Shown: in pieces, positions 1 to 64,000 of the stretch
Numbering within the stretch: the first letter of the stretch is position 1
Layout: each line of letters begins with the position of its first letter
Source of the DNA: Clostridia bacterium
GTDB lineage: Bacteria > Bacillota > Clostridia > Oscillospirales > Acutalibacteraceae
Assembly (NCBI GenBank): GCA_017416765.1
Contig: JAFQBE010000013.1
Span: forward strand, 155,854 to 219,853
DNA: 64,000 bases
Direction: 5' to 3'
Program-made: the position numbers and the translations under genes
Notes under the pieces: model-generated
Seen by the model: only the letters and a program-made list of their open reading frames with translations
What the model was told of the DNA's origin: nothing
Databases searched by the model: none

Positions 1-1
1 C

Positions 2-1048
2 GGCGGTGAGGATGCATTTTTCACAGAATGGTCAGCGACCGATGAATTCGGTGCGGATGACTATATTGAGCTCAAAAAAGAGCCCGGCAAAGATTTTGTT
101 ATACTCAACCTTGCAGATTTACAGCTGCAGGATGACGAAATCTATGCAAAGGCAGGCAAATACACCTTTGAGCTTGTTGAAAAGCTTGTAGAGGATACCG
201 ACCCCGACCTTATCACCCTTACCGGCGACAATGCCTGGGACACAATGTCATACCTTGAAACCATTAAGCTGGTCGATTCCTTCGGTATTCCGTGGGCACC
301 CGTAATGGGTAACCATGACGGTCAGGGCTGCATCAGCGAATTCTGGGCAGCCTACCACATATCCGAATCAGAAAACTCTGTTTTTGAGTTTGGTCCTGCA
401 GATATGGGCTACGGAAATTATATTGTTAATGTAACAGAAAACGGCAGAATTGTTCATACCGTGTTCTTTATGGACACACACAACAACCGCGACTATACGC
501 TTGAAGACGGAACGGTTGTAGGCGGCTACGACCACCTTTGGGAAAACCAGATGGCATGGTATGAATGGGCAGTCAAGGGCATAGCAAAGCTTGCTAATCA
601 TACCGTTCCCAGTACCGTATTTATGCATATTCCCGTTGTTGAATACCTTGATGCATGGGTAAAGTATATGGACGGTCCGTATGAATTCGGCACTATTGAT
701 AACAAGTATTACCCCATAGCAAGCGGCAGCAAATTTGAAGTAGGCGGCTTCCCATGCCATGAAGCAGGCGACGGTACAGTAACCCTTTTCAATAACGGCT
801 TCTTCAGCCTTTGCCAACGCCTTGGAAGCACAAAAGATATCATTGTCGGACACGACCATGTAAATGATTTCTCTATTCTCCACGAAGGGATCCGTCTTAC
901 ATATGCCGTAAAAACCGGCTTCGGCAGCTATTGGCAGCCCGAATTTATAGGCGGCACAACTGTAAATATTAACACCTTCGGTATAGCAACAATAACCCAG
1001 CACTACTATGACCTTGCAGAAAACGGCTGGGATATCACAGACGATTGA
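2..1048 (+). CDS. Calcineurin-like metallophosphoesterase, 5' end outside window
   Basis: The reading frame is open from the first bases of the window, so the start lies upstream; about 348 residues are visible. Metallophosphoesterase motifs appear in order: NLADLQL, LTGDNAWD, MGNHDGQG, FMHIPVVE and VGHDHVND. These form the dinuclear metal site of calcineurin-like phosphatases and phosphodiesterases. The substrate cannot be told. An intrinsic terminator follows the stop directly, so this is the last gene of its transcript. A shorter reading that starts at an internal ATG (position 245) would lose the first two metal motifs and is rejected. Confidence 0.85.
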   Translation, partial: GGEDAFFTEWSATDEFGADDYIELKKEPGKDFVILNLADLQLQDDEIYAKAGKYTFELVEKLVEDTDPDLITLTGDNAWDTMSYLETIKLVDSFGIPWAPVMGNHDGQGCISEFWAAYHISESENSVFEFGPADMGYGNYIVNVTENGRIVHTVFFMDTHNNRDYTLEDGTVVGGYDHLWENQMAWYEWAVKGIAKLANHTVPSTVFMHIPVVEYLDAWVKYMDGPYEFGTIDNKYYPIASGSKFEVGGFPCHEAGDGTVTLFNNGFFSLCQRLGSTKDIIVGHDHVNDFSILHEGIRLTYAVKTGFGSYWQPEFIGGTTVNINTFGIATITQHYYDLAENGWDITDD

Positions 1049-1064
1049 TAACCGGTATTTTCTC

Positions 1065-1103
1065 ACAACGGCTTGCGCAAAAAGGTGCAAGCCGTTGTTT
1101 ATC
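1065..1103 (+). terminator. Intrinsic terminator after metallophosphoesterase
   Basis: A perfect 12-bp stem (ACAACGGCTTGC at 1065-1076 and its complement at 1087-1098) is followed by a T-rich run. It sits 16 bp after the stop codon. Confidence 0.8.
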
Positions 1104-1137
1104 CGGCAAAAAATTAATATCCCAAACATAAAAATGC

Positions 1138-1166
1138 TTGACAAGGTAAAAATAATGTGGTAATAT
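1138..1166 (+). promoter_or_regulatory. Sigma-A-type promoter for tRNA-Ser genes
   Basis: TTGACA (1138-1143), a 17-bp spacer and TAATAT (1161-1166) lie 13 bp before the first tRNA-Ser. Confidence 0.75.
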
Positions 1167-1179
1167 AACTTGCACACAC

Positions 1180-1268
1180 GGAGAGATACCGAAGTGGTCA
1201 TAACGGAACGGTCTTGAAAACCGTCGTACGGCAACGTACCGTGGGTTCGAATCCCACTCTCTCCGCCA
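1180..1268 (+). tRNA. tRNA-Ser (UGA)
   Basis: The acceptor stem GGAGAGA pairs with TCTCTCC. The anticodon loop CTTGAAA gives anticodon UGA, there is a long variable arm typical of serine tRNAs, the T-arm reads GGGTTCGAATCCC, and G plus CCA is encoded at the 3' end. Confidence 0.95.
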
Positions 1269-1317
1269 CATTAAAAATTCCTTCTAAAAAGTTGATATTT
1301 ATAAATTAATTTACCAT

Positions 1318-1407
1318 GGAGAAGTACCCAAGTGGTGAAGGGGCTCCCCTGCTAAGGGAGTAGGTTGGGCGACTGGCGCGAGGGTTCAAATCCCTCCTTC
1401 TCCGCCA
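1318..1407 (+). tRNA. tRNA-Ser (GCU)
   Basis: The acceptor stem GGAGAAG pairs with CTTCTCC. The anticodon GCU is seen in CCCTGCTAAGGG, there is a long variable arm, a T-loop GGTTCAAATCC and encoded CCA. It lies 49 bp after the other tRNA-Ser and is probably in the same transcript. Confidence 0.95.
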
Positions 1408-1410
1408 AAA

Positions 1411-1441
1411 ATAAGACAGTCAGAAGACTGTCTTATTTTTT
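1411..1441 (+). terminator. Intrinsic terminator of the tRNA-Ser pair
   Basis: The 11-bp stem ATAAGACAGTC / GACTGTCTTAT with an AGAA loop is followed by TTTTT, starting 3 bp after the tRNA CCA end. Confidence 0.9.
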
Positions 1442-1443
1442 AT

Positions 1444-1609
1444 CCATTGCGAAAGCAATGGTATATCATCGCCGCAGGCGCATATCATCACGCGTCAGCG
1501 TGTATATCATCAGCCGCAGGCTGCATTTACTTTCGCAATGATGATATACAAAACTCCGTTTTGGTGATATACAATTTTTGAAATTGATGATATACAATGC
1601 TTCGCATTG
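1444..1609. repeat. Array of seven small hairpins separated by a constant (G)ATGATATAC spacer
   Basis: Seven different perfect mini-hairpins are visible, with loops of 3-4 nt, at 1444-1461, 1470-1480, 1489-1502, 1511-1523, 1549-1563, 1572-1586 and 1595-1609. The spacers between the first four read TATATCATC. The spacers before the last three read GATGATATAC, its reverse complement. The stem sequences differ while the spacers are conserved. CATTGCGAAAG at the left recurs inverted as CTTTCGCAATG at about 1530-1540, in the middle. The array lies between a tRNA terminator and a four-helix-bundle gene. Confidence 0.85.
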
Positions 1610-1655
1610 ATTTTGCCGTGACTTTATAGTATTATCTTCTCAGGGAAGTGATTAT

Positions 1656-2003
1656 ATGTCTAAAAACTATTTGCTCATTTATTCCGAACAACTTGCAACA
1701 GAAATTGAACTTCTTTGTCAAAACACAAAAGCACCCTCCAACACTCTGTTTCAAATCCGTAAAAGTTCAAGCAGTATTTACGCAAATATCCGCGAAGCCA
1801 ACTATGGACAAAGCAAAGCAGATATGCTTTCAAAGTTTGAAATATCGCTCAAAGAATGCAGCGAAACAGAAGGCTGGTTACAGTTACTATACAACACAAA
1901 TACCATTGATGAAAAAACATTCAAAATGCACCGTAATCTCTGCGGCAGAATAAGAAGAATGTTAATTTCGAGCTGTAAAACACTCAAGGAAAGCATAAAA
2001 TAA
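1656..2003 (+). CDS. Four-helix-bundle protein (S23 / Avd-like family)
   Basis: This 115-residue, all-helical protein carries the pattern FQIRKSSSSIYANIREANY and a C-terminal RRMLISS helix typical of the 23S-rRNA intervening-sequence (S23) family, which is related to the Avd accessory protein of diversity-generating retroelements. The family binds nucleic acid as a pentamer, but the role of stand-alone copies is not established. The ATG at 1656 has AGGGAAG seven bases upstream. No reverse transcriptase is visible nearby. It directly follows the hairpin array, which may be a functional partner (inference). Confidence 0.8.
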   Translation: MSKNYLLIYSEQLATEIELLCQNTKAPSNTLFQIRKSSSSIYANIREANYGQSKADMLSKFEISLKECSETEGWLQLLYNTNTIDEKTFKMHRNLCGRIRRMLISSCKTLKESIK

Positions 2004-2028
2004 TCCCTGAATCAAGGAGCAAAGTAAA

Positions 2029-2505
2029 ATGAGCAAAGACTGGTTATTTTCAACCGACGAATACATATGCGATTTAAGAACGGTTGCCGTTCTTGTGAAA
2101 GATAATAAAATCCTTGTTCAGAGAGATAAAGGCGGAAAAGAATATGCCCTTCCCGGCGGTCATGTAAAAATCGGTGAAACTCTGGAAGACGGACTAATTC
2201 GTGAAACCATGGAAGAAATGGGTGTGCAGATAAAGTGCAACCGTTTACTGTGGAGCGAAGAATGCTTCTGGGAGTGGAACGGAAAACAAGCGCACAATAT
2301 TGCTTTTTATTATCTGGTCGAATTGTGTGACGGTTTTGAAATTTCCGACAACGGAGAATTCGTTTCACAAAAAGATAATTGTGATGTTGTTATCGGCTGG
2401 ATGCCTATTGACAAACTTAAAAGCATTACCATTTATCCCGAATTTTTAAAGGAAGAAATACACCGCTTGAACGAACCCATAAAACATTTTGTATCTAAAA
2501 GTTAA
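2029..2505 (+). CDS. Nudix hydrolase
   Basis: The 158-residue protein has a perfect Nudix box (G-x5-E-x7-REUxEExGU), seen as GHVKIGETLEDG followed by LIRETMEEMGV at about residues 43-65. Nudix enzymes hydrolyse nucleoside diphosphates linked to another moiety; the substrate is unknown here. The ATG at 2029 follows AAGGAGCAAAG. It is the second gene of a tight co-directional run (S23-like, Nudix, P-loop kinase, GNAT). Confidence 0.85.
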   Translation: MSKDWLFSTDEYICDLRTVAVLVKDNKILVQRDKGGKEYALPGGHVKIGETLEDGLIRETMEEMGVQIKCNRLLWSEECFWEWNGKQAHNIAFYYLVELCDGFEISDNGEFVSQKDNCDVVIGWMPIDKLKSITIYPEFLKEEIHRLNEPIKHFVSKS

Positions 2506-2531
2506 CCTATAAATTCCCCCAGGTGAAAACA

Positions 2532-3038
2532 ATGATTATTCTGATTCTCGGTGCATCTCACACAGGCAAAACAGCGCTTGCACAAAAGCTTCTTGAAAAA
2601 TATAAATATCCTTATCTGTCAATCGACCACCTTAAAATGGGTTTAATCCGCAGCGGTAACACAGAGCTTACACCCCTGAGCGATGACGATGAACTGACAG
2701 CATATCTGTGGCCGATAGTGCGCGAAATGATTAAAACCGCCATTGAAAACAAGCAGAATATGATTGTTGAAGGCTGCTATATTCCGTTTGACTGGGCAAA
2801 GGATTTTGATAAAAACTATCTTAAAAACATCACCCATTACTGCCTTGTAATGAGCGAAAAATATATAAAAAATCACTTTGACGATATAGTGAATTACGCA
2901 AATGTAATTGAGGAACGCTTGTATGATGACTGCACGCTCGAAGATGTTTTATCCGACAACGCACGGTTTGCAGAGCTTGCACAAAAGCACAACCTGAATA
3001 TTGTGCTGATTGACGACGAATATAAAACTGATTTGTAA
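2532..3038 (+). CDS. P-loop NTPase, adenylate-kinase-like small-molecule kinase
   Basis: The N-terminus IILILGASHTGKTALAQKLL is a Walker A loop (GASHTGKT), followed by a short kinase-like fold of 168 residues. The segment NKQNMIVEGCYIPFDW resembles the substrate-binding part of 2-phosphoglycerate kinase or AAA-type small kinases. ATG 2532 is preferred to GTG 2523 because AGGTG at 2521-2525 then serves as ribosome site. Substrate unknown. Confidence 0.65.
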   Translation: MIILILGASHTGKTALAQKLLEKYKYPYLSIDHLKMGLIRSGNTELTPLSDDDELTAYLWPIVREMIKTAIENKQNMIVEGCYIPFDWAKDFDKNYLKNITHYCLVMSEKYIKNHFDDIVNYANVIEERLYDDCTLEDVLSDNARFAELAQKHNLNIVLIDDEYKTDL

Positions 3039-3063
3039 AATATTTCAGCGGAGAAGTGTTAAA

Positions 3064-3567
3064 ATGAATTTCACTTTTACTTTTCTTGATAAACAGAATA
3101 CCGAAAAATTTTTGCCGCAGCTTTTTGAAATTCTTCATTCAAACATGAGCATAATTGCACCTACGGGCAACACATACGAAGAAGATTTCGCAATGTGGAA
3201 TTCCTGCATTTTCCCCGCAATACAAAAGGAAAACCGTCAGATTGTTCTGATATATTCCGATGAAAAGCTTGCAGGATATTTCCAATACTACACAACCGAT
3301 ATTTCGCTTATGATGGAAGAAATACAGTTGAAAAAAGAGTATCATTCAAGCGGTGCTTTCCGTCAGCTTTATTCATGGCTTATTCCAAAGCTGCCGCAGA
3401 ATCTGCAATATGTTGAAGCATATTCAAACAAGCAAAATCTAAAATCGCAGAAAATACTCGAACACTTCGGACTGGCAAAATGCGGCGAAAACAAAAACGG
3501 CAATTCATATTACTACAAGGGTGAATATCATAAATTGGCGGCACTTTATAAACAACCCCAATTTTAA
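3064..3567 (+). CDS. GNAT-family acetyltransferase
   Basis: The 167-residue protein contains KLAGYFQYYT, IQLKKEYHSSGAFRQLYSWL and YVEAYSNKQNLKSQKILEHFG, which match the central strands, the acetyl-CoA loop region and the C-terminal N-x-x-S-x-x-I-x-E-x-x-G pattern of GNAT acyltransferases. The ATG at 3064 follows GGAGAAGTG. It is the last gene of the accessory run; the acceptor substrate is unknown. Confidence 0.7.
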   Translation: MNFTFTFLDKQNTEKFLPQLFEILHSNMSIIAPTGNTYEEDFAMWNSCIFPAIQKENRQIVLIYSDEKLAGYFQYYTTDISLMMEEIQLKKEYHSSGAFRQLYSWLIPKLPQNLQYVEAYSNKQNLKSQKILEHFGLAKCGENKNGNSYYYKGEYHKLAALYKQPQF

Positions 3568-3638
3568 TCAATTCTACTTTTAGTAGGGTTACTTTTTCTT
3601 TGCGTGAATATATAATTAATTGCAAAGGAGATGTTTAC

Positions 3639-4550
3639 ATGGATAAACAAGCCATTGGAAAATTTATTGCAGAACAACGAAAAGCAAAACAGCTTACTCA
3701 AAAGCAACTTGCGGATAAATTGAATGTTACTGACAAAGCTGTTTCGAAATGGGAAACAGGAAAATGCTACCCCGATGTTGAAACGCTTGAACGATTGAGT
3801 AATTTTTTCGATGTTACTGTAAACGATGTTTTATACGGCAGAATCCTGAGCCAAAACAACATAGCCGAAGAAGCCGATAAAAACATTCTTCCTCATATAA
3901 AAAAAGCCCGAAAGCAAAATAAATATAGAATTATTGTAATCTGCATTGTTATGTGTCCCTTAACTTTATATTTTCTTTTTTGTATGTTAAAGTTTACAAA
4001 TATTATTCCAAGTTTTTTTGCAGATACGGCAGAAGTCAACGGCTTGCAGATTACTTATTATCAGCCGTTCAACACAGCTTTTGCAGGAAGATACAGCCCT
4101 ACACTATACACCGACAACTTCGAAATAACCGTCCCCGATGAATATAACAATATACCGATTGAAAAACTCGGTGGACTTTCAGGCAATAGTAAAGCTCCGT
4201 TTTGTATTGATATATCGGATTTATATATGAACACCGATAAAAATAGCGAATATAATGCAATCTACCGTAGTGATACTCTTACGCCTAATGCAATCGAAGA
4301 AAATATCAGCATACAAAATGTTGTTTTCAGGCTGAACATAGGTGAAAATATCAAAGAAATAGAATATGTTGATATGGATGAATATTATCCACATTTAAAC
4401 AAAAACGGCACCGTAACTTTTTACCATCCGGTTGTTGAAATATACTGTTCTGAAGATAACGAACATTTTTATTCAAAAGACGGAAAACTTTACAACAAAG
4501 CAACCAAGGAATTAATAACAGATTTTGCATACAGCTATATTGGCAAATAA
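3639..4550 (+). CDS. HTH (Cro/C1-type) regulator with membrane anchor and extracytoplasmic domain
   Basis: Residues 1-65 form an XRE helix-turn-helix (LTQKQLADKLNVTDKAVSKW). After a basic linker there is one membrane segment at about residues 100-128, then a 175-residue hydrophilic tail. The layout suggests a DNA-binding protein tethered to the membrane that senses an outside signal (inference). ATG 3639 follows AAAGGAGATG. A bidirectional terminator follows. Confidence 0.75.
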   Translation: MDKQAIGKFIAEQRKAKQLTQKQLADKLNVTDKAVSKWETGKCYPDVETLERLSNFFDVTVNDVLYGRILSQNNIAEEADKNILPHIKKARKQNKYRIIVICIVMCPLTLYFLFCMLKFTNIIPSFFADTAEVNGLQITYYQPFNTAFAGRYSPTLYTDNFEITVPDEYNNIPIEKLGGLSGNSKAPFCIDISDLYMNTDKNSEYNAIYRSDTLTPNAIEENISIQNVVFRLNIGENIKEIEYVDMDEYYPHLNKNGTVTFYHPVVEIYCSEDNEHFYSKDGKLYNKATKELITDFAYSYIGK

Positions 4551-4590
4551 CATAAAAGGCACTTCCGTTTTAAGGAAAGTGCCTTTTATG
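4551..4590. terminator. Bidirectional terminator between convergent genes
   Basis: CATAAAAGGCACTT pairs with AAAGTGCCTTTTATG. A and T runs on both sides let it work for the HTH gene on the plus strand and for the small gene on the minus strand, whose stop codon lies inside it. Confidence 0.8.
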
Positions 4591-4786
4591 TTGCAAAAAT
4601 ATACAGCAGCATCATTATCAGCATCATATCCGATTTGTCTGTTGCAAGTATAAGTATAAGCCCCAGAAGCAATAACGAATCGTCATCGGGCGCGTAACTT
4701 TTTTTCTTCTGCGGCTGTATCCTGCGCAAGTGTACATCGCATATTTTTGCTGCCTGCTGCTGCATTTGCCTGAGTTCTTTGTCCAT
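4586..4786 (-). CDS. Small membrane-associated protein of unknown function
   Basis: This 66-residue protein has a charged N-terminal half with KKK and a hydrophobic C-terminal half (LLLLGLILILAT, MMLIMMLLYIFAT), so it is probably membrane-bound. AGGTGATTT precedes the ATG. It appears to be the last member of a minus-strand cluster with the two genes at 4949-5502, now separated from them by a repeat element. Not recognised as a named family. Confidence 0.55.
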   Translation of the reverse strand: MDKELRQMQQQAAKICDVHLRRIQPQKKKSYAPDDDSLLLLGLILILATDKSDMMLIMMLLYIFAT

Positions 4787-4799
4787 AAATCACCTGCTT

Positions 4800-4950
4800 A
4801 AATTACAGTTTATCTGTCTGATGACAGATAAAAATTATGAATTAGGAATTATGAATTAGGAATTGATGGCGGGACACCCGCACCCGAATATAAATGGGTG
4901 TGGGCGAAGCCCACCCTTTAATTCCTAATTGGTTCGACAAACTGTAATTT
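4800..4950. repeat. Palindromic intergenic element A (AATTAGGAATT-type arms)
   Basis: A 151-bp element is bounded by AAATTACAGTTT (4800-4811) and its exact inverted copy AAACTGTAATTT (4939-4950). Inside lie an ATCTGTC/GACAGAT hairpin, arms built from ATTAGGAATTATGA on the left and AATTCCTAATT on the right, and a core with GGCGGGACACCCGCACCCG and GGGTGTGGGCGAAGCCCACC. It is one of nine related elements in the window. Confidence 0.85.
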
Positions 4951-5281
4951 ACATAAAATCTTTAACTATCGGCAGCACATCCAGCAGCCGCATTATCTGC
5001 ATTGCTTCGTCTGCTTTTCTTCTTCGATGAGGGCTGAGCAGAGGCTTGAGCGCACAGATAAGCCGCGTGCGCTCGTTATCGCCGCCGCTTTGAAGCAAAG
5101 GCATGAGCTGCATTATTTTTGCAATCATCGCAGGGTCAATGCTGCCGAAAAAATCGGTTGCATTTTCTTTTTTATCTCCGCCGTTATCTCCGCCCAGAAG
5201 TTGCTGTGCCGCGCTGCTTAAATTTGCCATATCCTCATCGCTTAACGAAGACAATATTCCCGAAATATCATCAAAATTCAT
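4949..5281 (-). CDS. Conserved small protein, function unknown
   Basis: This 110-residue, Asp/Leu/Met-rich helical protein has no recognised catalytic motif. Its ATG overlaps the stop of the upstream gene by four bases (ATGA at 5278-5281), indicating translational coupling. Its stop codon lies at the very edge of element A, so the element inserted immediately 3' of it. Function not recognised. Confidence 0.65.
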   Translation of the reverse strand: MNFDDISGILSSLSDEDMANLSSAAQQLLGGDNGGDKKENATDFFGSIDPAMIAKIMQLMPLLQSGGDNERTRLICALKPLLSPHRRRKADEAMQIMRLLDVLPIVKDFM

Positions 5282-5502
5282 TTCTGACCGCCCAGTTTTC
5301 TCATCAGCTCCTGTGCCTGCGGGCTTTTCAGCAAATTTTCAAGCGCATTTTTATCCCGCAGTATGCTTTCCACGCGCCGACGCTGCTCGGGCGAAATCCT
5401 GTTCTGCAAAAGGTCCTGTGCCACAGAGCCGTCGGGTGTGTTGCCCTTTGAATTCATAAGCAGCTTTAAAAGCTGGTCGGGTGAGAAATTGTTACCGCTC
5501 AT
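5278..5502 (-). CDS. Conserved small helical protein, function unknown
   Basis: This 74-residue protein contains LLKLLMNSK and ISPEQRRRVESILRDKNALENLL. ATG 5502 is chosen because GGCGGTGA lies at proper spacing; the in-frame GTG at 5511 is part of that ribosome site. It is divergently oriented to the phosphoesterase gene 60 bp away. Confidence 0.65.
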   Translation of the reverse strand: MSGNNFSPDQLLKLLMNSKGNTPDGSVAQDLLQNRISPEQRRRVESILRDKNALENLLKSPQAQELMRKLGGQK

Positions 5503-5564
5503 TGAAATCACCGCCGTTTTATGTTATATTCATTATAAAGTTTATGTTTAAAAGGGTGGTTGAT

Positions 5565-6029
5565 ATGACTAAAATTCTTGTTGTATCCGATTCACACGGA
5601 AGTGAGTGGAAGCTCGACGAGGCAATTAAAACCGTACCCGATGCGAAAATTGTCTTTCACCTGGGCGACGGTGAACACGAAGCGCGCCTTGCCGCCGAAA
5701 AATACGGCACAAAGTTTTTTCACCTTGTATGCGGCAATTGCGATTGGGGCAGCGAATTACCGCCGAGCATTATTGATGTTATTGAGGGTAAGCGTATTTA
5801 TGCCTGCCACGGTCATACCCACCTTGTAAAATACGGCACGGCTGACCTTGTTGCCGCGGCAAAGGAGCAAAACTGCTCTGTTGCATTATACGGTCATACC
5901 CACAATCCTGTTACAAACTATGTTGACGGCATACTTCTTTTCAACCCCGGCAGTATAAAACAGGGCAATTTCGGCACAATTGATATAGCAGAAAACGGAA
6001 TTTTACCGGTTTTACGCAAATTAGATTAA
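5565..6029 (+). CDS. YfcE/MJ0936-type phosphodiesterase
   Basis: The 154-residue protein has the compact phosphoesterase motifs VVSDSHG (residues 6-12), HLGDGE, VCGNCDWG, CHGHTH and YGHTHNP. The family hydrolyses phosphodiesters using two metals and often stands near small housekeeping genes. ATG 5565 is chosen because AAGGGTGG lies upstream and SDSHG is normally within ten residues of the start. It may be called yfcE-like, but orthology is not proven. Confidence 0.85.
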   Translation: MTKILVVSDSHGSEWKLDEAIKTVPDAKIVFHLGDGEHEARLAAEKYGTKFFHLVCGNCDWGSELPPSIIDVIEGKRIYACHGHTHLVKYGTADLVAAAKEQNCSVALYGHTHNPVTNYVDGILLFNPGSIKQGNFGTIDIAENGILPVLRKLD

Positions 6030-6047
6030 ATTTTTATCGTAAAACAC

Positions 6048-6076
6048 TTGAAAAATATACCGATGTGTATTAAAAT
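6048..6076 (+). promoter_or_regulatory. Promoter of efp
   Basis: TTGAAA (6048-6053), a 17-bp spacer and TAAAAT (6071-6076) lie 55 bp before efp. Confidence 0.6.
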
Positions 6077-6131
6077 TAATTGAATTCATATGTTCAAAAA
6101 TATTTATCATTAAATTCCGGAGGAAAATAAA

Positions 6132-6689
6132 ATGGTATCAGCAGGCGATTTCAGAAACGGTATTACATTTGAAATGGAAGGCAATGTCTATCAGATTATT
6201 GAATTCCAGCATGTTAAGCCCGGTAAGGGTGCTGCTTTCGTTCGTACAAAAATCCGCAACGTAATTGCAGGCTCCGTTACAGAGCGCACATTCAACCCCA
6301 CAGAAAAATTCCCCACCGCTTACATCGAGCGTAAGGAAATGGAATACTCCTACAACGACAGCGGTCTTTACTACTTCATGGACCCCGAAACATTTGATAT
6401 GGTTCCGATTGGTGAAGACACACTTCCCGACAACTTCAAGTTCGTCAAGGAAAACGAAACCTGCCGTATCCTTTCCTACAAGGGCAATGTTTTCGGCGTA
6501 GAACCCCCCACAACAGTTACACTTCAGGTAACTCAGACCGACCCCGGCTTCGCAGGCAACACAGCTACAAACGCTACAAAGCCCGCTACACTCGAAACCG
6601 GCGCAGAGGTTAAGGTTCCCCTCTTCATCGAAGAAGGCGAAATGATTGTTGTTGACACTCGTACAGGCGAATATCTCAGCAGAGCATAA
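6132..6689 (+). CDS. efp: Elongation factor P
   Basis: The 185-residue length is typical. The N-terminal KOW-like domain holds QHVKPGKGAAFVR, whose lysine loop contacts the P-site tRNA, followed by two OB-like domains and the signature EETG-type ending (VDTRTGEYLSRA). EF-P relieves stalling at consecutive prolines. GGAGG precedes ATG 6132. The next gene is close downstream and probably co-transcribed. Confidence 0.97.
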   Translation: MVSAGDFRNGITFEMEGNVYQIIEFQHVKPGKGAAFVRTKIRNVIAGSVTERTFNPTEKFPTAYIERKEMEYSYNDSGLYYFMDPETFDMVPIGEDTLPDNFKFVKENETCRILSYKGNVFGVEPPTTVTLQVTQTDPGFAGNTATNATKPATLETGAEVKVPLFIEEGEMIVVDTRTGEYLSRA

Positions 6690-6740
6690 ATAAATTCAAA
6701 AGTTCAATTCATTCATATAATTTAAAGGGAGGCAATTACC

Positions 6741-7160
6741 ATGGCAATGACATTGACTGAAAAAGCTGCTTACATCAAGGGCCTTGCAGAAGGACTCAGC
6801 CTTGATGCATCCAAACCCGAAACAAAAATCATCAACGCACTTATCGACCTTGTTGACGATATCGCGCTTGCCGTATCCGATGTTGAGGACGAGCTTGTTC
6901 TCGTAGGCGAGCAGGTAGACGCCGTTGACGAAGACCTTGACGCACTCGAGTCATATGTCTATGACGATGATGATTGCGACTGCTGCTGCGACGATTGCTG
7001 CGATGACGAAGACGAATTCTTCGAAGTTGAATGCCCCGCTTGCGGCGAAGTTATCAACGTTGACGAAGGTATCCTTGAAAGCGGCAGCATCGAATGCCCC
7101 GCTTGCGGCGAAAACCTTGAATTCGACATCGAATATGATGACGAAGAGGACGACGAATAA
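6741..7160 (+). CDS. CD1247-type acidic zinc-ribbon protein
   Basis: This 139-residue protein begins with the helical segment LTEKAAYIKGLAEGL found in CD1247 N-terminal-domain proteins of Clostridia. It is followed by an Asp/Cys-rich linker (CDCCCDDCC) and two CPACG motifs that form a zinc ribbon. It is extremely acidic. AAAGGGAGG precedes the start. The gene often follows efp in related genomes (recalled), suggesting a link to translation, but no function is established. Confidence 0.8.
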   Translation: MAMTLTEKAAYIKGLAEGLSLDASKPETKIINALIDLVDDIALAVSDVEDELVLVGEQVDAVDEDLDALESYVYDDDDCDCCCDDCCDDEDEFFEVECPACGEVINVDEGILESGSIECPACGENLEFDIEYDDEEDDE

Positions 7161-7174
7161 TTTTCCGACCAACG

Positions 7175-7207
7175 AAGCTCTGCCGTAATGGCAGAGCTTT
7201 ATTTTTT
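7175..7207 (+). terminator. Intrinsic terminator after the CD1247-type gene
   Basis: The 10-bp perfect stem AAGCTCTGCC / GGCAGAGCTT with loop GTAAT is followed by a T-rich tract. Confidence 0.9.
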
Positions 7208-7220
7208 ATTATAATTCTAT

Positions 7221-7249
7221 TTGACATATAAAAGCTTTTGTTATAGAAT
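7221..7249 (+). promoter_or_regulatory. Probable rnpB promoter, displaced from the gene
   Basis: TTGACA (7221-7226), exactly 17 bp, then TAGAAT (7244-7249). The expected start at about 7256 coincides with the left end of a 160-bp inverted-repeat element. No better promoter is seen nearer to rnpB. Confidence 0.65.
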
Positions 7250-7254
7250 AGATA

Positions 7255-7414
7255 GGGTGTTTCTGAAAACTCAGGGTGCAAAGATTGCTTGTTTATTTTT
7301 TCGTCAGATTGTTTGAAAAGCGCAGGCAATACTTTGTGTATTAACGAGCATTTTCGGACGATATGACGGAAAAAGCAATAGCAAGATTTGTGCGATGAGT
7401 TTTCAGAGACACCC
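7255..7414. mobile_element. 160-bp MITE-like inverted-repeat element between promoter and rnpB
   Basis: The ends GGGTGTTTCTGAAAACTC (7255-7272) and GAGTTTTCAGAGACACCC (7397-7414) are inverted copies with one mismatch. The complementarity continues imperfectly inward through GTGCAAA/TTTGTGC and TTTTCGTCA/TGACGGAAAA, so the whole unit can fold as one long hairpin. It has no coding capacity. A clear target duplication is not visible. Confidence 0.75.
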
Positions 7415-7420
7415 AAAGAT

Positions 7421-7766
7421 ACAAGCGGATTGGGCAGCTGCGGCAGCGGGGACTTATCACCCCTGCTGACGAGGAAAGTCCGGGCTTCACAGAGCAGGAT
7501 AACGGCTAACGGCCGCCGAGGGTGACCTTAGGGAAAGTGCAACAGAGATATACCGCCTGATTTTTCAGGTAAGGGTGGAAAGGCGAGGTAAGAGCTCACC
7601 GGCGTACAGGAGACTGTACGGCCATGTAAACCCTATCCGAAGCAACATCGACAGCGAGTGGCCTGCTCGGCCTATACTCCGACGGATGGCTGGAGCCCTG
7701 CGGCAACGCAGGGCGTAGATAGATAGTTGCCTTAAACGACAGAACCCGGCTTACAGATCCGCTTGT
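7421..7766 (+). ncRNA. rnpB: RNase P RNA, bacterial type A
   Basis: The P1 helix is formed by ACAAGCGGAT (7421-7430) and ATCCGCTTGT (7757-7766). Conserved core segments are present: GAGGAAAGTCCGGGC near the 5' side, GAGGGTGACC, the AACAGAGATATACCGCC segment, GGTAAGGGTGGAAAGG, CCCTATCCGAAGCAA, and near the 3' end TAGATAGATAGTTGCC and ACAGAACCCGGCTTA. The RNA is the catalytic subunit that matures tRNA 5' ends. Confidence 0.97.
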
Positions 7767-7789
7767 ATTTTTATTTTCAAAATGAAAAT

Positions 7790-8174
7790 AAAAAATAATG
7801 TAAAATGAAAAATTGAAAATGTAAAATTGTGGGAGGGCTTCGCCCTCACCCGATTGTAAAAACTATTACCTATTATTTATTATCTTCTATCTCTTATCTC
7901 TCGCTGATTTTTAATATCGTTTAGATAATAGATAAGAAATAAAACCTAATAGATAATAATTGTCGGCGGGACACCTGTACCCGAATATAATTTAAGCAAA
8001 ACGAAAAAGTAATGTCATTCTGAGCGTAAGCGAAGAATCTTAAACGCCAAAAGATCCTTCACTTCGTTCAGGATGACACGACTTAAAGTTTCACATTATA
8101 GTTCGGAGCGAAGCGACCCTTAATTTTCAACTTTCCATTTTCAATTTTCAATTCAGTTTGATAAACTGTAATTT
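7790..8174. repeat. Composite palindromic element B
   Basis: This is a 385-bp non-coding stretch. The outer arms are AAAATGAAAAATTG-type (left 7800-7830, right 8123-8152). GGGAGGGCTTCGCCCTCACCC is a core hairpin. Next come an AT-rich TATTATCT-type palindrome, GGCGGGACACC, then an inverted pair with TGTCATTCTGAGC and GTTCAGGATGACA, and GGAGCGAAGCGACCC. The right end is AAACTGTAATTT (8163-8174). It is almost identical internally to element F and inverted relative to element I. Confidence 0.8.
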
Positions 8175-8205
8175 GCACAATAAATTTTTAAGGGAGGCAT
8201 GGCGA

Positions 8206-9336
8206 ATGGAAGATATCTACATCAGCGGCAAAAAGCTGAAAGATAACAAGCCCGAGCCGGAAGATATCTATATTACTCCGCGTAACCGCCGCCGTGAAAC
8301 TCCCATTTACGAAATGTACGAAGCGGACGATTATCTTCCGCCCGACAATTTTGAACCTGAAACACCTGAAGAGCCTGAAGAAGAACCGCCTAAAAAAGAA
8401 AAAAAGAAAAAGAAAAAACGCAGTAAAGTCTTCCGCCGCATTAAAGCTCTTTTGCTTACAGCGGTTATCCTGCTCGGCGTTGTTACGGGCATGGTTTATT
8501 TTACATTCAGCAGCGTAAACTACAACGAAACCGGGCATAAGAAAAATGTATTCCTTGACAGCAGTGAGCTTATGCAGAGCGTTTCTGTTAAAAATATACT
8601 CTTAATAGGTGTTGACCGCCGCAATGCAAACGATGATTCACGCTCGGACACAATGCTGATGCTTTCTGTCAACACGGCAAACCACAAAATTCTGCTCACT
8701 TCATTCATGCGTGACACATATGTATACATTCCCGAAAAGCAGCGCAATGCAAAACTCAATGCAGCCTGCACTTGGGGCGGTGCGCAGATGGTAATGGATA
8801 CAATTGAATACAACTTCAACATTAAAATTGACCACTATATGCTCGTTGATTTTACGATGTTTGAAGATATAATAAACGGTCTTGGCGGCGTTGATGTTGA
8901 AATCACCGAAAAAGAGGCAAAATATATGCGTGACAAGGTTCACCTGAAAAACATTAAGTCAGGCGAGAGCATACACCTCAACGGCAGAGAAGCACTGTGG
9001 TATTGCCGCATACGCGCGCTCGATTCCGACTTTATGCGCACCAAGCGACAGCGCAAGGTTATGACCGCGCTTATTGAGCAGGTCAAAAAGACCAACCCGA
9101 TTGAGCTTTATCAGTTGCTCGGCGAAATAGTGGGTATGATTGAAACGGATATGTCCCCGGAAACGCTGACCTTTCTTGCCATGAACGGTTTGCTGCGCTA
9201 TCTGCATTACGATATACAGCAGGGCAGCGTACCCGCGGAAGGCACATGGAAAAGCAAAAAAATTTCCGGTCAGTCCGTACTCAGTGTTGATATGGCGGCA
9301 AACAAAAAATACCTTGAAGAATTCATATACGAATAA
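8206..9336 (+). CDS. LytR-CpsA-Psr (LCP) family protein
   Basis: The 376-residue protein has a charged cytoplasmic tail with a Pro/Glu stretch and poly-Lys (residues 1-78), one membrane segment (about 79-104), and an extracellular LCP domain with ILLIGVDRR, DSRSDTMLML, SFMRDTYVYIP and RTKRQRKV. LCP enzymes transfer lipid-linked glycopolymers to peptidoglycan. ATG 8206 is chosen because AGGGAGG lies eight bases upstream. uxaC follows after 19 bp. Confidence 0.9.
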   Translation: MEDIYISGKKLKDNKPEPEDIYITPRNRRRETPIYEMYEADDYLPPDNFEPETPEEPEEEPPKKEKKKKKKRSKVFRRIKALLLTAVILLGVVTGMVYFTFSSVNYNETGHKKNVFLDSSELMQSVSVKNILLIGVDRRNANDDSRSDTMLMLSVNTANHKILLTSFMRDTYVYIPEKQRNAKLNAACTWGGAQMVMDTIEYNFNIKIDHYMLVDFTMFEDIINGLGGVDVEITEKEAKYMRDKVHLKNIKSGESIHLNGREALWYCRIRALDSDFMRTKRQRKVMTALIEQVKKTNPIELYQLLGEIVGMIETDMSPETLTFLAMNGLLRYLHYDIQQGSVPAEGTWKSKKISGQSVLSVDMAANKKYLEEFIYE

Positions 9337-9355
9337 AACAAAGGGAGAGCAAACA

Positions 9356-10762
9356 ATGAAACAGTTTATGGGAAAAGATTTCCTGCTTGACAATCCTGCG
9401 GCTATTGAGCTTTTTGAAGCTGCAAACGAAATGCCTATTTTTGATTGGCACTGTCACCTTTCACCCAAGGAAATTTACGAAAACAAGCAGCCGTCGGATA
9501 TTGCCTGGCTCATGCTCGGCGGCGACCACTATAAGTGGCGCGCAATGCGCTCCTTCGGCATTGATGAAAAATATATCACGGGCGATGCAAGCTGGCACGA
9601 TAAATTTGTTGCCTTTGCAACAATGCTTGCCTACGCGCCCGGAAATCCGCTTTACCACTGGACACACCTTGAGCTTCAGCGCTATTTCGGCATTGATACT
9701 CCGCTGAGCGCAAAAACAGCAGAAGAAATATGGGAAAAGGCTAACGCGCAGATTGCTGCAGGCGGCTTCACACCGCGAGAGCTTATTGCAAAATCCAATG
9801 TTTCCTGCGTTTTCACTACCGATGACCCCGCAGATTCGCTTGAATACCATGTGCTTCTTGCCAAGGACGAAACCTTTAAAACAAAGGTTATTCCCGCATT
9901 CCGACCCGACAAGGCGCTGGGAATAGAGCTGCCCGCATTTATTCCGTGGCTTGCCGGCCTCGAAGAGCGCGTAGGCAGAAAGATTGAAAGCTACGCAGCA
10001 CTTGAAGAAGCTCTTCTTGAAAGAATTGAAGCTTTTGCAGCTTTGGGCTGTAAGGGCAGCGACCATGCTTTCACCTATGTACCCTATGCAGAGGCTACAC
10101 CCGACGAGCTTGAAGCAATATTCCAGAAGGGCAGACAGGGCGGCGAATTCACCACCCATGAGCTTGACGCTTACCGTACAGCGCTGCTTCGTACCCTTGC
10201 AAAAGAATATGCGCGCCGCGGCTGGGCTATGGAGCTTCACATGGGTCCCATGCGCAACAACAATACACTCATGTTCAACAAAATCGGTCCCGACACCGGC
10301 TTTGATTCAATAGACGATAAGGAAATCGCACAGCCGCTTTCACGCTTCCTCGACAGCCTTGCGAAGGAAGAGCTGCTCCCCAAAACAATACTGTTCACAC
10401 TCAACCCCAAAGACAACTATGTCCTTGGCACTATGCTCGGCAATTTCCAGAATTCCGATGCGCCGGGCAAAATCCAGTTCGGCAGCGGCTGGTGGTTCAA
10501 CGATAACCTTGACGGTATGCGCGAGCAGATGAAGGCGCTCGGCAACCTTTCCGTACTTGGCAGATTTGTCGGCATGGTTACGGATTCCCGTTCCTTCCTC
10601 TCTTACCCCCGCCACGAGTATTTCCGCCGAATCCTCTGCGGTCTGCTCGGCGATATGGTTGATAAAGGTCTCTACCCCAACGATATGGAAACCCTCAAAC
10701 AGCTTGTTCAGGATGTTTCCTACAACAACGCTGTAAAATACTTCGGAATTGAAGGTATATAA
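9356..10762 (+). CDS. uxaC: Glucuronate (uronate) isomerase
   Basis: The 468-residue TIM-barrel enzyme of the amidohydrolase superfamily carries IFDWHCHLSPKEI near the N-terminus (HxH metal ligands), the WHDK and ELHMGPMRNNN segments, and a C-terminal GRFVGMVTDSRSF and YPRHEYFRR. It isomerises D-glucuronate or D-galacturonate to fructuronate or tagaturonate. GGGAGAG lies before ATG 9356. Other uronate genes are not in this window. Confidence 0.95.
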   Translation: MKQFMGKDFLLDNPAAIELFEAANEMPIFDWHCHLSPKEIYENKQPSDIAWLMLGGDHYKWRAMRSFGIDEKYITGDASWHDKFVAFATMLAYAPGNPLYHWTHLELQRYFGIDTPLSAKTAEEIWEKANAQIAAGGFTPRELIAKSNVSCVFTTDDPADSLEYHVLLAKDETFKTKVIPAFRPDKALGIELPAFIPWLAGLEERVGRKIESYAALEEALLERIEAFAALGCKGSDHAFTYVPYAEATPDELEAIFQKGRQGGEFTTHELDAYRTALLRTLAKEYARRGWAMELHMGPMRNNNTLMFNKIGPDTGFDSIDDKEIAQPLSRFLDSLAKEELLPKTILFTLNPKDNYVLGTMLGNFQNSDAPGKIQFGSGWWFNDNLDGMREQMKALGNLSVLGRFVGMVTDSRSFLSYPRHEYFRRILCGLLGDMVDKGLYPNDMETLKQLVQDVSYNNAVKYFGIEGI

Positions 10763-10765
10763 GCT

Positions 10766-11881
10766 ATGGAAATGAGAAAATTCAAAGGCATTGATGTTGA
10801 AGTTTTCCCGCTTGGTTTCGGCTGTATGCGTTTCCCCACCAAGGGCAAGGACAATAAAATTGACCGCCCCACCGCAACAAAAATGCTGCGCCATGCAATT
10901 GACGAGGGTGTGAACTATGTTGACACCGCTTACTACTATCATGACGGCGAAAGCGAAGAATTTGTAGGAGAAGCACTGGGCGGCGGCTACAGAGAGAAGG
11001 TTTACCTTGCAACAAAGTGTCCCGTTTATGACCTTACTGATGAAATTACCTTTGAAATGCGTCTTGACACTCAGCTTGAAAGGCTGAAAACAGACCATAT
11101 AGATTTTTACCTGCTCCACACTCTGAACCGCGATTTATGGAACAACAAGGTGCTTAAATACAACGTGCTTGACAGCATGGTAAAAGCCCGCGAAGCAGGA
11201 AAAATCAAATACCTCGGCTTTTCCTTCCACGATGATATTGACCTTTTTAAGGAAATAGTTGATGCGTTTGACTGGGATTTCTGCCAGATTCAGTACAACT
11301 ATGTTGACACAAAGCATCAGGCAGGCACAGAGGGTCTTGAATACGCTTATGCCAAGGGTATGAGTGTAATTATAATGGAACCTCTGCGCGGCGGCAGACT
11401 TGTAAAGGGTCTGCCCGCAAGAGTAAAAGATGTTCTTCCCAAATCCAAAAGCAGAGTTGAAACGGCACTCGACTTTATCTGGGACAGAGAAGAGGTCGCA
11501 CTTCTGCTCAGCGGTATGAGTACACCCAAGCAGGTTGAAGACAACCTGCGCTATGCAAAGCGCAGCAGCGTAGGCATGCTCACACCCTACGAAAGAAAGA
11601 CACTTAAAAAAGCTGACGAAGTTTTTCACACCATGCCGCTTGTAGGCTGTACGGGCTGCGAATATTGCATGCCCTGTCCGTTCGGTGTGGACATTCCCGG
11701 CTGCTTTTCTGCTTATAACGCTTCCGTATATAAAGGAAAAAGAACAGCCAAAGAAATGTATGACGCTTTAAGCGGTAAGGCTGACCTTTGCCGTGCCTGC
11801 GGCAAGTGCAAACCGAGCTGTCCGCAGAGCATTGATATCCCCGAAGAATTAAAGAAAATCAAGGCTTACTTTGAGGAATAA
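10766..11881 (+). CDS. Aldo/keto reductase with C-terminal 4Fe-4S domain
   Basis: The N-terminal AKR barrel (GFGCMRFPT, VDTAYYYHDGESEEFVGEAL, DFYLLHTLN) is fused to a ferredoxin-like tail with CTGCEYCMPCPFGVDIP and CRACGKCKPSCPQSIDIP, giving eight cysteines for two clusters. This 371-residue architecture is common in anaerobes; physiological substrate unknown. It starts 3 bp after uxaC and is likely co-transcribed, possibly reducing a sugar-derived carbonyl (inference). Confidence 0.9.
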   Translation: MEMRKFKGIDVEVFPLGFGCMRFPTKGKDNKIDRPTATKMLRHAIDEGVNYVDTAYYYHDGESEEFVGEALGGGYREKVYLATKCPVYDLTDEITFEMRLDTQLERLKTDHIDFYLLHTLNRDLWNNKVLKYNVLDSMVKAREAGKIKYLGFSFHDDIDLFKEIVDAFDWDFCQIQYNYVDTKHQAGTEGLEYAYAKGMSVIIMEPLRGGRLVKGLPARVKDVLPKSKSRVETALDFIWDREEVALLLSGMSTPKQVEDNLRYAKRSSVGMLTPYERKTLKKADEVFHTMPLVGCTGCEYCMPCPFGVDIPGCFSAYNASVYKGKRTAKEMYDALSGKADLCRACGKCKPSCPQSIDIPEELKKIKAYFEE

Positions 11882-11938
11882 TATATAAATCCACCAATTA
11901 AAGCCGCATTTATACGCTGAAATTTGCCTATTGTGTGC

Positions 11939-11967
11939 TTGACACTGTTGGCATTTTCTGATATAAT
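11939..11967 (+). promoter_or_regulatory. Consensus promoter of rpsF-ssb-rpsR
   Basis: TTGACA (11939-11944), 17 bp, then TATAAT (11962-11967): a perfect consensus. Confidence 0.9.
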
Positions 11968-11973
11968 TCCATT

Positions 11974-12030
11974 TTGCCGTGACATATTTTACGGCAAATC
12001 CTTGCTTCGGAACAGAAGAGTCCGAAGCCA
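11974..12030 (+). promoter_or_regulatory. Structured rpsF leader, two hairpins
   Basis: TTGCCGT (11974-11980) pairs with ACGGCAA (11991-11997) directly at the predicted transcript 5' end. GCTTCGGA then pairs with TCCGAAGC at about 12004-12028. The second hairpin, with CCG, could be the S6:S18-binding autoregulatory leader known for rpsF operons; this is inference from position. Confidence 0.5.
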
Positions 12031-12054
12031 AAGACCATAAGGAGGTGCAAAACA

Positions 12055-12336
12055 ATGTCAAACAACTACGAAATCATGTTGGTATTCTCCCTTGCTAAGG
12101 GTGAGGAAGCTGCAAACGCACTTGTAGAGAAGTTCCAGGGTATGATTGAGAAGAATGGCACTGTCGAAAGCGTTGATGTATGGGGTAAGCGCAAGCTTGA
12201 ATACCCGATCAACGACGAAACAGAAGCTCTCTATGTTGTTATCAACTATCAGAGTGCTCCCGATTTCCAGACAGAGCTCGACCGTGTTCTCAAGATCACA
12301 GACGGCGTTCTTCGTTCAATGATCATCCGCAAGTAA
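12055..12336 (+). CDS. rpsF: 30S ribosomal protein S6
   Basis: The 93-residue length is typical, with NNYEIMLVFSL at the start, WGKRKLEYPINDETEALYVV in the middle and LDRVLKITDGVLRSMIIRK at the end. AAGGAGG precedes ATG 12055. First gene of the rpsF-ssb-rpsR operon. Confidence 0.97.
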   Translation: MSNNYEIMLVFSLAKGEEAANALVEKFQGMIEKNGTVESVDVWGKRKLEYPINDETEALYVVINYQSAPDFQTELDRVLKITDGVLRSMIIRK

Positions 12337-12351
12337 GAAGGAGGAAAAGAA

Positions 12352-12798
12352 ATGCTCAACTGTGCAGTTCTTATGGGTCGCCTCGTAGCAGACCCCGAAC
12401 TCCGTACCACACCCAACGGAATTTCCGTTACCACATTCCGCATTGCTGTTGACCGCAGCTACGTCCGCCAGGGCGAAGAGCGTCAGGCAGATTTTATCGA
12501 CATCGTTGCATGGCGTCAGACAGCTGATTTTGTCACACGCTATTTCCGCAAGGGTTCGATGATTGCCGTTCAGGGCTCAATCCAGACCCGCAGCTATGAG
12601 GACAAAATGGGTAACAAGCGCACCGCAGTCGAGGTTGTTGCAGATAACGTAAGTTTCTGCGGCTCCAAGGCAGAAAGCGGTACAGCCGGCGCAGCACGCC
12701 CGGCAGCAGCCCCGGCAGCTCCCGCTGCCAGCTTCTCAACAGGCGGTATGGGCGATTTTGAATCCATCGAGGACGATGACGATTCACTCCCCTTCTAA
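12352..12798 (+). CDS. ssb: Single-stranded DNA-binding protein
   Basis: The 148-residue protein has an OB fold (LNCAVLMGRLVADPELR, ITTF-like core, DFIDIVAWRQTADF), an Ala/Pro-rich linker and the acidic tip DDDDSLPF that binds replication and repair partners. GAAGGAGG precedes ATG 12352. It lies between rpsF and rpsR as in most Firmicutes. Confidence 0.97.
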   Translation: MLNCAVLMGRLVADPELRTTPNGISVTTFRIAVDRSYVRQGEERQADFIDIVAWRQTADFVTRYFRKGSMIAVQGSIQTRSYEDKMGNKRTAVEVVADNVSFCGSKAESGTAGAARPAAAPAAPAASFSTGGMGDFESIEDDDDSLPF

Positions 12799-12837
12799 AA
12801 ACCGACTGTCCTAAAATCTATAAGGAGGATAACTACA

Positions 12838-13083
12838 ATGGCATACGAAAAGAATGACAGACGTCCCAACAGAAAAGGCCGCAGAAAAGTCTGCACCTTC
12901 TGTGTTGATAAGGTAGATTACATCGACTACAAGGATGTCAACAAGCTTCGCCGCTTCACATCTGAAAGAGCAAAGATTCTCCCCAGACGTGTAACAGGCA
13001 CATGTGCAAAGCACCAGAGAGAGCTTACAACAGCTATCAAGCGTGCACGCTATGTTGCTCTTCTTCCCTACACAGCTGACTGA
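12838..13083 (+). CDS. rpsR: 30S ribosomal protein S18
   Basis: The 81-residue basic protein contains [38 protein letters not shown] and [11 protein letters not shown], matching S18, including cysteines seen in zinc-type variants. AAGGAGG precedes ATG 12838. Last gene of the operon. Confidence 0.97.
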
Positions 13084-13123
13084 TTTTAACCGGCTGTAAA
13101 GCAGAAGAACCAATTGAAAAATC

Positions 13124-13168
13124 AAGGCTTGTCTATGGTTTTGTCCATACAAGCCTTATTTTCTTTTT
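13124..13168 (+). terminator. Terminator of the rpsF operon
   Basis: AAGGCTTGT (13124-13132) pairs with ACAAGCCTT (13149-13157), followed by ATTTTCTTTTT. Confidence 0.85.
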
Positions 13169-13230
13169 CAGCACTAAAGGTTACAAATGGTTACAATTTC
13201 AAATTGTTAAGATTTTTTGAACAAATTTTG

Positions 13231-13258
13231 TTGACTAACCTGCTTTTTATGGTATAAT
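13231..13258 (+). promoter_or_regulatory. Promoter of the Thr-rich surface protein gene
   Basis: TTGACT, a 16-bp spacer and TATAAT (13253-13258). A TGCCGT/ACGGCA hairpin (13269-13287) lies at the predicted transcript 5' end, similar to the one before rpsF. Confidence 0.75.
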
Positions 13259-13324
13259 GATGGTAAATTGCCGTGGATTTTACGGCATTAATTAAAATTT
13301 TATGTGAAAAGGAGAAAGAATAAA

Positions 13325-14041
13325 ATGAAAGAAACTATGCAGAAAGCAATCATGCTCATCATGGCAGCAATCATGATTTTTAGCACAACTGTTCTTGTTA
13401 ATGCACAGGGCGGCGAAATGGGCGATTCCAGCACTACCACCACAAAGCCCACAACTACTGAAGCCCCCACAACAACAAAAGCCCCCGAAACCACCACAAA
13501 AGCTCCCGAAACCACAACCAAATCCGGTGAAACTACAACTATCAAACCCGCTGAAACAACCACAAAAGCCGGCGAAACCACAACCAAGGACGGCGAAACA
13601 ACTACTAAAGCCGGTGAAACAACCACAGTCAAGGATGGCGAAACAACAAAAGCCGGTGAAACTACAACAAAGGCTCCCGAAACACCTACTGACGAAGACG
13701 AGAGCGATTACACAACAGTAACCCGCAACGAGCGTCCCACAACAACAAAGAAGGCAACTACCACAAAGAAGCCCGTTGCAACAACAAAGAGAAAGCCTGT
13801 TGCCAACAAGTATCCCACAGCTACAACAACTGCTGTAGAAGAATCCTCAACAGAGCTTGAAGCAAGCTCAATCGAAGAAACAACAACGCTCTTCATGTAC
13901 ACCTTCGCTCCCGAAACCACAACTGAGGAAGCCGAAGAAGAAAGCAACGTAAACATAAAGAAGATTATCGTTATTGCTGTTATCGTTGTTGCCGTAGCAG
14001 GTGCAGGTGTCTGCCTGTTCATTCTCAGCAAAAAGCAATAA
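13325..14041 (+). CDS. Thr/Pro-rich repetitive surface protein with C-terminal anchor
   Basis: This 238-residue protein has an N-terminal signal peptide (about residues 1-27, ending VNAQ), a low-complexity stalk at about residues 36-185 with irregular 7-8-residue units such as ETTTKAG and ETTTKAP, then a C-terminal membrane segment (IIVIAVIVVAVAGAGVCLFIL) and a short basic tail. It has no LPxTG motif, so a membrane-anchored, probably glycosylated stalk is inferred. GGAGAAAG precedes ATG 13325. No enzymatic domain is seen. Confidence 0.75.
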   Translation: MKETMQKAIMLIMAAIMIFSTTVLVNAQGGEMGDSSTTTTKPTTTEAPTTTKAPETTTKAPETTTKSGETTTIKPAETTTKAGETTTKDGETTTKAGETTTVKDGETTKAGETTTKAPETPTDEDESDYTTVTRNERPTTTKKATTTKKPVATTKRKPVANKYPTATTTAVEESSTELEASSIEETTTLFMYTFAPETTTEEAEEESNVNIKKIIVIAVIVVAVAGAGVCLFILSKKQ

Positions 14042-14063
14042 TAACCCCCAATAGCTAACTCAC

Positions 14064-14094
14064 ACGGACGCAGTTAAAACTGCGTCCGTTTTTA
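14064..14094 (+). terminator. Intrinsic terminator after the Thr-rich protein gene
   Basis: The 12-bp stem ACGGACGCAGTT / AACTGCGTCCGT is followed by TTTTT. Confidence 0.9.
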
Positions 14095-14095
14095 C

Positions 14096-14285
14096 AAATT
14101 ACAGTTTATCTGCCCGCGGCAGATAAACTGTAATTAATGCAAAATTGAAAATGTAAAATGAAAAATTAATGGTCGCTTCGCTCCGAATTATATATTATCG
14201 GGTGTGGGCGTAGCCCACCAACAATTTTTCATTTTCAACTTTACATTTTCCATTATTACAGTTTTGCAAAGCTAAACTGTAATTT
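14096..14285. repeat. Palindromic intergenic element C (AAAATGTAAAATG-type arms)
   Basis: This 190-bp element is bounded by AAATTACAGTTT (14096-14107) and AAACTGTAATTT (14274-14285). The left end is itself a hairpin with ATCTGCC/GGCAGAT. The arms are AAAATTGAAAATGTAAAATG and its complement. The core joins GGTCGCTTCGCTCC to GGGTGTGGGCGTAGCCCACC. Confidence 0.85.
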
Positions 14286-14312
14286 ATCAATCCATTTTGA
14301 AAGGTATCACAA

Positions 14313-14876
14313 ATGAAAAAGCTTACCATCATCTTATCCGTAATTTTTTGCTTTTTGTTTTCATTCAGCGCAGTTGCGGCTGACGGTGCAATTACTCTTG
14401 AAGCAAAACAGATAGAAAATGAAATAGTTTTAGCCCTGAACATTTCCGAAAATTCAAAGCTCTGCACCACCGAAATTTATGTTGAATATCCGGAAGATGC
14501 CGTTGAATTCAAAACAGGCAGCTGTGTTGCAGGGTCAGCCGCGGCGGAGCTTTCGCCCTATATCACCGCGAGCGTTTTAAGCGACGGCATACTTAAAATC
14601 AGCTACACCTGCACCGATGTTCTTACCGCGGGCGGCGAAATTTGCACACTCAGCTTTAAGCCGAAAAAAGATGCAACCGTAATTTTCACTCCCGAAATTG
14701 AACACGCAGAAACCTTCGACGGCAAGCATATCCGCTCGCTCAGTTTTACGGCAGAGGGCTGTGAAACTGCTGCTCAAGGCAATTCTTCAAACGCAATTAT
14801 TATTTGTGCTGTTGTTACAGCTCTTGCTGCTGCCGCAATTATCGCCGCAGCAATAATTAAAAGGCGCAAAGTTTGA
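14313..14876 (+). CDS. Membrane-anchored cohesin-like domain protein
   Basis: The 187-residue protein has a signal peptide (residues 1-22, AVAAD), a beta-rich domain with VLALNISENSKLCTTEIYVEYPEDAVEF and GGEICTLSFKPKKDA (the style of cohesin/dockerin-partner folds), and a C-terminal membrane helix followed by KRRKV. It likely displays the domain on the cell surface. No dockerin partner is seen in the window, so a cellulosome role is unproven. The gene starts 28 bp after element C. Confidence 0.65.
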   Translation: MKKLTIILSVIFCFLFSFSAVAADGAITLEAKQIENEIVLALNISENSKLCTTEIYVEYPEDAVEFKTGSCVAGSAAAELSPYITASVLSDGILKISYTCTDVLTAGGEICTLSFKPKKDATVIFTPEIEHAETFDGKHIRSLSFTAEGCETAAQGNSSNAIIICAVVTALAAAAIIAAAIIKRRKV

Positions 14877-14932
14877 CACAGTGCGCACAAAATGATATGC
14901 TTGAATAAAAGATATTTTTCAGGTGACAGCTT

Positions 14933-16126
14933 ATGAAAAAAAGACTTGTTTTTGTAATGGAATCAATGGGCAGCGGCGGCGGTGAGCGTAGTCTGCTGAC
15001 ACTTTTACAGCTCATGGTTTACGAAAAGTACGATGTTGATTTACTGCTTTTCAATCAATCAGGGCTTTTTATGGGGATGATTCCTCCGCAGGTAAAATTA
15101 ATTGACTTTGATGAAAGCTATAAAGCTTTTTCTGCCCCGCTTTCACAGAGTGTGAAAAGCTATTTCCTCAAAGGCAAGCTATTTTCTGCGCTGAACCGTA
15201 TTTTATATTCAAAAGCTGTAAATTCAAAAAGCAGCAGTTCGCTTCACCGCGACCAGCTTGCCTGGAAATATATGAAAAAGGCTTTTAAAGAAAAGCTTAC
15301 AGGCTACGATGCCGCAATAGGCTACCTTGAAGGCAAACCGAACTTTTTCGTTGCCGACTGTGTTGATGCAAAAATAAAAATCGGCTATGTTCACAACGAT
15401 TACCGCAAGCTTCAAATGAGTGAAAAGCTTGACAAAGCCTTTTTCAAAAAGCTTGATTATATAGTCAGCGTTTCAGATGAATGCTGTAATGTACTCAAAG
15501 AAGTTTTTTCCGAATATGCAGAAAGGGTAAAAAAAGTAGAAAACATTACCTCACCATCAACGCTTGTTAAAATGGGCGAAGACCAAGCCGAAGAATACAA
15601 AAATACGAATAAAAAAATACTGCTTACCGTCGGCAGGCTTTCGAAGCAGAAGGGCTACGATATTGCTGTTGATGCCGCAGAAATTCTTGACAGAAACGGC
15701 ATTGATTTCAAATGGTTCGCCATAGGCAAGGGCGAACTCAAAGAAGAAATTGATGCAAAAATAAAAGAAAAAAATCTTGAAGATAGGTTTATTCTTTTAG
15801 GCGAACGTGCAAACCCCTACCCGTATATAAACGGCTGCGATGTTTATGTTCAGTCCTCTTATTTTGAGGGCAAATCCATAGCGATTGACGAGGCAAAGTG
15901 CTTTGCCAAGCCGATTGTTGCCACAAAATTCACAACCGTACTTGACCAGCTGACCGACGGTAAAACTGCCCTGCTTGCAGAAATTGATGCCGCCAGCGTT
16001 GCAGAAAAAATTGCCGCACTTTTAAGTGATGAACAGCTTTGCCGCACTTTAAGCGAAAACCTTAAAAACGAAAAAGTCGGCAACGAAGAAGAAATTGAAA
16101 AATTCTACAGACTTTTGGGTGATTGA
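14933..16126 (+). CDS. GT4-family glycosyltransferase
   Basis: The 397-residue GT-B enzyme has MGSGGGERSLLTLL at the N-terminus, a YVHNDYRK segment, and the C-terminal nucleotide-sugar domain with LLTVGRLSKQKGYDIAV and the retaining-GT4 signature SYFEGKSIAIDEAKCFAKPI. It transfers a sugar from an NDP donor, probably to a surface glycan. AGGTGACAG precedes the ATG. The stop abuts the next gene. Confidence 0.9.
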   Translation: MKKRLVFVMESMGSGGGERSLLTLLQLMVYEKYDVDLLLFNQSGLFMGMIPPQVKLIDFDESYKAFSAPLSQSVKSYFLKGKLFSALNRILYSKAVNSKSSSSLHRDQLAWKYMKKAFKEKLTGYDAAIGYLEGKPNFFVADCVDAKIKIGYVHNDYRKLQMSEKLDKAFFKKLDYIVSVSDECCNVLKEVFSEYAERVKKVENITSPSTLVKMGEDQAEEYKNTNKKILLTVGRLSKQKGYDIAVDAAEILDRNGIDFKWFAIGKGELKEEIDAKIKEKNLEDRFILLGERANPYPYINGCDVYVQSSYFEGKSIAIDEAKCFAKPIVATKFTTVLDQLTDGKTALLAEIDAASVAEKIAALLSDEQLCRTLSENLKNEKVGNEEEIEKFYRLLGD

Positions 16127-16128
16127 AA

Positions 16129-17253
16129 ATGACAGCATTTGTTATTTCGCTTCTTACAATTCTTTTGCTGATATGCCTGTTTATTTTAGGCTGTGATTTT
16201 GTGCCGATGTTTATGACATGGCTTGGCAGAATACATATTGGCAGCTTTGAAACCGAAAAGCAATGGAAAGACAAGGCAGAAAAAGTTGCGCTGAAATGGG
16301 TAAAAAAGCTCCCCAAAATAGCAACAACCGACAAAACAGCCTACACCTTTCTCCCCCGAATCAAAGGCGAATATGTAAACAAAAAATTCAATGCATGGCA
16401 GGAAGCCTGTCTTCTGCTTGCATTAAAAGATAACGAAGAAGCAAGAAGCGCGGCTTACGATTTTTTTACAAAAGCCGAGCTTGAAAAGCAGGAATATACC
16501 CCGGGCAACGCAATGCTGCTGTATGCCCTGCTTGAAAGCGGCTTTGAAAAGGATGAAAAGGTTGCCGCCGCAGCAGCAGATTACTGCAAAAAAGCACTTG
16601 CCGTTGCCGGTATGTCAACCCTGCCCTACAACAAGGGAAGCGACAACCACTATGTTGATGTGCTCGGCATGGTCTGCCCGTTTTTAGTTAAATATCACCT
16701 TACCTACGGCAGCAATCAGGCACTTGAGCTTGTAAAACGGCAGTTTGACGAATATTACGAATACGGCATGCATGAGCGCACTGGTCTGCCTGTACATTGC
16801 TTTGGAATATCCGCTAAGATACCGCGCGGCATTTACGGCTGGGGCAGAGGCTGCGGCTGGCTTGCCTTCGGTCTTGCCGAATGCTTCAGACTGCTTGACG
16901 GTAAAGAAAGCTACAGCGCCGAAATAAAAAACAGGCTTATCGCCTATGCAGATACCGTAAAAAAATATCAGCGTAAAAACGGCAGCTTTTCTTTCCTGCT
17001 CGGTGCAGGAAACGCCGCCGATTCTTCCGCTACCGCAATGCTTGCATATTTCTTTACTCAGGTTGAAAAAATAAAAGGTACGGGTGAATTTGCATTTCGC
17101 GCAGAAGTTGCAAAAAAATATTTAATAAGTGTTACACGGCGTGACGGCAAAGTGGATTTTGCCCAGGGCGATTCCATGTCCGGCGGGAATTATTCACGCC
17201 GCTTTGAGCCTATGCCTGCCGCTCAGGCTTTTGCATTAATGATATTGAAATAA
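16129..17253 (+). CDS. Membrane-anchored GH88/GH105-like alpha-barrel protein
   Basis: The protein of about 374 residues has an N-terminal membrane anchor (residues 3-25). The alpha/alpha toroid shows NHYVDVLGMVCPFLVKY, matching the Asp-containing segment of GH105 unsaturated glucuronyl hydrolases, and YGWGRGCGWLAFGLAE, matching their W-x-RG-x-GW motif. Activity on uronic-acid-containing surface or dietary glycan is inferred. ATG 16129 lies 2 bp after the GT4 stop; a TTG at 16123 is possible. Confidence 0.6.
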   Translation: MTAFVISLLTILLLICLFILGCDFVPMFMTWLGRIHIGSFETEKQWKDKAEKVALKWVKKLPKIATTDKTAYTFLPRIKGEYVNKKFNAWQEACLLLALKDNEEARSAAYDFFTKAELEKQEYTPGNAMLLYALLESGFEKDEKVAAAAADYCKKALAVAGMSTLPYNKGSDNHYVDVLGMVCPFLVKYHLTYGSNQALELVKRQFDEYYEYGMHERTGLPVHCFGISAKIPRGIYGWGRGCGWLAFGLAECFRLLDGKESYSAEIKNRLIAYADTVKKYQRKNGSFSFLLGAGNAADSSATAMLAYFFTQVEKIKGTGEFAFRAEVAKKYLISVTRRDGKVDFAQGDSMSGGNYSRRFEPMPAAQAFALMILK

Positions 17254-17263
17254 AAAATTTAGA

Positions 17264-17297
17264 AAATTTGTAATAATTTTGACAGTAAATTTGTAAT
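17264..17297 (+). promoter_or_regulatory. Direct repeat AAATTTGTAAT upstream of the two-component operon
   Basis: Exact copies lie at 17264-17274 and 17287-17297, 23 bp apart (about two helical turns), with a TTGACA (17279-17284) between them. This spacing suits an OmpR-type dimer, so autoregulation is inferred. Confidence 0.5.
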
Positions 17298-17352
17298 TAA
17301 AGGTTGATATATTTTTACCGTGGACAGCAAACGGAAGGACAGGGTGAAAAAT

Positions 17353-18045
17353 ATGCACAATATTTTAGTCTGTGATGACGATGTTGCAATAGTAAATTCC
17401 ATAGAAATCTATCTGAACCTTGAGGGCTACAATGTATTCAAGGCTTACAACGGCAAGGAAGCGGTGGAAATAGCAAAAGCTCAAGAACTTCACTGTATAG
17501 TGCTTGACATAATGATGCCCGAAATGGACGGACTGCAGGCTACACTTCGTCTGCGGGAAGAAAACAATGTGCCGATAATTCTGCTTTCTGCCAAAAGCGA
17601 AGATACGGACAAAATAACCGGGCTTGGTTTCGGAGCGGATGACTACATAACCAAGCCGTTCAATCCGCTTGAGCTTGTGGCAAGGGTTAAATCACAAATT
17701 CGCCGCTACACAAGCCTTGGCGGTAATTCTGCCCCGCCCGAAAGCTGTATAGTCAACGGCGAGCTTGTGCTGGACAAAGAAGCGCGCGAAGTAACCGTTG
17801 CGGGCGAAGCGATAAAGCTTACGGCAACCGAATACAAAATTATTGAGTATTTAATGAGTAACCTCGGAAGAGTGCTTTCCACAACACAGATTTATGAGGC
17901 GGTATGGAACGAGCCGGCATATTCAACCGACAAAACCGTAACCGTACACATCAGGCGGATTAGGGAAAAGATTGAGCTTGACCCGCGGAATCCGAAATAC
18001 TTAAAGGTGGTGTGGGGACTTGGATACAAAATTGAAAAAGTATAA
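17353..18045 (+). CDS. OmpR/PhoB-family response regulator
   Basis: The 230-residue protein has a receiver domain (residues 1-118) with the acidic pair DDD, phosphoacceptor Asp in VLDIMMPEMDG, the Lys in ITKPFNP, and a winged-helix output domain with VTVHIRRIREKIE and VVWGLGYKIE. ATG 17353 follows AGGGTGAAAA; an upstream GTG at 17320 would add 11 residues. The 3' end overlaps the kinase gene. Confidence 0.92.
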   Translation: MHNILVCDDDVAIVNSIEIYLNLEGYNVFKAYNGKEAVEIAKAQELHCIVLDIMMPEMDGLQATLRLREENNVPIILLSAKSEDTDKITGLGFGADDYITKPFNPLELVARVKSQIRRYTSLGGNSAPPESCIVNGELVLDKEAREVTVAGEAIKLTATEYKIIEYLMSNLGRVLSTTQIYEAVWNEPAYSTDKTVTVHIRRIREKIELDPRNPKYLKVVWGLGYKIEKV

Positions 18046-20521
18046 AATACTGCGTTTAATATGTTTTATTTTAAGCCTTATCTGTCTTGGCTCCTGCGTT
18101 TTTTCAGCGTGCAGGCTTGTAAACTTCGGCGTGAGTGCAGGCTATTTTTACGGCATGGATAATTTCAGCAAAACGCTTTATGAGCCTAAAATGTCGCTTG
18201 ACTTTTTAAACGAAATGGGGCTTACCTATTATTCGCTGCGCCGCGCATTTATTACCTACAGCGACGGTAAAATTTTTGAGGGCGATAACTTTACAAAATA
18301 TCTTGAAGAAAAAAAGCAGGAAAATATTAAAAATACCGTTGAAGAGCATATTGCCGGATTCAAAAAAGAAGCTGAATATTATAACAGCTATATTAAAGAA
18401 AATCCCGATGGGAAATACGACGATATTTATATTGAAGACGAGGACTATTATATAAACCGCCATTATTTCGAAAACGAAAACCGTTTTATCGAAAACCCTG
18501 ACGGTACATTTGATATTAACTACGACTTCCTTTATGAGGAAGCTTCGGCGGATGTTCCGGACAATTACGATTCTTCTGCATATCAGAACGAATACAAATA
18601 TTTAAAATCCTATATATCGCAGCTTTCAAGCGTTGAATACTTTTTAATTAATAACGCCACCGGTGAAACCTATACAAATTCCGGACTTGAATCCGCTTCG
18701 GATTTCTGTAAAGCGTATGAAAGCTCCACATGGTTTGTATCATCAAATGACAATTTTGAAACGGTAACCGTAGGCAGTCAGTTCAAAGCTTTAAGCGATA
18801 TGACTGCGATATATTCGACATCGCACAGATTCATGGCAGAAGATGACGATATGGCGCAGACCTCTGAAGGCATAGTGCTGAACAGCACGCCGTATCTTTA
18901 CGAATTTTTCACTTCCATACGCTACGGTTACCTCAGCTATCAGAATTCCAACAACTACATTGTTGGTTCAACCAATATTTTTGAGCCCGACCCATGTACG
19001 GTATACCTGAGCTTTGATTATTCCCGCGCAGATGCCGACGACCCCTTTGTAGACATTTTTGAAAAATATATGGAAGCCGTAAACCACCTTGAGCGCGACG
19101 CGGCTATAGGCATAATCGGTATAGGGCTGTGGGCGATTCTGCTTTTATGCCTGCTTCGCCTTGCCGCAAAGGACCCGATTAATCTTAACTGGCAGAATAA
19201 AATACCGGGCGAAGTGCATTTTGCGCTGTCCGCTGCGGTTGCCGTCGGTTTGGGTGCTTTGGCGGTATGGTGCGCACTGAGCAGTGCGGAATACTATTAC
19301 AAGTTCAGGGCAGACTGGGTAGTTCGTCTGCTCAATATTGGCTGCATGTTAAGTGTAATGGGCAGCTATGCCTTCTTTATAAACTGGCTCATCACGCTTA
19401 TACAGAGCATAAAGGGCAAGGTGCTTTTCAAAAACCTGCTTATTATTCTGCCGTTCAAGCTGGCTAAAAAAATTGCGCTTCTTCTTGCTGAAAACAGCAG
19501 CGATATGAAAAAGGGTGTGCGCCGCCAATACAAAATTATAATCCCGATTTACCTTGTTTTAAGTCTTATTTGTTGGATTGTTATTATTGGCTTTGATGAA
19601 GCTGAATTTATCTTTTTAGGCACGCTTGGGCTTATTATAATCAACGCTTTACTATGCACTTTCCTTTACTATTATGCAAAGGCACTCGACAAAATCCGCG
19701 AAACCGTTTCGCTTTCCGCAATGGGCGATTTTGATGTTGAGTTCAATTGCCAGAGTATGCCGCAGCCCATGGTTGCGCTTGCGGAAGATATAGCCGAAAT
19801 GCGCACCGGCATGGAGCTTGCCATAAACACCGCCGTGCGCGACCAGCAGACAAAAACCGAGCTTATCACAAATGTATCGCACGACCTTAAAACTCCGCTG
19901 ACTTCTATAATCACCTATTCCGACCTTATTTTACGCAGCGATATTCAGGACGAAACTGTCAGAGGCTATGCCGAAGTACTTGTTGAAAAATCCTATCGCT
20001 TAAAGCAGCTTATTGATGATTTGACAGAAGCCAGCAAGGTTTCAACAGGCAATGTGGATTTACAGCTTGCCGAAGTCAGCCTTTACGAGCTTGCAATGCA
20101 GGCTGCGGGAGAAAACGAAGAAAGCCTTGAAAAACGCAGAATTGACCTGCGCTTTACCGAGCTTGCAGGCAAGCCCGTGGTTTATGCAGACGGGCAGAAA
20201 ACCTACCGCATATTTGAAAACATCATTTCAAACATTGCAAAATACGCTATGCCCGGCACACGCGCCTATGTAACAATCGGCGAAAAGGACGGCTATGGCG
20301 TTGCAATATTCAAAAATATTTCGCAGACCCCGCTCAACATTCCCGCAGAACAGCTTATGGACCGCTTTGTCAGGGGCGATGCTTCCCGAGCAGGCGAAGG
20401 CAGCGGACTCGGGCTTTCCATCGCGCGCGATTTGTGCGAATTGCAGGGCGGTAAATTTGAAATCCGCATAGACGGCGATTTGTTCACAGCAACGGTAAAC
20501 CTGCCGCTTACACAAAAATAA
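18020..20521 (+). CDS. Multi-pass sensor histidine kinase
   Basis: The 833-residue protein has an N-terminal membrane helix and a 330-residue extracellular Tyr/Asp-rich sensor domain. Then come about five membrane segments (around residues 365-560), a HisKA helix with NVSHDLKTPLTSIITYSDL (His near residue 620), and an ATPase domain with GEGSGLGLSIARDLCELQGG. The first plausible codon is TTG 18020, preceded by GGTGG. It overlaps the regulator gene by 26 bp, so the pair is one operon. The ligand is unknown. Confidence 0.85.
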   Translation: MDTKLKKYKILRLICFILSLICLGSCVFSACRLVNFGVSAGYFYGMDNFSKTLYEPKMSLDFLNEMGLTYYSLRRAFITYSDGKIFEGDNFTKYLEEKKQENIKNTVEEHIAGFKKEAEYYNSYIKENPDGKYDDIYIEDEDYYINRHYFENENRFIENPDGTFDINYDFLYEEASADVPDNYDSSAYQNEYKYLKSYISQLSSVEYFLINNATGETYTNSGLESASDFCKAYESSTWFVSSNDNFETVTVGSQFKALSDMTAIYSTSHRFMAEDDDMAQTSEGIVLNSTPYLYEFFTSIRYGYLSYQNSNNYIVGSTNIFEPDPCTVYLSFDYSRADADDPFVDIFEKYMEAVNHLERDAAIGIIGIGLWAILLLCLLRLAAKDPINLNWQNKIPGEVHFALSAAVAVGLGALAVWCALSSAEYYYKFRADWVVRLLNIGCMLSVMGSYAFFINWLITLIQSIKGKVLFKNLLIILPFKLAKKIALLLAENSSDMKKGVRRQYKIIIPIYLVLSLICWIVIIGFDEAEFIFLGTLGLIIINALLCTFLYYYAKALDKIRETVSLSAMGDFDVEFNCQSMPQPMVALAEDIAEMRTGMELAINTAVRDQQTKTELITNVSHDLKTPLTSIITYSDLILRSDIQDETVRGYAEVLVEKSYRLKQLIDDLTEASKVSTGNVDLQLAEVSLYELAMQAAGENEESLEKRRIDLRFTELAGKPVVYADGQKTYRIFENIISNIAKYAMPGTRAYVTIGEKDGYGVAIFKNISQTPLNIPAEQLMDRFVRGDASRAGEGSGLGLSIARDLCELQGGKFEIRIDGDLFTATVNLPLTQK

Positions 20522-20668
20522 ATTAAAATGTAAAGTTAAAAATGAAAAATTATTGGTGGGCTTCGCCCACACCCAATTATATATACGGCTTTAATTCCAC
20601 GCTCTATAAAATCGGAGCGCAGCGACCCTTAATTTTTCATTTTACATTTTCAATTTTTCATTAATTAC
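20521..20668. repeat. Palindromic intergenic element D
   Basis: The arms AAAATGTAAAGTTAAAAATG (left) and TTTCATTTTACATTTTC (right) enclose GGTGGGCTTCGCCCACACCC and CGGAGCGCAGCGACCC. The terminal AAATTACAGTTT motif is reduced to AATTACAC or lost. Confidence 0.75.
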
Positions 20669-20670
20669 AC

Positions 20671-20712
20671 AAAATGACACTGTCCGGCGAACGAACAGTG
20701 TCATTTTTTATC
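20671..20712. terminator. Bidirectional terminator
   Basis: AAAATGACACTGT pairs with ACAGTGTCATTTTT. It ends the convergent kinase and C39-like transcripts. Confidence 0.8.
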
Positions 20713-21256
20713 TTTCAAAGTCCTCGGCGTTTATATAATAGCCGACAATAAATTTCTTTTTATCTGCGGCAAATTCAGGGGAGCTGAATTCATAGCTTTT
20801 ACCGAGTGCGGGAAAGCGGTTGTAAACATAGATTTTACCCCTGTCGTTTTCTATTGCCGCTGCGTGCGGAATTGAAAAAGCACCTTTGCCGGTACGGTAA
20901 ACTATAATTCCGCAAAAGCCCGGTGTGAACTTTTCACAGAAAGCATCAAAATCGCGTTCAAGGTTTACGGGAATATAGTGAGAAGAAAAATAACGGAAAA
21001 GGCCGAGCGGTCTTGTGCCCCATATTCCCAAGGGAGTGCGCGCCTTTATATAAAGCTCACGCGTTATTTCGGCAAGTACAGGCTTCATGTTGAGAAGCAT
21101 TAGGAGATTATATACCGCTATAACTCCGCTGCCGACAGTTGCAAGCGTGCGCAGGCCGAAACGCATTTTTGAACAGCGCTGCAAAGCCTGACCGTTTATT
21201 ATTTTGTTCGGCTCAGCTATAATTCGGTTGTGTCGGTGGTTGTTTTTTTCAAGCAT
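20708..21256 (-). CDS. C39/papain-like-fold protein lacking the usual cysteine
   Basis: In this 182-residue protein, residues 35-60 (TVGSGVIAVYNLLMLL) align with the NGC-x-VIAVYNAL helix of a clostridial cysteine-peptidase-like family, recalled rather than searched. The position of the nucleophile Cys is Ser here. Downstream, LGIWGTRPLGLFRYF and SIPHAAAIENDRGKIYVYNRF keep the His and Asn regions. It may be an inactive or serine-type variant. It starts one base after the dCMP deaminase stop, so the two are co-transcribed. No signal peptide. Confidence 0.5.
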   Translation of the reverse strand: MLEKNNHRHNRIIAEPNKIINGQALQRCSKMRFGLRTLATVGSGVIAVYNLLMLLNMKPVLAEITRELYIKARTPLGIWGTRPLGLFRYFSSHYIPVNLERDFDAFCEKFTPGFCGIIVYRTGKGAFSIPHAAAIENDRGKIYVYNRFPALGKSYEFSSPEFAADKKKFIVGYYINAEDFER

Positions 21257-21257
21257 A

Positions 21258-21755
21258 TCAGACAGCTTCTTCCTTAAAGTTGATTACAACGCTGTCATGT
21301 TTAAGCGTAAGCTTTGTCAGCTTGACACCGGCGGCACCCAGCATTCGCTTTGATGCACGTGTGCCGGGCGTATCGGCATATTTGTCAGAAAGGTAAACAA
21401 CCTCAGTAATGCCGCATTGTATAATAGCCTTTGCACATTCGTTGCAGGGGAAAAGCGCCACATAAATTTTACAGCCGCGCAAATCACCGCCCGCATTGTT
21501 GAGTATTGCATTAAGCTCCGCATGGCAGACATAGGGGTATTTTGTATCGTATTCGTCACCTGTGCGCTCCCATGGAAACTCCTCATCGCTGCAGCCCAAG
21601 GGGAAACCGTTGTAGCCGACAGACATTATTTTATTTGCACTGTTTACTATGCAGGCACCTACCTGCGTGTTGGGGTCCTTACTACGCTTTGCGGAAAGCA
21701 AAGCTATACCCATAAAATATTCGTCCCACGAGATGTAATCCTGTCTTTTAGGCAT
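21258..21755 (-). CDS. dCMP deaminase (ComEB-like)
   Basis: The 165-residue cytidine/deoxycytidylate deaminase has the zinc site CHAELNAI (HAE, the catalytic Glu) and [10 protein letters not shown] (PCxxC). The N-terminal NTQVGACIV and [16 protein letters not shown] are typical of dCMP deaminases. The enzyme makes dUMP for dTMP synthesis. GGAGGATG precedes the ATG. Confidence 0.92.
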
Positions 21756-21957
21756 GGTTCATCCTCCGTAAATCTTATTTTAGCAATTACCCACATATTA
21801 GCACAAATTTCCGTTTAAGTAAACAATAAAAAATAATAGCTGCAGAAAACTTAAATCATCAATATTTCAAATTCATTTAACAGTTATGATAAAAAGCGCA
21901 AAATATGGGCTGTAAAAAATCGCCCTAAAAGCATCATAAAAAATCACTTTTACGCCC

Positions 21958-22200
21958 TTATTCTCTGCCAAACAAAAAATCGAGCGAAACATTTAACACT
22001 TCTGAAATTGCTTCAAGTTCAATATCCGTTACTGCTCTTTTTCCGTTTTCAATGCGTGATATAGAACCTCTGCAAGTATAAACAGCCAATAGCTCCATCT
22101 TTTCTGAAAGCTGTTTCTGACTCATGTTTGCTTTGATTCGTGCTTCTTTAATTCTTTCACCGGTAATATTTAATTGTTCGTTATCAATAATTCTTTTCAT
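21958..22200 (-). CDS. Small HTH (Cro/C1-type) repressor
   Basis: The 80-residue protein consists of one XRE helix-turn-helix (MSQKQLSEKMELLA, GSISRIENGKRAVTDIELEAI). ATG 22200 is chosen because GGTGAA lies upstream; GTG 22212 is part of that site. It is divergent from the plus-strand pair at 22301-22779, and a perfect palindrome lies between them, so it probably represses both directions. Confidence 0.75.
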   Translation of the reverse strand: MKRIIDNEQLNITGERIKEARIKANMSQKQLSEKMELLAVYTCRGSISRIENGKRAVTDIELEAISEVLNVSLDFLFGRE

Positions 22201-22217
22201 AAAATTCACCACATGTC

Positions 22218-22279
22218 TTGATTTAGGACAAAATAAGTGTATACTGTGTTTTATGAAACTATGTCCTATTGATAGGACA
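22218..22279. promoter_or_regulatory. Divergent promoter region with palindromic operator
   Basis: TTGATT (22218-22223), 16 bp and TATACT (22240-22245) form a plus-strand promoter. The palindrome TGTCCTATTGATAGGACA lies at 22262-22279, and a half-site AGGACA occurs at 22225-22230 overlapping the promoter. This is a likely site for the adjacent HTH protein. Confidence 0.55.
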
Positions 22280-22300
22280 AGACACTGTGAGGTGACAAAA

Positions 22301-22405
22301 ATGGTTAAAACTTATGTCGTTAGTATTTTCTTAGAGAAAAGCCGTGATAACACCTTAAACACAACTTTGGCATCGGACTTGTTCCCGATATATATTATCT
22401 CATGA
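22301..22405 (+). CDS. Short ORF translationally coupled to the SLOG-like gene
   Basis: This 34-residue ORF begins MVKTYVVSIFLEKS and has a clear GAGGTG ribosome site. Its stop overlaps the ATG of the next ORF (ATGA at 22402-22405), and that next ORF has no ribosome site of its own. It may be a coupling leader peptide or a broken N-terminus. Confidence 0.45.
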   Translation: MVKTYVVSIFLEKSRDNTLNTTLASDLFPIYIIS

Positions 22406-22779
22406 GCAAGCACAAAAATATTCTTTTTTTAGTACCCTATGATTATCCTTCTTCAGAATCCGTTATGAGAGCCGTACACAGCATAGAAAAAATGTATGGT
22501 GATGTTCTTACGCAATGTTGGGCAATTTGTAATTGTTCTGTAAAGACTTTTTATGAAAAAACAAATTTTTTTGATAAATGCGTTTTGATAAACGGTCTTG
22601 AAAAAAATCCGCTTCAAATTGATGAATTAACAAGTAATAAAAGAATGGTTGATATGTCTGATTTTTCTATTTTTTATAATGAAAATCCATACAGCACAGT
22701 ATATCAAACAATGAAATATGCTGAAAAAGCAGGAAAAAAACATATTATCTTTAAACTCCCAAAAGATAAAATCAAGTAA
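22402..22779 (+). CDS. SLOG-like Rossmann protein
   Basis: The 125-residue protein starts with ILFLVPYDYPSSESVMRAV. It carries the C-terminal pattern NKRMVDMSDFSIFYNENPYSTVYQTMKYAEKAGKKHIIF, resembling the end of DUF1273/SLOG proteins (KSD-x-x-I-x-Y ... T-x-x-x-Y-A-x-x-x-x-K). SLOG domains bind nucleotide-derived ligands. The usual GGA loop is not obvious, so assignment is tentative. It is translated by coupling to the short ORF upstream. Confidence 0.45.
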   Translation: MSKHKNILFLVPYDYPSSESVMRAVHSIEKMYGDVLTQCWAICNCSVKTFYEKTNFFDKCVLINGLEKNPLQIDELTSNKRMVDMSDFSIFYNENPYSTVYQTMKYAEKAGKKHIIFKLPKDKIK

Positions 22780-22794
22780 TATAAAATTCCCTGC

Positions 22795-22962
22795 AATAAT
22801 TTTAATTTAGATAAGAGATAAAAAATAATAAATAATAGATAATAATTGATGGCTTTGCACAGACCCGGATATTCGGGTGCGGGTGTCCCGCCAATCATTA
22901 TTATCTATTATCTATTCAATATTATCTCTTATCTATTCAATATTATCTCTTATCTTTTTTAA
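22795..22962. repeat. Palindromic intergenic element E (TAATAGATAATAAT-type arms)
   Basis: The left arm AGATAAGAGATAAAAAATAA and following ATAGATAATAATT is mirrored by ATTATTATCTATTATCTATT and two tandem copies of a 21-bp TATTCAATATTATCTCTTATC-type unit. The core is GACCCGGATATTCGGGTGCGGGTGTCCCGCC. The right arm ends in TTTTTT and may also terminate transcription. Confidence 0.75.
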
Positions 22963-23399
22963 TTTACCGACTCAATCATACTTACCCGTGCCTTGTGTCT
23001 GCCGCCCTCAAACTCGGCATCGAGCCATGCATCAACAATCATTTTAGCCATTTCGCTGCCGATTACTCGTGCGCCGAGGGCTAAAATATTTGTATCGTTA
23101 TGCTCCTTTGACAGCTTTGCGGAATACGGCTCGCTGCACACTACGGCGCGTATGCCCTTAATTTTATTTGCAACAATCGAAATACCGACACCGGTACCGC
23201 AGATTAAAATTCCGCCGTCAACATTCTTTTCCGCTACCGCTTCGGCAACGCTTCTGCCGTAAACGGGATAATCCGTTCGTTCAATATCATTCGTGCCGTA
23301 ATCCACAACTTCAATGCCGCGCGTTTTCAGGTGCTCAACAATTATAGGCTTTAGTTCGTAGCCCACATGGTCACAGCCTATTGCAATTTTTTTAATCAT
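22959..23399 (-). CDS. rpiB: Ribose-5-phosphate / allose-6-phosphate isomerase B
   Basis: The 146-residue protein has GCDHVGYELK, the catalytic-cysteine loop ILICGTGVGISIVANK and HNDTNILALGARVIG. RpiB interconverts ribose-5-P and ribulose-5-P and, in E. coli, also allose-6-P and allulose-6-P. Here it is the last gene of a six-gene operon with an allose-type ABC transporter, kinase and epimerase, so the allose-6-P role is inferred. Its ATG overlaps the upstream stop (ATGA). Confidence 0.9.
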   Translation of the reverse strand: MIKKIAIGCDHVGYELKPIIVEHLKTRGIEVVDYGTNDIERTDYPVYGRSVAEAVAEKNVDGGILICGTGVGISIVANKIKGIRAVVCSEPYSAKLSKEHNDTNILALGARVIGSEMAKMIVDAWLDAEFEGGRHKARVSMIESVN

Positions 23400-24415
23400 T
23401 TTACATTTTCCTTTGTTACAACATAGGAATCTACGGGAATAGTCTGCGGGGTTGCATTCGGGTCAATTTTTGCATTTTCCTTTACCGCGTCAACCATTTC
23501 GCGAAGTGAAGTTGCGCCGATTTCGGCGGGATCCTGTGCAACGGTTGCGGAAAGCTGACCCGCTTTAATTGAATCAAGTGCCTCCGCCGAGCCGTCCGTA
23601 CCGACAACAATAATTTTGCCGAGCTTGTTTGCGTTGATTACCGCCTGCAACGCACCCAGAGCCATGGTATCGTTACAGCAGTAAATTGCTTTTAATTCGG
23701 GGTACATCTGAATATAGCTCGTCGCTGTGTCAAGTGCCTTTTGTCTGTCCCAATCGGCAGGCTGTGATGCAACAAGGTCAATATCGTCAGCCGCTTTGAA
23801 TGCCTTTGTTGCCCCTGCTTTACGCGATTCGCCCGAGGCATTACCCGCCTTGCCCTCAATAATTGCAACATCGCCGCCGTCATCACCGAGCTGATTAATA
23901 ATGAATTTTGCGCCCTTTTCACCTACGGCTTCGTTATCCGTTGTTGCAAAACCGATAACGCTGCCGCCCGCACCTTTAAGGGTTTCAAGGTCAATTTTTT
24001 CATCAATATTCATAACATAAATATTCTTTTCATTCGCCTGAACAATGCCGTTTATCAGGTTTGTCGGTGACAAAGGCGCAACACCTATAGCCTTGTAGCC
24101 CTTTGTTAAGCAGTTTTCAAGAATTGTCAGCTGACCTGCGGTATCCTCTTCGCTCTGGGCAGCAAAAATATCAACCTTTACGCCAAGCTCCGATGCCTGT
24201 GCTTCAATACCCTCTTTCATTGTTGCCCAGAAATCGTTTGAAAGAGTTTTGAGAATGATTGCGTATTCCGCTTTGCCGCTTGTCTGGTTGGTTGTCACTC
24301 CGTTATTCGGCGCTGTGGTGGTTTTGCCGCCGTCATCGCCGCCTGTGCAGCCTGCAAGGGCAAGACCTAAAAAAATTACGGAAAGAAAAAGTGCCGTTAA
24401 TTTTCTGAATTTCAT
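23396..24415 (-). CDS. Sugar ABC transporter substrate-binding lipoprotein (D-allose type)
   Basis: The 339-residue protein has a lipoprotein signal with lipobox LALAGC near residue 23 and a periplasmic-binding type I fold (AIILKTLSNDFWATMKEGIEAQA, GYKAIGVAPLSPTNLI, AIYCCNDTMALGALQAV). This matches the ribose/allose-binding group. ATG 24415 has GAGGT upstream; a longer N-terminus would hide the signal peptide. It starts 5 bp after the ROK kinase stop. Confidence 0.9.
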   Translation of the reverse strand: MKFRKLTALFLSVIFLGLALAGCTGGDDGGKTTTAPNNGVTTNQTSGKAEYAIILKTLSNDFWATMKEGIEAQASELGVKVDIFAAQSEEDTAGQLTILENCLTKGYKAIGVAPLSPTNLINGIVQANEKNIYVMNIDEKIDLETLKGAGGSVIGFATTDNEAVGEKGAKFIINQLGDDGGDVAIIEGKAGNASGESRKAGATKAFKAADDIDLVASQPADWDRQKALDTATSYIQMYPELKAIYCCNDTMALGALQAVINANKLGKIIVVGTDGSAEALDSIKAGQLSATVAQDPAEIGATSLREMVDAVKENAKIDPNATPQTIPVDSYVVTKENVK

Positions 24416-24420
24416 TTTGT

Positions 24421-25335
24421 TTACCTCGATTTCAAAATTTTTTGTGCAAAAACCGCGCTGCCGAAAACTCCGCTTTGCTGGTTGTGCTTTGTAAAAATCA
24501 GACGCAGATTTTTTTGCGGATATGGCTTGCGTGCATAAAAATGCACCCAATCAAAAAGCTGCTCCTTAGGAAAGCCCTCCATATCAACAACACCGCCGCC
24601 GATTATACAAAGCTGTATGTCGAGAATATTAATCTCCGTTGCAATCGGTACAGCAAGGTTTTGCACGAACAAGTTTATTATTGGGCTGTTGACATGCTCT
24701 TTAAACACTCTTTTAATATCCGTCTGCGGAAAAAATCTTGCGGCAAGCTCTTCAAGGTGTTTACCCGAAGCTATGGTTTCAACACATGAACGATTGCCGC
24801 AGGTGCATTTTTTATCGCTGCCCACAGTGGGAATATGCCCCAGTTCTCCCGCCGCACCGTTGGTGCCGGAATAAAATTCGCCGTTCAGGAAAATCGAATT
24901 GCCAAAGCCAGTACCTATATAAAAGCCGAGTATATTTTTTTCGTTGTGCAGACCGAGCTTTTCAATATCGTTTTGTAAAAGGAAATTTGTATCCCTGTCT
25001 GCAAACACAGGAAAGCCCAGCCGCTGTTCAAAGCTTTCATCAAATTGAAGCCCGTCAAAGCCCTTGACATTCGGTGCGGAAAGCACGGTTTTTTTATCCC
25101 TGCTCATAAGCGCAGGCAAACCCGCAGCTGCAGCCGCAATTTTACCCGTAAAGCCATTCTCCGCAAGGTGATTTTCTATTTTTTCGCAGAGCATATCCTT
25201 TGCATTCTCTTCGGTAAAGGCTGAACTCGGCTCACGCGAAAAGCTTAAAATTTCACCCTTTTCATTTACAACACCCATGCGCAGGTTAGTGCCGCCTATA
25301 TCAATGCCGAGCGTTAAAATTTCGCCCAAATTCAC
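24421..25335 (-). CDS. ROK-family sugar kinase (D-allose kinase-like)
   Basis: The 304-residue protein has the ATP phosphate-binding motif DIGGTNLRMG near the N-terminus, GYIGTGFGNSIFL-like FYIGTGFGNS, and the ROK zinc motif CTCGNRSCVE. Together with rpiB and the epimerase it would phosphorylate D-allose to allose-6-P. The start is GTG 25335, overlapping the epimerase stop (GTGA); TTG 25329 has a better-spaced GGGAGG. Confidence 0.85.
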   Translation of the reverse strand: MNLGEILTLGIDIGGTNLRMGVVNEKGEILSFSREPSSAFTEENAKDMLCEKIENHLAENGFTGKIAAAAAGLPALMSRDKKTVLSAPNVKGFDGLQFDESFEQRLGFPVFADRDTNFLLQNDIEKLGLHNEKNILGFYIGTGFGNSIFLNGEFYSGTNGAAGELGHIPTVGSDKKCTCGNRSCVETIASGKHLEELAARFFPQTDIKRVFKEHVNSPIINLFVQNLAVPIATEINILDIQLCIIGGGVVDMEGFPKEQLFDWVHFYARKPYPQKNLRLIFTKHNQQSGVFGSAVFAQKILKSR

Positions 25336-26012
25336 CCCTCCCGAACGCAGGAGGAATAAACAGCCATCATTTTATCCCACGCTTTTTCAAGGTCATTATC
25401 AAGCGAAAACAGCCCCGATGTGCCGACAACATAGCATTCCGCACCCGCGTTGTGCAATTTCGTAAAGGTGCGCTCGTTGCAGGAGCCGTCAACCTCAATA
25501 ATATATTTATATCCGTGCTTTTCTTTAAGCAGCCTTGCCTGCTCGATTTTGCCGAGCATTTCTTCAATAAACGGCTGACCCGCATAGCCCGGGTCAACGG
25601 TCATAATTGTAATTTTATCAAGCAGATGCAGGTAATACTGTGCGGCTGAAAGCGGAGTTGAAGGATTAAAAACCGCTCCGACTTTAAGCCCTGCATCTTT
25701 TATTGAATTGATTATTCTGAAAGCCTGCGCGCTTACGGTTTCAACATGAAACGCTATCATATCCGCGCCCGCTGCTTTCAGCGGCTGAACATAATTTTCA
25801 GGGTCGGTCACCATAAGGTGACATTCCAGCGGCTTTTGCGCAACTCGTTTTAAAGCCTCAACAATGCAGGGCGACAGCGTAATGTTTTTCACATAATGCC
25901 CGTCCATAATATCCACATGAAAACAGTCACAGCGCGAATTTAAAATCTGCGTCTGCTTTTTTATTTCAAGAAAATCCATGCACATCAGTGACGGACTGAA
26001 AAGAGCCTTCAT
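25332..26012 (-). CDS. Allulose-6-phosphate 3-epimerase (ribulose-phosphate epimerase family)
   Basis: The 226-residue TIM barrel has FSPSLMCMDFL, FHVDIMDGHYV, ECHLMVTDPENY, MTVDPGYAGQPFI and VDGSCN, the metal and phosphate sites of the Rpe/AlsE family. With an allose-type transporter, ROK kinase and RpiB alongside, the AlsE role (allulose-6-P to fructose-6-P) is favoured over Rpe. ATG 26012 follows GAGG. Confidence 0.88.
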   Translation of the reverse strand: MKALFSPSLMCMDFLEIKKQTQILNSRCDCFHVDIMDGHYVKNITLSPCIVEALKRVAQKPLECHLMVTDPENYVQPLKAAGADMIAFHVETVSAQAFRIINSIKDAGLKVGAVFNPSTPLSAAQYYLHLLDKITIMTVDPGYAGQPFIEEMLGKIEQARLLKEKHGYKYIIEVDGSCNERTFTKLHNAGAECYVVGTSGLFSLDNDLEKAWDKMMAVYSSCVREG

Positions 26013-26022
26013 TTTTATTTCC

Positions 26023-26985
26023 TCACTTTCTGTTTGCAACAAAACGGTCAAGCGTAACCGAGCCGATAATCAGCGCACCCATTACAACCTGCTGTAAGGT
26101 ACTTGAAACAGAAAGCAGATTCATGCCGAAATTTATTACGCCGATTATAAGTCCGCCCATTACAACGCCGAAAATTTTACCCTTACCGCCAAAGAAGCTT
26201 GTACCGCCGATAATTGCTGCGGCAATCGCATAGGTTTCAAAGCCTGTTGCTGCAGCAGGCTCTGCCGAGCCTACACGACCGAGCAGCACCGCACCCGCAA
26301 TACCGGAGCAGATGCCCGAAATAATAAAAACAATCAGCGTATGAAGCTTGATATTTATTCCCGAATACCACGCGCTTTCCTTGTTGCCGCCAAGGGCATA
26401 AATATTTCTGCCGAGCTTGGTTTTTTTAGTAAGAAAAGCAAGCACAAGCGCCGCCGCAAAAGCAATAATTGCCGAAACGGGAACATACAGCACACGCTGT
26501 GCCATAAACTTTGTGAAACTTGGCGGAAAGCCGAAAACTGCGCTTGAATTTGAAAAAATAAGCGTTGCGCCGCGGTATATAGCCTGCGTGCCGAGCGTTA
26601 TAATAAACGGGTGCAGACCTGTTGAATTTACAAGCACACCGTTTAAAAAGCCTAACACCGCACCAAGAAAAATTCCGAGCGTAACAGCCAACAGCGGTGC
26701 GACGCCGCCAACCATAAGCTTTGCGGTAAACATACCGCTCAAAGCAACTACAGAGCCTACCGACAAATCAATACCCGCAATCAGAATTGCAAAAAATTCA
26801 CCGAGGGCAATGAGAATATTTACCGAGCTTTGCGATAGAATCTGCGTTATTGTATCAGCCTTAAAAAAGAACTGCGGCTGAAGTACGGCGAGAATTACAA
26901 GCAGCAGCACAAGTATGCCAAGTGTGCCGTAGCGCTGCCAGAGCTGCGAAAAGGAAACCGAACTTTCTTTGTTTTTAACATTCAT
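26023..26985 (-). CDS. Sugar ABC transporter permease (RbsC/AlsC family)
   Basis: The 320-residue, eight-to-ten-helix protein has the family motif ILIAGIDLSVGSVVALSG, GLHPFIITLGTQAIYRGA and SFFGGKGKIFGVVMGGLIIGVI. It forms the membrane channel of the sugar importer. AGGGGAGGGA precedes ATG 26985, 2 bp after the ATPase stop. Confidence 0.93.
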   Translation of the reverse strand: MNVKNKESSVSFSQLWQRYGTLGILVLLLVILAVLQPQFFFKADTITQILSQSSVNILIALGEFFAILIAGIDLSVGSVVALSGMFTAKLMVGGVAPLLAVTLGIFLGAVLGFLNGVLVNSTGLHPFIITLGTQAIYRGATLIFSNSSAVFGFPPSFTKFMAQRVLYVPVSAIIAFAAALVLAFLTKKTKLGRNIYALGGNKESAWYSGINIKLHTLIVFIISGICSGIAGAVLLGRVGSAEPAAATGFETYAIAAAIIGGTSFFGGKGKIFGVVMGGLIIGVINFGMNLLSVSSTLQQVVMGALIIGSVTLDRFVANRK

Positions 26986-26987
26986 TT

Positions 26988-28523
26988 TTATCCCTCCCCT
27001 TTTTGTGCTGTTGAAGCAAGAATAATTTTCTCTTCAGTTGCATCACGGTAATCAAAGGTTTTTACTATTTCTCCCTCGCGGAAAACTGCTATTGTATCGC
27101 ACACCGCCAACAATTCAGGCAATTCCGACGATACCACAAGCACACCCTTGCCTTCATCTGCAAGGCTGCGCATCAGCGCGTAAATTTCGCTTTTTGAGCC
27201 AACATCAATACCCTTTGTCGGTTCATCAAAAATAATTATGCGCGACTGTGCCGCAAGCCATTTGCCGAGAATAACCTTCTGCTGGTTGCCGCCCGAAAGC
27301 TCTGCCACAAGCTGCCGGGGCGAAAAGCATTTTACATTCAGCTTTTTTATCTGTTCTTCGCTCCACAGCTTTTCGTCATCACCGCTTACAAGCCCTCCGA
27401 CACCGCCAAGGGAAGAATCCTTGATAAACGGCAGAATTGAAATATTCTCCGCAATATCAAAATTGTGAAAGAAACCCGTTTCGCGCCTGTTTTCAGTAAC
27501 CATTGCAAGACCGTACTGAATAGCGGTGTATGGCGAATTTATTTTCACGCTGTGTCCGTCAATAAAAATTTCACCTGAGCTTTTAGGCTCTGCGCCGAAA
27601 ATAGAATTCATCATTTCGCTTCTGCCTGAGCCAACAAGCCCTGAAAAGCCGAGTATTTCACCCTTGCGCAGTTTAAAGGAAACATTCTTAACCTTTTCAT
27701 CCTTGCGCGAAAGATTTTTAACCTCAAAAATAACCGTTTCCTTTTCAAAATCGGCATCAGGATTCTGATAGTTTTTTGCAACCTGCCGTCCGACCATCAT
27801 GGTAACAAGGTCATCCTGCGTAACTTCGCTTATGCTTTTTGTGCCTACATAGCCGCCATCCTTGAGCACCGTTACCCTGTCGCCTATAGCCATTATTTCA
27901 CCGAGCTTGTGCGATATAAAAACAATGCCCTTACCCTGCTTTTTCAGCTTTCTCACTATGGCAAACAAATGGCTGATTTCGCTGTTGGTAAGCGAAGCCG
28001 TAGGCTCGTCCATTATTAAAATTTTGCTGTCGGAAGCCAGCGCCTTTGCAATTTCAACCTGCTGTTTTTCAGATATGCTCAGTTCCTCAACAAAGGTTTT
28101 CGGGTCACGATTTAAGCCCACCGCTTCAAGCAGCTGCTTTGCCCGGCTGTTCATTTCATCGTAATCCACAACATTCACAAAGCCGAGCTTTTTTAGCGGC
28201 AGATGCCCGATAAACAGGTTTTCCTGAATGGAAAGCTCGTTTATTACGCTGAGTTCCTGATAAATAACGCTTATGCCGTTTTGGTAAGAATCAAACGGGG
28301 TCAGGTATTCGTAAGTCTTGCCCGAAATAATTATTTCGCCCGATGTGGGCTTGTGTACACCGCTCAGAATTTTCATCAGCGTGGATTTGCCCGCACCGTT
28401 TTCACCCAGCAGCACATGAACCTCGCCCGCGCGTATATCAAAGCTGATACCGCTCAAAGCCGTAACACCGGGAAATTTTTTTACTACATTTTTCATTTCT
28501 GCAAGTGTTTTAATTCGTATCAC
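26988..28523 (-). CDS. Sugar ABC transporter ATPase, duplicated (RbsA/AlsA family)
   Basis: The 511-residue protein has two nucleotide-binding domains. The first has Walker A GENGAGKST and Walker B ILIMDEPTASL; the second has a degenerate Walker A (GLVGSGRSEM), LSGGNQQK and IIIFDEPTKGID. The first codon is GTG 28523, supported by the conserved LAEMKNVVKKFPGVTAL N-terminus. First gene of the allose-type operon and divergent from the FokI-like methylase gene. Confidence 0.93.
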   Translation of the reverse strand: MIRIKTLAEMKNVVKKFPGVTALSGISFDIRAGEVHVLLGENGAGKSTLMKILSGVHKPTSGEIIISGKTYEYLTPFDSYQNGISVIYQELSVINELSIQENLFIGHLPLKKLGFVNVVDYDEMNSRAKQLLEAVGLNRDPKTFVEELSISEKQQVEIAKALASDSKILIMDEPTASLTNSEISHLFAIVRKLKKQGKGIVFISHKLGEIMAIGDRVTVLKDGGYVGTKSISEVTQDDLVTMMVGRQVAKNYQNPDADFEKETVIFEVKNLSRKDEKVKNVSFKLRKGEILGFSGLVGSGRSEMMNSIFGAEPKSSGEIFIDGHSVKINSPYTAIQYGLAMVTENRRETGFFHNFDIAENISILPFIKDSSLGGVGGLVSGDDEKLWSEEQIKKLNVKCFSPRQLVAELSGGNQQKVILGKWLAAQSRIIIFDEPTKGIDVGSKSEIYALMRSLADEGKGVLVVSSELPELLAVCDTIAVFREGEIVKTFDYRDATEEKIILASTAQKGEG

Positions 28524-28644
28524 ACCCTTTTGCCATGCTGAAATTTATTATGTGTTATCATGATATATTTTATTTATGCCAATATCACAAAATATGATTT
28601 TTTTTAGGACAAAAACTTTATAATTAGCTAAAATCTCAAATCCG

Positions 28645-28673
28645 TTGACTTTCATAAACCCAAGTGCTATTAT
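28645..28673 (+). promoter_or_regulatory. Promoter of the FokI-type methylase gene
   Basis: TTGACT (28645-28650), 17 bp, then TATTAT (28668-28673) with a TG extended -10. Two GGATG sites (28682-28686 and 28692-28696) lie just downstream in the leader. Confidence 0.65.
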
Positions 28674-28710
28674 AATTACAAGGATGTTACGGGATGTGAG
28701 GTGCTAATTT

Positions 28711-30660
28711 GTGAGATTTATTGGTAGCAAAACAAGCTTACTTGAAAATATTGATATGGTTATATCGGAGAACACTACCGGAAATGAAAATATTTTTTGT
28801 GATATTTTTTCAGGCACCGGTGCGGTTGCGCGCTATTTTAAACCAAGGTATGAGGTGCATTCAAACGACGCCTTGCATTTTTCATATGTAATTCAAAAAG
28901 CAACAGTTGAAAACAATATCAAACCTTCTTTTTCAAAATTGCGAAACATCGGAATATTTGACCCATTTAAATTTTTAGAAGAAACTCAAATACAAATTTT
29001 AGATTACAATGATGATAATTATTTCATAACGAAAAATTATACTCCACACGATAATTGTGAAAGAATGTATGTGTCAAATAAGAATGCCGCAAGAATTGAT
29101 TTTATACGAAATACAATCGAAGCATGGAAAAAAGAGAATTTACTTACCGAATTAGAATATTATTATTTACTTGCCGGATTAATTGAGGGAGTTCCATCCG
29201 TTTCAAACATCACAGGTACATATGGTGCTTATTTAAAGCACTGGGACAAGCGCACTTTTAAAGATTTAGAAATGGCTCGGTTAGATGTCATTAACAATAA
29301 TAGAAATAATAAAAGCTATAACACGGATGCCAATAAACTGATTGAGGAAATAAGTGGAGATATTTTATATCTAGACCCACCGTATAACTCTCGTCAATAT
29401 GCTCCTAATTATCATTTTCTTGAAACAATTTCAAAATACGATTATCCCGAAATTCGCGGAGTAACAGGAATGAGACAGTATGATGACTTAAAATCGCCAT
29501 TCTGTATAAAAAATGAAGTTTATGATGCATTTGAAGACTTAATAAGTAAAGCAAATTTCAGTAATATTGTAATGAGTTACAGCACAGATGGTTTAATGAC
29601 TTCAGATAAAATCGAAAAAACATTAAAAAAATACGGGATAGAAGAAACCTATAAAATGTATTCAATTCCATATAGACAATATATGAGTAAAAAAACAAAG
29701 CAAACGGAATGTCTATATGAATATATTTTTTTCATCAAAAAAAATATACCTATAAAATCAACCTTTGATTTTATAGGTATGCCAAGCGATATAAAGCCTA
29801 TTATTTCCGATACAAAAAAATATATAAAGAGTCCCTTAAACTACATAGGTGGAAAATATAAATTGCTTCCTCAAATTTTACCACACTTTCCCAACTACAT
29901 TGGCACTTTTGTTGATTTATTTTCAGGCGGCTGTAATGTTGCTATAAATGTAAGTGCAAACAGAATTATTTGTAATGACATAAACAAAAAAATCACTGAA
30001 CTATTTGAAGTATTTAAAAACACAGAATTATCTGAAATATTATATCAAATAAAAAGTCGTATAACCGAATATGAACTTTCAAAAGAAAATGAAGAAGGTT
30101 TTAAAAGATTTAGAGATTTTTACAATTTAACACAAAATCCGATTGATTTATATACTTTAGCTTGTTATTCCTTTAATTATCAATTTAGATTTAATAACGA
30201 TTTAGAGTATAATAATCCTTTTGGCAGAAACAGAAGTCAATTTTCGGACAACATGGAACATAACTTGATTTCATTTGTTTCAAAGCTCCAAAAACTAAAT
30301 GTTGAGTTTTCAAGTAAAGATTTCACACAAATATCGCTGGATAATCTTACTCCTGAAGATTTCATTTATTGCGATCCACCTTATTTTATAACAACAGGAA
30401 CATATAATGACGGAAATCGAGGTTTTAAGGATTGGAAAGCAGAACAGGAATATGCTTTATATGATTATTTAGACAGAGCGGATAAAAAAGGCATCAAATT
30501 TGCCTTGTCAAATGTTGTTCAGCATAAAGGGAAAGTCAATGAGATACTGCTTGATTGGGCAAAAAAATACACGGTTATTGATTTGAACTATAATTATTCA
30601 AACTCAAGTTATAATACGAAGAAAGGAGAAAGCAGAGAAGTTTTAATAATAAACTATTGA
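28711..30660 (+). CDS. FokI-type fused DNA adenine methyltransferase
   Basis: The 649-residue protein contains two D12-class adenine methylase domains in tandem. The first has FIGSK, FSGTGAVA (33-40) and DPPY (222-225); the second has NYIGGKYKLL, DLFSGGCNV (402-410) and DPPY (555-558). M.FokI has the same fusion and length, each half methylating one strand of GGATG/CATCC (family knowledge). The GTG start at 28711 has GAGGTG eight bases upstream. It is visibly more AT-rich than its neighbours, suggesting transfer. The endonuclease gene follows after 13 bp. Confidence 0.93.
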   Translation: MRFIGSKTSLLENIDMVISENTTGNENIFCDIFSGTGAVARYFKPRYEVHSNDALHFSYVIQKATVENNIKPSFSKLRNIGIFDPFKFLEETQIQILDYNDDNYFITKNYTPHDNCERMYVSNKNAARIDFIRNTIEAWKKENLLTELEYYYLLAGLIEGVPSVSNITGTYGAYLKHWDKRTFKDLEMARLDVINNNRNNKSYNTDANKLIEEISGDILYLDPPYNSRQYAPNYHFLETISKYDYPEIRGVTGMRQYDDLKSPFCIKNEVYDAFEDLISKANFSNIVMSYSTDGLMTSDKIEKTLKKYGIEETYKMYSIPYRQYMSKKTKQTECLYEYIFFIKKNIPIKSTFDFIGMPSDIKPIISDTKKYIKSPLNYIGGKYKLLPQILPHFPNYIGTFVDLFSGGCNVAINVSANRIICNDINKKITELFEVFKNTELSEILYQIKSRITEYELSKENEEGFKRFRDFYNLTQNPIDLYTLACYSFNYQFRFNNDLEYNNPFGRNRSQFSDNMEHNLISFVSKLQKLNVEFSSKDFTQISLDNLTPEDFIYCDPPYFITTGTYNDGNRGFKDWKAEQEYALYDYLDRADKKGIKFALSNVVQHKGKVNEILLDWAKKYTVIDLNYNYSNSSYNTKKGESREVLIINY

Positions 30661-30673
30661 TGCTGATAAAATT

Positions 30674-32446
30674 ATGATTTCTGTAATTCCGACACATAAT
30701 AAAAACTTTCGTGCTTTTGGTTGGGTACAAGACCCAAGTAATTTGCGTAGTCTTTGCGATGTTGTTGCTGTTTTTGACACAAATTCACAAAAGAATAAAG
30801 ACTTGATAAAAACCATCATTCCAAAACTTGTTGAAGAGCGTGATGGGCGTGATGATTTTATAAATGCACTGCAGAGCAAACCACTAAAAATCAAATATTG
30901 TCAACTTGTAGGCACATCTTTCACTCCAAGAAGCATGTCAAGGTGTAACGGTATTATACAAGCAACGGTGAAAGGTCAAGGACGAGATTTTATAGGAGAT
31001 TGGCCTGCTGATAATTTTGTTCGTTGGGCTCATTGTTTCGGATTTATAAAATATGATTATACAGACGATACATTTGAAATAACAAATAAAGGATTAGAGC
31101 TTACAAGGGCAAGAGGAACAGACGAAACTCTTTCTGAAAAAGAAAAAGAATTGCTTATAGATGCCGTTTTAGCATATCCACCGGCTATAAGAATATTAAC
31201 CCTGCTTTCAGAAACAGAAGACACTCATCTTACTAAATTCGAAATAGGACAGCAATTAGGTTTTATAGGTGAAGATGGTTTTACAAGCATGCCTCAAAAA
31301 ATCTTTATTAGGTCTCTATCAAATGCAGACGTAAAAGAACGTAAAAGTATGAAGGCTGATTGGGAAGGCTCATCGGATAAATATGCTCGAATGATTGCGA
31401 GTTGGCTAGAAAAGCTTGGTCTTGTTGAAAAAGCTCCTAAAACGATTACAATTTTATGTACCGGAAAAGAATATACAGAAACAATAGGTCAAGCCTATGT
31501 CATTACAGCAAAAGGCATTACGGCATTAAGAAAAGCTAATGGTAAAAGCAAGCATAAAAAAATTTCAAAAAATGTATGTTGGGAAATGTTATCAACTAAA
31601 GGTGCAGACAGAGAATATTTACGAACACGCCGTGCATTTATTTTAAAATATCTGTCTGAAAACAAAACTATCGTTTCGGTTTTGGAGATTTCAGATTATC
31701 TTAAAACTGTTAATCTTAATGTAAGTGAAAATACTATCTTGGACGATATAAAAGGCTTGCAGAATATAGGCATAAATATATTAGACAGAGGTAATAGTTT
31801 TTTGTTTGATGATGAAATTAATGACTTCAGTATTCCATTGCCTCAATCACTTACAAAGTCTGATTTAGCGGAAACAAAAGAAATAATCAGGGATAAATTA
31901 TCAAATCTATCACATGAATATTTAGCGCTTATAGACCTTGCTTATGATAGTAAGCAAAATCGATTATTTGAAATTAAAACTTTAGACCTACTGACTGAAG
32001 AATGCGATTATCAAGGATTGCATCTCGGCGGAAGCCGCAAGCCTGATGGTATAATTTATACAAATACCGAAACAAGTAAATATGGTGTCATTATAGATAC
32101 AAAAGCATATTCAAAAGGTTATAATTTGCCTATTTCGCAAGCCGACGAAATGGAAAGGTATATAGGTGAAAATCAAACAAGAAATGAAAAAATCAACCCT
32201 AATAAATGGTGGGAACATTTTGCTGATGATATAAATGATTTCTATTTTATGTTTATTTCTGGCCATTTTACAGGAAACTTTAAATCACAAATAGAAAGAA
32301 TCAGCAAAAACAAAAGTACAAACGGGACTGCTTTAGCCGTTTCTAACCTTTTGCTATGTGCAGAAAAATATAAGGCTGGTCAAATTACACACGAAACAAT
32401 TAAAAACATAATGTTTAATAATGCAGAATTTATTTTTAACAATTAA
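30674..32446 (+). CDS. FokI-like type IIS restriction endonuclease
   Basis: The 590-residue protein is collinear with FokI. The N-terminal recognition part has RAFGWVQDPSNL, NGIIQATVKGQG, RWAHCFGFIKY, YPPAIRILTLLSE and WEGSSDKYARMIASWLEKLG. The C-terminal nuclease has GLHLGGSRKPDGIIYT and YGVIIDTKAYSKGYNLP. The catalytic triad maps to D458, D475 and K477, with the same 17 and 2 spacing as FokI D450, D467, K469. It should bind GGATG and cut 9/13 bases away (inference from homology). No strong ribosome site is seen; coupling to the methylase is likely. AT-rich like the methylase. Confidence 0.95.
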   Translation: MISVIPTHNKNFRAFGWVQDPSNLRSLCDVVAVFDTNSQKNKDLIKTIIPKLVEERDGRDDFINALQSKPLKIKYCQLVGTSFTPRSMSRCNGIIQATVKGQGRDFIGDWPADNFVRWAHCFGFIKYDYTDDTFEITNKGLELTRARGTDETLSEKEKELLIDAVLAYPPAIRILTLLSETEDTHLTKFEIGQQLGFIGEDGFTSMPQKIFIRSLSNADVKERKSMKADWEGSSDKYARMIASWLEKLGLVEKAPKTITILCTGKEYTETIGQAYVITAKGITALRKANGKSKHKKISKNVCWEMLSTKGADREYLRTRRAFILKYLSENKTIVSVLEISDYLKTVNLNVSENTILDDIKGLQNIGINILDRGNSFLFDDEINDFSIPLPQSLTKSDLAETKEIIRDKLSNLSHEYLALIDLAYDSKQNRLFEIKTLDLLTEECDYQGLHLGGSRKPDGIIYTNTETSKYGVIIDTKAYSKGYNLPISQADEMERYIGENQTRNEKINPNKWWEHFADDINDFYFMFISGHFTGNFKSQIERISKNKSTNGTALAVSNLLLCAEKYKAGQITHETIKNIMFNNAEFIFNN

Positions 32447-32472
32447 TGTAAATATATTAAGGAGGTTGTTCA

Positions 32473-33078
32473 ATGAACAGGGTTATTACAATAAGCCGCG
32501 AATTCGGCAGCGGCGGCAGAGAATTTGCACGCAGACTTGCCGACAGCCTTAACATCGCATATTACGACCGTGAAATTATTTCCGAGCTTGCAAAACGCAC
32601 AAACTTTACGGAAGAATATATACACAAGCTCGGCGAACACAGCCCGGCACCGTTATTCCCGATTACGATAGGGCACACAATGTCTCCGGTTTCAAACGGA
32701 CTGTGGGAACAGCAGAACGCGCTTTTTATCGAGCAGGCAAGTCTTTTAAAAGAGCTTGCACAAAAATCGGACTGCATTATTGTAGGTCGCTGCGCCGACT
32801 ACTGCCTGAAGGAATTCAATCCTCTTAAAATCCGTATTTATGCCGAGCTTGATTCACGCATTGCGCGCTGTAAATCCCGCGCACCGCAGGGCGAAGCTTT
32901 GAGCGACAGAGAATACAAACAGCGCATAAACGACATAGACAAAAACCGCGCAAAATACTACCAGTTTTACACAGGCAACAAGTGGAGCGACCCGCTCAAC
33001 TACGACCTTTGCATCAATACAACAGATAAAGATATAAAACAGCTTGCCGCCTATTTTGCAGAAATTTTTTCAAAATAA
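32473..33078 (+). CDS. Cytidylate kinase-like P-loop kinase
   Basis: The 201-residue protein has the Cmk-2-type P-loop ITISREFGSGGREFARRLA, YYDREIISELA, and CIIVGRCADYCL. Unlike canonical Cmk, the family substrate is unknown. GGAGG precedes ATG 32473. Codon use returns to that of the core genome directly after the restriction gene. Confidence 0.88.
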   Translation: MNRVITISREFGSGGREFARRLADSLNIAYYDREIISELAKRTNFTEEYIHKLGEHSPAPLFPITIGHTMSPVSNGLWEQQNALFIEQASLLKELAQKSDCIIVGRCADYCLKEFNPLKIRIYAELDSRIARCKSRAPQGEALSDREYKQRINDIDKNRAKYYQFYTGNKWSDPLNYDLCINTTDKDIKQLAAYFAEIFSK

Positions 33079-33204
33079 TTGTTTAGAGAAAATTTATATT
33101 TTACCGCACTGTTTCCGGTTGACTGTACGCCCCTTTTATGATAATATTTCTTTAAAAGGAAAATAAAACCATGGATTTATCCATGAATGAAAGAGGAAGA
33201 AAAA

Positions 33205-33465
33205 ATGAAATCAACCGGTATCACAAGGCAGATTGACTCTGCCGGCAGAATTGTTTTGCCCAAAGAACTGCGCAAAATGCTCGACCTGAAAGAAAACACA
33301 GATTACCTTGAAATTTTCACACAGGAGGACTGCATTATCCTGCGCAAGTATTCACCCGCCTGCGTTTTTTGCGACAGCATAGAAAATGTTATAGAGTTCA
33401 ACGGTAAAAAAGTATGCAGGGATTGTGCGGAAGAAATTTTCGACAAATCAAAACAGTTTAAGTGA
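33205..33465 (+). CDS. AbrB/SpoVT-type transition-state regulator
   Basis: The 86-residue protein has the swapped-hairpin DNA-binding domain (TRQIDSAGRIVLPKELRKML) and a C-terminal CVFCDS...CRDC zinc-knuckle-like part found in clostridial AbrB homologues. ATG 33205 is chosen because GAGGAAG lies before it. A palindrome CATGGATTTATCCATG (33171-33186) sits in the leader and may be a hairpin or operator. Confidence 0.88.
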   Translation: MKSTGITRQIDSAGRIVLPKELRKMLDLKENTDYLEIFTQEDCIILRKYSPACVFCDSIENVIEFNGKKVCRDCAEEIFDKSKQFK

Positions 33466-33471
33466 ATTTTT

Positions 33472-33501
33472 AAGGCAGGTTTCGCACCTGCCTTGTTTTT
33501 T
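33472..33501 (+). terminator. Intrinsic terminator after the AbrB-like gene
   Basis: AAGGCAGGT / ACCTGCCTT with a TTCGC loop is followed by GTTTTTT. Confidence 0.85.
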
Positions 33502-33511
33502 GGAGTTATTT

Positions 33512-34261
33512 ATGAACGAAAGTGAACAGCTGCTAAAAAAGCGCTTTGAAGAATTGAGCGCACGCAGCTTTGCCAAAGGAATATGGGTGTATTCGGATTT
33601 TTTAACCGTTGCCGAACAGTCAACCCTTTTAAAAATGCGTCTGCCCGTACCCGTAACGCTTGACGGCGGCTTTGAGGGCGCGGAACGCAGAATAGCCTGC
33701 TTCGGAAGCGATGAAAGCTGCGGCTATGAGGCTTATCCGCCGTATGTGTGTGTTAAAATTGAGCCCGTAAATCAGAAATTTGCCGACGAGCTTTCACACC
33801 GCGATTTCTTCGGTTCAATAATGGCTTTGGGAATAAAGCGCGAAGTACTCGGCGATATAATTGTTTTTGAAAACTGCGGCTACCTTTTCTGCCTTGAAAG
33901 CATAGCGGAATACATATGCGAAAATCTGACAAGTGTACGCCGCACAAGCGTAAAATGCGCCGCCGTTTCAGCTCCGCCCGTTGAAAGCGTAGCTCTGCCC
34001 GACGAGGAAGAATTTGTAATAGCTTCCGCAAGGGTTGATGCCGTTGCCGCTGCGGTGTACAAGCTATCCCGCAGTACCGCAAAAGAGCTTACTGAAAAGG
34101 GTTTAGTCAGCATAAACAGCGTTGTTACACAAAATGCCGATACCCTGCTTGAACCGCACGATACAGTATCGGTAAGAGGCTGCGGCAGGTTTATTTTTGA
34201 AGGCGAAAAACGGCAGACAAAAAAAGGCAAGCTGCGCGCCGGAATAAGAGTATACAAATAA
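33512..34261 (+). CDS. YlmH-like S4-domain RNA-binding protein
   Basis: The 249-residue protein has the YlmH N-terminal fold (EVLGDIIV, REDFFGS-like HRDFFGSIMALGIKRE) and a C-terminal S4 domain (ASARVDAVAAAVYKLSRS, ELTEKGLVSINS, VSVRGCGRFIFEG). The family acts on ribosome-nascent-chain quality control or cell division. ATG 33512 follows TGGAG. The gene has moved from its usual place beside sepF and divIVA. Confidence 0.82.
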   Translation: MNESEQLLKKRFEELSARSFAKGIWVYSDFLTVAEQSTLLKMRLPVPVTLDGGFEGAERRIACFGSDESCGYEAYPPYVCVKIEPVNQKFADELSHRDFFGSIMALGIKREVLGDIIVFENCGYLFCLESIAEYICENLTSVRRTSVKCAAVSAPPVESVALPDEEEFVIASARVDAVAAAVYKLSRSTAKELTEKGLVSINSVVTQNADTLLEPHDTVSVRGCGRFIFEGEKRQTKKGKLRAGIRVYK

Positions 34262-34264
34262 CAA

Positions 34265-34302
34265 AACCCGTGAAGATTTTTGAAATCTTCACGGGTTATT
34301 TT
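34265..34302. terminator. Bidirectional terminator
   Basis: AACCCGTGAAGATTT pairs with AAATCTTCACGGGTT between the convergent YlmH-like and MMPL genes. Confidence 0.85.
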
Positions 34303-37300
34303 CAACTTTCTTTGCTTTTATTTTTTCTGTTCTTTTTCTTTTTAATTATGAATCTGTCGCACGCTGCAAGCAGACCGGGAAGAACAAACAGAATAAGCAG
34401 AACTGCGGACAGAACACCTATTGAAATTGTACGGCAAATCTGTGCGATTGTGGGTTCATCATAAAGCACGGAAATAACCGCGGTAACCGCAACCATAATC
34501 AGACCCGAGGTCATAACGGTATGGATTGAACCCTTATATGTAGCAAAAAGGGCATTCTTTTTATCCATGGTCTGTCTGCATTCAATATAGTAGTTTGTAA
34601 ACAGAATGCCGTAGTCAATCGTTGCGCCCATTAGTATACACTCAACAATCAGCAGCGCAAGGAAATAAATACTGAAGCCCTGCAAGCCGATAACGGTAAT
34701 TGTAATATAAACACCGCACTGAACAAGAAGCACAAGAATAAGAGGAATTATTACCGACTTAAACGAAAGCGCAACAATAACGAAAATTGCAAGCGATGTA
34801 AGCAGCGTTATAAGCGCAAGCTCATCATCAAAGGTCTGCGACATTTCGTAATTCATTGCGGAAGTACCTATAAGGTAAACTTCGTTTTTTGCTTTTTCCT
34901 TGCAGACTTCGTTTATGCGTGTGATAAACGCAGTTGTTTCTTCCGACTCTGCGGGGAAAACGGTCTGGAATACCATGCGGGAATATTCATCGCTCTTGAG
35001 CATTTCAACGCCCATTGCAAGCGAGCCTTCCATTTCGCCGAGCTTACCCTTTATTTCCTCGCCGATAAGCGCAGAATAGCGCGGGTCATTAACCATGCTG
35101 TTTGCAAGGTGACCGAAAAGCTCTTCAATATTGAGCATCCATTCATCGCTGTACGCATCCGTTGTGCTTGCGTAATAAACGAGCGAAAGCTCAATCATGT
35201 TTTCATCGAGCATTCCTTCCCCTGCAAGCGGAATAAGCAAGGAAGAAAGCTGACTTGCATCAAGCTTGCTGCCTGAAATAACGGCGTCTGCCATTGCTTT
35301 TGCGCCGCCGACCTGTGCAGCCATTGAGCTGTCAAGCATACCGGAAAAATCGGGATTATTCATGACATCGCTGCTGACAAAATCAAGCATCTGTTTAAGC
35401 GACATCTGCCAGCGGCTTGAATTGCCGTGCTGTGAAATATAAAGCAGATAAAGCTGCTTGAGCTGTGTTGAATCCATGCCTACTACGCTTGCAAGCTCCT
35501 CAGGGCCGTATTTCTTTTCTGCAAGTGTGCCTTCAATCAGCTTTAATGCCATTGGCAGCCTTTCAAGGTCAGCTTCACTCATCATTGATGAGAAATTTTC
35601 GCTGTTTGAAACAACATAGCTTATAACCTGCTGCAGGTTAAGCTGACGGTTTGCATCAAGATTTGGCAGGTAATTTTCCTGGTTTTCATCGGTATATACG
35701 AAATAGAGCGAACGCATCTGTTCAGGCTCAGTGCCAAGCACCGCCGCCATTTCGTCAATACCGCGGAGTTTGAGAATTTCTTCCTTATCCGTAAAGGTAG
35801 TGAGCATATCAATCTGCGCCATGGTTTCTTCATCAAACATTGACGCATACATTTCGTTTACTGCTACTTCGTTTACAACATAATCTGCAAACTGCGGCAG
35901 GCTCATTTTTCCGAAATCCGCACCGCCGTTAATGCCGAAGTAGTAAACCATCAGGCTCTTTATCAGTTCTTCTTCAATGCCGAAGAAATCCGAAAGCTCC
36001 TTTGCACTGCGCTTTTGCGTAAGGCTTGACTTGCTCTTGAAAAGCTCCAGCGCACCTGCGCTTTCGCGCATTTCGTCGCTTATGTAGCTTTTAAACATTT
36101 TGTTTTCCATTACTTCTTCCGAAAGGAAGGTAAGGAATTCGCCCATTGAAACGGGGGCGGCTTTGCCGTCAAACTTATCGTAATAAACTATTTTCAGCAG
36201 CTCTTCATTAAGCTCAAGCCCGACATCCATGCTGATGCCGAAACTGTTGCTGAGTCCCATTATTGAATCAACCATATCGCCTGCGGTATGGCGTTTGCCG
36301 AGCATGTTCGGGTAGCCCATAACCATCTGCACATGCTCGTCCTTTTCAAGCTCATCGGCAAGGGCGGCAATTACTTCTTCATCCTCATTATCGTAAATTG
36401 CCACTAACATATTTGTTGTCGGAAAAACCTCTGCAACAGGGTCCTTCATTTCAAGGCTGTATGCAATCTGCGTATAGCCCTGAAGTATATAGAAGCCGAC
36501 AAACATAACCGCAAAAGCAGCCGACAGCACATAACGCATTTTGTTGCTGAAGCGTGCAACTGCGCCCATGGGAACATGCAGCTCTTTTTTGGTTGTTTTC
36601 TCAATCAGCTTATCGAAAATAACAATCAGACCGGGCAATACGGTAAATACGCAGAGCATGCTGATAAATATGCCCTTTGCAAGTACAACACCGATATCAA
36701 AGCCGATTTTGAACTGCATGAACACCAGCATCAGCAAGCCGACAACGGTAGTAAACGCACTGCTTGCAACGGAAGAAAATGCGTTTTTAAGAGCCGCCTT
36801 CATCGCGTCTTCCTTGTTGCCAAGCACAGCCTTTTCCTGCCTGTAGCGGTTCATAAGAATAATTGAATAGTCCATGGACAGAACCATCTGCAATATTGCA
36901 GAAATGGACTGCGTAACATTTGAAACCGAGCCTAAAATAAGATTAGTGCCGGCATTTATGCCTATAGCCATACCAATTGTTGCAAGGAACAGCACAGGCT
37001 CAAACCATGAACCGCACATTGCAAACAAAATTATAAGCACAAGCGCAACCGCAAGCCCCATAACCCACATGGGAACGGTTGACTGAATCATTTCATCGTT
37101 TTTGTAAACTATGTTGTAATCGGTAAAATTAAAATCCAACGCACGCTCAATTGAAAGCTCTTCGTTTGAGCCGTAAGCATAGGTTGTATTGATAATATAA
37201 AGCGTGTTGTCGCCCTTGTGGTAATCCGAGTTTTCTTCGTGAGTTACGCTGCTGACATACTCAATATCTTCAAGCTTTTCACGCAACTCTTTACGCTGTG

Positions 37301-37535
37301 CCTCGTCAAGCCCCGTAGCCATAACGCGTATTGTCTGGCTTGCGTCCATAGCCGGAAATTCTTCGTTCATAATATCCATACCGATTTTCATTGAAAAATC
37401 ATCGGGCAGATATTTCGTCATATCCGAATTGACTTCCACCTTCAGCGCACCCAAGGCACACACAGCCGTAAGTATCAGCGCAACAATAAGCAAAGGTATG
37501 CGCTTGGAAACAATAAGACCTGATAGCTTTTTCAC
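34302..37535 (-). CDS. MMPL/RND-family transporter with repeated extracellular domain
   Basis: The 1077-residue protein has two MMPL transmembrane blocks (TM1 near residue 15, then about 160-340 and 900-1060) separated by long extracellular loops. The second loop, roughly residues 430-830, contains four or five repeats of about 85 residues with a shared pattern (MSLPQFADYVVNEV, LNLQQVISYVVSNS, MSLKQMLDFVSSDV, LNIEELFGHLANSM). MMPL proteins export lipids or siderophore-like molecules. The start is GTG 37535 with AAAGGAG upstream; a longer N-terminus lacks a ribosome site. Confidence 0.88.
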   Translation of the reverse strand: MKKLSGLIVSKRIPLLIVALILTAVCALGALKVEVNSDMTKYLPDDFSMKIGMDIMNEEFPAMDASQTIRVMATGLDEAQRKELREKLEDIEYVSSVTHEENSDYHKGDNTLYIINTTYAYGSNEELSIERALDFNFTDYNIVYKNDEMIQSTVPMWVMGLAVALVLIILFAMCGSWFEPVLFLATIGMAIGINAGTNLILGSVSNVTQSISAILQMVLSMDYSIILMNRYRQEKAVLGNKEDAMKAALKNAFSSVASSAFTTVVGLLMLVFMQFKIGFDIGVVLAKGIFISMLCVFTVLPGLIVIFDKLIEKTTKKELHVPMGAVARFSNKMRYVLSAAFAVMFVGFYILQGYTQIAYSLEMKDPVAEVFPTTNMLVAIYDNEDEEVIAALADELEKDEHVQMVMGYPNMLGKRHTAGDMVDSIMGLSNSFGISMDVGLELNEELLKIVYYDKFDGKAAPVSMGEFLTFLSEEVMENKMFKSYISDEMRESAGALELFKSKSSLTQKRSAKELSDFFGIEEELIKSLMVYYFGINGGADFGKMSLPQFADYVVNEVAVNEMYASMFDEETMAQIDMLTTFTDKEEILKLRGIDEMAAVLGTEPEQMRSLYFVYTDENQENYLPNLDANRQLNLQQVISYVVSNSENFSSMMSEADLERLPMALKLIEGTLAEKKYGPEELASVVGMDSTQLKQLYLLYISQHGNSSRWQMSLKQMLDFVSSDVMNNPDFSGMLDSSMAAQVGGAKAMADAVISGSKLDASQLSSLLIPLAGEGMLDENMIELSLVYYASTTDAYSDEWMLNIEELFGHLANSMVNDPRYSALIGEEIKGKLGEMEGSLAMGVEMLKSDEYSRMVFQTVFPAESEETTAFITRINEVCKEKAKNEVYLIGTSAMNYEMSQTFDDELALITLLTSLAIFVIVALSFKSVIIPLILVLLVQCGVYITITVIGLQGFSIYFLALLIVECILMGATIDYGILFTNYYIECRQTMDKKNALFATYKGSIHTVMTSGLIMVAVTAVISVLYDEPTIAQICRTISIGVLSAVLLILFVLPGLLAACDRFIIKKKKNRKNKSKES

Positions 37536-37633
37536 ATTTTTTCTCCTTTCAGAATATTTCCCTTTTAACAATAAAGAATTCAGACGGCTGTACCCTTTCC
37601 GCCTGCGTTTTACCAAAATTTATGTACTGATTT

Positions 37634-37662
37634 ATTATATATTATACTATAATTATTGTCAA
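37634..37662 (-). promoter_or_regulatory. Consensus promoter of the MMPL gene (minus strand)
   Basis: On the minus strand TTGACA, a 17-bp spacer and TATAAT lie about 100 bp before the GTG start. Confidence 0.75.
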
Positions 37663-37712
37663 TGTAACAACAAGGTGACATAAAAATGTTTTTAAAATGT
37701 TAAAGTTCGTAA

Positions 37713-38125
37713 TTATTTTTGAGTTTCATACTCCCAGTCATTTATTCCGCCGAATTCAACTACATTTGTGTAGCCATATCCGCGAGTGCCTGTGAAGCGA
37801 GCTTGCTTCTTCTGCCGCTGCGGCAATAGACCAATATGAGCTGATTTTTGTCTGTCAGCTCTTTTTCTGCACGCTGCTGAATTTCATAATCGGGTATAAG
37901 CACCGCACCCGGGATATGCCCTGCATCAAACTCCTCTTTTGTGCGCACATCGAGAATAATATAGTTCTTTTCCTTTTCCATTATCTGCTTTGCTTCTTTG
38001 CCCGAAACACTGATATATGTTACTGCTTCTGCCTGTATTGTTGTGCTTTCATCATTATCGGTCACGCCGCAGGCGGATAAACCCAGTACACCAAAAGTCA
38101 GAAATATCATAATTAATTTTTTCAT
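37713..38125 (-). pseudogene. Rhodanese-like lipoprotein with a 3' frameshift
   Basis: The intact part (37760-38125, 121 residues) has a lipoprotein signal (GLSACG) and a rhodanese domain with LDVRTKEEFDAGHIPGA and the catalytic loop VYCRSGRRS. It stops early after ALADMATQM. In another frame, the following bases encode GYTNVVEFGGINDWEYETQK and a stop at 37713-37715, exactly the expected rhodanese C-terminus. One missing base near 37773-37776 (GGGC read as GGC) explains it. This is a real mutation, a slippage site or a sequencing error. The start overlaps the EutH stop. Confidence 0.8.
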
Positions 38126-39204
38126 GCTTTGTTTTCCTTTTTCTCCGTAAGTCTGAATACAAAATCTGCCACAACAAAGGCGGCAACACCGCTGATTAAT
38201 TTGCCCGCAATAACCGCACCGACAAAGCTTTCATCAAAAGCCATTGTAAATGCCAGGTGGTCGCCGAAAACAAACGAAGCCGAAACGGCAAAAGCCATGT
38301 TGAGCATGCGCCCTTTTCTATCCATTTTATCCGCCATGTTTATGGTAGGTATGCTGTTTGCAAGGGAAGAAACTATGCCGAGTACAGCCGTTTCGTTTAT
38401 GCCGAGCTTTTTGCCGAGCAGACTGAAAACCTTGCCGAAAACCTTTGAAATAACAAAGATAAGCGGAAAAACACCCGAAAGAATAATTGCAATATCGCAG
38501 ACTATTTCAAACGCGTCCATTACGGGCATCATATTTTTGATGACTTCAATTCCGGTAATGTGCTTGAATACGCCTGCCGCAAGTCCTACGGTAATTACCG
38601 CAGAAACAGCCCAGCCAATGCCCGCAAAAATTTTGCTGCATATTTCGGGAATAAATATCAGCCCTATGCAGGTTACAACCGCCATGATAAGTACGGGCGA
38701 AAGGTTGAGCAGAAGCTGACCAAACGGAATTTTCAGCATAAGCCCTGAAACAATACAGCCTATAGGCATAGTTGCTATGCCGCAGAGTATGCCGCTGAGT
38801 ACTTCCCTGTGGTATTCTTTTTTAATCATTTTCAGTGCAACAGGCACTGTAAAGCAGATTGTAGCGCCCATCATCGAAGCCACAACAAGCCCGTTGAGTC
38901 CGCCGACAGCAGGCAGCTTTGTCAATTCCTTTGCTATTGCTGCGCCGCCCATGTCGTTTGCTATAAAAGCACCTATGAACGATAAATCAATCCCGGTAAG
39001 CTTCGAAAACGGCTCAAATACGGGCGAAAGCCAGCCGGCAAGTGCGGGGGCTATGCACAGCATACCCACCATAGCAAAGGAAAGTGTGCCGGCGGCAAGT
39101 ATACCCTTTTCGAATTCATCACCTATTTTAAATTTACTGCCGAATATTTTATCCGCCGCACCAAGTACGGCAAATACGGCAAAAATAAACTTTAAAACTT
39201 CCAT
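38122..39204 (-). CDS. eutH: EutH-family ethanolamine permease
   Basis: The protein of about 360 residues with 10-11 membrane helices carries FEKGILAAGTLSFAMVGMLCIAPALAG, IANDMGGAAIAKEL and a C-terminal FVFGDHLAFTMAFD, matching EutH. Ethanolamine import is inferred from the family. No other eut genes are nearby. ATG 39204 has GCGGTG upstream. It is coupled to the rhodanese lipoprotein. Confidence 0.82.
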   Translation of the reverse strand: MEVLKFIFAVFAVLGAADKIFGSKFKIGDEFEKGILAAGTLSFAMVGMLCIAPALAGWLSPVFEPFSKLTGIDLSFIGAFIANDMGGAAIAKELTKLPAVGGLNGLVVASMMGATICFTVPVALKMIKKEYHREVLSGILCGIATMPIGCIVSGLMLKIPFGQLLLNLSPVLIMAVVTCIGLIFIPEICSKIFAGIGWAVSAVITVGLAAGVFKHITGIEVIKNMMPVMDAFEIVCDIAIILSGVFPLIFVISKVFGKVFSLLGKKLGINETAVLGIVSSLANSIPTINMADKMDRKGRMLNMAFAVSASFVFGDHLAFTMAFDESFVGAVIAGKLISGVAAFVVADFVFRLTEKKENKA

Positions 39205-39294
39205 TTCAATCACCGCGGATTATTATAACATTTAATTCTCTGTACTACAATATGCAACTAAATATAATTAGGCATATTACTTTGCGTTTTTCTG

Positions 39295-39322
39295 TTGACA
39301 ATACTCGACAATTAAGTATAAT
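39295..39322 (+). promoter_or_regulatory. Strong promoter of the toxin-like mRNA
   Basis: TTGACA (39295-39300), 16 bp, TATAAT (39317-39322). Confidence 0.8.
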
Positions 39323-39328
39323 TGAATT

Positions 39329-39645
39329 CGTGGAGCCCACTGCTTACTACTGAGTTTCATTCTTCTTTGTAAGTAGCCGGCGGTTAAAAAAGACGGTTGC
39401 CTCCTTGACCTGCGGTAAGCAGTGGGAGGTGTATTAGCTTCCGTAGGTGGATTTGATTTCCAAAAAAATCTTACCAAAGGAGGATGATACTTAATGACAT
39501 TTTCTATTTTTGTTGGGATTTGTTCAGTTGTAAGTTCAGTTATTGCTGTTCTTACTTTTGTATTACATATTTACGACAGAAAAAGGAAATGAGCCGTCTC
39601 TGGTACAGACAGCTCATTGACTTGAAGTAAATACTTCGTTTTGTT
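39329..39645 (+). ncRNA. Highly structured toxin-like mRNA (leader, ORF and terminator)
   Basis: The leader of about 165 nt folds through CCCACTGCTTAC (39336-39347) with GTAAGCAGTGGG (39415-39426). AAGACGGTTGCC (39390-39401) recurs inverted as GGCAACCGTCTT at 39661-39672, flanking the ORF. The hairpin GAAGTA/TACTTC with GTTTTGTT (39624-39645) is a terminator. A long structured leader before a very short ORF is typical of type I toxin mRNAs. Confidence 0.55.
39494..39592 (+). CDS. 32-residue hydrophobic peptide, candidate type I (holin-like/Fst-like) toxin
   Basis: The peptide starts MTFSIFVGICSVVSSVIAV. It has a single membrane helix and ends in a charged tail (YDRKRK), as in Fst, TxpA and putative holin-like toxins. 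AAAGGAGG lies ten bases before ATG 39494. A convergent promoter starts about 90 bp downstream. Toxicity is inferred. Confidence 0.6.
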   Translation: MTFSIFVGICSVVSSVIAVLTFVLHIYDRKRK

Positions 39646-39680
39646 AATTTGTTAATCTGTGGCAACCGTCTTGGGTTTCC
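39591..39680 (-). ncRNA. Candidate antisense antitoxin RNA
   Basis: Transcription from the minus-strand promoter would start near 39680. It would read the complement of the toxin mRNA 3' region and reach the hairpin GAGCTGTCT/AGACGGCTC (39591-39615), followed on that strand by a T-rich tract (CATTTCCTTTTT). Length and boundaries are inferred. Confidence 0.45.
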
Positions 39681-39688
39681 ACACCATT

Positions 39689-39717
39689 ATACTAACACAA
39701 TCCTTTAGCTTTGTCAA
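39689..39717 (-). promoter_or_regulatory. Convergent (antisense) promoter of the toxin-like locus
   Basis: On the minus strand TTGACA (39717-39712), 17 bp, then TAGTAT (overlapping TATAAT). Its RNA would run through the 3' end of the toxin-like mRNA. Confidence 0.6.
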
Positions 39718-39794
39718 TATTTGCATATTATGTTTTGCTAATCACTCGTGTTACAAGTGTTTTTGTTATGATTTTTAAATTATATATTATTTAC

Positions 39795-39823
39795 TTGCAA
39801 ATTGCAAATTACTGTGATATAAT
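39795..39823 (+). promoter_or_regulatory. Promoter of the pheST T-box transcript
   Basis: TTGCAA (39795-39800), 17 bp, TATAAT (39818-39823) with an extended TG. Confidence 0.75.
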
Positions 39824-39839
39824 CCATTTTAATTGAATA

Positions 39840-40112
39840 TTGAAACGCTGAGAAAAAGAGAGTAAGCGGTTTACACAAGGGTTATTTCAGAGAGCTGCAT
39901 CACCGGCTGAAAGTGCAGCAGCCCGTAAACATTGCCGAAGTTCACTTTGGAGCGGTGCGGCTGACAAGGTCGCAACGGTTTGCCGCCGTTAACGGGCTCA
40001 AGAGGGTTTGCTTTTTATCTTAAAGCAAAAACCGGGGTGGTACCGCGTAATACCGTTTTTAATGGTCTTTCGTCCCTGATTCATCAGGGGATGAAGGGCT
40101 TTATTTTTTGCA
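39840..40112 (+). promoter_or_regulatory. T-box riboswitch (Phe) upstream of pheS
   Basis: Stem I contains the specifier codon TTC (39941-39943) in GAAGTTCACTTTGGAGC. The T-box GGGTGGTACCGCG lies at 40035-40047. A terminator with CCCTGAT/ATCAGGG (40074-40089) and a T tract (40101-40108) follows. Uncharged tRNA-Phe would pair with TTC and the T-box and let transcription enter pheST. Confidence 0.95.
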
Positions 40113-40158
40113 AATTAAAAAAGAAAAATAGCTGCACAAAGAGAAAGGAATGATAGAT

Positions 40159-41178
40159 TTGAAAGAACAACTCAAGGCTATCGCCGTGCAGGCACAGGAA
40201 GCTGTTGCCGCTGCGGCATCAAACGCAGATTTAGAAGCTCTGCGTGTTAAATATCTCGGCAAAAAGGGTGAGGTAACGGCTATTCTCAAGCAGATGGGTA
40301 AGCTCTCTGCAGAGGAAAGACCGGTTGTCGGTCAGCTTGCAAACGAGGTAAGACAGACTATTGAAGCACAGCTTGAAGCAAAGGTAAGCCAGATTAAGGC
40401 TGCCGAGCAGAAGGCAAAGCTTGAAAGTGAAACGCTCGATGTAACCATGCCCGGCGAAAAGGCAGAGCTTGGTCACAGACATCCGCTTTCAATAGTACTC
40501 GATGAGGTTAAGGAAATTTTCCTCGGCATGGGCTTTGAAGTAGCAACAGGTCCCGAGGTTGAGTGGGATTACTATAACTTTGAAGCACTCAACATTCCGA
40601 AGGAGCATCCCGCACGCGATACGCAGGATACCTTCTACATTACGGAAAATATGCTTCTTCGCACACAGACTTCTCCCGTACAGATTCGTGTTATGGAAAA
40701 CAAGCAGCCCCCCATCCGTGTTATTGCACCGGGCAGCGTTTTCCGAAGCGATGCCGTTGACTCAACCCACTCCCCCTTCTTCCACCAGATTGAAGGTCTT
40801 GTTGTTGACAAGGGCATCACAATGGCTGACCTTAAAGGCTGTCTTTTCGATTTTGCAAAGCGTCTTTACGGCGAGGATACAAAAATCCGCCTTCGTCCGC
40901 ACCATTTCCCGTTCACCGAACCCAGCTGCGAAATTGACGTAACCTGCTTCCGCTGCGGCGGTAAGGGCTGCCCGTTCTGCAAGGGTGAAGGCTTTGTTGA
41001 AATTCTCGGCGGCGGTATGGTTCACCCGCAGGTTCTCAAAAACGGCGGTGTAGACCCCGATGTTTACAGCGGCTTTGCTTTTGGCGTAGGTCTGGAACGC
41101 CTTACACTTTTCCGCTTCAATATAGACGATATGCGTCTGCTGTTTGAAAACGATATGCGTTTTCTCGGTCAGTTCTAA
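40159..41178 (+). CDS. pheS: Phenylalanine-tRNA ligase alpha subunit
   Basis: The 339-residue class II synthetase has an N-terminal coiled coil, [22 protein letters not shown], the motif 2 region [22 protein letters not shown] and motif 3 [16 protein letters not shown] zinc-like [14 protein letters not shown] is inserted. TTG 40159 is preferred because AAAGGA is nine bases upstream and it gives the usual MKEQL start; ATG 40150 touches that site. Confidence 0.96.
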
Positions 41179-41193
41179 GGGAGGAGAAGAAAA

Positions 41194-43575
41194 ATGAATT
41201 TATCCAAAAGATGGCTTCACGATTATGTGAACATAGATGTTACAGATAAGCAGTTTGCCGATGCGCTCACAATTTCCGGCTCAAAGGTTGAGGCTTACGA
41301 AACCGAAGGCGAAGAGCTTTCCAACATTGTTGTAGGTCGCGTTGAAACACTTGAAAAGCACCCCGATTCTGACCACCTGTGGATTTGTCAGGTAAATGTC
41401 GGTGCAGAAGAAAATCTGCAGATTGTCACCGGCGCACAGAACCTCAAAGCGGGCGATTATGTTCCCGCAGCCCTTGACAATTCAGTTGTTGCAGGCGGCA
41501 AAAAGATTAAAAAGGGCAAGCTCCGCGGCGTTGAAAGCGCAGGCATGCTCTGCTCACTCGGCGAGCTCGGTCTTACAGTAAACGATTTCCCGAACGCAAT
41601 TGAGGACGGCATTTTTGTTCTTGGTGAGGATTGCAACCTTACCCTCGGCATGGATATCCGTGAGGCTACAGGCTTCAACGATGTTGTAACTGAATTTGAA
41701 ATTACATCAAACCGCCCCGACTGCTTGAGTGTTCTCGGCCTTGCAAGAGAAACAGCAGTAACCTTCGGCATGGATTTCAGCGAGCCTGTTCCCGTTGTTG
41801 CCCCCGGCGAAGGCGATGTAAACGACCTGCTCAAGGTTTCTATTGAAGCTCCCGAGCTTTGCTACCGCTATGTAGGCGCGGTTGTTAAGAATGTTAAAAT
41901 TGAGCCGTCACCCCGCTGGATGCGTGAAAGACTGCGCGCAAGCGGTGTGCGCCCGATTAACAATATTGTCGATATTACAAACTTCGTAATGCTCGAATAC
42001 GGTCAGCCCATGCACGCTTTCGACCTCCGCTACCTTGAAGGCAATGAGGTTATAGTCCGTAACGCAAAGCAGGGCGAAAAAATCACAACACTTGACGGCA
42101 TTGAGCGTGAGCTTTCCGAAGAAATGCTCGTAATTGCCGATGCCAACAAGCCCGTTGCCGTTGCAGGCGTTATGGGCGGCGAATACAGCGGCATCATGGA
42201 CGATACAAACACTATCGTTTTCGAATCCGCTTGCTTCAACGGTCCGAGCATCCGCATGACTGCCAAAAAGCTCGGTATGCGTACAGAAGCATCTTCAAGA
42301 TACGATAAGCAGCTTGACCCCAAGGGCTGCCGCAAGATTCTTGACAGAGCGTTGCAGCTTGTACAGCAGCTTGGTGCAGGTGAAGTTGTAAACGGTGTTG
42401 TCGATTGCGACTGCTCCGATAAGAGTGATTTTACACTTGCGTTTGAACCCGATTGGGTAAACGAATTCATCGGCATCAATGTAAGTGCAGATGAGCAGAA
42501 AATTATCCTTGAACGCCTTGGCTGTAAGGTTGAAAACGGCATCATCACCGTACCTTCATTCCGCGGAGACCTGCGCCATAAGGCAGATATTTCCGAAGAA
42601 ATTGCCCGTTTCTACGGCTACGATAAAATTCCCGACAGACAGCTTGCAGGTGTTGCAACAGCACAGTACACACCCGAGCAGAAGTTTGAAAGACTTATCA
42701 ACAACACTATGCTTTCCTGCGGTCTGTCCGAGCTTTGCACCTTCTCTTTCATCAGCCCCAAGAGCTATGATAAAATCTGCCTGCCCGCAGACAGCGATAA
42801 GAGAAAGTGCGTAGTTATTTCCAACCCCCTGGGCGAAGATACAAGCGTTATGAGAACAACTATGCTTCCCTCAATGCTTGAAACGCTTGCAAGAAACTAC
42901 AACAACAGAAATGCCAAGGCTTACCTTTACGAGCTTGGCAAGGAATATATCTGGAAGGGTACTGACGAGCTGCCGGCAGAGCCGCAGATGCTTTGCATGG
43001 GTATGTACGGCGCGGGCTGCAGTTTCTTTACAATTAAAGGTGTTGTTGAAGAATTGCTCTACAAGCTCGGCATTGAAGATTACGATGTTGAAGCTGTTAA
43101 GGACAATCCGTCCTACCACCCCGGCAGAACAGCCGTTATTTCAAAGGACGGCAAGGTTATAGGCACAGTCGGTGAAATTCATCCGCAGGTGCTTGAAAAC
43201 TACGGCATCGGCACAAAGGCTTATGCTGCTGAAATCAGCTTTGATATCTGCTTTGAATTAAGCCAGCTCAAGCGCACCTACAAGCAGCTGCCCAAGTTCC
43301 CCGCACTCACACGCGACCTTGCCTTTGTCTGCAAGAAGAGCGAGCCTGTTCTTATGCTTGAAAAGACAATTGCACAGGCTGTGGGCAAGAACCTTGAATC
43401 AATCGAGCTGTTTGATGTTTATGAAGGCAGCCAGATTCCCGAAGGCATGAAGAGCGTTGCCTTCAACCTTAAACTGCGTGCAGCAGACCGCACAATGACC
43501 GACGAAGAAGCCGACAGCGCAATGAAGAAGGCTGTCAAGGCACTCGAAAAGCTCGGCATTTCACTTCGTTCATAA
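41194..43575 (+). CDS. pheT: Phenylalanine-tRNA ligase beta subunit
   Basis: The 793-residue protein contains the tRNA-binding domain (residues 40-150), B3/B4 editing domain, B5, the class II-like core with RTTMLPSMLETLARN and a C-terminal FDX-ACB anticodon-binding domain (KFPALTRDLAFVCK). GGGAGGAG precedes ATG 41194. It forms the alpha2beta2 enzyme with PheS. Confidence 0.97.
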   Translation: MNLSKRWLHDYVNIDVTDKQFADALTISGSKVEAYETEGEELSNIVVGRVETLEKHPDSDHLWICQVNVGAEENLQIVTGAQNLKAGDYVPAALDNSVVAGGKKIKKGKLRGVESAGMLCSLGELGLTVNDFPNAIEDGIFVLGEDCNLTLGMDIREATGFNDVVTEFEITSNRPDCLSVLGLARETAVTFGMDFSEPVPVVAPGEGDVNDLLKVSIEAPELCYRYVGAVVKNVKIEPSPRWMRERLRASGVRPINNIVDITNFVMLEYGQPMHAFDLRYLEGNEVIVRNAKQGEKITTLDGIERELSEEMLVIADANKPVAVAGVMGGEYSGIMDDTNTIVFESACFNGPSIRMTAKKLGMRTEASSRYDKQLDPKGCRKILDRALQLVQQLGAGEVVNGVVDCDCSDKSDFTLAFEPDWVNEFIGINVSADEQKIILERLGCKVENGIITVPSFRGDLRHKADISEEIARFYGYDKIPDRQLAGVATAQYTPEQKFERLINNTMLSCGLSELCTFSFISPKSYDKICLPADSDKRKCVVISNPLGEDTSVMRTTMLPSMLETLARNYNNRNAKAYLYELGKEYIWKGTDELPAEPQMLCMGMYGAGCSFFTIKGVVEELLYKLGIEDYDVEAVKDNPSYHPGRTAVISKDGKVIGTVGEIHPQVLENYGIGTKAYAAEISFDICFELSQLKRTYKQLPKFPALTRDLAFVCKKSEPVLMLEKTIAQAVGKNLESIELFDVYEGSQIPEGMKSVAFNLKLRAADRTMTDEEADSAMKKAVKALEKLGISLRS

Positions 43576-43598
43576 TAAAATCAACGGGAGGTACTGTC

Positions 43599-44672
43599 AT
43601 GAAAGAAAAAATTAATGTAGCAATCATCGGCTGCGGTACAATTGCAAACTCCGCTCACATCCCCGCCTATATGGATTCACCCATTGCCGATATTAAATAT
43701 TTCTGCGATATTATTCCCGAAAGAGCCGATGCAGCCGTTGAAAAATACGGCTGCGGCAAGGCAATTTACGATTACCGCGAAATTCTTGATGACCCCGAGC
43801 TTGATGCGGTTTCCGTTTGCACACATAACGATATGCACTCGGTTATTTCAATTGATTTTATGCGTCACGGTAAGGATGTGCTTTGTGAAAAGCCTGCTGC
43901 AAGAATTCTCTCCGAAGCACTTGAAATGGAAAAAGTTTCCTATGAAACAGGCAGAATTCTTTCCATCGGCGTCTGCAACCGCTATGCAAACTCCGTAAAC
44001 CACATCAAAAAGCTTATTGCAGACGGTGAGCTTGGCGAGGTCTACCATGTTTATGCAAGCTTCCGCGCACACCGCTCAATTCCCGGTCTGGGCGGCGATT
44101 TCACAACCAAGGCCTGCTCCGGAGGCGGCGCACTTATTGACTGGGGCGTACACTATATAGACCTTATTCTCTACTGCCTCGGCGACCCGAAGGTGCTTAC
44201 CGCAAGCGGCGAAGCCTTCTGCAAGCTTGGTAAGGATATGAAAAACTATGTTTACGAAAGCATGTGGGCAGAAGATACTTCCGACCCCGAAAACGGCACA
44301 TACGATGTTGACGATTCCGTTATCGGTCTTGTCCGTACAGACGGTGCTGTTGTCAGCTTCAACGGCGCATGGGCGCAGAACATAGGCGAAAGCGAAACCT
44401 ATATTGATTTCATGGGCGACAAGGGCGGCATCAGGCTGCAGTATTGCGGCAATTTCCGCTTCTGGACAACCAAGAACGGCATGCTCACCGAAACCGTACC
44501 CACCTACAAAACAAACAATATGCACCGCAGCGAGGTGCTTGACTTTGTTGAGTGCGTAGCAAAGGGCGAAAGAAACCGCAACGACATTAAGTACGCAGTA
44601 GGCACATCAAAAATACTGCAGGCTATATATGATTCTTCCGAAGCTCACGCAGAGGTTAAAATCAATAACTGA
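43599..44672 (+). CDS. Gfo/Idh/MocA-family oxidoreductase
   Basis: The 357-residue protein has a Rossmann motif AIIGCGTIANSAHIPAY, the conserved CEKPAARI (EKP), and a C-terminal GGGALIDWGVHYIDLILYCLG segment. It should oxidise a sugar or cyclitol with NAD(P); substrate unknown. It begins 23 bp after pheT behind GGGAGG and is likely read through from pheST. Confidence 0.9.
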   Translation: MKEKINVAIIGCGTIANSAHIPAYMDSPIADIKYFCDIIPERADAAVEKYGCGKAIYDYREILDDPELDAVSVCTHNDMHSVISIDFMRHGKDVLCEKPAARILSEALEMEKVSYETGRILSIGVCNRYANSVNHIKKLIADGELGEVYHVYASFRAHRSIPGLGGDFTTKACSGGGALIDWGVHYIDLILYCLGDPKVLTASGEAFCKLGKDMKNYVYESMWAEDTSDPENGTYDVDDSVIGLVRTDGAVVSFNGAWAQNIGESETYIDFMGDKGGIRLQYCGNFRFWTTKNGMLTETVPTYKTNNMHRSEVLDFVECVAKGERNRNDIKYAVGTSKILQAIYDSSEAHAEVKINN

Positions 44673-44690
44673 TTAAATTGGGAAAATGGG

Positions 44691-44719
44691 TTGTATTCTT
44701 CTGAAAAATAGTATATAAT
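44691..44719 (+). promoter_or_regulatory. Promoter of ireB
   Basis: TTGTAT, 17 bp, TATAAT (44714-44719). Confidence 0.65.
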
Positions 44720-44762
44720 AAACTGTAACATTAATTTTTCGGTTTATACGGAGGTGTCATAA

Positions 44763-45011
44763 ATGACAGATAAGACGATTAAATTCAGTATCAGAGATGA
44801 GCATGAGGCGGAAATGCGCCACACGATTCAGGTTGTATATGATGCCTTAAAGGAAAAGGGCTACAATCCCATCAGCCAGATTGTCGGCTACATTCTTTCC
44901 GAAGACCCTACCTACATCACTACGCACAACAATGCGCGCAGTCTGCTTCGCAGGGTTGACCGCGATGAGCTTCTTCAGTCGCTCGTCAAGAATTACATTG
45001 AAAATAAATAA
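44763..45011 (+). CDS. ireB: IreB-family regulatory phosphoprotein
   Basis: The 82-residue protein matches the DUF965/IreB family: [40 protein letters not shown] and [16 protein letters not shown]. In enterococci IreB is a substrate of the Ser/Thr kinase IreK and affects cephalosporin resistance. GGAGGTG precedes the ATG. Confidence 0.93.
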
Positions 45012-45026
45012 CGGAGGGCGACAGTA

Positions 45027-45326
45027 ATGGCAGAAAAGAAAAAAGCCAAGTTTCTCAGCTACAAGGGTAAGCCCCTTGTCCGCTGCGGCAATACAATTTA
45101 CTACGGCAACATGAATGACCCGTTTGTTGTTCTTTTACAGATTGTTTCTTCCAAAAAGGTTAATGACCTTGATGTTGCAGACAGAGTTACGGTTCAGCTT
45201 TTAAGCACCGACCCCGATGCACGTCCCAAGGACAGAATCATCAAAAAGAGCGAAAAGAAAGGTCTTTATCAGGCTATGGATATCGGTTCAATCTGGCTTG
45301 ACCTTGCGCTTAAAGAAAGCAAGTAA
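45027..45326 (+). CDS. Conserved small protein downstream of ireB, function unknown
   Basis: This 99-residue basic protein contains YKGKPLVRCGNTIYYGNMNDPFVVLL and LDVADRVTVQLLSTDPDARPKDRIIK. It has no recognised domain. GGAGGG precedes the ATG and only 15 bp separate it from ireB, so they form an operon. A role linked to IreB is possible but unproven. Confidence 0.75.
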   Translation: MAEKKKAKFLSYKGKPLVRCGNTIYYGNMNDPFVVLLQIVSSKKVNDLDVADRVTVQLLSTDPDARPKDRIIKKSEKKGLYQAMDIGSIWLDLALKESK

Positions 45327-45338
45327 GTAAATAAAAAT

Positions 45339-45375
45339 ACACCTTGATGCATACAATGCATTGAGGTGTTTTTTT
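45339..45375 (+). terminator. Terminator whose 3' arm contains the next gene's ribosome site
   Basis: ACACCTTGATGCAT pairs with ATGCATTGAGGTGT, followed by TTTTTT. GAGGTG in the 3' arm is the only plausible ribosome site of the deacetylase gene, whose ATG is at 45376. Confidence 0.75.
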
Positions 45376-46242
45376 ATGGTTGTGAAAGTAAAAAGGGAAT
45401 ATATTTTTATATGTATAACTGCTATGCTTTTAGTCAGCGGAATTTTTGCCGTACCGCGCGGAAGTATAGAAACATCGGCAGAAAACAAAACGCAGCTGCC
45501 CGTGGTAATGTACCACCAGCTTACAAAAAACATAAACCGGACGGGTGCATACTGCATCACGCTCGGTCAGTTTGAAAACGATTTGAAGTTTTTACAGGGT
45601 AAAGGCTACAGCACTATAAATATTGAACAGCTTATCAGCCATGTAAGATCCGGTACTCCCCTGCCTGAAAAGCCGATAATAATTACCTTTGATGACGGCT
45701 ATGAAACCGTTTACAGCTATGCCGCGCCGATGCTAAAGGAATACGGAATGTGTGCGGTTGCAAGCGTTGTAGGCTCGTTTGCGGATATGTATACCGCAGC
45801 AAATGACCACACATTGAGCTATTCCTACATGACCTGGGACCAGATAACCGAACTTTCAAAGGGCAGCACAATAGAAATTCAGAACCACAGCTACGATTTG
45901 CACAAAACCGATAAAGCAGGCAGACACGGCGCACAAAAGGTAAGCACCGAAAGCGTTTCGGAATACTCAGCCTTTTTAAACGAAGATATAGGCAGAATGC
46001 AAAAGCTGCTTACAGAGAAAACAGGCAAACGCGCTACGGCATTCACCTATCCCTTCGGCAGCTATTCAAAGGAATCCAAGCAGATAATAAAGGCAATGGG
46101 CTTTGATGCCGCCTTTGTCTGCGAGGAGCGCATTAATTTAATTGATACCGAGGACACCGAATGGCTGTACAGAATAGGCAGATATAACCGCCCTCACGGT
46201 ATGTCCAGCGCAGAATTTTTTGCGAAAATGGGAATAAATTAG
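45376..46242 (+). CDS. Exported polysaccharide deacetylase
   Basis: The 288-residue protein has an N-terminal signal or membrane anchor (residues 9-28) and a NodB domain: IITFDDGYE (motif 1, Asp-Asp), EIQNHSYDLH (motif 2, His-x3-His) and FTYPFGSYS (motif 3). It removes acetyl groups from peptidoglycan or another glycan outside the cell. The ATG directly follows the T tract of a terminator-like hairpin. Confidence 0.88.
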   Translation: MVVKVKREYIFICITAMLLVSGIFAVPRGSIETSAENKTQLPVVMYHQLTKNINRTGAYCITLGQFENDLKFLQGKGYSTINIEQLISHVRSGTPLPEKPIIITFDDGYETVYSYAAPMLKEYGMCAVASVVGSFADMYTAANDHTLSYSYMTWDQITELSKGSTIEIQNHSYDLHKTDKAGRHGAQKVSTESVSEYSAFLNEDIGRMQKLLTEKTGKRATAFTYPFGSYSKESKQIIKAMGFDAAFVCEERINLIDTEDTEWLYRIGRYNRPHGMSSAEFFAKMGIN

Positions 46243-46574
46243 TGCAGAGTTCAGAGTGCAGAACGCAGAACGGCGGGTGGGCTAAAGCCCACACCCGATT
46301 GTAAAAACTATTACCTATTATTTATTATCTTCTATCTCTTATCTCTCGCTGATTTTTAATATCGTTTAGATAATAGATAAGAAATAAAAATTAATAGATA
46401 ATAATTGTCGGCGGGATACCTGCACCCGAATATAATTTAAGCAAAACGAAAAAGTAATGTCATTCTGAGCGTAAGCGAAGAATCTTAAACGCAAAAAGAT
46501 CCTTCACTTCGTTCAGGATGACACTCTGTAAGGTTTCATTTTAAAATCGGAGCGAAGCGACCCTTCGTTCTGCA
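46243..46574. repeat. Composite palindromic element F (GCAGAGTGCAGAAC outer arms)
   Basis: The outer arms GTGCAGAACGCAGAACGG and CGTTCTGCAC enclose GGTGGGCTAAAGCCCACACCC, the TATTATCT-type palindrome, TGTCATTCTGAGC ... GTTCAGGATGACA and GGAGCGAAGCGACCC. From about 46295 to 46530 it is nearly identical to element B (7850-8080). Confidence 0.8.
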
Positions 46575-47777
46575 CTAAAAACTACATTTTTTTGCCGCAT
46601 TTTGTCCTGCCGCTCTGCCGCTTGAAAAGGCAAAGGCTAAATTAAAGCCGCCGCAGGCTCCGTCAACATCGAGCAGCTCACCGCAGGCATAAAGTCCTTT
46701 GTGCTTTTTGGATTCGAGCGTATGCGCGTCAAATTCCTTTACGCTTGCGCCGCCCTTTGTAACCTGCGCATCGTTAAAGCCCTTTGTGCCTTTAAGCGCA
46801 AGTGTGAAATTTTTAATTTCGGCGGCAATTATTCCCGCCTGCTTGGCGCCGATTTCGGCGGCAGCTTTAGGCAGGAAACCGAGTGCGGATTTTATAACCG
46901 CTGTACCTACAGCCTTGTGCATAAGTCCGCCGAGCAGGCTTTCAATCGGCAAGGCAGGGTTGTGACGGGCTGTTTTTACAATTATTTCTTTTGCAGCTTC
47001 AAAAGAATATTCGGGCAGTAAATCAATAATAATTTCAGCTTTTTTATCGGGAACAACATAGCGGCTCAAATCCATTGCGGCTATGCCCGATATTCCGTAA
47101 TCGGTGAAAAGTATTTCGCCGCGCGCGTTGCCGCCTGTTGTAAGCGAGAGCGACGCAGAAGCGCGCACACCCTTTAATGCCTTTGTTTTTGCCGTATCGG
47201 TTAGTAACTGCACAAGGCAGGGCGAAAGCGCGGTAACGCTGTGACCCAAAGATTTTAAAAGCGGATATCCGCTGCCGTCGCTTCCCTGCGATGGTGCAGC
47301 CTTACCGCCGCAGGCAAGAATCAGACTGTCGCACTTATACTCGCCGTTTATAATAAATCCGTCGGCTTTTTTTACGGAATTCACCTTGTAATCGCAAACA
47401 ATATCAACTCCGAGGTTTTCACATTCAAACCGCAGCGCATCCAGCACGCTTGCCGCAGTATTGCTCAACGGATACAGTCTGCCCTCGCTGTCAGCGCGGG
47501 TGTAAAGCCCCATAGACTGAAAAAACTCAACAAGGCTCTGTGCGTTGAATTTGTTCATAACCTTTGATGCAAATGCCGCATTTGTATAAAGATGCGTGTC
47601 GGCATTGAGGTTGCCGAGGTTGCACCTGCCGTTGCCCGTTGCAAGAATTTTTTTACCTACCCTTGGCAGATGCTCAAGCACGGTTACGCTTTTATCTCTG
47701 TCCGTGCGCTTTGCTTCAATTGCTGCGGCAAGTCCGCCCGCACCGCCGCCGACAATAATAATGTCAACTTTTTTCAT
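46575..47777 (-). CDS. HI0933/BaiN-like flavoprotein
   Basis: The 400-residue protein has the FAD Rossmann motif IIVGGGAGGLAAAIEA, the family signature LATGNGRCNLGN near residue 47, and the C-terminal GELLDVDGACGGFNLAFAFSSG. Members include the BaiN bile-acid flavoprotein and oxidoreductases of unknown role; the substrate here is not known. It starts 3 bp after the phosphatase-like gene stop. Confidence 0.88.
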   Translation of the reverse strand: MKKVDIIIVGGGAGGLAAAIEAKRTDRDKSVTVLEHLPRVGKKILATGNGRCNLGNLNADTHLYTNAAFASKVMNKFNAQSLVEFFQSMGLYTRADSEGRLYPLSNTAASVLDALRFECENLGVDIVCDYKVNSVKKADGFIINGEYKCDSLILACGGKAAPSQGSDGSGYPLLKSLGHSVTALSPCLVQLLTDTAKTKALKGVRASASLSLTTGGNARGEILFTDYGISGIAAMDLSRYVVPDKKAEIIIDLLPEYSFEAAKEIIVKTARHNPALPIESLLGGLMHKAVGTAVIKSALGFLPKAAAEIGAKQAGIIAAEIKNFTLALKGTKGFNDAQVTKGGASVKEFDAHTLESKKHKGLYACGELLDVDGACGGFNLAFAFSSGRAAGQNAAKKCSF

Positions 47778-47780
47778 TTG

Positions 47781-48581
47781 TTAAATCACTCCGTAAAAGT
47801 GAATTATATTCATATCTTCCGCCATATCAAGTCCGTGGCTGCCCGAGCCGCCGTCAACCTCGTGACAGCCGTGGTCGGGTGCATAGCCGATAAGCGTAGT
47901 GTGGTTTTTCCAGTTTTCTTTTACAGCGTTTGCAAGCATTTCAAACGCCGCGGAGTTATGTTTGAGGGCTTGCATAGCTTCTTCACCCTCGGGTCCGACC
48001 TTGTGCATAACGCTGTCATAGTTGCCGTTATATACGCAGATGAGGTCATATTTATCCTCTTTTATAAGCTCAACTGCCTTTGCATTCGCTTCATCGGGTG
48101 TGCCAACGATAAAATAATCCATTTCGCGTTCAAGGAAAATTTTGGACATACTGTCCTCGCCCGTTGAAACTATGCAGGGCTTTTTGCCTGCGCGGATAAG
48201 CGCATCAAATACGCTGTCCGTTTTAACAACAGGCTTGCGGTATGCCTTGATGCCATGAACATCGGGTACGGCACCCGTGTACATTGTTGCAAAGCAAACG
48301 GGGGTGACGCTCGGCATAACCGTTTTCAGCGGCAAGGTTAACTGCGTGTTGAGCATTACAGGGGTAAAGTAATCGGTATGTTTGCCGAAAAGCCACAGCC
48401 CCACCGCATCGGGGTTATACATCAGCACACGGTCAATATTTTTGTCCTGTGTGAATTTCTGCATTATTTCAAGCGCGGGTTCAGCTTGCTGCGGCGCATC
48501 AACACCGAGCGCAGCTGTAATTGATGCGGCAATGCCCGTAAGCTCAAGCGGGCAAAAAAGCTCGTTAAGTAAATCAGCCAT
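47781..48581 (-). CDS. Alkaline-phosphatase-superfamily protein (nucleotide pyrophosphatase-like)
   Basis: The 266-residue protein shows SVTPVCFATMYTG, the Thr/Ser nucleophile region of phosphodiesterase-type members, then YNGNYDSVMHKVGP and the metal motif GYAPDHGCHEVDGGSGSHG. ATG 48581 has AAGGAAG upstream. It forms an operon with the flavoprotein. Confidence 0.75.
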   Translation of the reverse strand: MADLLNELFCPLELTGIAASITAALGVDAPQQAEPALEIMQKFTQDKNIDRVLMYNPDAVGLWLFGKHTDYFTPVMLNTQLTLPLKTVMPSVTPVCFATMYTGAVPDVHGIKAYRKPVVKTDSVFDALIRAGKKPCIVSTGEDSMSKIFLEREMDYFIVGTPDEANAKAVELIKEDKYDLICVYNGNYDSVMHKVGPEGEEAMQALKHNSAAFEMLANAVKENWKNHTTLIGYAPDHGCHEVDGGSGSHGLDMAEDMNIIHFYGVI

Positions 48582-48604
48582 AATAATCTTCCTTTTTATT
48601 TGCA

Positions 48605-48632
48605 AAAAGCAAGGCCTTGAAACCTTGCTTTT
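48605..48632 (-). terminator. Terminator of the GT8-VTT gene
   Basis: AAAAGCAAGG pairs with CCTTGCTTTT; on the minus strand it is followed by TTTTTGC. Confidence 0.7.
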
Positions 48633-48635
48633 AAT

Positions 48636-50186
48636 TTATTTGTGCATTTTTTTATCGGTATATTTTTTATAAACCAGACCGCCAATCAGCGCCAGCACAA
48701 GCGTTGCAAGAAAAATCAGCCCCGATATAAGGTACTGCTTTTCCGCAAGCGTTGAACCGCAAAGCGTTGAGGAAAGTACGCTTGGAATTCGCGCAATAAA
48801 GGTCAAAACAAGGAAGGGTACAACCTTGACATTCATCATACCAACAAGGTAAGTAAGCCCATCCTTGGGTGAACCGGGTATAAGATAAAAAAAGAACAGA
48901 AGTGCATAGGTTTTATCGGAATTTTTAAAAAGCGAAATAAGCTGTAAATTATTCGCAGGCAGGAAGCATTCAACAAAAGCTCTGCCAAAACGCCTTGTCA
49001 ACGCAAGTATTACAAGCGTACCGATAAAATTGCCGATAAGGCAATACAGCATCCCCAGCCCTGCACCCCACGCATAGCCCGAGCCTATTTCAAGCGGTTC
49101 GGCAGGGATAATTTTAATCATCGTCTGCACGCTTCGTATAAGTATGAACACAAGCTCATCATACGGACCGAAGCGGTCAAGCCAGGCTCTGAACTGTTCA
49201 GGCTCACCAATAATCTTTACAAGCTCCCTGCCAAAGAAGAACCAGCAGAGAACGGTGGCAGCAATTGCAGCAAGAATTCCTAAAATAAGTATCTTCTGGC
49301 GGTTGTTCGGGCGGACTATACCGTGAATAGCTTTCAGCTGTGATTTCCACTTGCCTACGGGGGCAGGACCTTTTTCCTTTACCTCGGGGTAAAATCTGTC
49401 CAGCACACCCTTATAGCCTTTAAGCCACGGCTTATGCCTGCCGTTGTAATGAATAATTGCGGTTTTGCTTTCAACATCTCTGAGCGTGAATTCTTTTTTG
49501 CTTCGCTTAAAAGCACGCTCATCAAGGTTGTAAAGCTTTTCGTCAATCGCTTTTATTTTTCCGCAGAAAAGGATATTCGTCATATCCTGATCGCCAAGCC
49601 ACAGCCGCTGAATATTCTCTTCAAGTGTTTTAAGAATTTTTTCAAGCGTAAAATCGCGGCGGATAAACTCAAGGTTCATCAGCATTACGCCGGAATTAAA
49701 ATACATCTTGTTTTCCTGTGTACCCAGACGGATATTGTTGCCCCAATTTATTATCGGGTGCGTATGGCTGGAAGCGGCAATATAATTATCGCCCATATCC
49801 ATAGCGAAAAACTTGTCAAGCGGCTGCCTTATAACCGTATCCGGGTCAATATAAAGGCAGCGTTCAATATCTTTGGGCAGATAATGGAATGCCATCAGCC
49901 TGTAAAACGATTCTTCTGGTAAGCGGGCAAGCACAGGTGTATTTTCAAACCAATGCTCGGTTATCACTATACTGTGTACAGCTATGCCGTAGCCGTCAGC
50001 AAGCGCCTTTATTCTGCCAAGCTCCGCTTCACCGAGCGATGAATGGGCAATAAAAAGATTAGTGGAAATACCCTTGTGCGTTTCGCCGTAGGAAGCAAGC
50101 ATAACACACAAAGGCTCTACATACTTTTTGTCTATTGTGACAAGAAGATTTATATTATTAAGTTGTTCGGTATAATTGTTATTCAT
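48636..50186 (-). CDS. GT8 glycosyltransferase fused to a VTT/DedA-like membrane domain
   Basis: In this 516-residue protein, residues 10-275 form a GT8 (LgtC-like) domain with LLVTIDKKYVEPLCVML, the metal DxD motif YIDPDTVI (114-116), NSGVMLMNL, WLGDQDMTNIL and IIHYNGRHKPW. Residues 300-510 carry about six membrane helices with the VTT hallmark SYAWG-like GSGYAWGAGLGMLYCLIGNFIG and FLYLIPGSPKDGLTYLVG. VTT proteins scramble or move lipids, so one polypeptide may glycosylate and translocate a lipid-linked glycan (inference). There is no frameshift or internal start at the junction. Confidence 0.85.
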   Translation of the reverse strand: MNNNYTEQLNNINLLVTIDKKYVEPLCVMLASYGETHKGISTNLFIAHSSLGEAELGRIKALADGYGIAVHSIVITEHWFENTPVLARLPEESFYRLMAFHYLPKDIERCLYIDPDTVIRQPLDKFFAMDMGDNYIAASSHTHPIINWGNNIRLGTQENKMYFNSGVMLMNLEFIRRDFTLEKILKTLEENIQRLWLGDQDMTNILFCGKIKAIDEKLYNLDERAFKRSKKEFTLRDVESKTAIIHYNGRHKPWLKGYKGVLDRFYPEVKEKGPAPVGKWKSQLKAIHGIVRPNNRQKILILGILAAIAATVLCWFFFGRELVKIIGEPEQFRAWLDRFGPYDELVFILIRSVQTMIKIIPAEPLEIGSGYAWGAGLGMLYCLIGNFIGTLVILALTRRFGRAFVECFLPANNLQLISLFKNSDKTYALLFFFYLIPGSPKDGLTYLVGMMNVKVVPFLVLTFIARIPSVLSSTLCGSTLAEKQYLISGLIFLATLVLALIGGLVYKKYTDKKMHK

Positions 50187-50269
50187 TCCTGTTACCTTCC
50201 GGAAAATGTGGTTTCATACAACAGATGATAATACCGAATTTCAAAAATAATATTCAGAAAAAGTTAAAA

Positions 50270-50444
50270 ATTAATTACATTTTGTCTGTCTGTTAACAGA
50301 CAAAAAATTATGAATTAGGAATTATGAATTAGGAATTGTTGGCGGGACACCCGCACCCGAATATAAATGGGTGTGGGCAAAGCCCACCCTTTAATTCCTA
50401 ATTCCGAATTCTTAATTCCTAATTGGCTCGACAAACTGTAATTT
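50270..50444. repeat. Palindromic intergenic element G (AATTAGGAATT-type arms)
   Basis: The left end is a variant (ATTACATTTTGTCTGTC with its own hairpin). The arms are AATTATGAATTAGGAATT and TTAATTCCTAATT. The core GGCGGGACACCCGCACCCG and GGGTGTGGGCAAAGCCCACC matches element A. The right end is AAACTGTAATTT (50433-50444). Confidence 0.85.
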
Positions 50445-50451
50445 ATAAAAT

Positions 50452-51078
50452 TCACATTACCGCTTTAAGCCACTCTGCAGCTATAACCTCATGTCCGAAA
50501 TCTGTGGGGTGTACACCGTCTTCGGAAAGGGTAGCCATATCCGTACCCTCTGCAACCATTTTATCAAAAATCTTCTGCAGGTCGATAAAGGTTACATCAT
50601 ACTCTTTGATAAGCTTGTAAACTACTTCCTGCTTTAAAACAAGGTCGGGACGCATACGGGGCTTGTCGGGCATTGAATCGAGCAGGAAGGGGTTAAGCAG
50701 AATAATTTGGGCATTTGTTTCCGCCTTGATTCTGCCGAGGAGAATGCGCATATTTTCTTCATACTGTTCGGCAGAGGTCGGGTCGTTACTGTCAAACGCG
50801 CGCCATGTATCGTTAATGCCGATAAGGAGTGAAACATAATCGGGCTTCAAATCAACACAGTCCTTGTCCCAACGGCTTACAAGGTCTTTTGTACGGTGGC
50901 CGCTGATGCCGCGGTTGATAACCTTTATATTAAGCTCGGCATAATCATTTGCGAGCTTTTCGGCAATTTTTGCAGGATAACCTTTGCCGAGGGATTCGGC
51001 AGGGTTTTCGCTGTCTGTTCTGTAAGTATCTGTAATGCTGTCGCCCTGGAAAAGTAAAACGGAATCCTTTTTAAGCAT
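50452..51078 (-). CDS. SGNH/GDSL hydrolase
   Basis: The 208-residue protein has block I FQGDSITDT (Ser), ISGHRTKDL (Gly), LLIGINDTW (Asn) and DGVHPTDFGHEV (Asp and His). There is no signal peptide, so it is an intracellular esterase, possibly deacetylating oligosaccharides. Its stop lies 8 bp from element G. Confidence 0.9.
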   Translation of the reverse strand: MLKKDSVLLFQGDSITDTYRTDSENPAESLGKGYPAKIAEKLANDYAELNIKVINRGISGHRTKDLVSRWDKDCVDLKPDYVSLLIGINDTWRAFDSNDPTSAEQYEENMRILLGRIKAETNAQIILLNPFLLDSMPDKPRMRPDLVLKQEVVYKLIKEYDVTFIDLQKIFDKMVAEGTDMATLSEDGVHPTDFGHEVIAAEWLKAVM

Positions 51079-51096
51079 AGTTGTTACCCCGCTTTA

Positions 51097-52368
51097 TTAT
51101 TTGATTACATCGCAGCCCATGTACGGACGAAGAACTTCGGGTACAGTAATTGAGCCGTCTTCATTCTGGTAGTTTTCAAGAATTGCGGCAACCGTTCTGC
51201 CGATAGCTACACCCGAGCCGTTGAGCGTATGAACAAGCTGTGCCTTATCCTTGGGTGTTTTCTTGAAGCGTATAGCTGCTCTGCGTGCCTGGAAATCTTC
51301 GAAATTGGAGCAGGAGGAAATTTCAACATAGCGGTTGTAGGAAGGCATCCATACTTCAACATCATATGTTTTTGCAGAGGAGAAGCCGATATCGCCGGAG
51401 CTTAATGCAACAACTCTGTGCGGCAGACCGAGAAGCTGAAGAACGCGCTCTGCATCGTTTGTGAGTGATTCAAGCTCATCATATGAAGTTTCGGGGTCAA
51501 CAAACTTGACAAGCTCAACCTTGTTAAACTGGTGCTGACGGATAAGACCTCTTGTATCACGTCCTGCACTGCCTGCCTCTGCACGGAAGCAAGCGGAATA
51601 AGCACAGTATTTAATCGGAAGCTGTTCGCCGTCAAGAATTTCGTTGCGGTGCATATTTGTAACAGGAACTTCCGCTGTGGGGATAAGGAAATAATCTTCT
51701 CTTTCAAGTCTGAAAGCATCTTCTTCAAACTTGGGAAGCTGACCTGTGCCTGTCATGGAAGCGCGGTTTACCATAAAGGGCGGGAAAATTTCTGTATAGC
51801 CATGCTCTGTATGTGTGTTGAGGAAGAAGTTGATGATTGAGCGCTCAAGCTTTGCGCCTGCAGCCTTGTAGAAGTGGAAGCGTGCGCCTGTAACCTTTGC
51901 GGCTGTTTCGGGGTCAAGAATGTCAAGGTCTGCGCCCAGATCCCAGTGCGCCTTGGGTTCAAAATCAAAAGCTCTCGGCTCACCCCAACGGCGGATTTCA
52001 ACGTTTTCGCTGTCGTCCTTACCGATAGGTGTTTTATCGCTGGGAATGTTGGGGAATTCGTACATTATCTTCTGCTGCTTTTCTTCAAGCTCTGCAATAA
52101 GTGCGTCGCCCTGCTTGACTTCCTCTTTGATTTCGTTCATTCGTGCCATAATTGCGGAGATATCGCCGCCCTCTTTCTTAATTCGGGGGATATCCTTGCT
52201 TGCTGCGTTCTGCTCCTGCTTGAGCTGGTCATTTTTAAGGGTAAGCTCACGGCGTTTTACATCAATGGCAAGCACCTCATCAACAAGTGCGTCCATATCC
52301 TTATTTCTTGTTTTCATAGCGTCCTTTACACGCTGAGGATTTTCGCGGATTACTTTAATATCAAGCAT
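51097..52368 (-). CDS. serS: Serine-tRNA ligase
   Basis: The 423-residue protein has the N-terminal antiparallel coiled coil (residues 25-100), motif 2 [22 protein letters not shown] and motif 3 [21 protein letters not shown] 52368 ([11 protein letters not shown]) has AAAGGA upstream. Three tRNA-Ser genes are also in this window. No T-box is seen before it. Confidence 0.97.
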
Positions 52369-52399
52369 TTTTATTAGTCCTTTCGGGATAGTTTGTTTA

Positions 52400-53155
52400 T
52401 CAATAGTATTTAACGGGATTTTCCTGTTCGATAAGAACAAAACAGGTATCCGTAAATTTTTCTTTTAGTTTTTCGGTAAGCGGTTTCATTGACGGAGCTT
52501 CCGTTTCAAAATGTCCTGCGGCGATTACCGTCATGCCGCTGTCAGCCGCGTCAATAAAAACATGGTGTGACAAGTCGCCCGTAATAAATGCATCAGCCTT
52601 ACCTATTGCTTCGTACACAAGCGAGCTTGCCGAGCCGCCGCAGATTGCAACCTTTGTTATCGGGTTTCCCGAATCTGCAAGGCGCAACTGACAGCCGAGC
52701 TTTTCTTTTACAAGTCGAGCCAGCTCTTCGCCGCTCATGGGTTCAACTTCGCAGAGCCTTGCCATTGGGGTTGCCGTTTCTTCAAGCTCCATGGGCTGAG
52801 CGTTTTCGAAGCCGAGCAGCTTTGCAAGCGTATCGTTCACACCGCCTGCGGCTGAATCCCAGCAGGTGTGTGCGCTGACGGTAGAAATACCGTTTACCAG
52901 CAAATCATATACCACGCTGCCCGCTGTAATTTTTTTAAGCGGCGAAAAAATTACGGGGTGATGCGTTACCATCATATCCGCACCGATATTTTTAGCCGCC
53001 TCAACCGTTTTTTTCGTTGCATCAAGCACAACCGCTACGGTTTTAACCTGCTTTTCGGGGTCGCCCAACAGCAGACCGCTGTTGTCCCACTTTTCCTGCG
53101 AAGAAAACGGGGCAAAAGAATCTATAAACTCAAAAATCTGTTTTACTGTAGCCAT
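52400..53155 (-). CDS. Nif3-like dinuclear metal-center protein (GTP cyclohydrolase I type 2 family)
   Basis: The 251-residue protein has [11 protein letters not shown], the metal ligands [24 protein letters not shown] and the C-terminal FITGDLSHH and AAGHFETE. The family forms hexameric toroids; function remains unsettled. It follows rhaA by 3 bp and precedes serS, so it is probably in one operon. Confidence 0.9.
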
Positions 53156-53158
53156 GGC

Positions 53159-54406
53159 TTACACTCTTTTAAGAAGTACATCTTCTTCGTACTTTCTGAT
53201 ATCGTTGAGCCAGCCCTCGCGTGCGGGTACACCCTTGCGCGCACAGTATTCTTCCCATATATCTACATAGGGGTAGAACTTCATTTCTTCATTCATTGCA
53301 AGCAGACCTGTAAAATCGCCCTTATCCTGCATTTCTTTAAGCTGTGCGTGCGGAATAAGCATTGCATAAAGCAGAGCCTTGCGCATATTGCGCGCACCGA
53401 TAATCCATGCGGCAACGCGGTTGATGCTTGCGTCGAAATAGTCAAGGCCTATAAGCACTCTGTCAAGCGCATCGCAGCGGACAATTTCCTTTGCGATTTC
53501 TTTAAGCTCATCGTCAAAGGTTACTACATGGTCGCTGTCCCAACGGACACCGCGTGTAACATGCAGCGCAACCTTGTTGCTGAAAAGAAGCATTGACGGA
53601 ATTTTATCGGAAACAACCTCTGTCGGGTGGTAGTGACCGTTGTCAAGCAGGCATACACAACCGCGTGTTGAAGCATAGTTCATATAGAATTCATGCGAAC
53701 CTACCGTGTAGGATTCAACACCGATACCGAAAACCTTGGACTCAACGGTATCAACAAGATACTGCGGGTCAATATGCTCGGAAAGGATTTCATCGAGCGC
53801 GTCAAGCAATCTCTTTCTCGGACCGATGCGGTCAGCCGGTACATCTTTGTATCCGTCGGGAATCCAGATGTTGTTTACGCAGGTTATGCCAAGCTCTCTG
53901 CCGAAGTATTCGCCAACCTTACGCATTGCCTTGCAATGGTCAATCCAGAAGCGGCGGATTTTTTCATCGGGGTGAGAAAGTGTCAATCCGTCTGCAGCAA
54001 GCGGATGAGAGAAAAGGGTGGGGTTGATATCAAGACCCAGTCCTCTTTCCTTTGCAAACTCAACCCACTTTGCAAAATGCTCAGGGCGAAGCTTGTCGCG
54101 GCTGACTCTTTCGCCGTCCATAATGGCGTATGTTGCGTGAAGATTTATTTTGTGTGCGCCGGGCATAAGGGCAAGCGCCTTATCAAGGTCTGCCATAAGC
54201 TCTTCGGCGTTGCGTGCCTTGCCGGGGTAGTTGCCTGTAGCCTGAATGCCGCCCGAAAGCTCACCGCTGCTTTCAAAGCCGGAAACATCATCGCCCTGCC
54301 AGCAATGAAGCGAAATCTTAACGCTGTCAAGCTTTTCGAGAACCTTTTCGGTGTCAATGCCAAGTCCAGCATAAATTTCTTTTGCAGATTCATAACGCTG
54401 TGTCAT
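53159..54406 (-). CDS. rhaA: L-rhamnose isomerase
   Basis: The 415-residue protein has [15 protein letters not shown] near residue 31, [12 protein letters not shown], the metal-binding [16 protein letters not shown] and a C-terminal [17 protein letters not shown]. It converts L-rhamnose to L-rhamnulose. ATG 54406 is chosen with AAAGGTGG upstream. rhaB, rhaD and a rhamnose transporter are absent from this window. Confidence 0.95.
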
Positions 54407-54542
54407 TATCAAAAACCACCTTTGCGGAATATATTTTTCTGTTTTGGCAAATTACAAAAATTCACCTATATATACATAATTTATAATATAACTCTTTTTA
54501 TTATTTGTCAAATGTTTTATTAATATATAAACTTATAAAGCA

Positions 54543-54580
54543 AAAGAAGCCGCCTTATCAAAAGACAGCTTCTTTGTTTG
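54543..54580 (-). terminator. Terminator of the CREST-like gene
   Basis: AAAGAAGC (54543-54550) pairs with GCTTCTTT (54568-54575), 15-50 bp after the minus-strand stop, followed by T-rich sequence. Confidence 0.65.
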
Positions 54581-54593
54581 TTAAAATAAAAGT

Positions 54594-55589
54594 TTATTTA
54601 TCGGCCGTTACAGCTTCTTTTTCTGCAAGTGCCTTGGCTACAGCTTCATCAATAAGCTTTTGCTTTTGCTGGTTTTCCGTTCTGTTATCAACCCAGACAA
54701 CAGCAACAAAAGTACCTATAGATGTAAGCAGGTGCCAGAGTGAGTGTCCCTGGAAGTTACCCTGTGCAATAGAGTTGATTTCGTTGTCACCCCAAAGTGA
54801 TGTGATGACGAAAGCTGTTGCAAAGGAACCAAGAAGGAGAATAACAAGACCAAGTTCGTTCTTGGGAATCTTCTTGAATCTCGAAGCAACAACAAAGAGA
54901 AGGGGTACACAAGTAACAAAGCAACCGAATTCAGCAAGAGAAAGACCACCATGGTCGCCGCCCATATCGAAGGGGATACCGAATTCATCTCTGCCGCCAA
55001 ACCAAAGAGGACGATTGTGCTGAACAAAAACTTCAAAAGTAAGAACAAGAAGAACAATAGCTGCCCAGATTGTAGTGCCCCAACAAAGCTTGTTTCTAAG
55101 CTTCGGGTTATCATCATAAAGTTCAAAAGCAAAACAGATAACACCGGACCATGCCATAAGCTCTGTAAATGACATGTCAACATAGCTTGCAAGCAACTTT
55201 GTTGTTATAATACCGGGAGCAAATTCACCGTAGTCTGCAGTATGCATACCAACGGAAGTAACACTCATAACAGCAACAATTGCAAAAAATGTGTACCAAT
55301 ACCACTTCTTGTTCTTTTTGATAAGAAGGATAACAATACTGCAAATTGCTGCAAGGGTGTAAGCCCAGTTTGTCATAACCGCGGAATACTGTGCGCAGTA
55401 CTGACCGAATGTAGTCAATGAGAATGTAGAATCGCCTGCGGCGAGTGCGGAAATCTCATCCCAGCTCATATTGTAAAGGTCGAACCAACGGATGAAATTG
55501 AGGTTTGCTATAGCAGCACTTATCTGGCTCATTGTATCTGCCAGGCTAAAGTTCTGTATAGCTTCAATTGCCATGGAAATGGGGTTCAT
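54594..55589 (-). CDS. Multi-pass membrane protein with CREST-like hydrolase residues
   Basis: The 331-residue protein has about seven to eight membrane helices. The sequence TSVGMHTADYG gives Ser112-x3-His116, ASYVDMSF gives Asp138, and GHSLWHLL gives His282-x3-His286. This Ser-x3-His, Asp, His-x3-His layout is that of the CREST superfamily (alkaline ceramidases, PAQR receptors). Lipid amidase activity is inferred only from these residues. A Lys/Glu-rich tail follows. AAAGGAATAG precedes the ATG. Confidence 0.6.
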   Translation of the reverse strand: MNPISMAIEAIQNFSLADTMSQISAAIANLNFIRWFDLYNMSWDEISALAAGDSTFSLTTFGQYCAQYSAVMTNWAYTLAAICSIVILLIKKNKKWYWYTFFAIVAVMSVTSVGMHTADYGEFAPGIITTKLLASYVDMSFTELMAWSGVICFAFELYDDNPKLRNKLCWGTTIWAAIVLLVLTFEVFVQHNRPLWFGGRDEFGIPFDMGGDHGGLSLAEFGCFVTCVPLLFVVASRFKKIPKNELGLVILLLGSFATAFVITSLWGDNEINSIAQGNFQGHSLWHLLTSIGTFVAVVWVDNRTENQQKQKLIDEAVAKALAEKEAVTADK

Positions 55590-55687
55590 AAAGCACTATT
55601 CCTTTCTTATAATTTCAATTTAAGATTATAAATCGTAAAGAAAACTTTGTCAACAAAAGATTATTCATTTAACACAATGTTAATTAT

Positions 55688-57121
55688 TTAAAAATGTCCA
55701 CCGCGGATTGAAACTACAACCGCATCAATTTTAAGGTAAAGCCAACCGAGGACTTCCATTATTTTATAGCCGAGTGAGCGGAAGAATACGCGGATTTTGC
55801 CGTCGTTGAAATCGTCTTCCTTTTCAACGGTAACGCTGTCGAGCAGCTCGCTGTTATCGCCGCGGAAGGTTTTGAGTGCCATTGTGGTATCGGTAAATTC
55901 AACAGTTGTGTATGTAGTAACATCAGCATCAACAAAAGCATAGGCGGTATACGGCCAGAGATAGCTGAGTTCTTTGCCGAGTGAGCCCTGGTCACAGCAG
56001 GCATTTACATTTACATAAATAATGCCGTTGGGGTCTTTGTATGTTTCGCCGCTTTTTGCAAAGCCGACAACTGCACCGTCGCTGATGAAGTTGGAGCGAC
56101 CCTGCATATGTGTGTGACCGGTGAAAACAATATCAAGGTCGTACATTTCAAATATCGGCTGGAATACTGCGTTGAGCATAATTGCCGTTTCCGGTTCAAG
56201 CATAGCTACACCTGCGGCATAAAGACCCTGATGCATAACGCCTACGCGCCATTTTGCATCGGGGTTGGCGGCAATTGCTTCATCTGCCATGGCCTTGTGG
56301 TCTGCGGCAGAGCCGGAGGTTGCATCAAAAACAAGATAAAGCACATCGCCGTATCTGAACCAGCAATCCCTGTCAAGCCCTTCAAAATATTTGCCGAAAA
56401 ATTCGTTGGGCATATGGGTATAGTATTCGTAAGTCATGCCCTTTTTGTCGTGGTTGCCTATTGCAAGCGCAAGCGGCAGGCTTCTTGTATATTCGGGCAT
56501 TAGCAGGGTCTGCCACTCGTCGGCGGCCTGACCTGTTGAAGTGTTGTCACCGGGAGAAAGCAGGAAGCTGATATCGGGGTTCTTTGTCAGTGCTTCATCA
56601 AGTACACTCTGCCATACATAGCCGATTCGGGATTGTTCTTCAGGGTTGTCTGTGGACTGACCGCCAATCTGAATATCGCCGACTACAAGCATTTTGTAGC
56701 TGTCAAAGTCCTTGGATTCATACTTATATGCTTCGCTCCAGCCGCTGTCGGTATACCACTGGTAGTAATATGTGCTGTTTTCCTTGATGCCTGTCATCGT
56801 GACGCGGCAAACAAGCTGTTCTTCGTTTTCCGATGGGGTTGTCTCGCCCTCAAAAACCGTTGCGTCTGTCATAGCCGCATTGTCTGCCATGCGTACCTTG
56901 GGTGTTGCGGTGTCTTTATCTGCATGCCAGCAGATATTAAGCTCGGTTTCGTCCGCGCCGACACAAAGGGTGGGCAGTGTGTTTTCATCACGAAGGGAAG
57001 CGTAAAGCTCCTTCCACTCGTTTTCTGTCATGCTCTTATCATCAAATGCAGATACGCCGAAAGTCTGCATAAGCATGAACATTGCAAGAACAAGCGCAAG
57101 TGTTTTAATAGTGCGTTTCAT
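55688..57121 (-). CDS. Exported purple-acid-phosphatase-like metallophosphoesterase
   Basis: The 477-residue protein has a signal peptide (residues 1-24, ending VSAFD) and an N-terminal fibronectin-like domain. The metallophosphatase domain follows with VVGDIQIGG, LLSPGDNTSTG, AIGNHDKKG, VGVMHQGLYAAG and FTGHTHMQG. A C-terminal hydrophobic segment (MEVLGWLYLKIDAVVV) may tether it. ATG 57121 follows GGAGG. It releases phosphate outside the cell. Confidence 0.9.
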   Translation of the reverse strand: MKRTIKTLALVLAMFMLMQTFGVSAFDDKSMTENEWKELYASLRDENTLPTLCVGADETELNICWHADKDTATPKVRMADNAAMTDATVFEGETTPSENEEQLVCRVTMTGIKENSTYYYQWYTDSGWSEAYKYESKDFDSYKMLVVGDIQIGGQSTDNPEEQSRIGYVWQSVLDEALTKNPDISFLLSPGDNTSTGQAADEWQTLLMPEYTRSLPLALAIGNHDKKGMTYEYYTHMPNEFFGKYFEGLDRDCWFRYGDVLYLVFDATSGSAADHKAMADEAIAANPDAKWRVGVMHQGLYAAGVAMLEPETAIMLNAVFQPIFEMYDLDIVFTGHTHMQGRSNFISDGAVVGFAKSGETYKDPNGIIYVNVNACCDQGSLGKELSYLWPYTAYAFVDADVTTYTTVEFTDTTMALKTFRGDNSELLDSVTVEKEDDFNDGKIRVFFRSLGYKIMEVLGWLYLKIDAVVVSIRGGHF

Positions 57122-57149
57122 GGTTAAGCCTCCTGAAATATTTTTTATT

Positions 57150-57539
57150 TTACGGTAATTTTCTGCCGCATTGGTTACAGAATTCAAAATCGTTTTCGAC
57201 TTTTGTGCCGCAGTACGGGCAGTATCTGCTAATTGAATTATCGTTCGGAGTCCAACGCTCAAATGTATCTTCACGGTTACCGAAGCGTTCGTTGAACGGG
57301 TCGGGTTCTTCGCCTTCTTCGGTAATATCGTATTGGGAATAGCGGTTTTTACCCGTAGCGTTTTTGAAATTATAAACTGTAATGCTTATGGCAATACCCG
57401 TCCAGATTATACCGAAAATTGCCATAAAGCCGCTTGCCTGTGCCGCCATTACGGTCCAGAAAATGCCAAAGCAAACCATAAATATGCCGACAACTCCGCC
57501 CATCATTGACGGACCTCTGCCGGGTTTGATGCTTCTCAT
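57150..57539 (-). CDS. Membrane protein with C-terminal zinc ribbon
   Basis: The 129-residue protein has two membrane helices (about residues 13-55), an acidic linker and a zinc ribbon with YCPYCGTKV and FCNQCGRKLP. Function unknown. AAGGAGCGTGAGG lies before ATG 57539. It precedes the phosphatase by about 28 bp on the same strand. Confidence 0.75.
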   Translation of the reverse strand: MRSIKPGRGPSMMGGVVGIFMVCFGIFWTVMAAQASGFMAIFGIIWTGIAISITVYNFKNATGKNRYSQYDITEEGEEPDPFNERFGNREDTFERWTPNDNSISRYCPYCGTKVENDFEFCNQCGRKLP

Positions 57540-57674
57540 AGCCTCACGCTCCTTTTATTCCATTTTAATATTTTAAAATTGCATTGTCAATCAAAATAAA
57601 AATTGTTTACAAAAGTATAATTTGTGGTAAAATATACCTGCAATAAAAATAAAATTAAATTTGAGGCGATACCA

Positions 57675-58499
57675 ATGGCTTACAAAAATCTGATTGATTT
57701 ACATATGCATACAAGCAGTTCGTTCGACGGTCACTATTCCGCCGCCGAAATGTGTGAGGCTGCAGTAAATGCAGGTCTTTCCGTAATAACTTTTACAGAC
57801 CATTTCGATGTCGATTTTTTTGAAGAACACAAACTGGCTGAAAGACAGGTCACAAGCTATGACGATGTTGTTTCTGCTCAGGCTGCTTTTGCTGACAAGC
57901 TTAAAGTCCTTGTCGGTATTGAGGTCGGTCAGGGTACATATGAGCCGGAGCTTACAAAAAAATCACTTGAAAAATATAACTACGATTTCATCATCGGCTC
58001 AATTCACAACCTTCGCAAAACTCCCGATTTCTGTGAGCTTGACTATACCAATATGACCCTTGACGAGGTATACGGTCTGCTCGATAAGTATTTTGAAGAA
58101 ATGCTTCTGCTTGCAAAGTGGAACGGCTTTGATACCCTGGCACATCTGACCTATCCGCTGCGCTACATTATGGGTAACTACGGTATAAAGGTTGATTTGA
58201 AAAAGTATGACGGTATCGTTGATGAGATATTCAAAACCGTTATCGCCAACGGCAAGGCGCTTGAAATAAACACAAGCGGTCTGCGCCAGAAAATCGGTGT
58301 GACTATGCCGACGGTTGACTATGTCCGCAGATTCCGCGAGCTCGGCGGCGAATACCTCACCATCGGATCTGACGCACACTTTACCGAGCATGTAGGTGCA
58401 GGAATCAACGAGGGCTTTGCCATAGCAGAAGCTGCGGGCTTTGAGTATGTAACATATTTCAAAAACCACCAGCCGGTTAAAGTTAAAATTGAGAAATAA
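57675..58499 (+). CDS. PHP-domain phosphatase (histidinol-phosphatase type)
   Basis: The 274-residue protein has LIDLHMHTSSSFDGH (HxH), ITFTDHFD, IVGIEVGQG-like VGIEVG, FIIGSIHNL and the C-terminal GSDAHFTEHVG, the metal sites of PHP enzymes of the HisK type. Histidinol-phosphate hydrolysis is likely, but no other his genes are here. ATG 57675 follows GAGGCG. Confidence 0.85.
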   Translation: MAYKNLIDLHMHTSSSFDGHYSAAEMCEAAVNAGLSVITFTDHFDVDFFEEHKLAERQVTSYDDVVSAQAAFADKLKVLVGIEVGQGTYEPELTKKSLEKYNYDFIIGSIHNLRKTPDFCELDYTNMTLDEVYGLLDKYFEEMLLLAKWNGFDTLAHLTYPLRYIMGNYGIKVDLKKYDGIVDEIFKTVIANGKALEINTSGLRQKIGVTMPTVDYVRRFRELGGEYLTIGSDAHFTEHVGAGINEGFAIAEAAGFEYVTYFKNHQPVKVKIEK

Positions 58500-58675
58500 A
58501 TTACAGTTTGTTTAAGTGCAGAGTGCAGAGTGCAGAACGCAGAACGGTGGGAGGGCTTCGCCCTCACCCATTATAATAATCGTCTTAAATCAATGTATTA
58601 TAAAATCGGAGCGGAGCGACCCTTCGTTCTGCACTCTGCGTTCTGCATTCTGCACTAATCGACAAACTGCAATCT
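58498..58675. repeat. Palindromic intergenic element H (GCAGAGTGCAGAAC arms)
   Basis: AAATTACAGTTT (58498-58509) and AAACTGCAATCT (58664-58675) bound the element. The arms GTGCAGAGTGCAGAACGC and TTCTGCACTCTGCGTTCTGC enclose GGGAGGGCTTCGCCCTCACCC and CGGAGCGGAGCGACCC. The left end overlaps the stop codon of the PHP gene. Confidence 0.85.
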
Positions 58676-58688
58676 AAAGGTGACTTTT

Positions 58689-59543
58689 ATGACAAAAAAA
58701 AGCATAAAATTTAACGCTCCTGCGAAAATAAATCTGTTGCTTGATATTATCTGCCGTCTGCCAAACGGTTACCACAGCCTGTTTATGGTTATGCAGGCGG
58801 TTGACCTCTGCGACGATGTGGAAGTTACGCTTCGTGATGACGGTGAAATAACCCTTGAATGCAGCGAAAAGGCTCTGCCGACGGACAGCAAAAATATCGC
58901 CTACCGTGCAGCGCAGAAATTTTTTGAAGCAACAGGCAAAACACAGGGTGCAGATATAAAACTGACTAAAAACATTCCCTTTGCCGCAGGCTTAGCCGGC
59001 GGCAGTACAGATGCGGCTGCAGTTTTAAAAGCGCTTAACCTTCTGTGCGAAACAAAGCTTACCGATGAAGAGCTTTGTGCAATCGGTGTAAAGCTCGGCG
59101 CAGATGTACCGTTCTGTATCAAGGGCGGCACTATGCTCGCGCAGGATATCGGTCAGGTGCTGTCACCCCTGCCGAAGCTGAAGGATTGCTATATCGTGCT
59201 TGTCAAGCCCGATGTTGATGTTTCCACAAAAGAAGCATACGAGGCTTTTGACACCGCGGACTGTATCCGTCATCCCAACTGCAACGCAATGCTTCATGCC
59301 GCGGCAAACGGCGATTTTGACGGCATAATCAGCAACACCGCCAATGTTTTTGAGCAGTTTATTGAAGTGCCTCAGCGCGCCGATATCAAAGCAATTATGC
59401 GCGATTGCGGCTGCCTTACCTGCTGCATGAGCGGCAGCGGTCCCACCGTTTTCGGTATTTTTGACGATGAAGCCAAAGCCACCGCCTGCACCGAAAAAAT
59501 GAAAGCAAAATATGAAAAGGTTTATCTGACAAAGCCGATTTAA
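58689..59543 (+). CDS. ispE: 4-diphosphocytidyl-2-C-methyl-D-erythritol kinase
   Basis: The 284-residue GHMP kinase has NAPAKINLLLDI, RLPNGYHSLFMVMQ, the ATP loop PFAAGLAGGSTDAAAVL, LGADVPFCIKGGT and a C-terminal CMSGSGPTVFGIF. It catalyses the fourth step of the MEP isoprenoid pathway. ATG 58689 has AAAGGTGA upstream, just after element H. That element may have replaced the original upstream region. Confidence 0.96.
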   Translation: MTKKSIKFNAPAKINLLLDIICRLPNGYHSLFMVMQAVDLCDDVEVTLRDDGEITLECSEKALPTDSKNIAYRAAQKFFEATGKTQGADIKLTKNIPFAAGLAGGSTDAAAVLKALNLLCETKLTDEELCAIGVKLGADVPFCIKGGTMLAQDIGQVLSPLPKLKDCYIVLVKPDVDVSTKEAYEAFDTADCIRHPNCNAMLHAAANGDFDGIISNTANVFEQFIEVPQRADIKAIMRDCGCLTCCMSGSGPTVFGIFDDEAKATACTEKMKAKYEKVYLTKPI

Positions 59544-59570
59544 TAATTTAAAACCTAATAAATAAAGATT

Positions 59571-59612
59571 AATCCCTGCCACAGATTTTAAAGTCCGTAG
59601 CAGGGATTTTTT
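59571..59612. terminator. Bidirectional terminator
   Basis: AATCCCTGC pairs with GCAGGGATT, followed by TTTTTT, between the convergent ispE and HTH genes. Confidence 0.85.
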
Positions 59613-59620
59613 TCAAAAAT

Positions 59621-59953
59621 TTATCTGAGTAATGTTTCTGTTATTTTTATTACTATTTCTTCAACGCATTTTACCTGTTCGCCGGAAAGGCGGCGGCAGC
59701 AATCTTCTATTACCGAAGTGTCGGTTTTTTCTGTATTTCCGAAAAGCAAGCTATCACTTGTCACACCGAGTGTTATGCAGATTTTTTTAAGCGTAGGCAA
59801 TGCCACACCCACAACACCGCGCTCAAGGTCTGATATATATTGCGGCGAAACATCAATTTTTTCCGCAAGCTTTTCCTGCGTCATATTTATATGCTCGCGT
59901 GATTTCTTTATTCTTTCCCCTATTTCTATATTTATCTGCTTCTTTTCTCTCAT
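59621..59953 (-). CDS. HTH (Cro/C1-type) regulator
   Basis: The 110-residue protein has an XRE domain at residues 8-65 (NMTQEKLAEKIDVSPQYISDL) and a helical tail. ATG 59953 is chosen because GAGGACGGTG lies before it. It is divergent from two membrane-protein genes. Direct and inverted repeats lie in between, so it probably regulates them and itself. Confidence 0.8.
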   Translation of the reverse strand: MREKKQINIEIGERIKKSREHINMTQEKLAEKIDVSPQYISDLERGVVGVALPTLKKICITLGVTSDSLLFGNTEKTDTSVIEDCCRRLSGEQVKCVEEIVIKITETLLR

Positions 59954-59983
59954 TCCAAACACCGTCCTCACTATTATATTAAC

Positions 59984-60054
59984 TAAAAGCAGCGTTGACA
60001 AACACAAAGCAGCGGTGTTATAATCATCAATAGTACTGCTATTGATTTTTATAA
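59984..60054 (+). promoter_or_regulatory. Divergent control region: promoter, direct repeats and palindrome
   Basis: TTGACA and TATAAT are present with an 18-bp spacer, near 59996-60025. Two copies of AAAGCAGCG(T/G)TG overlap this promoter, and the palindrome ATCAATAG-TACTG-CTATTGAT follows. They are probable operator sites for the adjacent HTH protein. Confidence 0.5.
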
Positions 60055-60071
60055 AATAAGGAGTGGTTTTT

Positions 60072-60653
60072 TTGACAACTGTTATTATTGGAGTGTTGAT
60101 AGTTGCCTTAGTCAGCGGTGCTATCGGATTAGCTTTTGATGTGAGCGGTTGGGTAGGTTTTCTCATTCTTATCGGTATTATCGGTTTCGCTTTAATTACT
60201 GTTCACATAATAAATAAAAACGCAAATAAAATTCCTCGTTTTGTAAAATTTCTTTCGGGTCCGGGTTTATTTGTTTCCATCATTTCCGTTATATCAGGTA
60301 TAATTCTGGCGGTAATCGGTATTTTTACCAATGCAGGATATGAAGAACATACTTATCACCAGGTTAAAAATATCGGCGGAACATGGGTGGGCTATGATGT
60401 AAGCTATATGGCTGATGCCATTTCTTCCTTGCTGTGGCTCGGAATATTTATTGCTGTAATTGGTGTAGTTTTATTTTTCAGCTGTGCATTGCTTAAAGAA
60501 CCTGATGAAAAAGAAATACAGAAGCTTTGCTTTGAAAAAGATAAAAACAAAGCATTAAAAACTGTGCAGCTTTTTTACGAAAATAAACTTATAACAGAAA
60601 CACAATACACTGCAAAAAAGCAGGAAATCGAAGAAAGAGTGTTTGAAGCATGA
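60072..60653 (+). CDS. Membrane protein with SHOCT-like C-terminus
   Basis: The protein of about 193 residues has four membrane helices and a C-terminal helical hairpin (KTVQLFYENKLITETQYTAKKQEIEERV) that resembles SHOCT oligomerisation domains. TTG 60072 is placed correctly after AAGGAG; GTG 60063 is not. The stop overlaps the next ATG (ATGA). Function unknown. Confidence 0.65.
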   Translation: MTTVIIGVLIVALVSGAIGLAFDVSGWVGFLILIGIIGFALITVHIINKNANKIPRFVKFLSGPGLFVSIISVISGIILAVIGIFTNAGYEEHTYHQVKNIGGTWVGYDVSYMADAISSLLWLGIFIAVIGVVLFFSCALLKEPDEKEIQKLCFEKDKNKALKTVQLFYENKLITETQYTAKKQEIEERVFEA

Positions 60654-61309
60654 AAACATATCTTAAAGCACCAAAATTAGTCAGCGGTTTAGCTGTAATA
60701 GGTTTTGTGACAGAGGCTGTTGCTATATTTTTCTCACAGTTGAAATTTGATTTTTTGATGATGTTATTCTACTTGGCTACATGCTTTGTTTTTTTGTATA
60801 AAAGCAAATCTGAAACATCGCCTAAAAAAATACATAAATTCATAAGATTTATAAAGCCGAAATTTTTTCCGATTGCAGGCGGTTTGACAGCTCTGTTTTA
60901 TTTTTTTCGCTGTGTAACAGCTATTACTAATGATAGTACAGCCGATGGCGGTGCTGTTTTTGCGGTAATCATTGCCGCCGCACTGATTATTCTGCCACAC
61001 TGTTTGTGCATTGTCGGTACAATTAAAGATAACCGCAAACTTATCAAAAAAGCTCTTATTGCTCTTGCCGTTATACAAACATTATTGCTTGTTGCCGGTT
61101 CATTATCGTCTTTATTTATAATTCTTTACAAATTAATTTCACAAATAATTTTGATAGCCATATATGTTGTAGGTTATCTGTTTATAAAAGATGATAATTT
61201 TATAAAAACTGTTTCACAGCTTGACTTTCTTAAAACCGACCACAGCAAAGGCACAATGAATGACAGCGAATATGACGAAGCTGTCAGAACAGCCTTGGCA
61301 GACCTTTAA
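60650..61309 (+). CDS. Membrane protein with SHOCT-like tail, partner of the preceding gene
   Basis: The 219-residue protein has about six membrane helices and a C-terminal tail (KTDHSKGTMNDSEYDEAVRTALADL) like a degenerate SHOCT hairpin. It is translationally coupled to the gene before it and is under the same divergent HTH control. Function unknown; the pair looks like a small regulated membrane module. Confidence 0.65.
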   Translation: MKTYLKAPKLVSGLAVIGFVTEAVAIFFSQLKFDFLMMLFYLATCFVFLYKSKSETSPKKIHKFIRFIKPKFFPIAGGLTALFYFFRCVTAITNDSTADGGAVFAVIIAAALIILPHCLCIVGTIKDNRKLIKKALIALAVIQTLLLVAGSLSSLFIILYKLISQIILIAIYVVGYLFIKDDNFIKTVSQLDFLKTDHSKGTMNDSEYDEAVRTALADL

Positions 61310-61357
61310 ACATAACCGCAGCAGATACGCTCATGTATCTGCTGCGGTTATGTTTTG
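61310..61357 (+). terminator. Strong terminator, copy 1 of a related stem-loop set
   Basis: AACATAACCGCAGCAGATAC pairs perfectly with GTATCTGCTGCGGTTATGTT around a GCTCAT loop, then TTG. Two similar stems lie at 63394 and 63683. Confidence 0.85.
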
Positions 61358-61371
61358 CCATACAGTGCGGA

Positions 61372-61761
61372 AAGATAAACTGTAATTAATGCAAAACTGA
61401 AAATGAAAAATGTAAAATTAAGGGTCGCTTCGCTCCAAATTAAAATGAAACCTTACAGGGTGTCATCCTGAACGAAGTGAAGGATCTTTATTAATTGTTT
61501 TAAGATTCTTCGCTTACGCTCAGAATGACATTGTTTTTTCGTTTTGCTTAAATTATATTCGGCTAGGGTGTCCCGCCGACAATTATTATCTATTAGTTAT
61601 TATTTCTTATCTATTATCTGAAAAAATCAGCGAGAGATAAGAGATAAAAGATAATAAATAATAGGTAATAGTTTTCTACAATCGGGTGTGGGCGAAGCCC
61701 ACCCTTTAATTCCTAATTCCGAATTCTTAATTCCTGATTGGCTCGACAAACTATAATTTTT
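61372..61761. repeat. Composite palindromic element I, inverted relative to B and F
   Basis: From left to right it shows GATAAACTGTAATT, AAAATGAAAAATGTAAAATT, GGGTCGCTTCGCTCC and TGTCATCCTGAAC ... CTCAGAATGACA. Then come the AGATAATAAATAATAGG palindrome, GGGTGTGGGCGAAGCCCACCC, TTAATTCCTAATTC and AAACTATAATTT. The left arm type and right arm type differ, so it looks like a hybrid of two elements. Confidence 0.8.
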
Positions 61762-61849
61762 ATTTTTTATCAACGCATATACTCTTGACATATTTTTTTA
61801 AAAGTTATAGTATTTATTTGATTAAAATTTCCTGATAGGAGTGTTTAAA

Positions 61850-63370
61850 ATGGCTGTTAAAAAGCTTCAGTATTTTGCAGGCGGCAAATGGCTTGATTCG
61901 TCCTGCGAAAAGTATATGGATGTTTACAATCCCAGCACAGGCGAAGTTATTGCGCAGACTCCCTGCTGTACAAAAGATGAGGTAAACGAAGCGATTGCTT
62001 GCGCTAAAGAAGCGTTCAAAACCTGGTCAAATGTACCGGTTATGAAAAGGGTTCAGGTTGTTTTCAAATTCCGTGAGCTTCTTGAAAAGCATATGGATGA
62101 GCTTACCGAAATCTGTGCAAGGGAACACGGCAAGGTCTGGAGCGAAGCAATGGGCGATATTCTCAAGGTCAAAGAGCCTGTTGAGCTTGCCTGCTCTGCA
62201 CCGTCACTCCTTATGGGTGAAAGCATGAGAGATACATCCACAGGCTACGACACCACCCTTTACAGAGAACCCGTAGGCGTTTTTGCAGGCATTGTTCCCT
62301 TCAATTTCCCCGGCATGATTCCCATGGGCTGGATGTCACCGCTTTGCATAGTATGCGGTAACACTATTGTTCTTAAAGCTGCTTCAATGACCCCCATGAC
62401 CTGCATGAGACTCGCTGAGCTCTGGCAGGAAGCAGGTCTTCCTGACGGCGTTATCAACATCGTCACCTGCTCAAGAAACGAAGCTGAAATATTTATGGAC
62501 CACCCCGATATCAAGGGTATCACCTTTGTCGGCTCAACAAGTGTCGGTCTTCACATTTATTCAAGAGCTGCTGCAAACGGCAAGCGCGTTCAGGCTCTCT
62601 GCGAAGCAAAGAACCACGGCCTTGTGCTTGAAGATGCTGCACTTGAAAGAAGCGCAAGAGGCATTATTAACTCGTCCTTCGGCTGCGCAGGCGAACGCTG
62701 CATGGCACTCCCCGTAATTGTTGCACAGGAAAGCATTGCAGATGAGCTTGTCGGCTACCTTGTAAAATTTGCAAAGGAACTCAAGCTTGGTCCTGCTTAC
62801 GATAAGGAATCCACACTCGGTCCCGTTGTTACCGAAGCTCACAGGCAGTCCATTCACAAGTGGATTGAAAAGGGTATCGAAGAAGGTGCAGAACTTATTC
62901 TCGACGGCAGAAACCCCGTTGTTCCCGGCTACGAAAACGGCTTCTATGTCGGTCCCACAATTTTTGACCATGTTACGGAAGATATGACCGTCGGTCAGAG
63001 AGAAATTTTCGGTCCTGTTCTCTGCGTAAAGAGAGTTAAGGACTTTGAAGAAGGTCTTGCAGTTATGAACGCAAATCCGTTTGCAAACGGTTCTGTTATC
63101 TTCACTCAGAGCGGCTACTACGCACGCGAATTTGCAAGAAGAACTGACGGCGGCATGGTCGGCGTTAACGTCGGTATCCCCGTACCCGTAGGCGTATTCC
63201 CCTTCACAGGTCATAAACAGTCATTCTTTGGCGACCTTCACTGCCTCGGCAAGGATGGTTTCCGCTTCTACACAGAAACAAAGGCTGTAACCACACGCTG
63301 GTTTGACGAAGAAGAAATGAAGGCAAAAACCGTTGACACATGGGACGGTTCAGTCGGCGGCGGCGAATAA
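61850..63370 (+). CDS. mmsA: CoA-acylating (methyl)malonate-semialdehyde dehydrogenase
   Basis: The 506-residue aldehyde dehydrogenase has FAGIVPFNFPGMIPMGWM, GNTIVLKAASMTPMTC and the catalytic Cys in SFGCAGERCMALPV, the pattern of MmsA/IolA enzymes. C-terminally it has GPTIFDHVTEDMTVGQREIFGPVL. It makes acetyl- or propionyl-CoA from malonate or methylmalonate semialdehyde, as in inositol or valine breakdown. No iol genes are near. ATG 61850 follows TAGGAG. Confidence 0.93.
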   Translation: MAVKKLQYFAGGKWLDSSCEKYMDVYNPSTGEVIAQTPCCTKDEVNEAIACAKEAFKTWSNVPVMKRVQVVFKFRELLEKHMDELTEICAREHGKVWSEAMGDILKVKEPVELACSAPSLLMGESMRDTSTGYDTTLYREPVGVFAGIVPFNFPGMIPMGWMSPLCIVCGNTIVLKAASMTPMTCMRLAELWQEAGLPDGVINIVTCSRNEAEIFMDHPDIKGITFVGSTSVGLHIYSRAAANGKRVQALCEAKNHGLVLEDAALERSARGIINSSFGCAGERCMALPVIVAQESIADELVGYLVKFAKELKLGPAYDKESTLGPVVTEAHRQSIHKWIEKGIEEGAELILDGRNPVVPGYENGFYVGPTIFDHVTEDMTVGQREIFGPVLCVKRVKDFEEGLAVMNANPFANGSVIFTQSGYYAREFARRTDGGMVGVNVGIPVPVGVFPFTGHKQSFFGDLHCLGKDGFRFYTETKAVTTRWFDEEEMKAKTVDTWDGSVGGGE

Positions 63371-63393
63371 TTTAAACAGAACATAAAATAAGC

Positions 63394-63433
63394 AACCGCA
63401 GTTGATACACGAATGTATCGGCTGCGGTTTTTG
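63394..63433 (+). terminator. Terminator after mmsA, copy 2 of a related set
   Basis: AACCGCAG (63394-63401) pairs with CTGCGGTT (63422-63429), with an inner GATAC/GTATC pairing, then TTTG. Confidence 0.85.
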
Positions 63434-63539
63434 TTCCATAAAATACAATGTCATTCTCGACTCAGTGAAGAACTTTAAATAAAAAGCACCTTTGCCTACC
63501 GCTCGGGATAACAGGTATAAAATTAACCTCAATTTTGTA

Positions 63540-63568
63540 TTGACAAACAAATAGCGGTTTGTTAAAAT
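63540..63568 (+). promoter_or_regulatory. Promoter of tRNA-Ser (CGA)
   Basis: TTGACA (63540-63545), 17 bp, TAAAAT (63563-63568). Confidence 0.75.
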
Positions 63569-63589
63569 GTTTTGGTAATGTAAATATTC

Positions 63590-63677
63590 GGAGAGTTGTC
63601 CGAGTGGTCGAAGGTGCAGCACTCGAAATGCTGTAGGCTGAAAGGTCTCTAGGGTTCGAATCCCTAACTCTCCGCCA
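63590..63677 (+). tRNA. tRNA-Ser (CGA)
   Basis: The acceptor GGAGAGT pairs with ACTCTCC. The anticodon CGA is seen in GCACTCGAAATGC, there is a long variable arm, T-loop GGGTTCGAATCCC and encoded CCA. Confidence 0.95.
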
Positions 63678-63682
63678 GAAAA

Positions 63683-63722
63683 GATACCGCAGTTGATACA
63701 ATAGTGTCAACTGCGGTATTGT
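63683..63722. terminator. Terminator after tRNA-Ser, copy 3 of a related set
   Basis: GATACCGCAGTTGA pairs with TCAACTGCGGTATT around about ten bases, followed by GTTATT. Confidence 0.8.
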
Positions 63723-63837
63723 TATTCAGCTATCTCAAAGCCTTGTATATCAATAATTCCAAAACAAAAGCGTTGCATTCGTGGAATATTCAAATCACCA
63801 CGGCAGGCTTTTTAGTTTATTTGTCACCGTTAAGCTT

Positions 63838-64000
63838 TCACGGTTGTTCCTGTTTCTGGCTGTAAATCGGCAGGCTCCAATTTTCTATCTCTTCTTTATC
63901 ACCGTAGAACAGATATTTTGTTTCGCCGATTTGAGCAGAGAATGTGACTGAATCCACATCTGTATACCATTTATTATTAAAATAGTCCCATACATCAGTC
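63838..64000 (-). CDS. 3' end of an unrecognised protein gene (start outside window)
   Basis: On the minus strand a frame is open from the window edge to a TGA at 63838-63840. The visible 53 residues include VWDYFNNKWYTDVDSVTFSAQI and end in PIYSQKQEQP. The composition looks like a secreted or repeat-type protein, but the family cannot be told from this piece. Confidence 0.5.
   Translation of the reverse strand, partial: TDVWDYFNNKWYTDVDSVTFSAQIGETKYLFYGDKEEIENWSLPIYSQKQEQP

Follow-up and report, generated by a model that had tools for sequence, protein, structure and literature searches.

The window analyzed here (the whole stretch of 64,000 nt) carries a complete type IIS restriction–modification (R-M) operon of the FokI type at 28711-32446. 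The genes for the methylase (M) and the endonuclease (R) lie on the same strand with a gap of 13 bases, and they are the only plus-strand open reading frames of at least 80 aa in 28711-32446; among frames of that strand and size no small helix–turn–helix controller (C protein) was found beside R. One minus-strand open reading frame of 83 aa (30643-30894) was observed in the same region. The first-pass annotation had proposed both the system and its gene boundaries (M 28711-30660, R 30674-32446); the boundaries proved correct, and Pfam, PDB and locus comparisons agree with the system. The features are as follows:

28524..32472, no strand: interval between an ABC-transporter gene and a kinase gene, holding the R-M operon
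28645..28673, plus strand: putative sigma-70 operon promoter, TTGACT-17-TATTAT with TG before the -10 (10/12 matches)
28682..28686, plus strand: GGATG site 1, 8 bases after the putative -10
28692..28696, plus strand: GGATG site 2, spaced exactly 10 bases from site 1 and separated from the GTG start by 14 bases
28711..30660, plus strand: M gene, fused two-domain N6-adenine methyltransferase of the M.FokI type, 649 aa, GTG start; N domain at residues ~1-345, C domain at ~368-649 (PF02086, TIGR00571)
30674..32446, plus strand: R gene, FokI-type type IIS endonuclease, 590 aa
31859..32425, plus strand: FokI cleavage domain in R, residues 396-584 (PF09254, 254.6 bits; 1fok/2fok alignment)

R scores above the curated cut-offs of the four FokI Pfam domains, which follow each other in order within one chain: D1 (PF02981, 157.7 bits), D2 (PF02980, 182.4), D3 (PF16902, 78.4) and the C-terminal cleavage domain (PF09254, 254.6). 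Residues 12-587 align to solved FokI (1fok/2fok) with E ~4e-158. By hand count on the 2fok alignment, D458, D475 and K477 of R match D450, D467 and K469 of FokI with equal spacing, as had been predicted, so that R holds the PD-D-xK catalytic residues. The M protein consists of two D12-class adenine methylase stretches (PF02086 with 257 bits; TIGR00571 on residues 373-648), each with its own DPPY motif (D222-Y225 and D555-Y558), and over its full length it is 55-56% identical to the methylase adjoining FokI in Planomicrobium okeanokoites IFO 12536, which agrees with the annotated two-domain fusion as in M.FokI. The kinship claimed for both proteins thus holds in alignment, with 46% identity of R to FokI and 55% of M to the methylase of the FokI locus. 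The PF02086 match begins at residue 3 of M, leaving no N-terminal helix–turn–helix ahead of the methylase domain as in M.SsoII. A 17-bp hairpin lies in the M gene between the two methylase domains; it has no equal in 24 other loci examined, where the longest is 11 bp. The suggestion that R broadens the sequence space of FokI turned out to be weak, because one scan gave 91 relatives, the nearest 82% identical. As an enzyme R is one of many, and the system itself is ordinary.

The G+C content is 29.6% in M and 33.1% in R compared to 45.0% and 46.0% in the two flanking genes, and at third codon positions 24% and 22% compared to 47% and 51%, which confirms the AT-richness noted earlier. In all seven congener loci examined, the ABC-transporter gene directly adjoins the kinase gene, with an interval of about 110-170 bp, and these loci have no match to M or R. 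This empty site supports the earlier proposal that the operon was acquired by horizontal transfer and inserted beside the kinase gene.

The paired GGATG in front of M, which starts 29 bases before 28711, had been overlooked in the first-pass annotation. At 28682-28696 two FokI sites stand on the methylase strand, one helical turn apart, as GGATG-N5-GGATG. This is the only copy in the whole assembly, and the reversed control pattern has zero copies there. Seven sites of this kind lie in the scanned region, and the putative promoter upstream of the pair is the sole one with TG; the call rests on its position, because the scan yields no more sites than shuffled sequences. Presuming GGATG specificity, the system has its own recognition site inside the control region of its methylase gene.

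We infer that the operon recognizes GGATG/CATCC. This specificity had been claimed from homology and now gains the leader pair as an independent line, since the assembly's only GGATG-N5-GGATG lies in the leader of the system's own methylase gene, as in the FokI locus; the homology argument itself has to be toned down at one position, FokI N13, which is D in R. At the FokI positions 12, 79, 95, 105, 217, 220, 225 and 228, presumably the recognition residues, R keeps Q, R, Q, W, E, K and R (12, 79, 95, 105, 220, 225 and 228), and it differs from FokI at N217 (A) and N13. The D at position 13 also occurs in 25 of 49 aligned pair-bearing nucleases, and the FokI variant N13Y is described as binding-deficient in a passage of PMC4081073.

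Next, we examined the distribution of the pair in a table of 107 loci, taken in where the N domain of the methylase is complete to its start. Repeats and pattern hits (L001, L004, L005, L094, L261-L263, L265) and the viral pattern loci L095-L214 were left out by hand. The exact pair was found in 56 of 107 methylase leaders, on the methylase strand and beginning 20-34 bases before the methylase start. It is present in 53 of 55 leaders with a FokI-type R and a fused M (FokI included), in none of 21 that combine a FokI-type R with two separate methylases, and in 2 of 16 loci with an unrelated, X471-type nuclease (L216 and L234, an unrelated type II enzyme, PADLOC PDLC03445; 14 are without). The sole pair-bearing FokI-type row outside the 53 is L264, a cut stretch of the genome of L006 that cannot show fusion. 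L022 and L090 have a fused M and a FokI-type R, yet no pair. L046, which stands outside the table because its M match starts at residue 28, has no pair and an R in two open reading frames, and counts mildly against the rule. Only the N half of the methylase was recognized in four FokI-type and five X471-type rows without a pair; one locus of this kind (L088) has a 645-aa open reading frame and is possibly a fusion whose second half has diverged. We also considered whether L022 holds a decayed pair and dismissed this: its best match of 7 in 10 bases is not distinguishable from chance, because 9 of 51 no-pair leaders reach at least 7 (five at 7, three at 8 and one at 9).

The 56 pair-bearing loci comprise 560,599 bases, in which ~0.45 pairs are expected per spacing; apart from N5, no spacing between 0 and 35 exceeds four occurrences, and the 51 other methylase loci contain zero pairs at N5. 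A different spacing between two GGATG within 60 bases was seen only in leaders that also have the N5 pair, and a third GGATG is present in five leaders. The invariant site letters within pair-bearing leaders are imposed by the search pattern and were not counted as evidence. The spacer is variable, with 23 distinct 15-mers among the 56 pairs. Some rows are near-copies (e.g. L009/L079, L083/L093, L229/L230), leaving 52 distinct 40-base leaders of 56. The loci are not independent, since pair-bearing rows cluster on the methylase tree (four changes on 102 rows, built without the copies L249, L250, L264, L037 and L029). The N domains of pair-bearing methylases range down to ~41% identity with M of the window. 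A protein-blind search for AAGGATG-N5-GGATGTG matched 5 of 398 family genomes; four of the five are those with a strong FokI-type nuclease, each time with the pattern in the methylase leader. Among L215-L226, the leaders of AlwI-type, HNH/GATG-type and separate-methylase systems showed pair-like own-site repeats in L216 and L226 only. A viral scan with the R protein gave no relative, and no phage record contained R. The leader pattern itself matched at least 120 viral stretches, which we take as chance because among those listed one had a weak M match (26% identity) and none a match to R.

While N5 is constant, 5 to 19 bases separate the pair from the start codon and 5 to 16 from the apparent -10. 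The promoter calls are weak in these AT-rich leaders: 53 of 56 pass the -10 score, as do 60% of shuffled ones, and one scoring put the -10 of 11 leaders just 2 bases away from site 1, probably a scoring error.

Taken together, we propose that in this acquired FokI-type GGATG/CATCC operon the methylase probably uses the tandem pair as an operator to hold down its own expression; where transcription starts, that it is repressed and how the pair is read are inferred. The fused methylase would protect both strands, and DNA that is not methylated would be cut by the FokI homologue at some distance from the site. In a cell new to the system, the pair would be unmethylated and free, allowing fast methylase production; once the genome is modified, the methylase would bind and/or methylate the pair and transcription would drop. 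We favor the methylase as reader because the pair sits at M and not at R in loci where R lies apart from M, occurs with an unrelated nuclease and is absent with separate methylases. Since the distances to the start codon and the -10 vary and N5 is fixed, one protein spanning both sites would be well suited. It appears somewhat more probable that the two linked methylase domains jointly occupy the in-phase sites than that RNA polymerase merely senses methyl groups. The fusion is not strictly needed, since the pair also occurs in L234, where the two methylases are separate. The widest form of the proposal is plausible but tentative: a conserved operator by which fused GGATG methylases regulate themselves, clamped at both in-phase sites by the two catalytic domains of one molecule, spanning Bacillota, Spirochaetota, Pseudomonadota, plasmid/viral contigs and two unrelated endonuclease families.

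Pure methylation sensing, in which m6A at both sites, close to where transcription starts, would reduce the activity of RNA polymerase and a bound methylase would be unnecessary, is possible, if on balance doubtful. Parts of PMC12707154 describe such regulation by promoter methylation for CfrBI, AhdI and LlaDII, and a passage of PMC6237814 cites the 1989 FokI gene paper, among others, for a methylation-sensing recognition site in the methylase promoter. However, sensing alone explains neither the exact 10-bp same-strand spacing, which is tighter than that to the promoter or the start codon, nor why none of the 21 FokI-type loci with separate methylases carries the pair. It is unlikely that the pair acts in the mRNA, as start-stop micro-ORFs (ATG-TGA/TAA) or a Shine-Dalgarno-like element controlling translation. 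Each GGATG does contain an ATG, and a stop codon directly follows the second ATG in 31 of 48 leaders, but in 16 of 48 no stop precedes the M start and in one it comes only after four codons, so the micro-ORF reading was rejected as not conserved. The site-to-start distance of 5-19 also argues against a role in translation, and what is conserved matches the FokI DNA site letter for letter. Very improbable is a role as endonuclease target, where R would bind or cut when methylation fails and block or destroy the methylase promoter. With the FokI cut distances of 9/13 given in a section of PMC4081073, coordinate arithmetic places a FokI-like cut from site 1 within or just past site 2 and one from site 2 just before the start codon. 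However, the pair also accompanies a nuclease family whose sequence is unrelated to that of FokI (L216, L234) and is missing in all 21 loci with a FokI-type R and two separate methylases, and on these grounds the endonuclease was rejected as reader; the recognition residues of R are the same in most FokI-type loci with separate methylases (24 aligned). Chance or shared ancestry without function, which the relatedness of the loci and the clustering on the tree might suggest, is hardly credible given 56 pairs against ~0.45 expected, at a single location with exact sites, a variable spacer and such divergent methylase N domains.

The proposed control by the methylase can be compared with known systems. 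The FokI system of P. okeanokoites (L050) shares the M-then-R order, the fused methylase (55%), the nuclease (46%) with its domains and catalytic residues, and, in front of M, the GGATG-N5-GGATG pair. It differs in N13 and N217 (D and A here), in its host and in its insertion site; we found no qualitative difference between the two operons. In CfrBI, LlaDII and AhdI, as described in parts of PMC12707154, the system's own methylation likewise takes effect within the region controlling the methylase gene, which is proposed here from sequence. The window system, in contrast, has two sites in a fixed 10-bp register, an asymmetric adenine-methylated site and a fused methylase; its sites lie apparently at the transcription start and are present in dozens of related systems. 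According to portions of PMC1459862, LlaJI (GACGC) of the Lactococcus plasmid pNP40 also has an asymmetric site and two methylase activities, and the promoter fragment used as probe contains two of its own sites, but its 5mC methylases are encoded by separate genes and its nuclease is McrBC-like. MhoVII of Mycoplasma hominis has a fused adenine methylase pair as well, acting on GATG/CATC, whereas according to passages of PMC12898733 no FokI-like catalytic motif was found in its nuclease and its promoter region is stated by the authors to lack own motifs.

Methylation-sensing promoters are already known; for the geometry of the tandem pair and its conservation we found no description in the literature searchable here. 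FokI is the source of the cleavage domain in many engineered nucleases, and the self-control of its system is little described in the literature searched. The spaced own-site pair would allow a direct test of the balance between protection and attack after a type IIS system enters a new cell, and its presence in nearly all fused-methylase FokI-type relatives examined would allow a test of why the two methylases are fused. The leader pair also offers a check of specificity from sequence alone, which here supports GGATG. If the methylase indeed clamps both sites, an enzyme without an added DNA-binding domain would act as its own bivalent repressor, the two-domain fusion would gain a function, and unknown specificities might be read from the repeats in methylase leaders.

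The first-pass annotation had claimed a complete FokI-type restriction-modification (R-M) system at 28711-32446, and every checkable part of this claim was upheld by ORFs, domains and alignments. The ORF listing gives two ORFs in tandem:

28711-30660 (+), M, fused two-domain adenine methylase
30674-32446 (+), R, FokI-type endonuclease

Using Pfam profiles we detected all four FokI domains in R, and alignment to the solved FokI gave 46% identity with the catalytic residues aligned. M contains two D12 methylase stretches (Pfam) and is 55% identical over its full length to the methylase adjoining FokI in the P. okeanokoites genome. The segment of M encoding the inter-domain linker holds a hairpin (29746-29780; 16-17 bp, loop 3), unmatched at that strength in the relatives compared. 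The AT-richness noted for both genes was confirmed, with 30-33% G+C versus 45-46% in the two neighbours. Of 11 genus genomes searched, 8 have the kinase gene (own genome counted); at all seven congener loci it lies adjacent and divergent to the ABC-transporter gene, about 110-170 bp apart, and no match to M or R was found there (7/7). This direct adjacency in congeners lacking M and R shows that the R-M operon was inserted between these two genes. The family-sample search found the FokI cleavage domain in 0 of 6 other genus genomes listed.

Few genomes carry a FokI cleavage domain: counting the own genome each time, there are 3 among the 398 of the phylum sample and 6 among the 398 of the family sample. 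The species-genome collection nevertheless yielded 91 relatives in one scan; the best 80 of these are 37-82% identical and come, by record title, from Bacillota, Spirochaetota, Bacteroidota, Poribacteria, Pseudomonadota and others; plasmid copies are already labelled FokI-domain proteins by NCBI. As a nuclease, R is an ordinary further member of the FokI type. Loci L047, L048, L049 (Poribacteria) and L088 (Zixiibacteriota) encode FokI-type nucleases with 44-48% identity to R, and their nearby methylase was recognised as an N-terminal half only. A short Staphylococcus plasmid gene (L013:1544-2470; plasmid hits H6-H13) matches FokI in its recognition half alone (query 13-308); in L013 it ends beside an IS257-type transposase gene, and it looks like a remnant. 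L083 (a Coriobacteriaceae MAG) and L093 (a Lapidilactobacillus isolate) have near-identical R-M loci in which R precedes M, reflecting either recent transfer or MAG contamination.

The leader of M contains a paired GGATG site:

28682 and 28692 (+), GGATG pair, upstream of M and downstream of TTGACT-17-TATTAT, window sequence AAGGATGTTACGGGATGTG

The same GGATG-N5-GGATG layout occurs in the leaders of relatives, FokI's included. Every pair detected in 92 listed loci sits directly ahead of a methylase gene on the same strand; the pair of L006 was linked to its methylase start in a separate check. Of the 107 loci whose methylase start is complete, 56 have the pair, distributed as follows.

Loci with the N5 pair, by nuclease and methylase arrangement
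FokI-type R, fused M: 53/55
FokI-type R, two separate methylases: 0/21
FokI-type R, N half only recognised: 1/5 (the truncated L264)
X471-type (second nuclease family, see below): 2/16 (fused 1/1, separate 1/10, N half only 0/5)
Other or no recognised R: 0/10

L022 and L090 have a FokI-type R and a fused M, yet lack the pair.

The expectation for the pair-bearing loci is about 0.45 GGATG-to-GGATG pairs at each spacing; N5 was observed 56 times, and no other spacing between 0 and 35 more than 4 times. These loci were selected for having the N5 pair, and the fair test is that across the 107 leaders: none of them carried GGATG twice in 60 bases with a different spacing unless an N5 pair was also present. 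No N5 pair was found in the other 51 methylase loci; one of their leaders has a 9/10 match at N5 spacing and three have 8/10, which could be weak forms or chance. The window's assembly (2.77 Mb, 47 contigs) contains GGATG-N5-GGATG once. Searching 398 family genomes by the element alone (AAGGATG-N5-GGATGTG), blind to proteins, returned five, four of them methylase leaders; around the fifth (genome G781, locus L263) no methylase was present in the 3 kb examined.

We then considered which protein the pair accompanies. Of 14 loci with R at a distance from M, 13 have neither GGATG nor CATCC in the 160 bases ahead of R (only 38 bases were covered in L227). The exception, L006, is divergent, with one site of the M pair and a single CATCC ahead of R. 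The pair also accompanies a second nuclease family, on a Psychrobacter plasmid with a fused M (L216) and on a viral contig whose methylases are separate (L234); the partner nucleases there, 465-471 aa long, match a type II enzyme in PADLOC and show no BLAST relation to FokI. Close homologues of L216's partner in L217 and L218 (77% and 64%) are accompanied by separate methylases whose order is reversed, and the pair is absent there. Since the pair occurs with an unrelated nuclease and is absent despite a homologous one, its presence tracks the methylase and not the nuclease. On the methylase N-domain tree (102 rows) the pair needs 4 changes, against a mean of 34 when shuffled. Members of the second family are:

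L216:4793-6205
L217:4762-6162
L218:3741-5153
L234:2522-3916 (-)
L235:2611-3984
L233:2543-3913 and 3947-5353 (-), two copies

They are about 460-470 aa long, the closer members with a PD...EGK motif, and are found on plasmids and viral contigs, where FokI-type methylases are their partners. PADLOC PDLC03445 was matched in both members scanned and Pfam in none of three.

The N5 spacing is constant while the distances to the start codon and the apparent -10 vary, which favours one protein spanning both in-phase sites; the simplest candidate would be the two-domain methylase. Fusion is not an absolute requirement, as L234 has the pair with separate methylases. Methylation might instead affect the polymerase alone, a reading less favoured by the same fixed N5 beside variable distances, although a spanning protein and a polymerase effect may both act.

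Concerning specificity, the N13Y variant of FokI is binding-deficient (PMC4081073), and R has D at this position, as do 25 of 49 aligned pair-bearing nucleases (N in 23, E in 1). Because FokI, known to recognise GGATG, and the D-bearing systems share the same pair, a D at position 13 probably still permits GGATG recognition. The window has 28 GGATG and 27 CATCC, versus 40 and 45 expected from dinucleotides and 33 and 47 from a higher-order estimate; this deficit is mild and carries no weight in the argument.

CfrBI, LlaDII and AhdI are described as controlled by methylation of the promoter, a mode termed apparently rarely used (PMC12707154), and in some cases expression depends on cognate-site methylation in the modification promoter (PMC3874152). 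The idea that FokI senses itself predates this analysis, as PMC6237814 cites the 1989 FokI gene paper (its reference 17), along with others, for met promoters that contain a recognition site. The literature searched, which takes in a minority of subscription papers at most, gave no account of the tandem N5 arrangement or of how widely it is conserved. Taken together, the R-M system itself is a further example of the already known FokI type, and what deserves a specialist's attention is the conserved site pair preceding the methylase, which opens a clear and cheap experiment.
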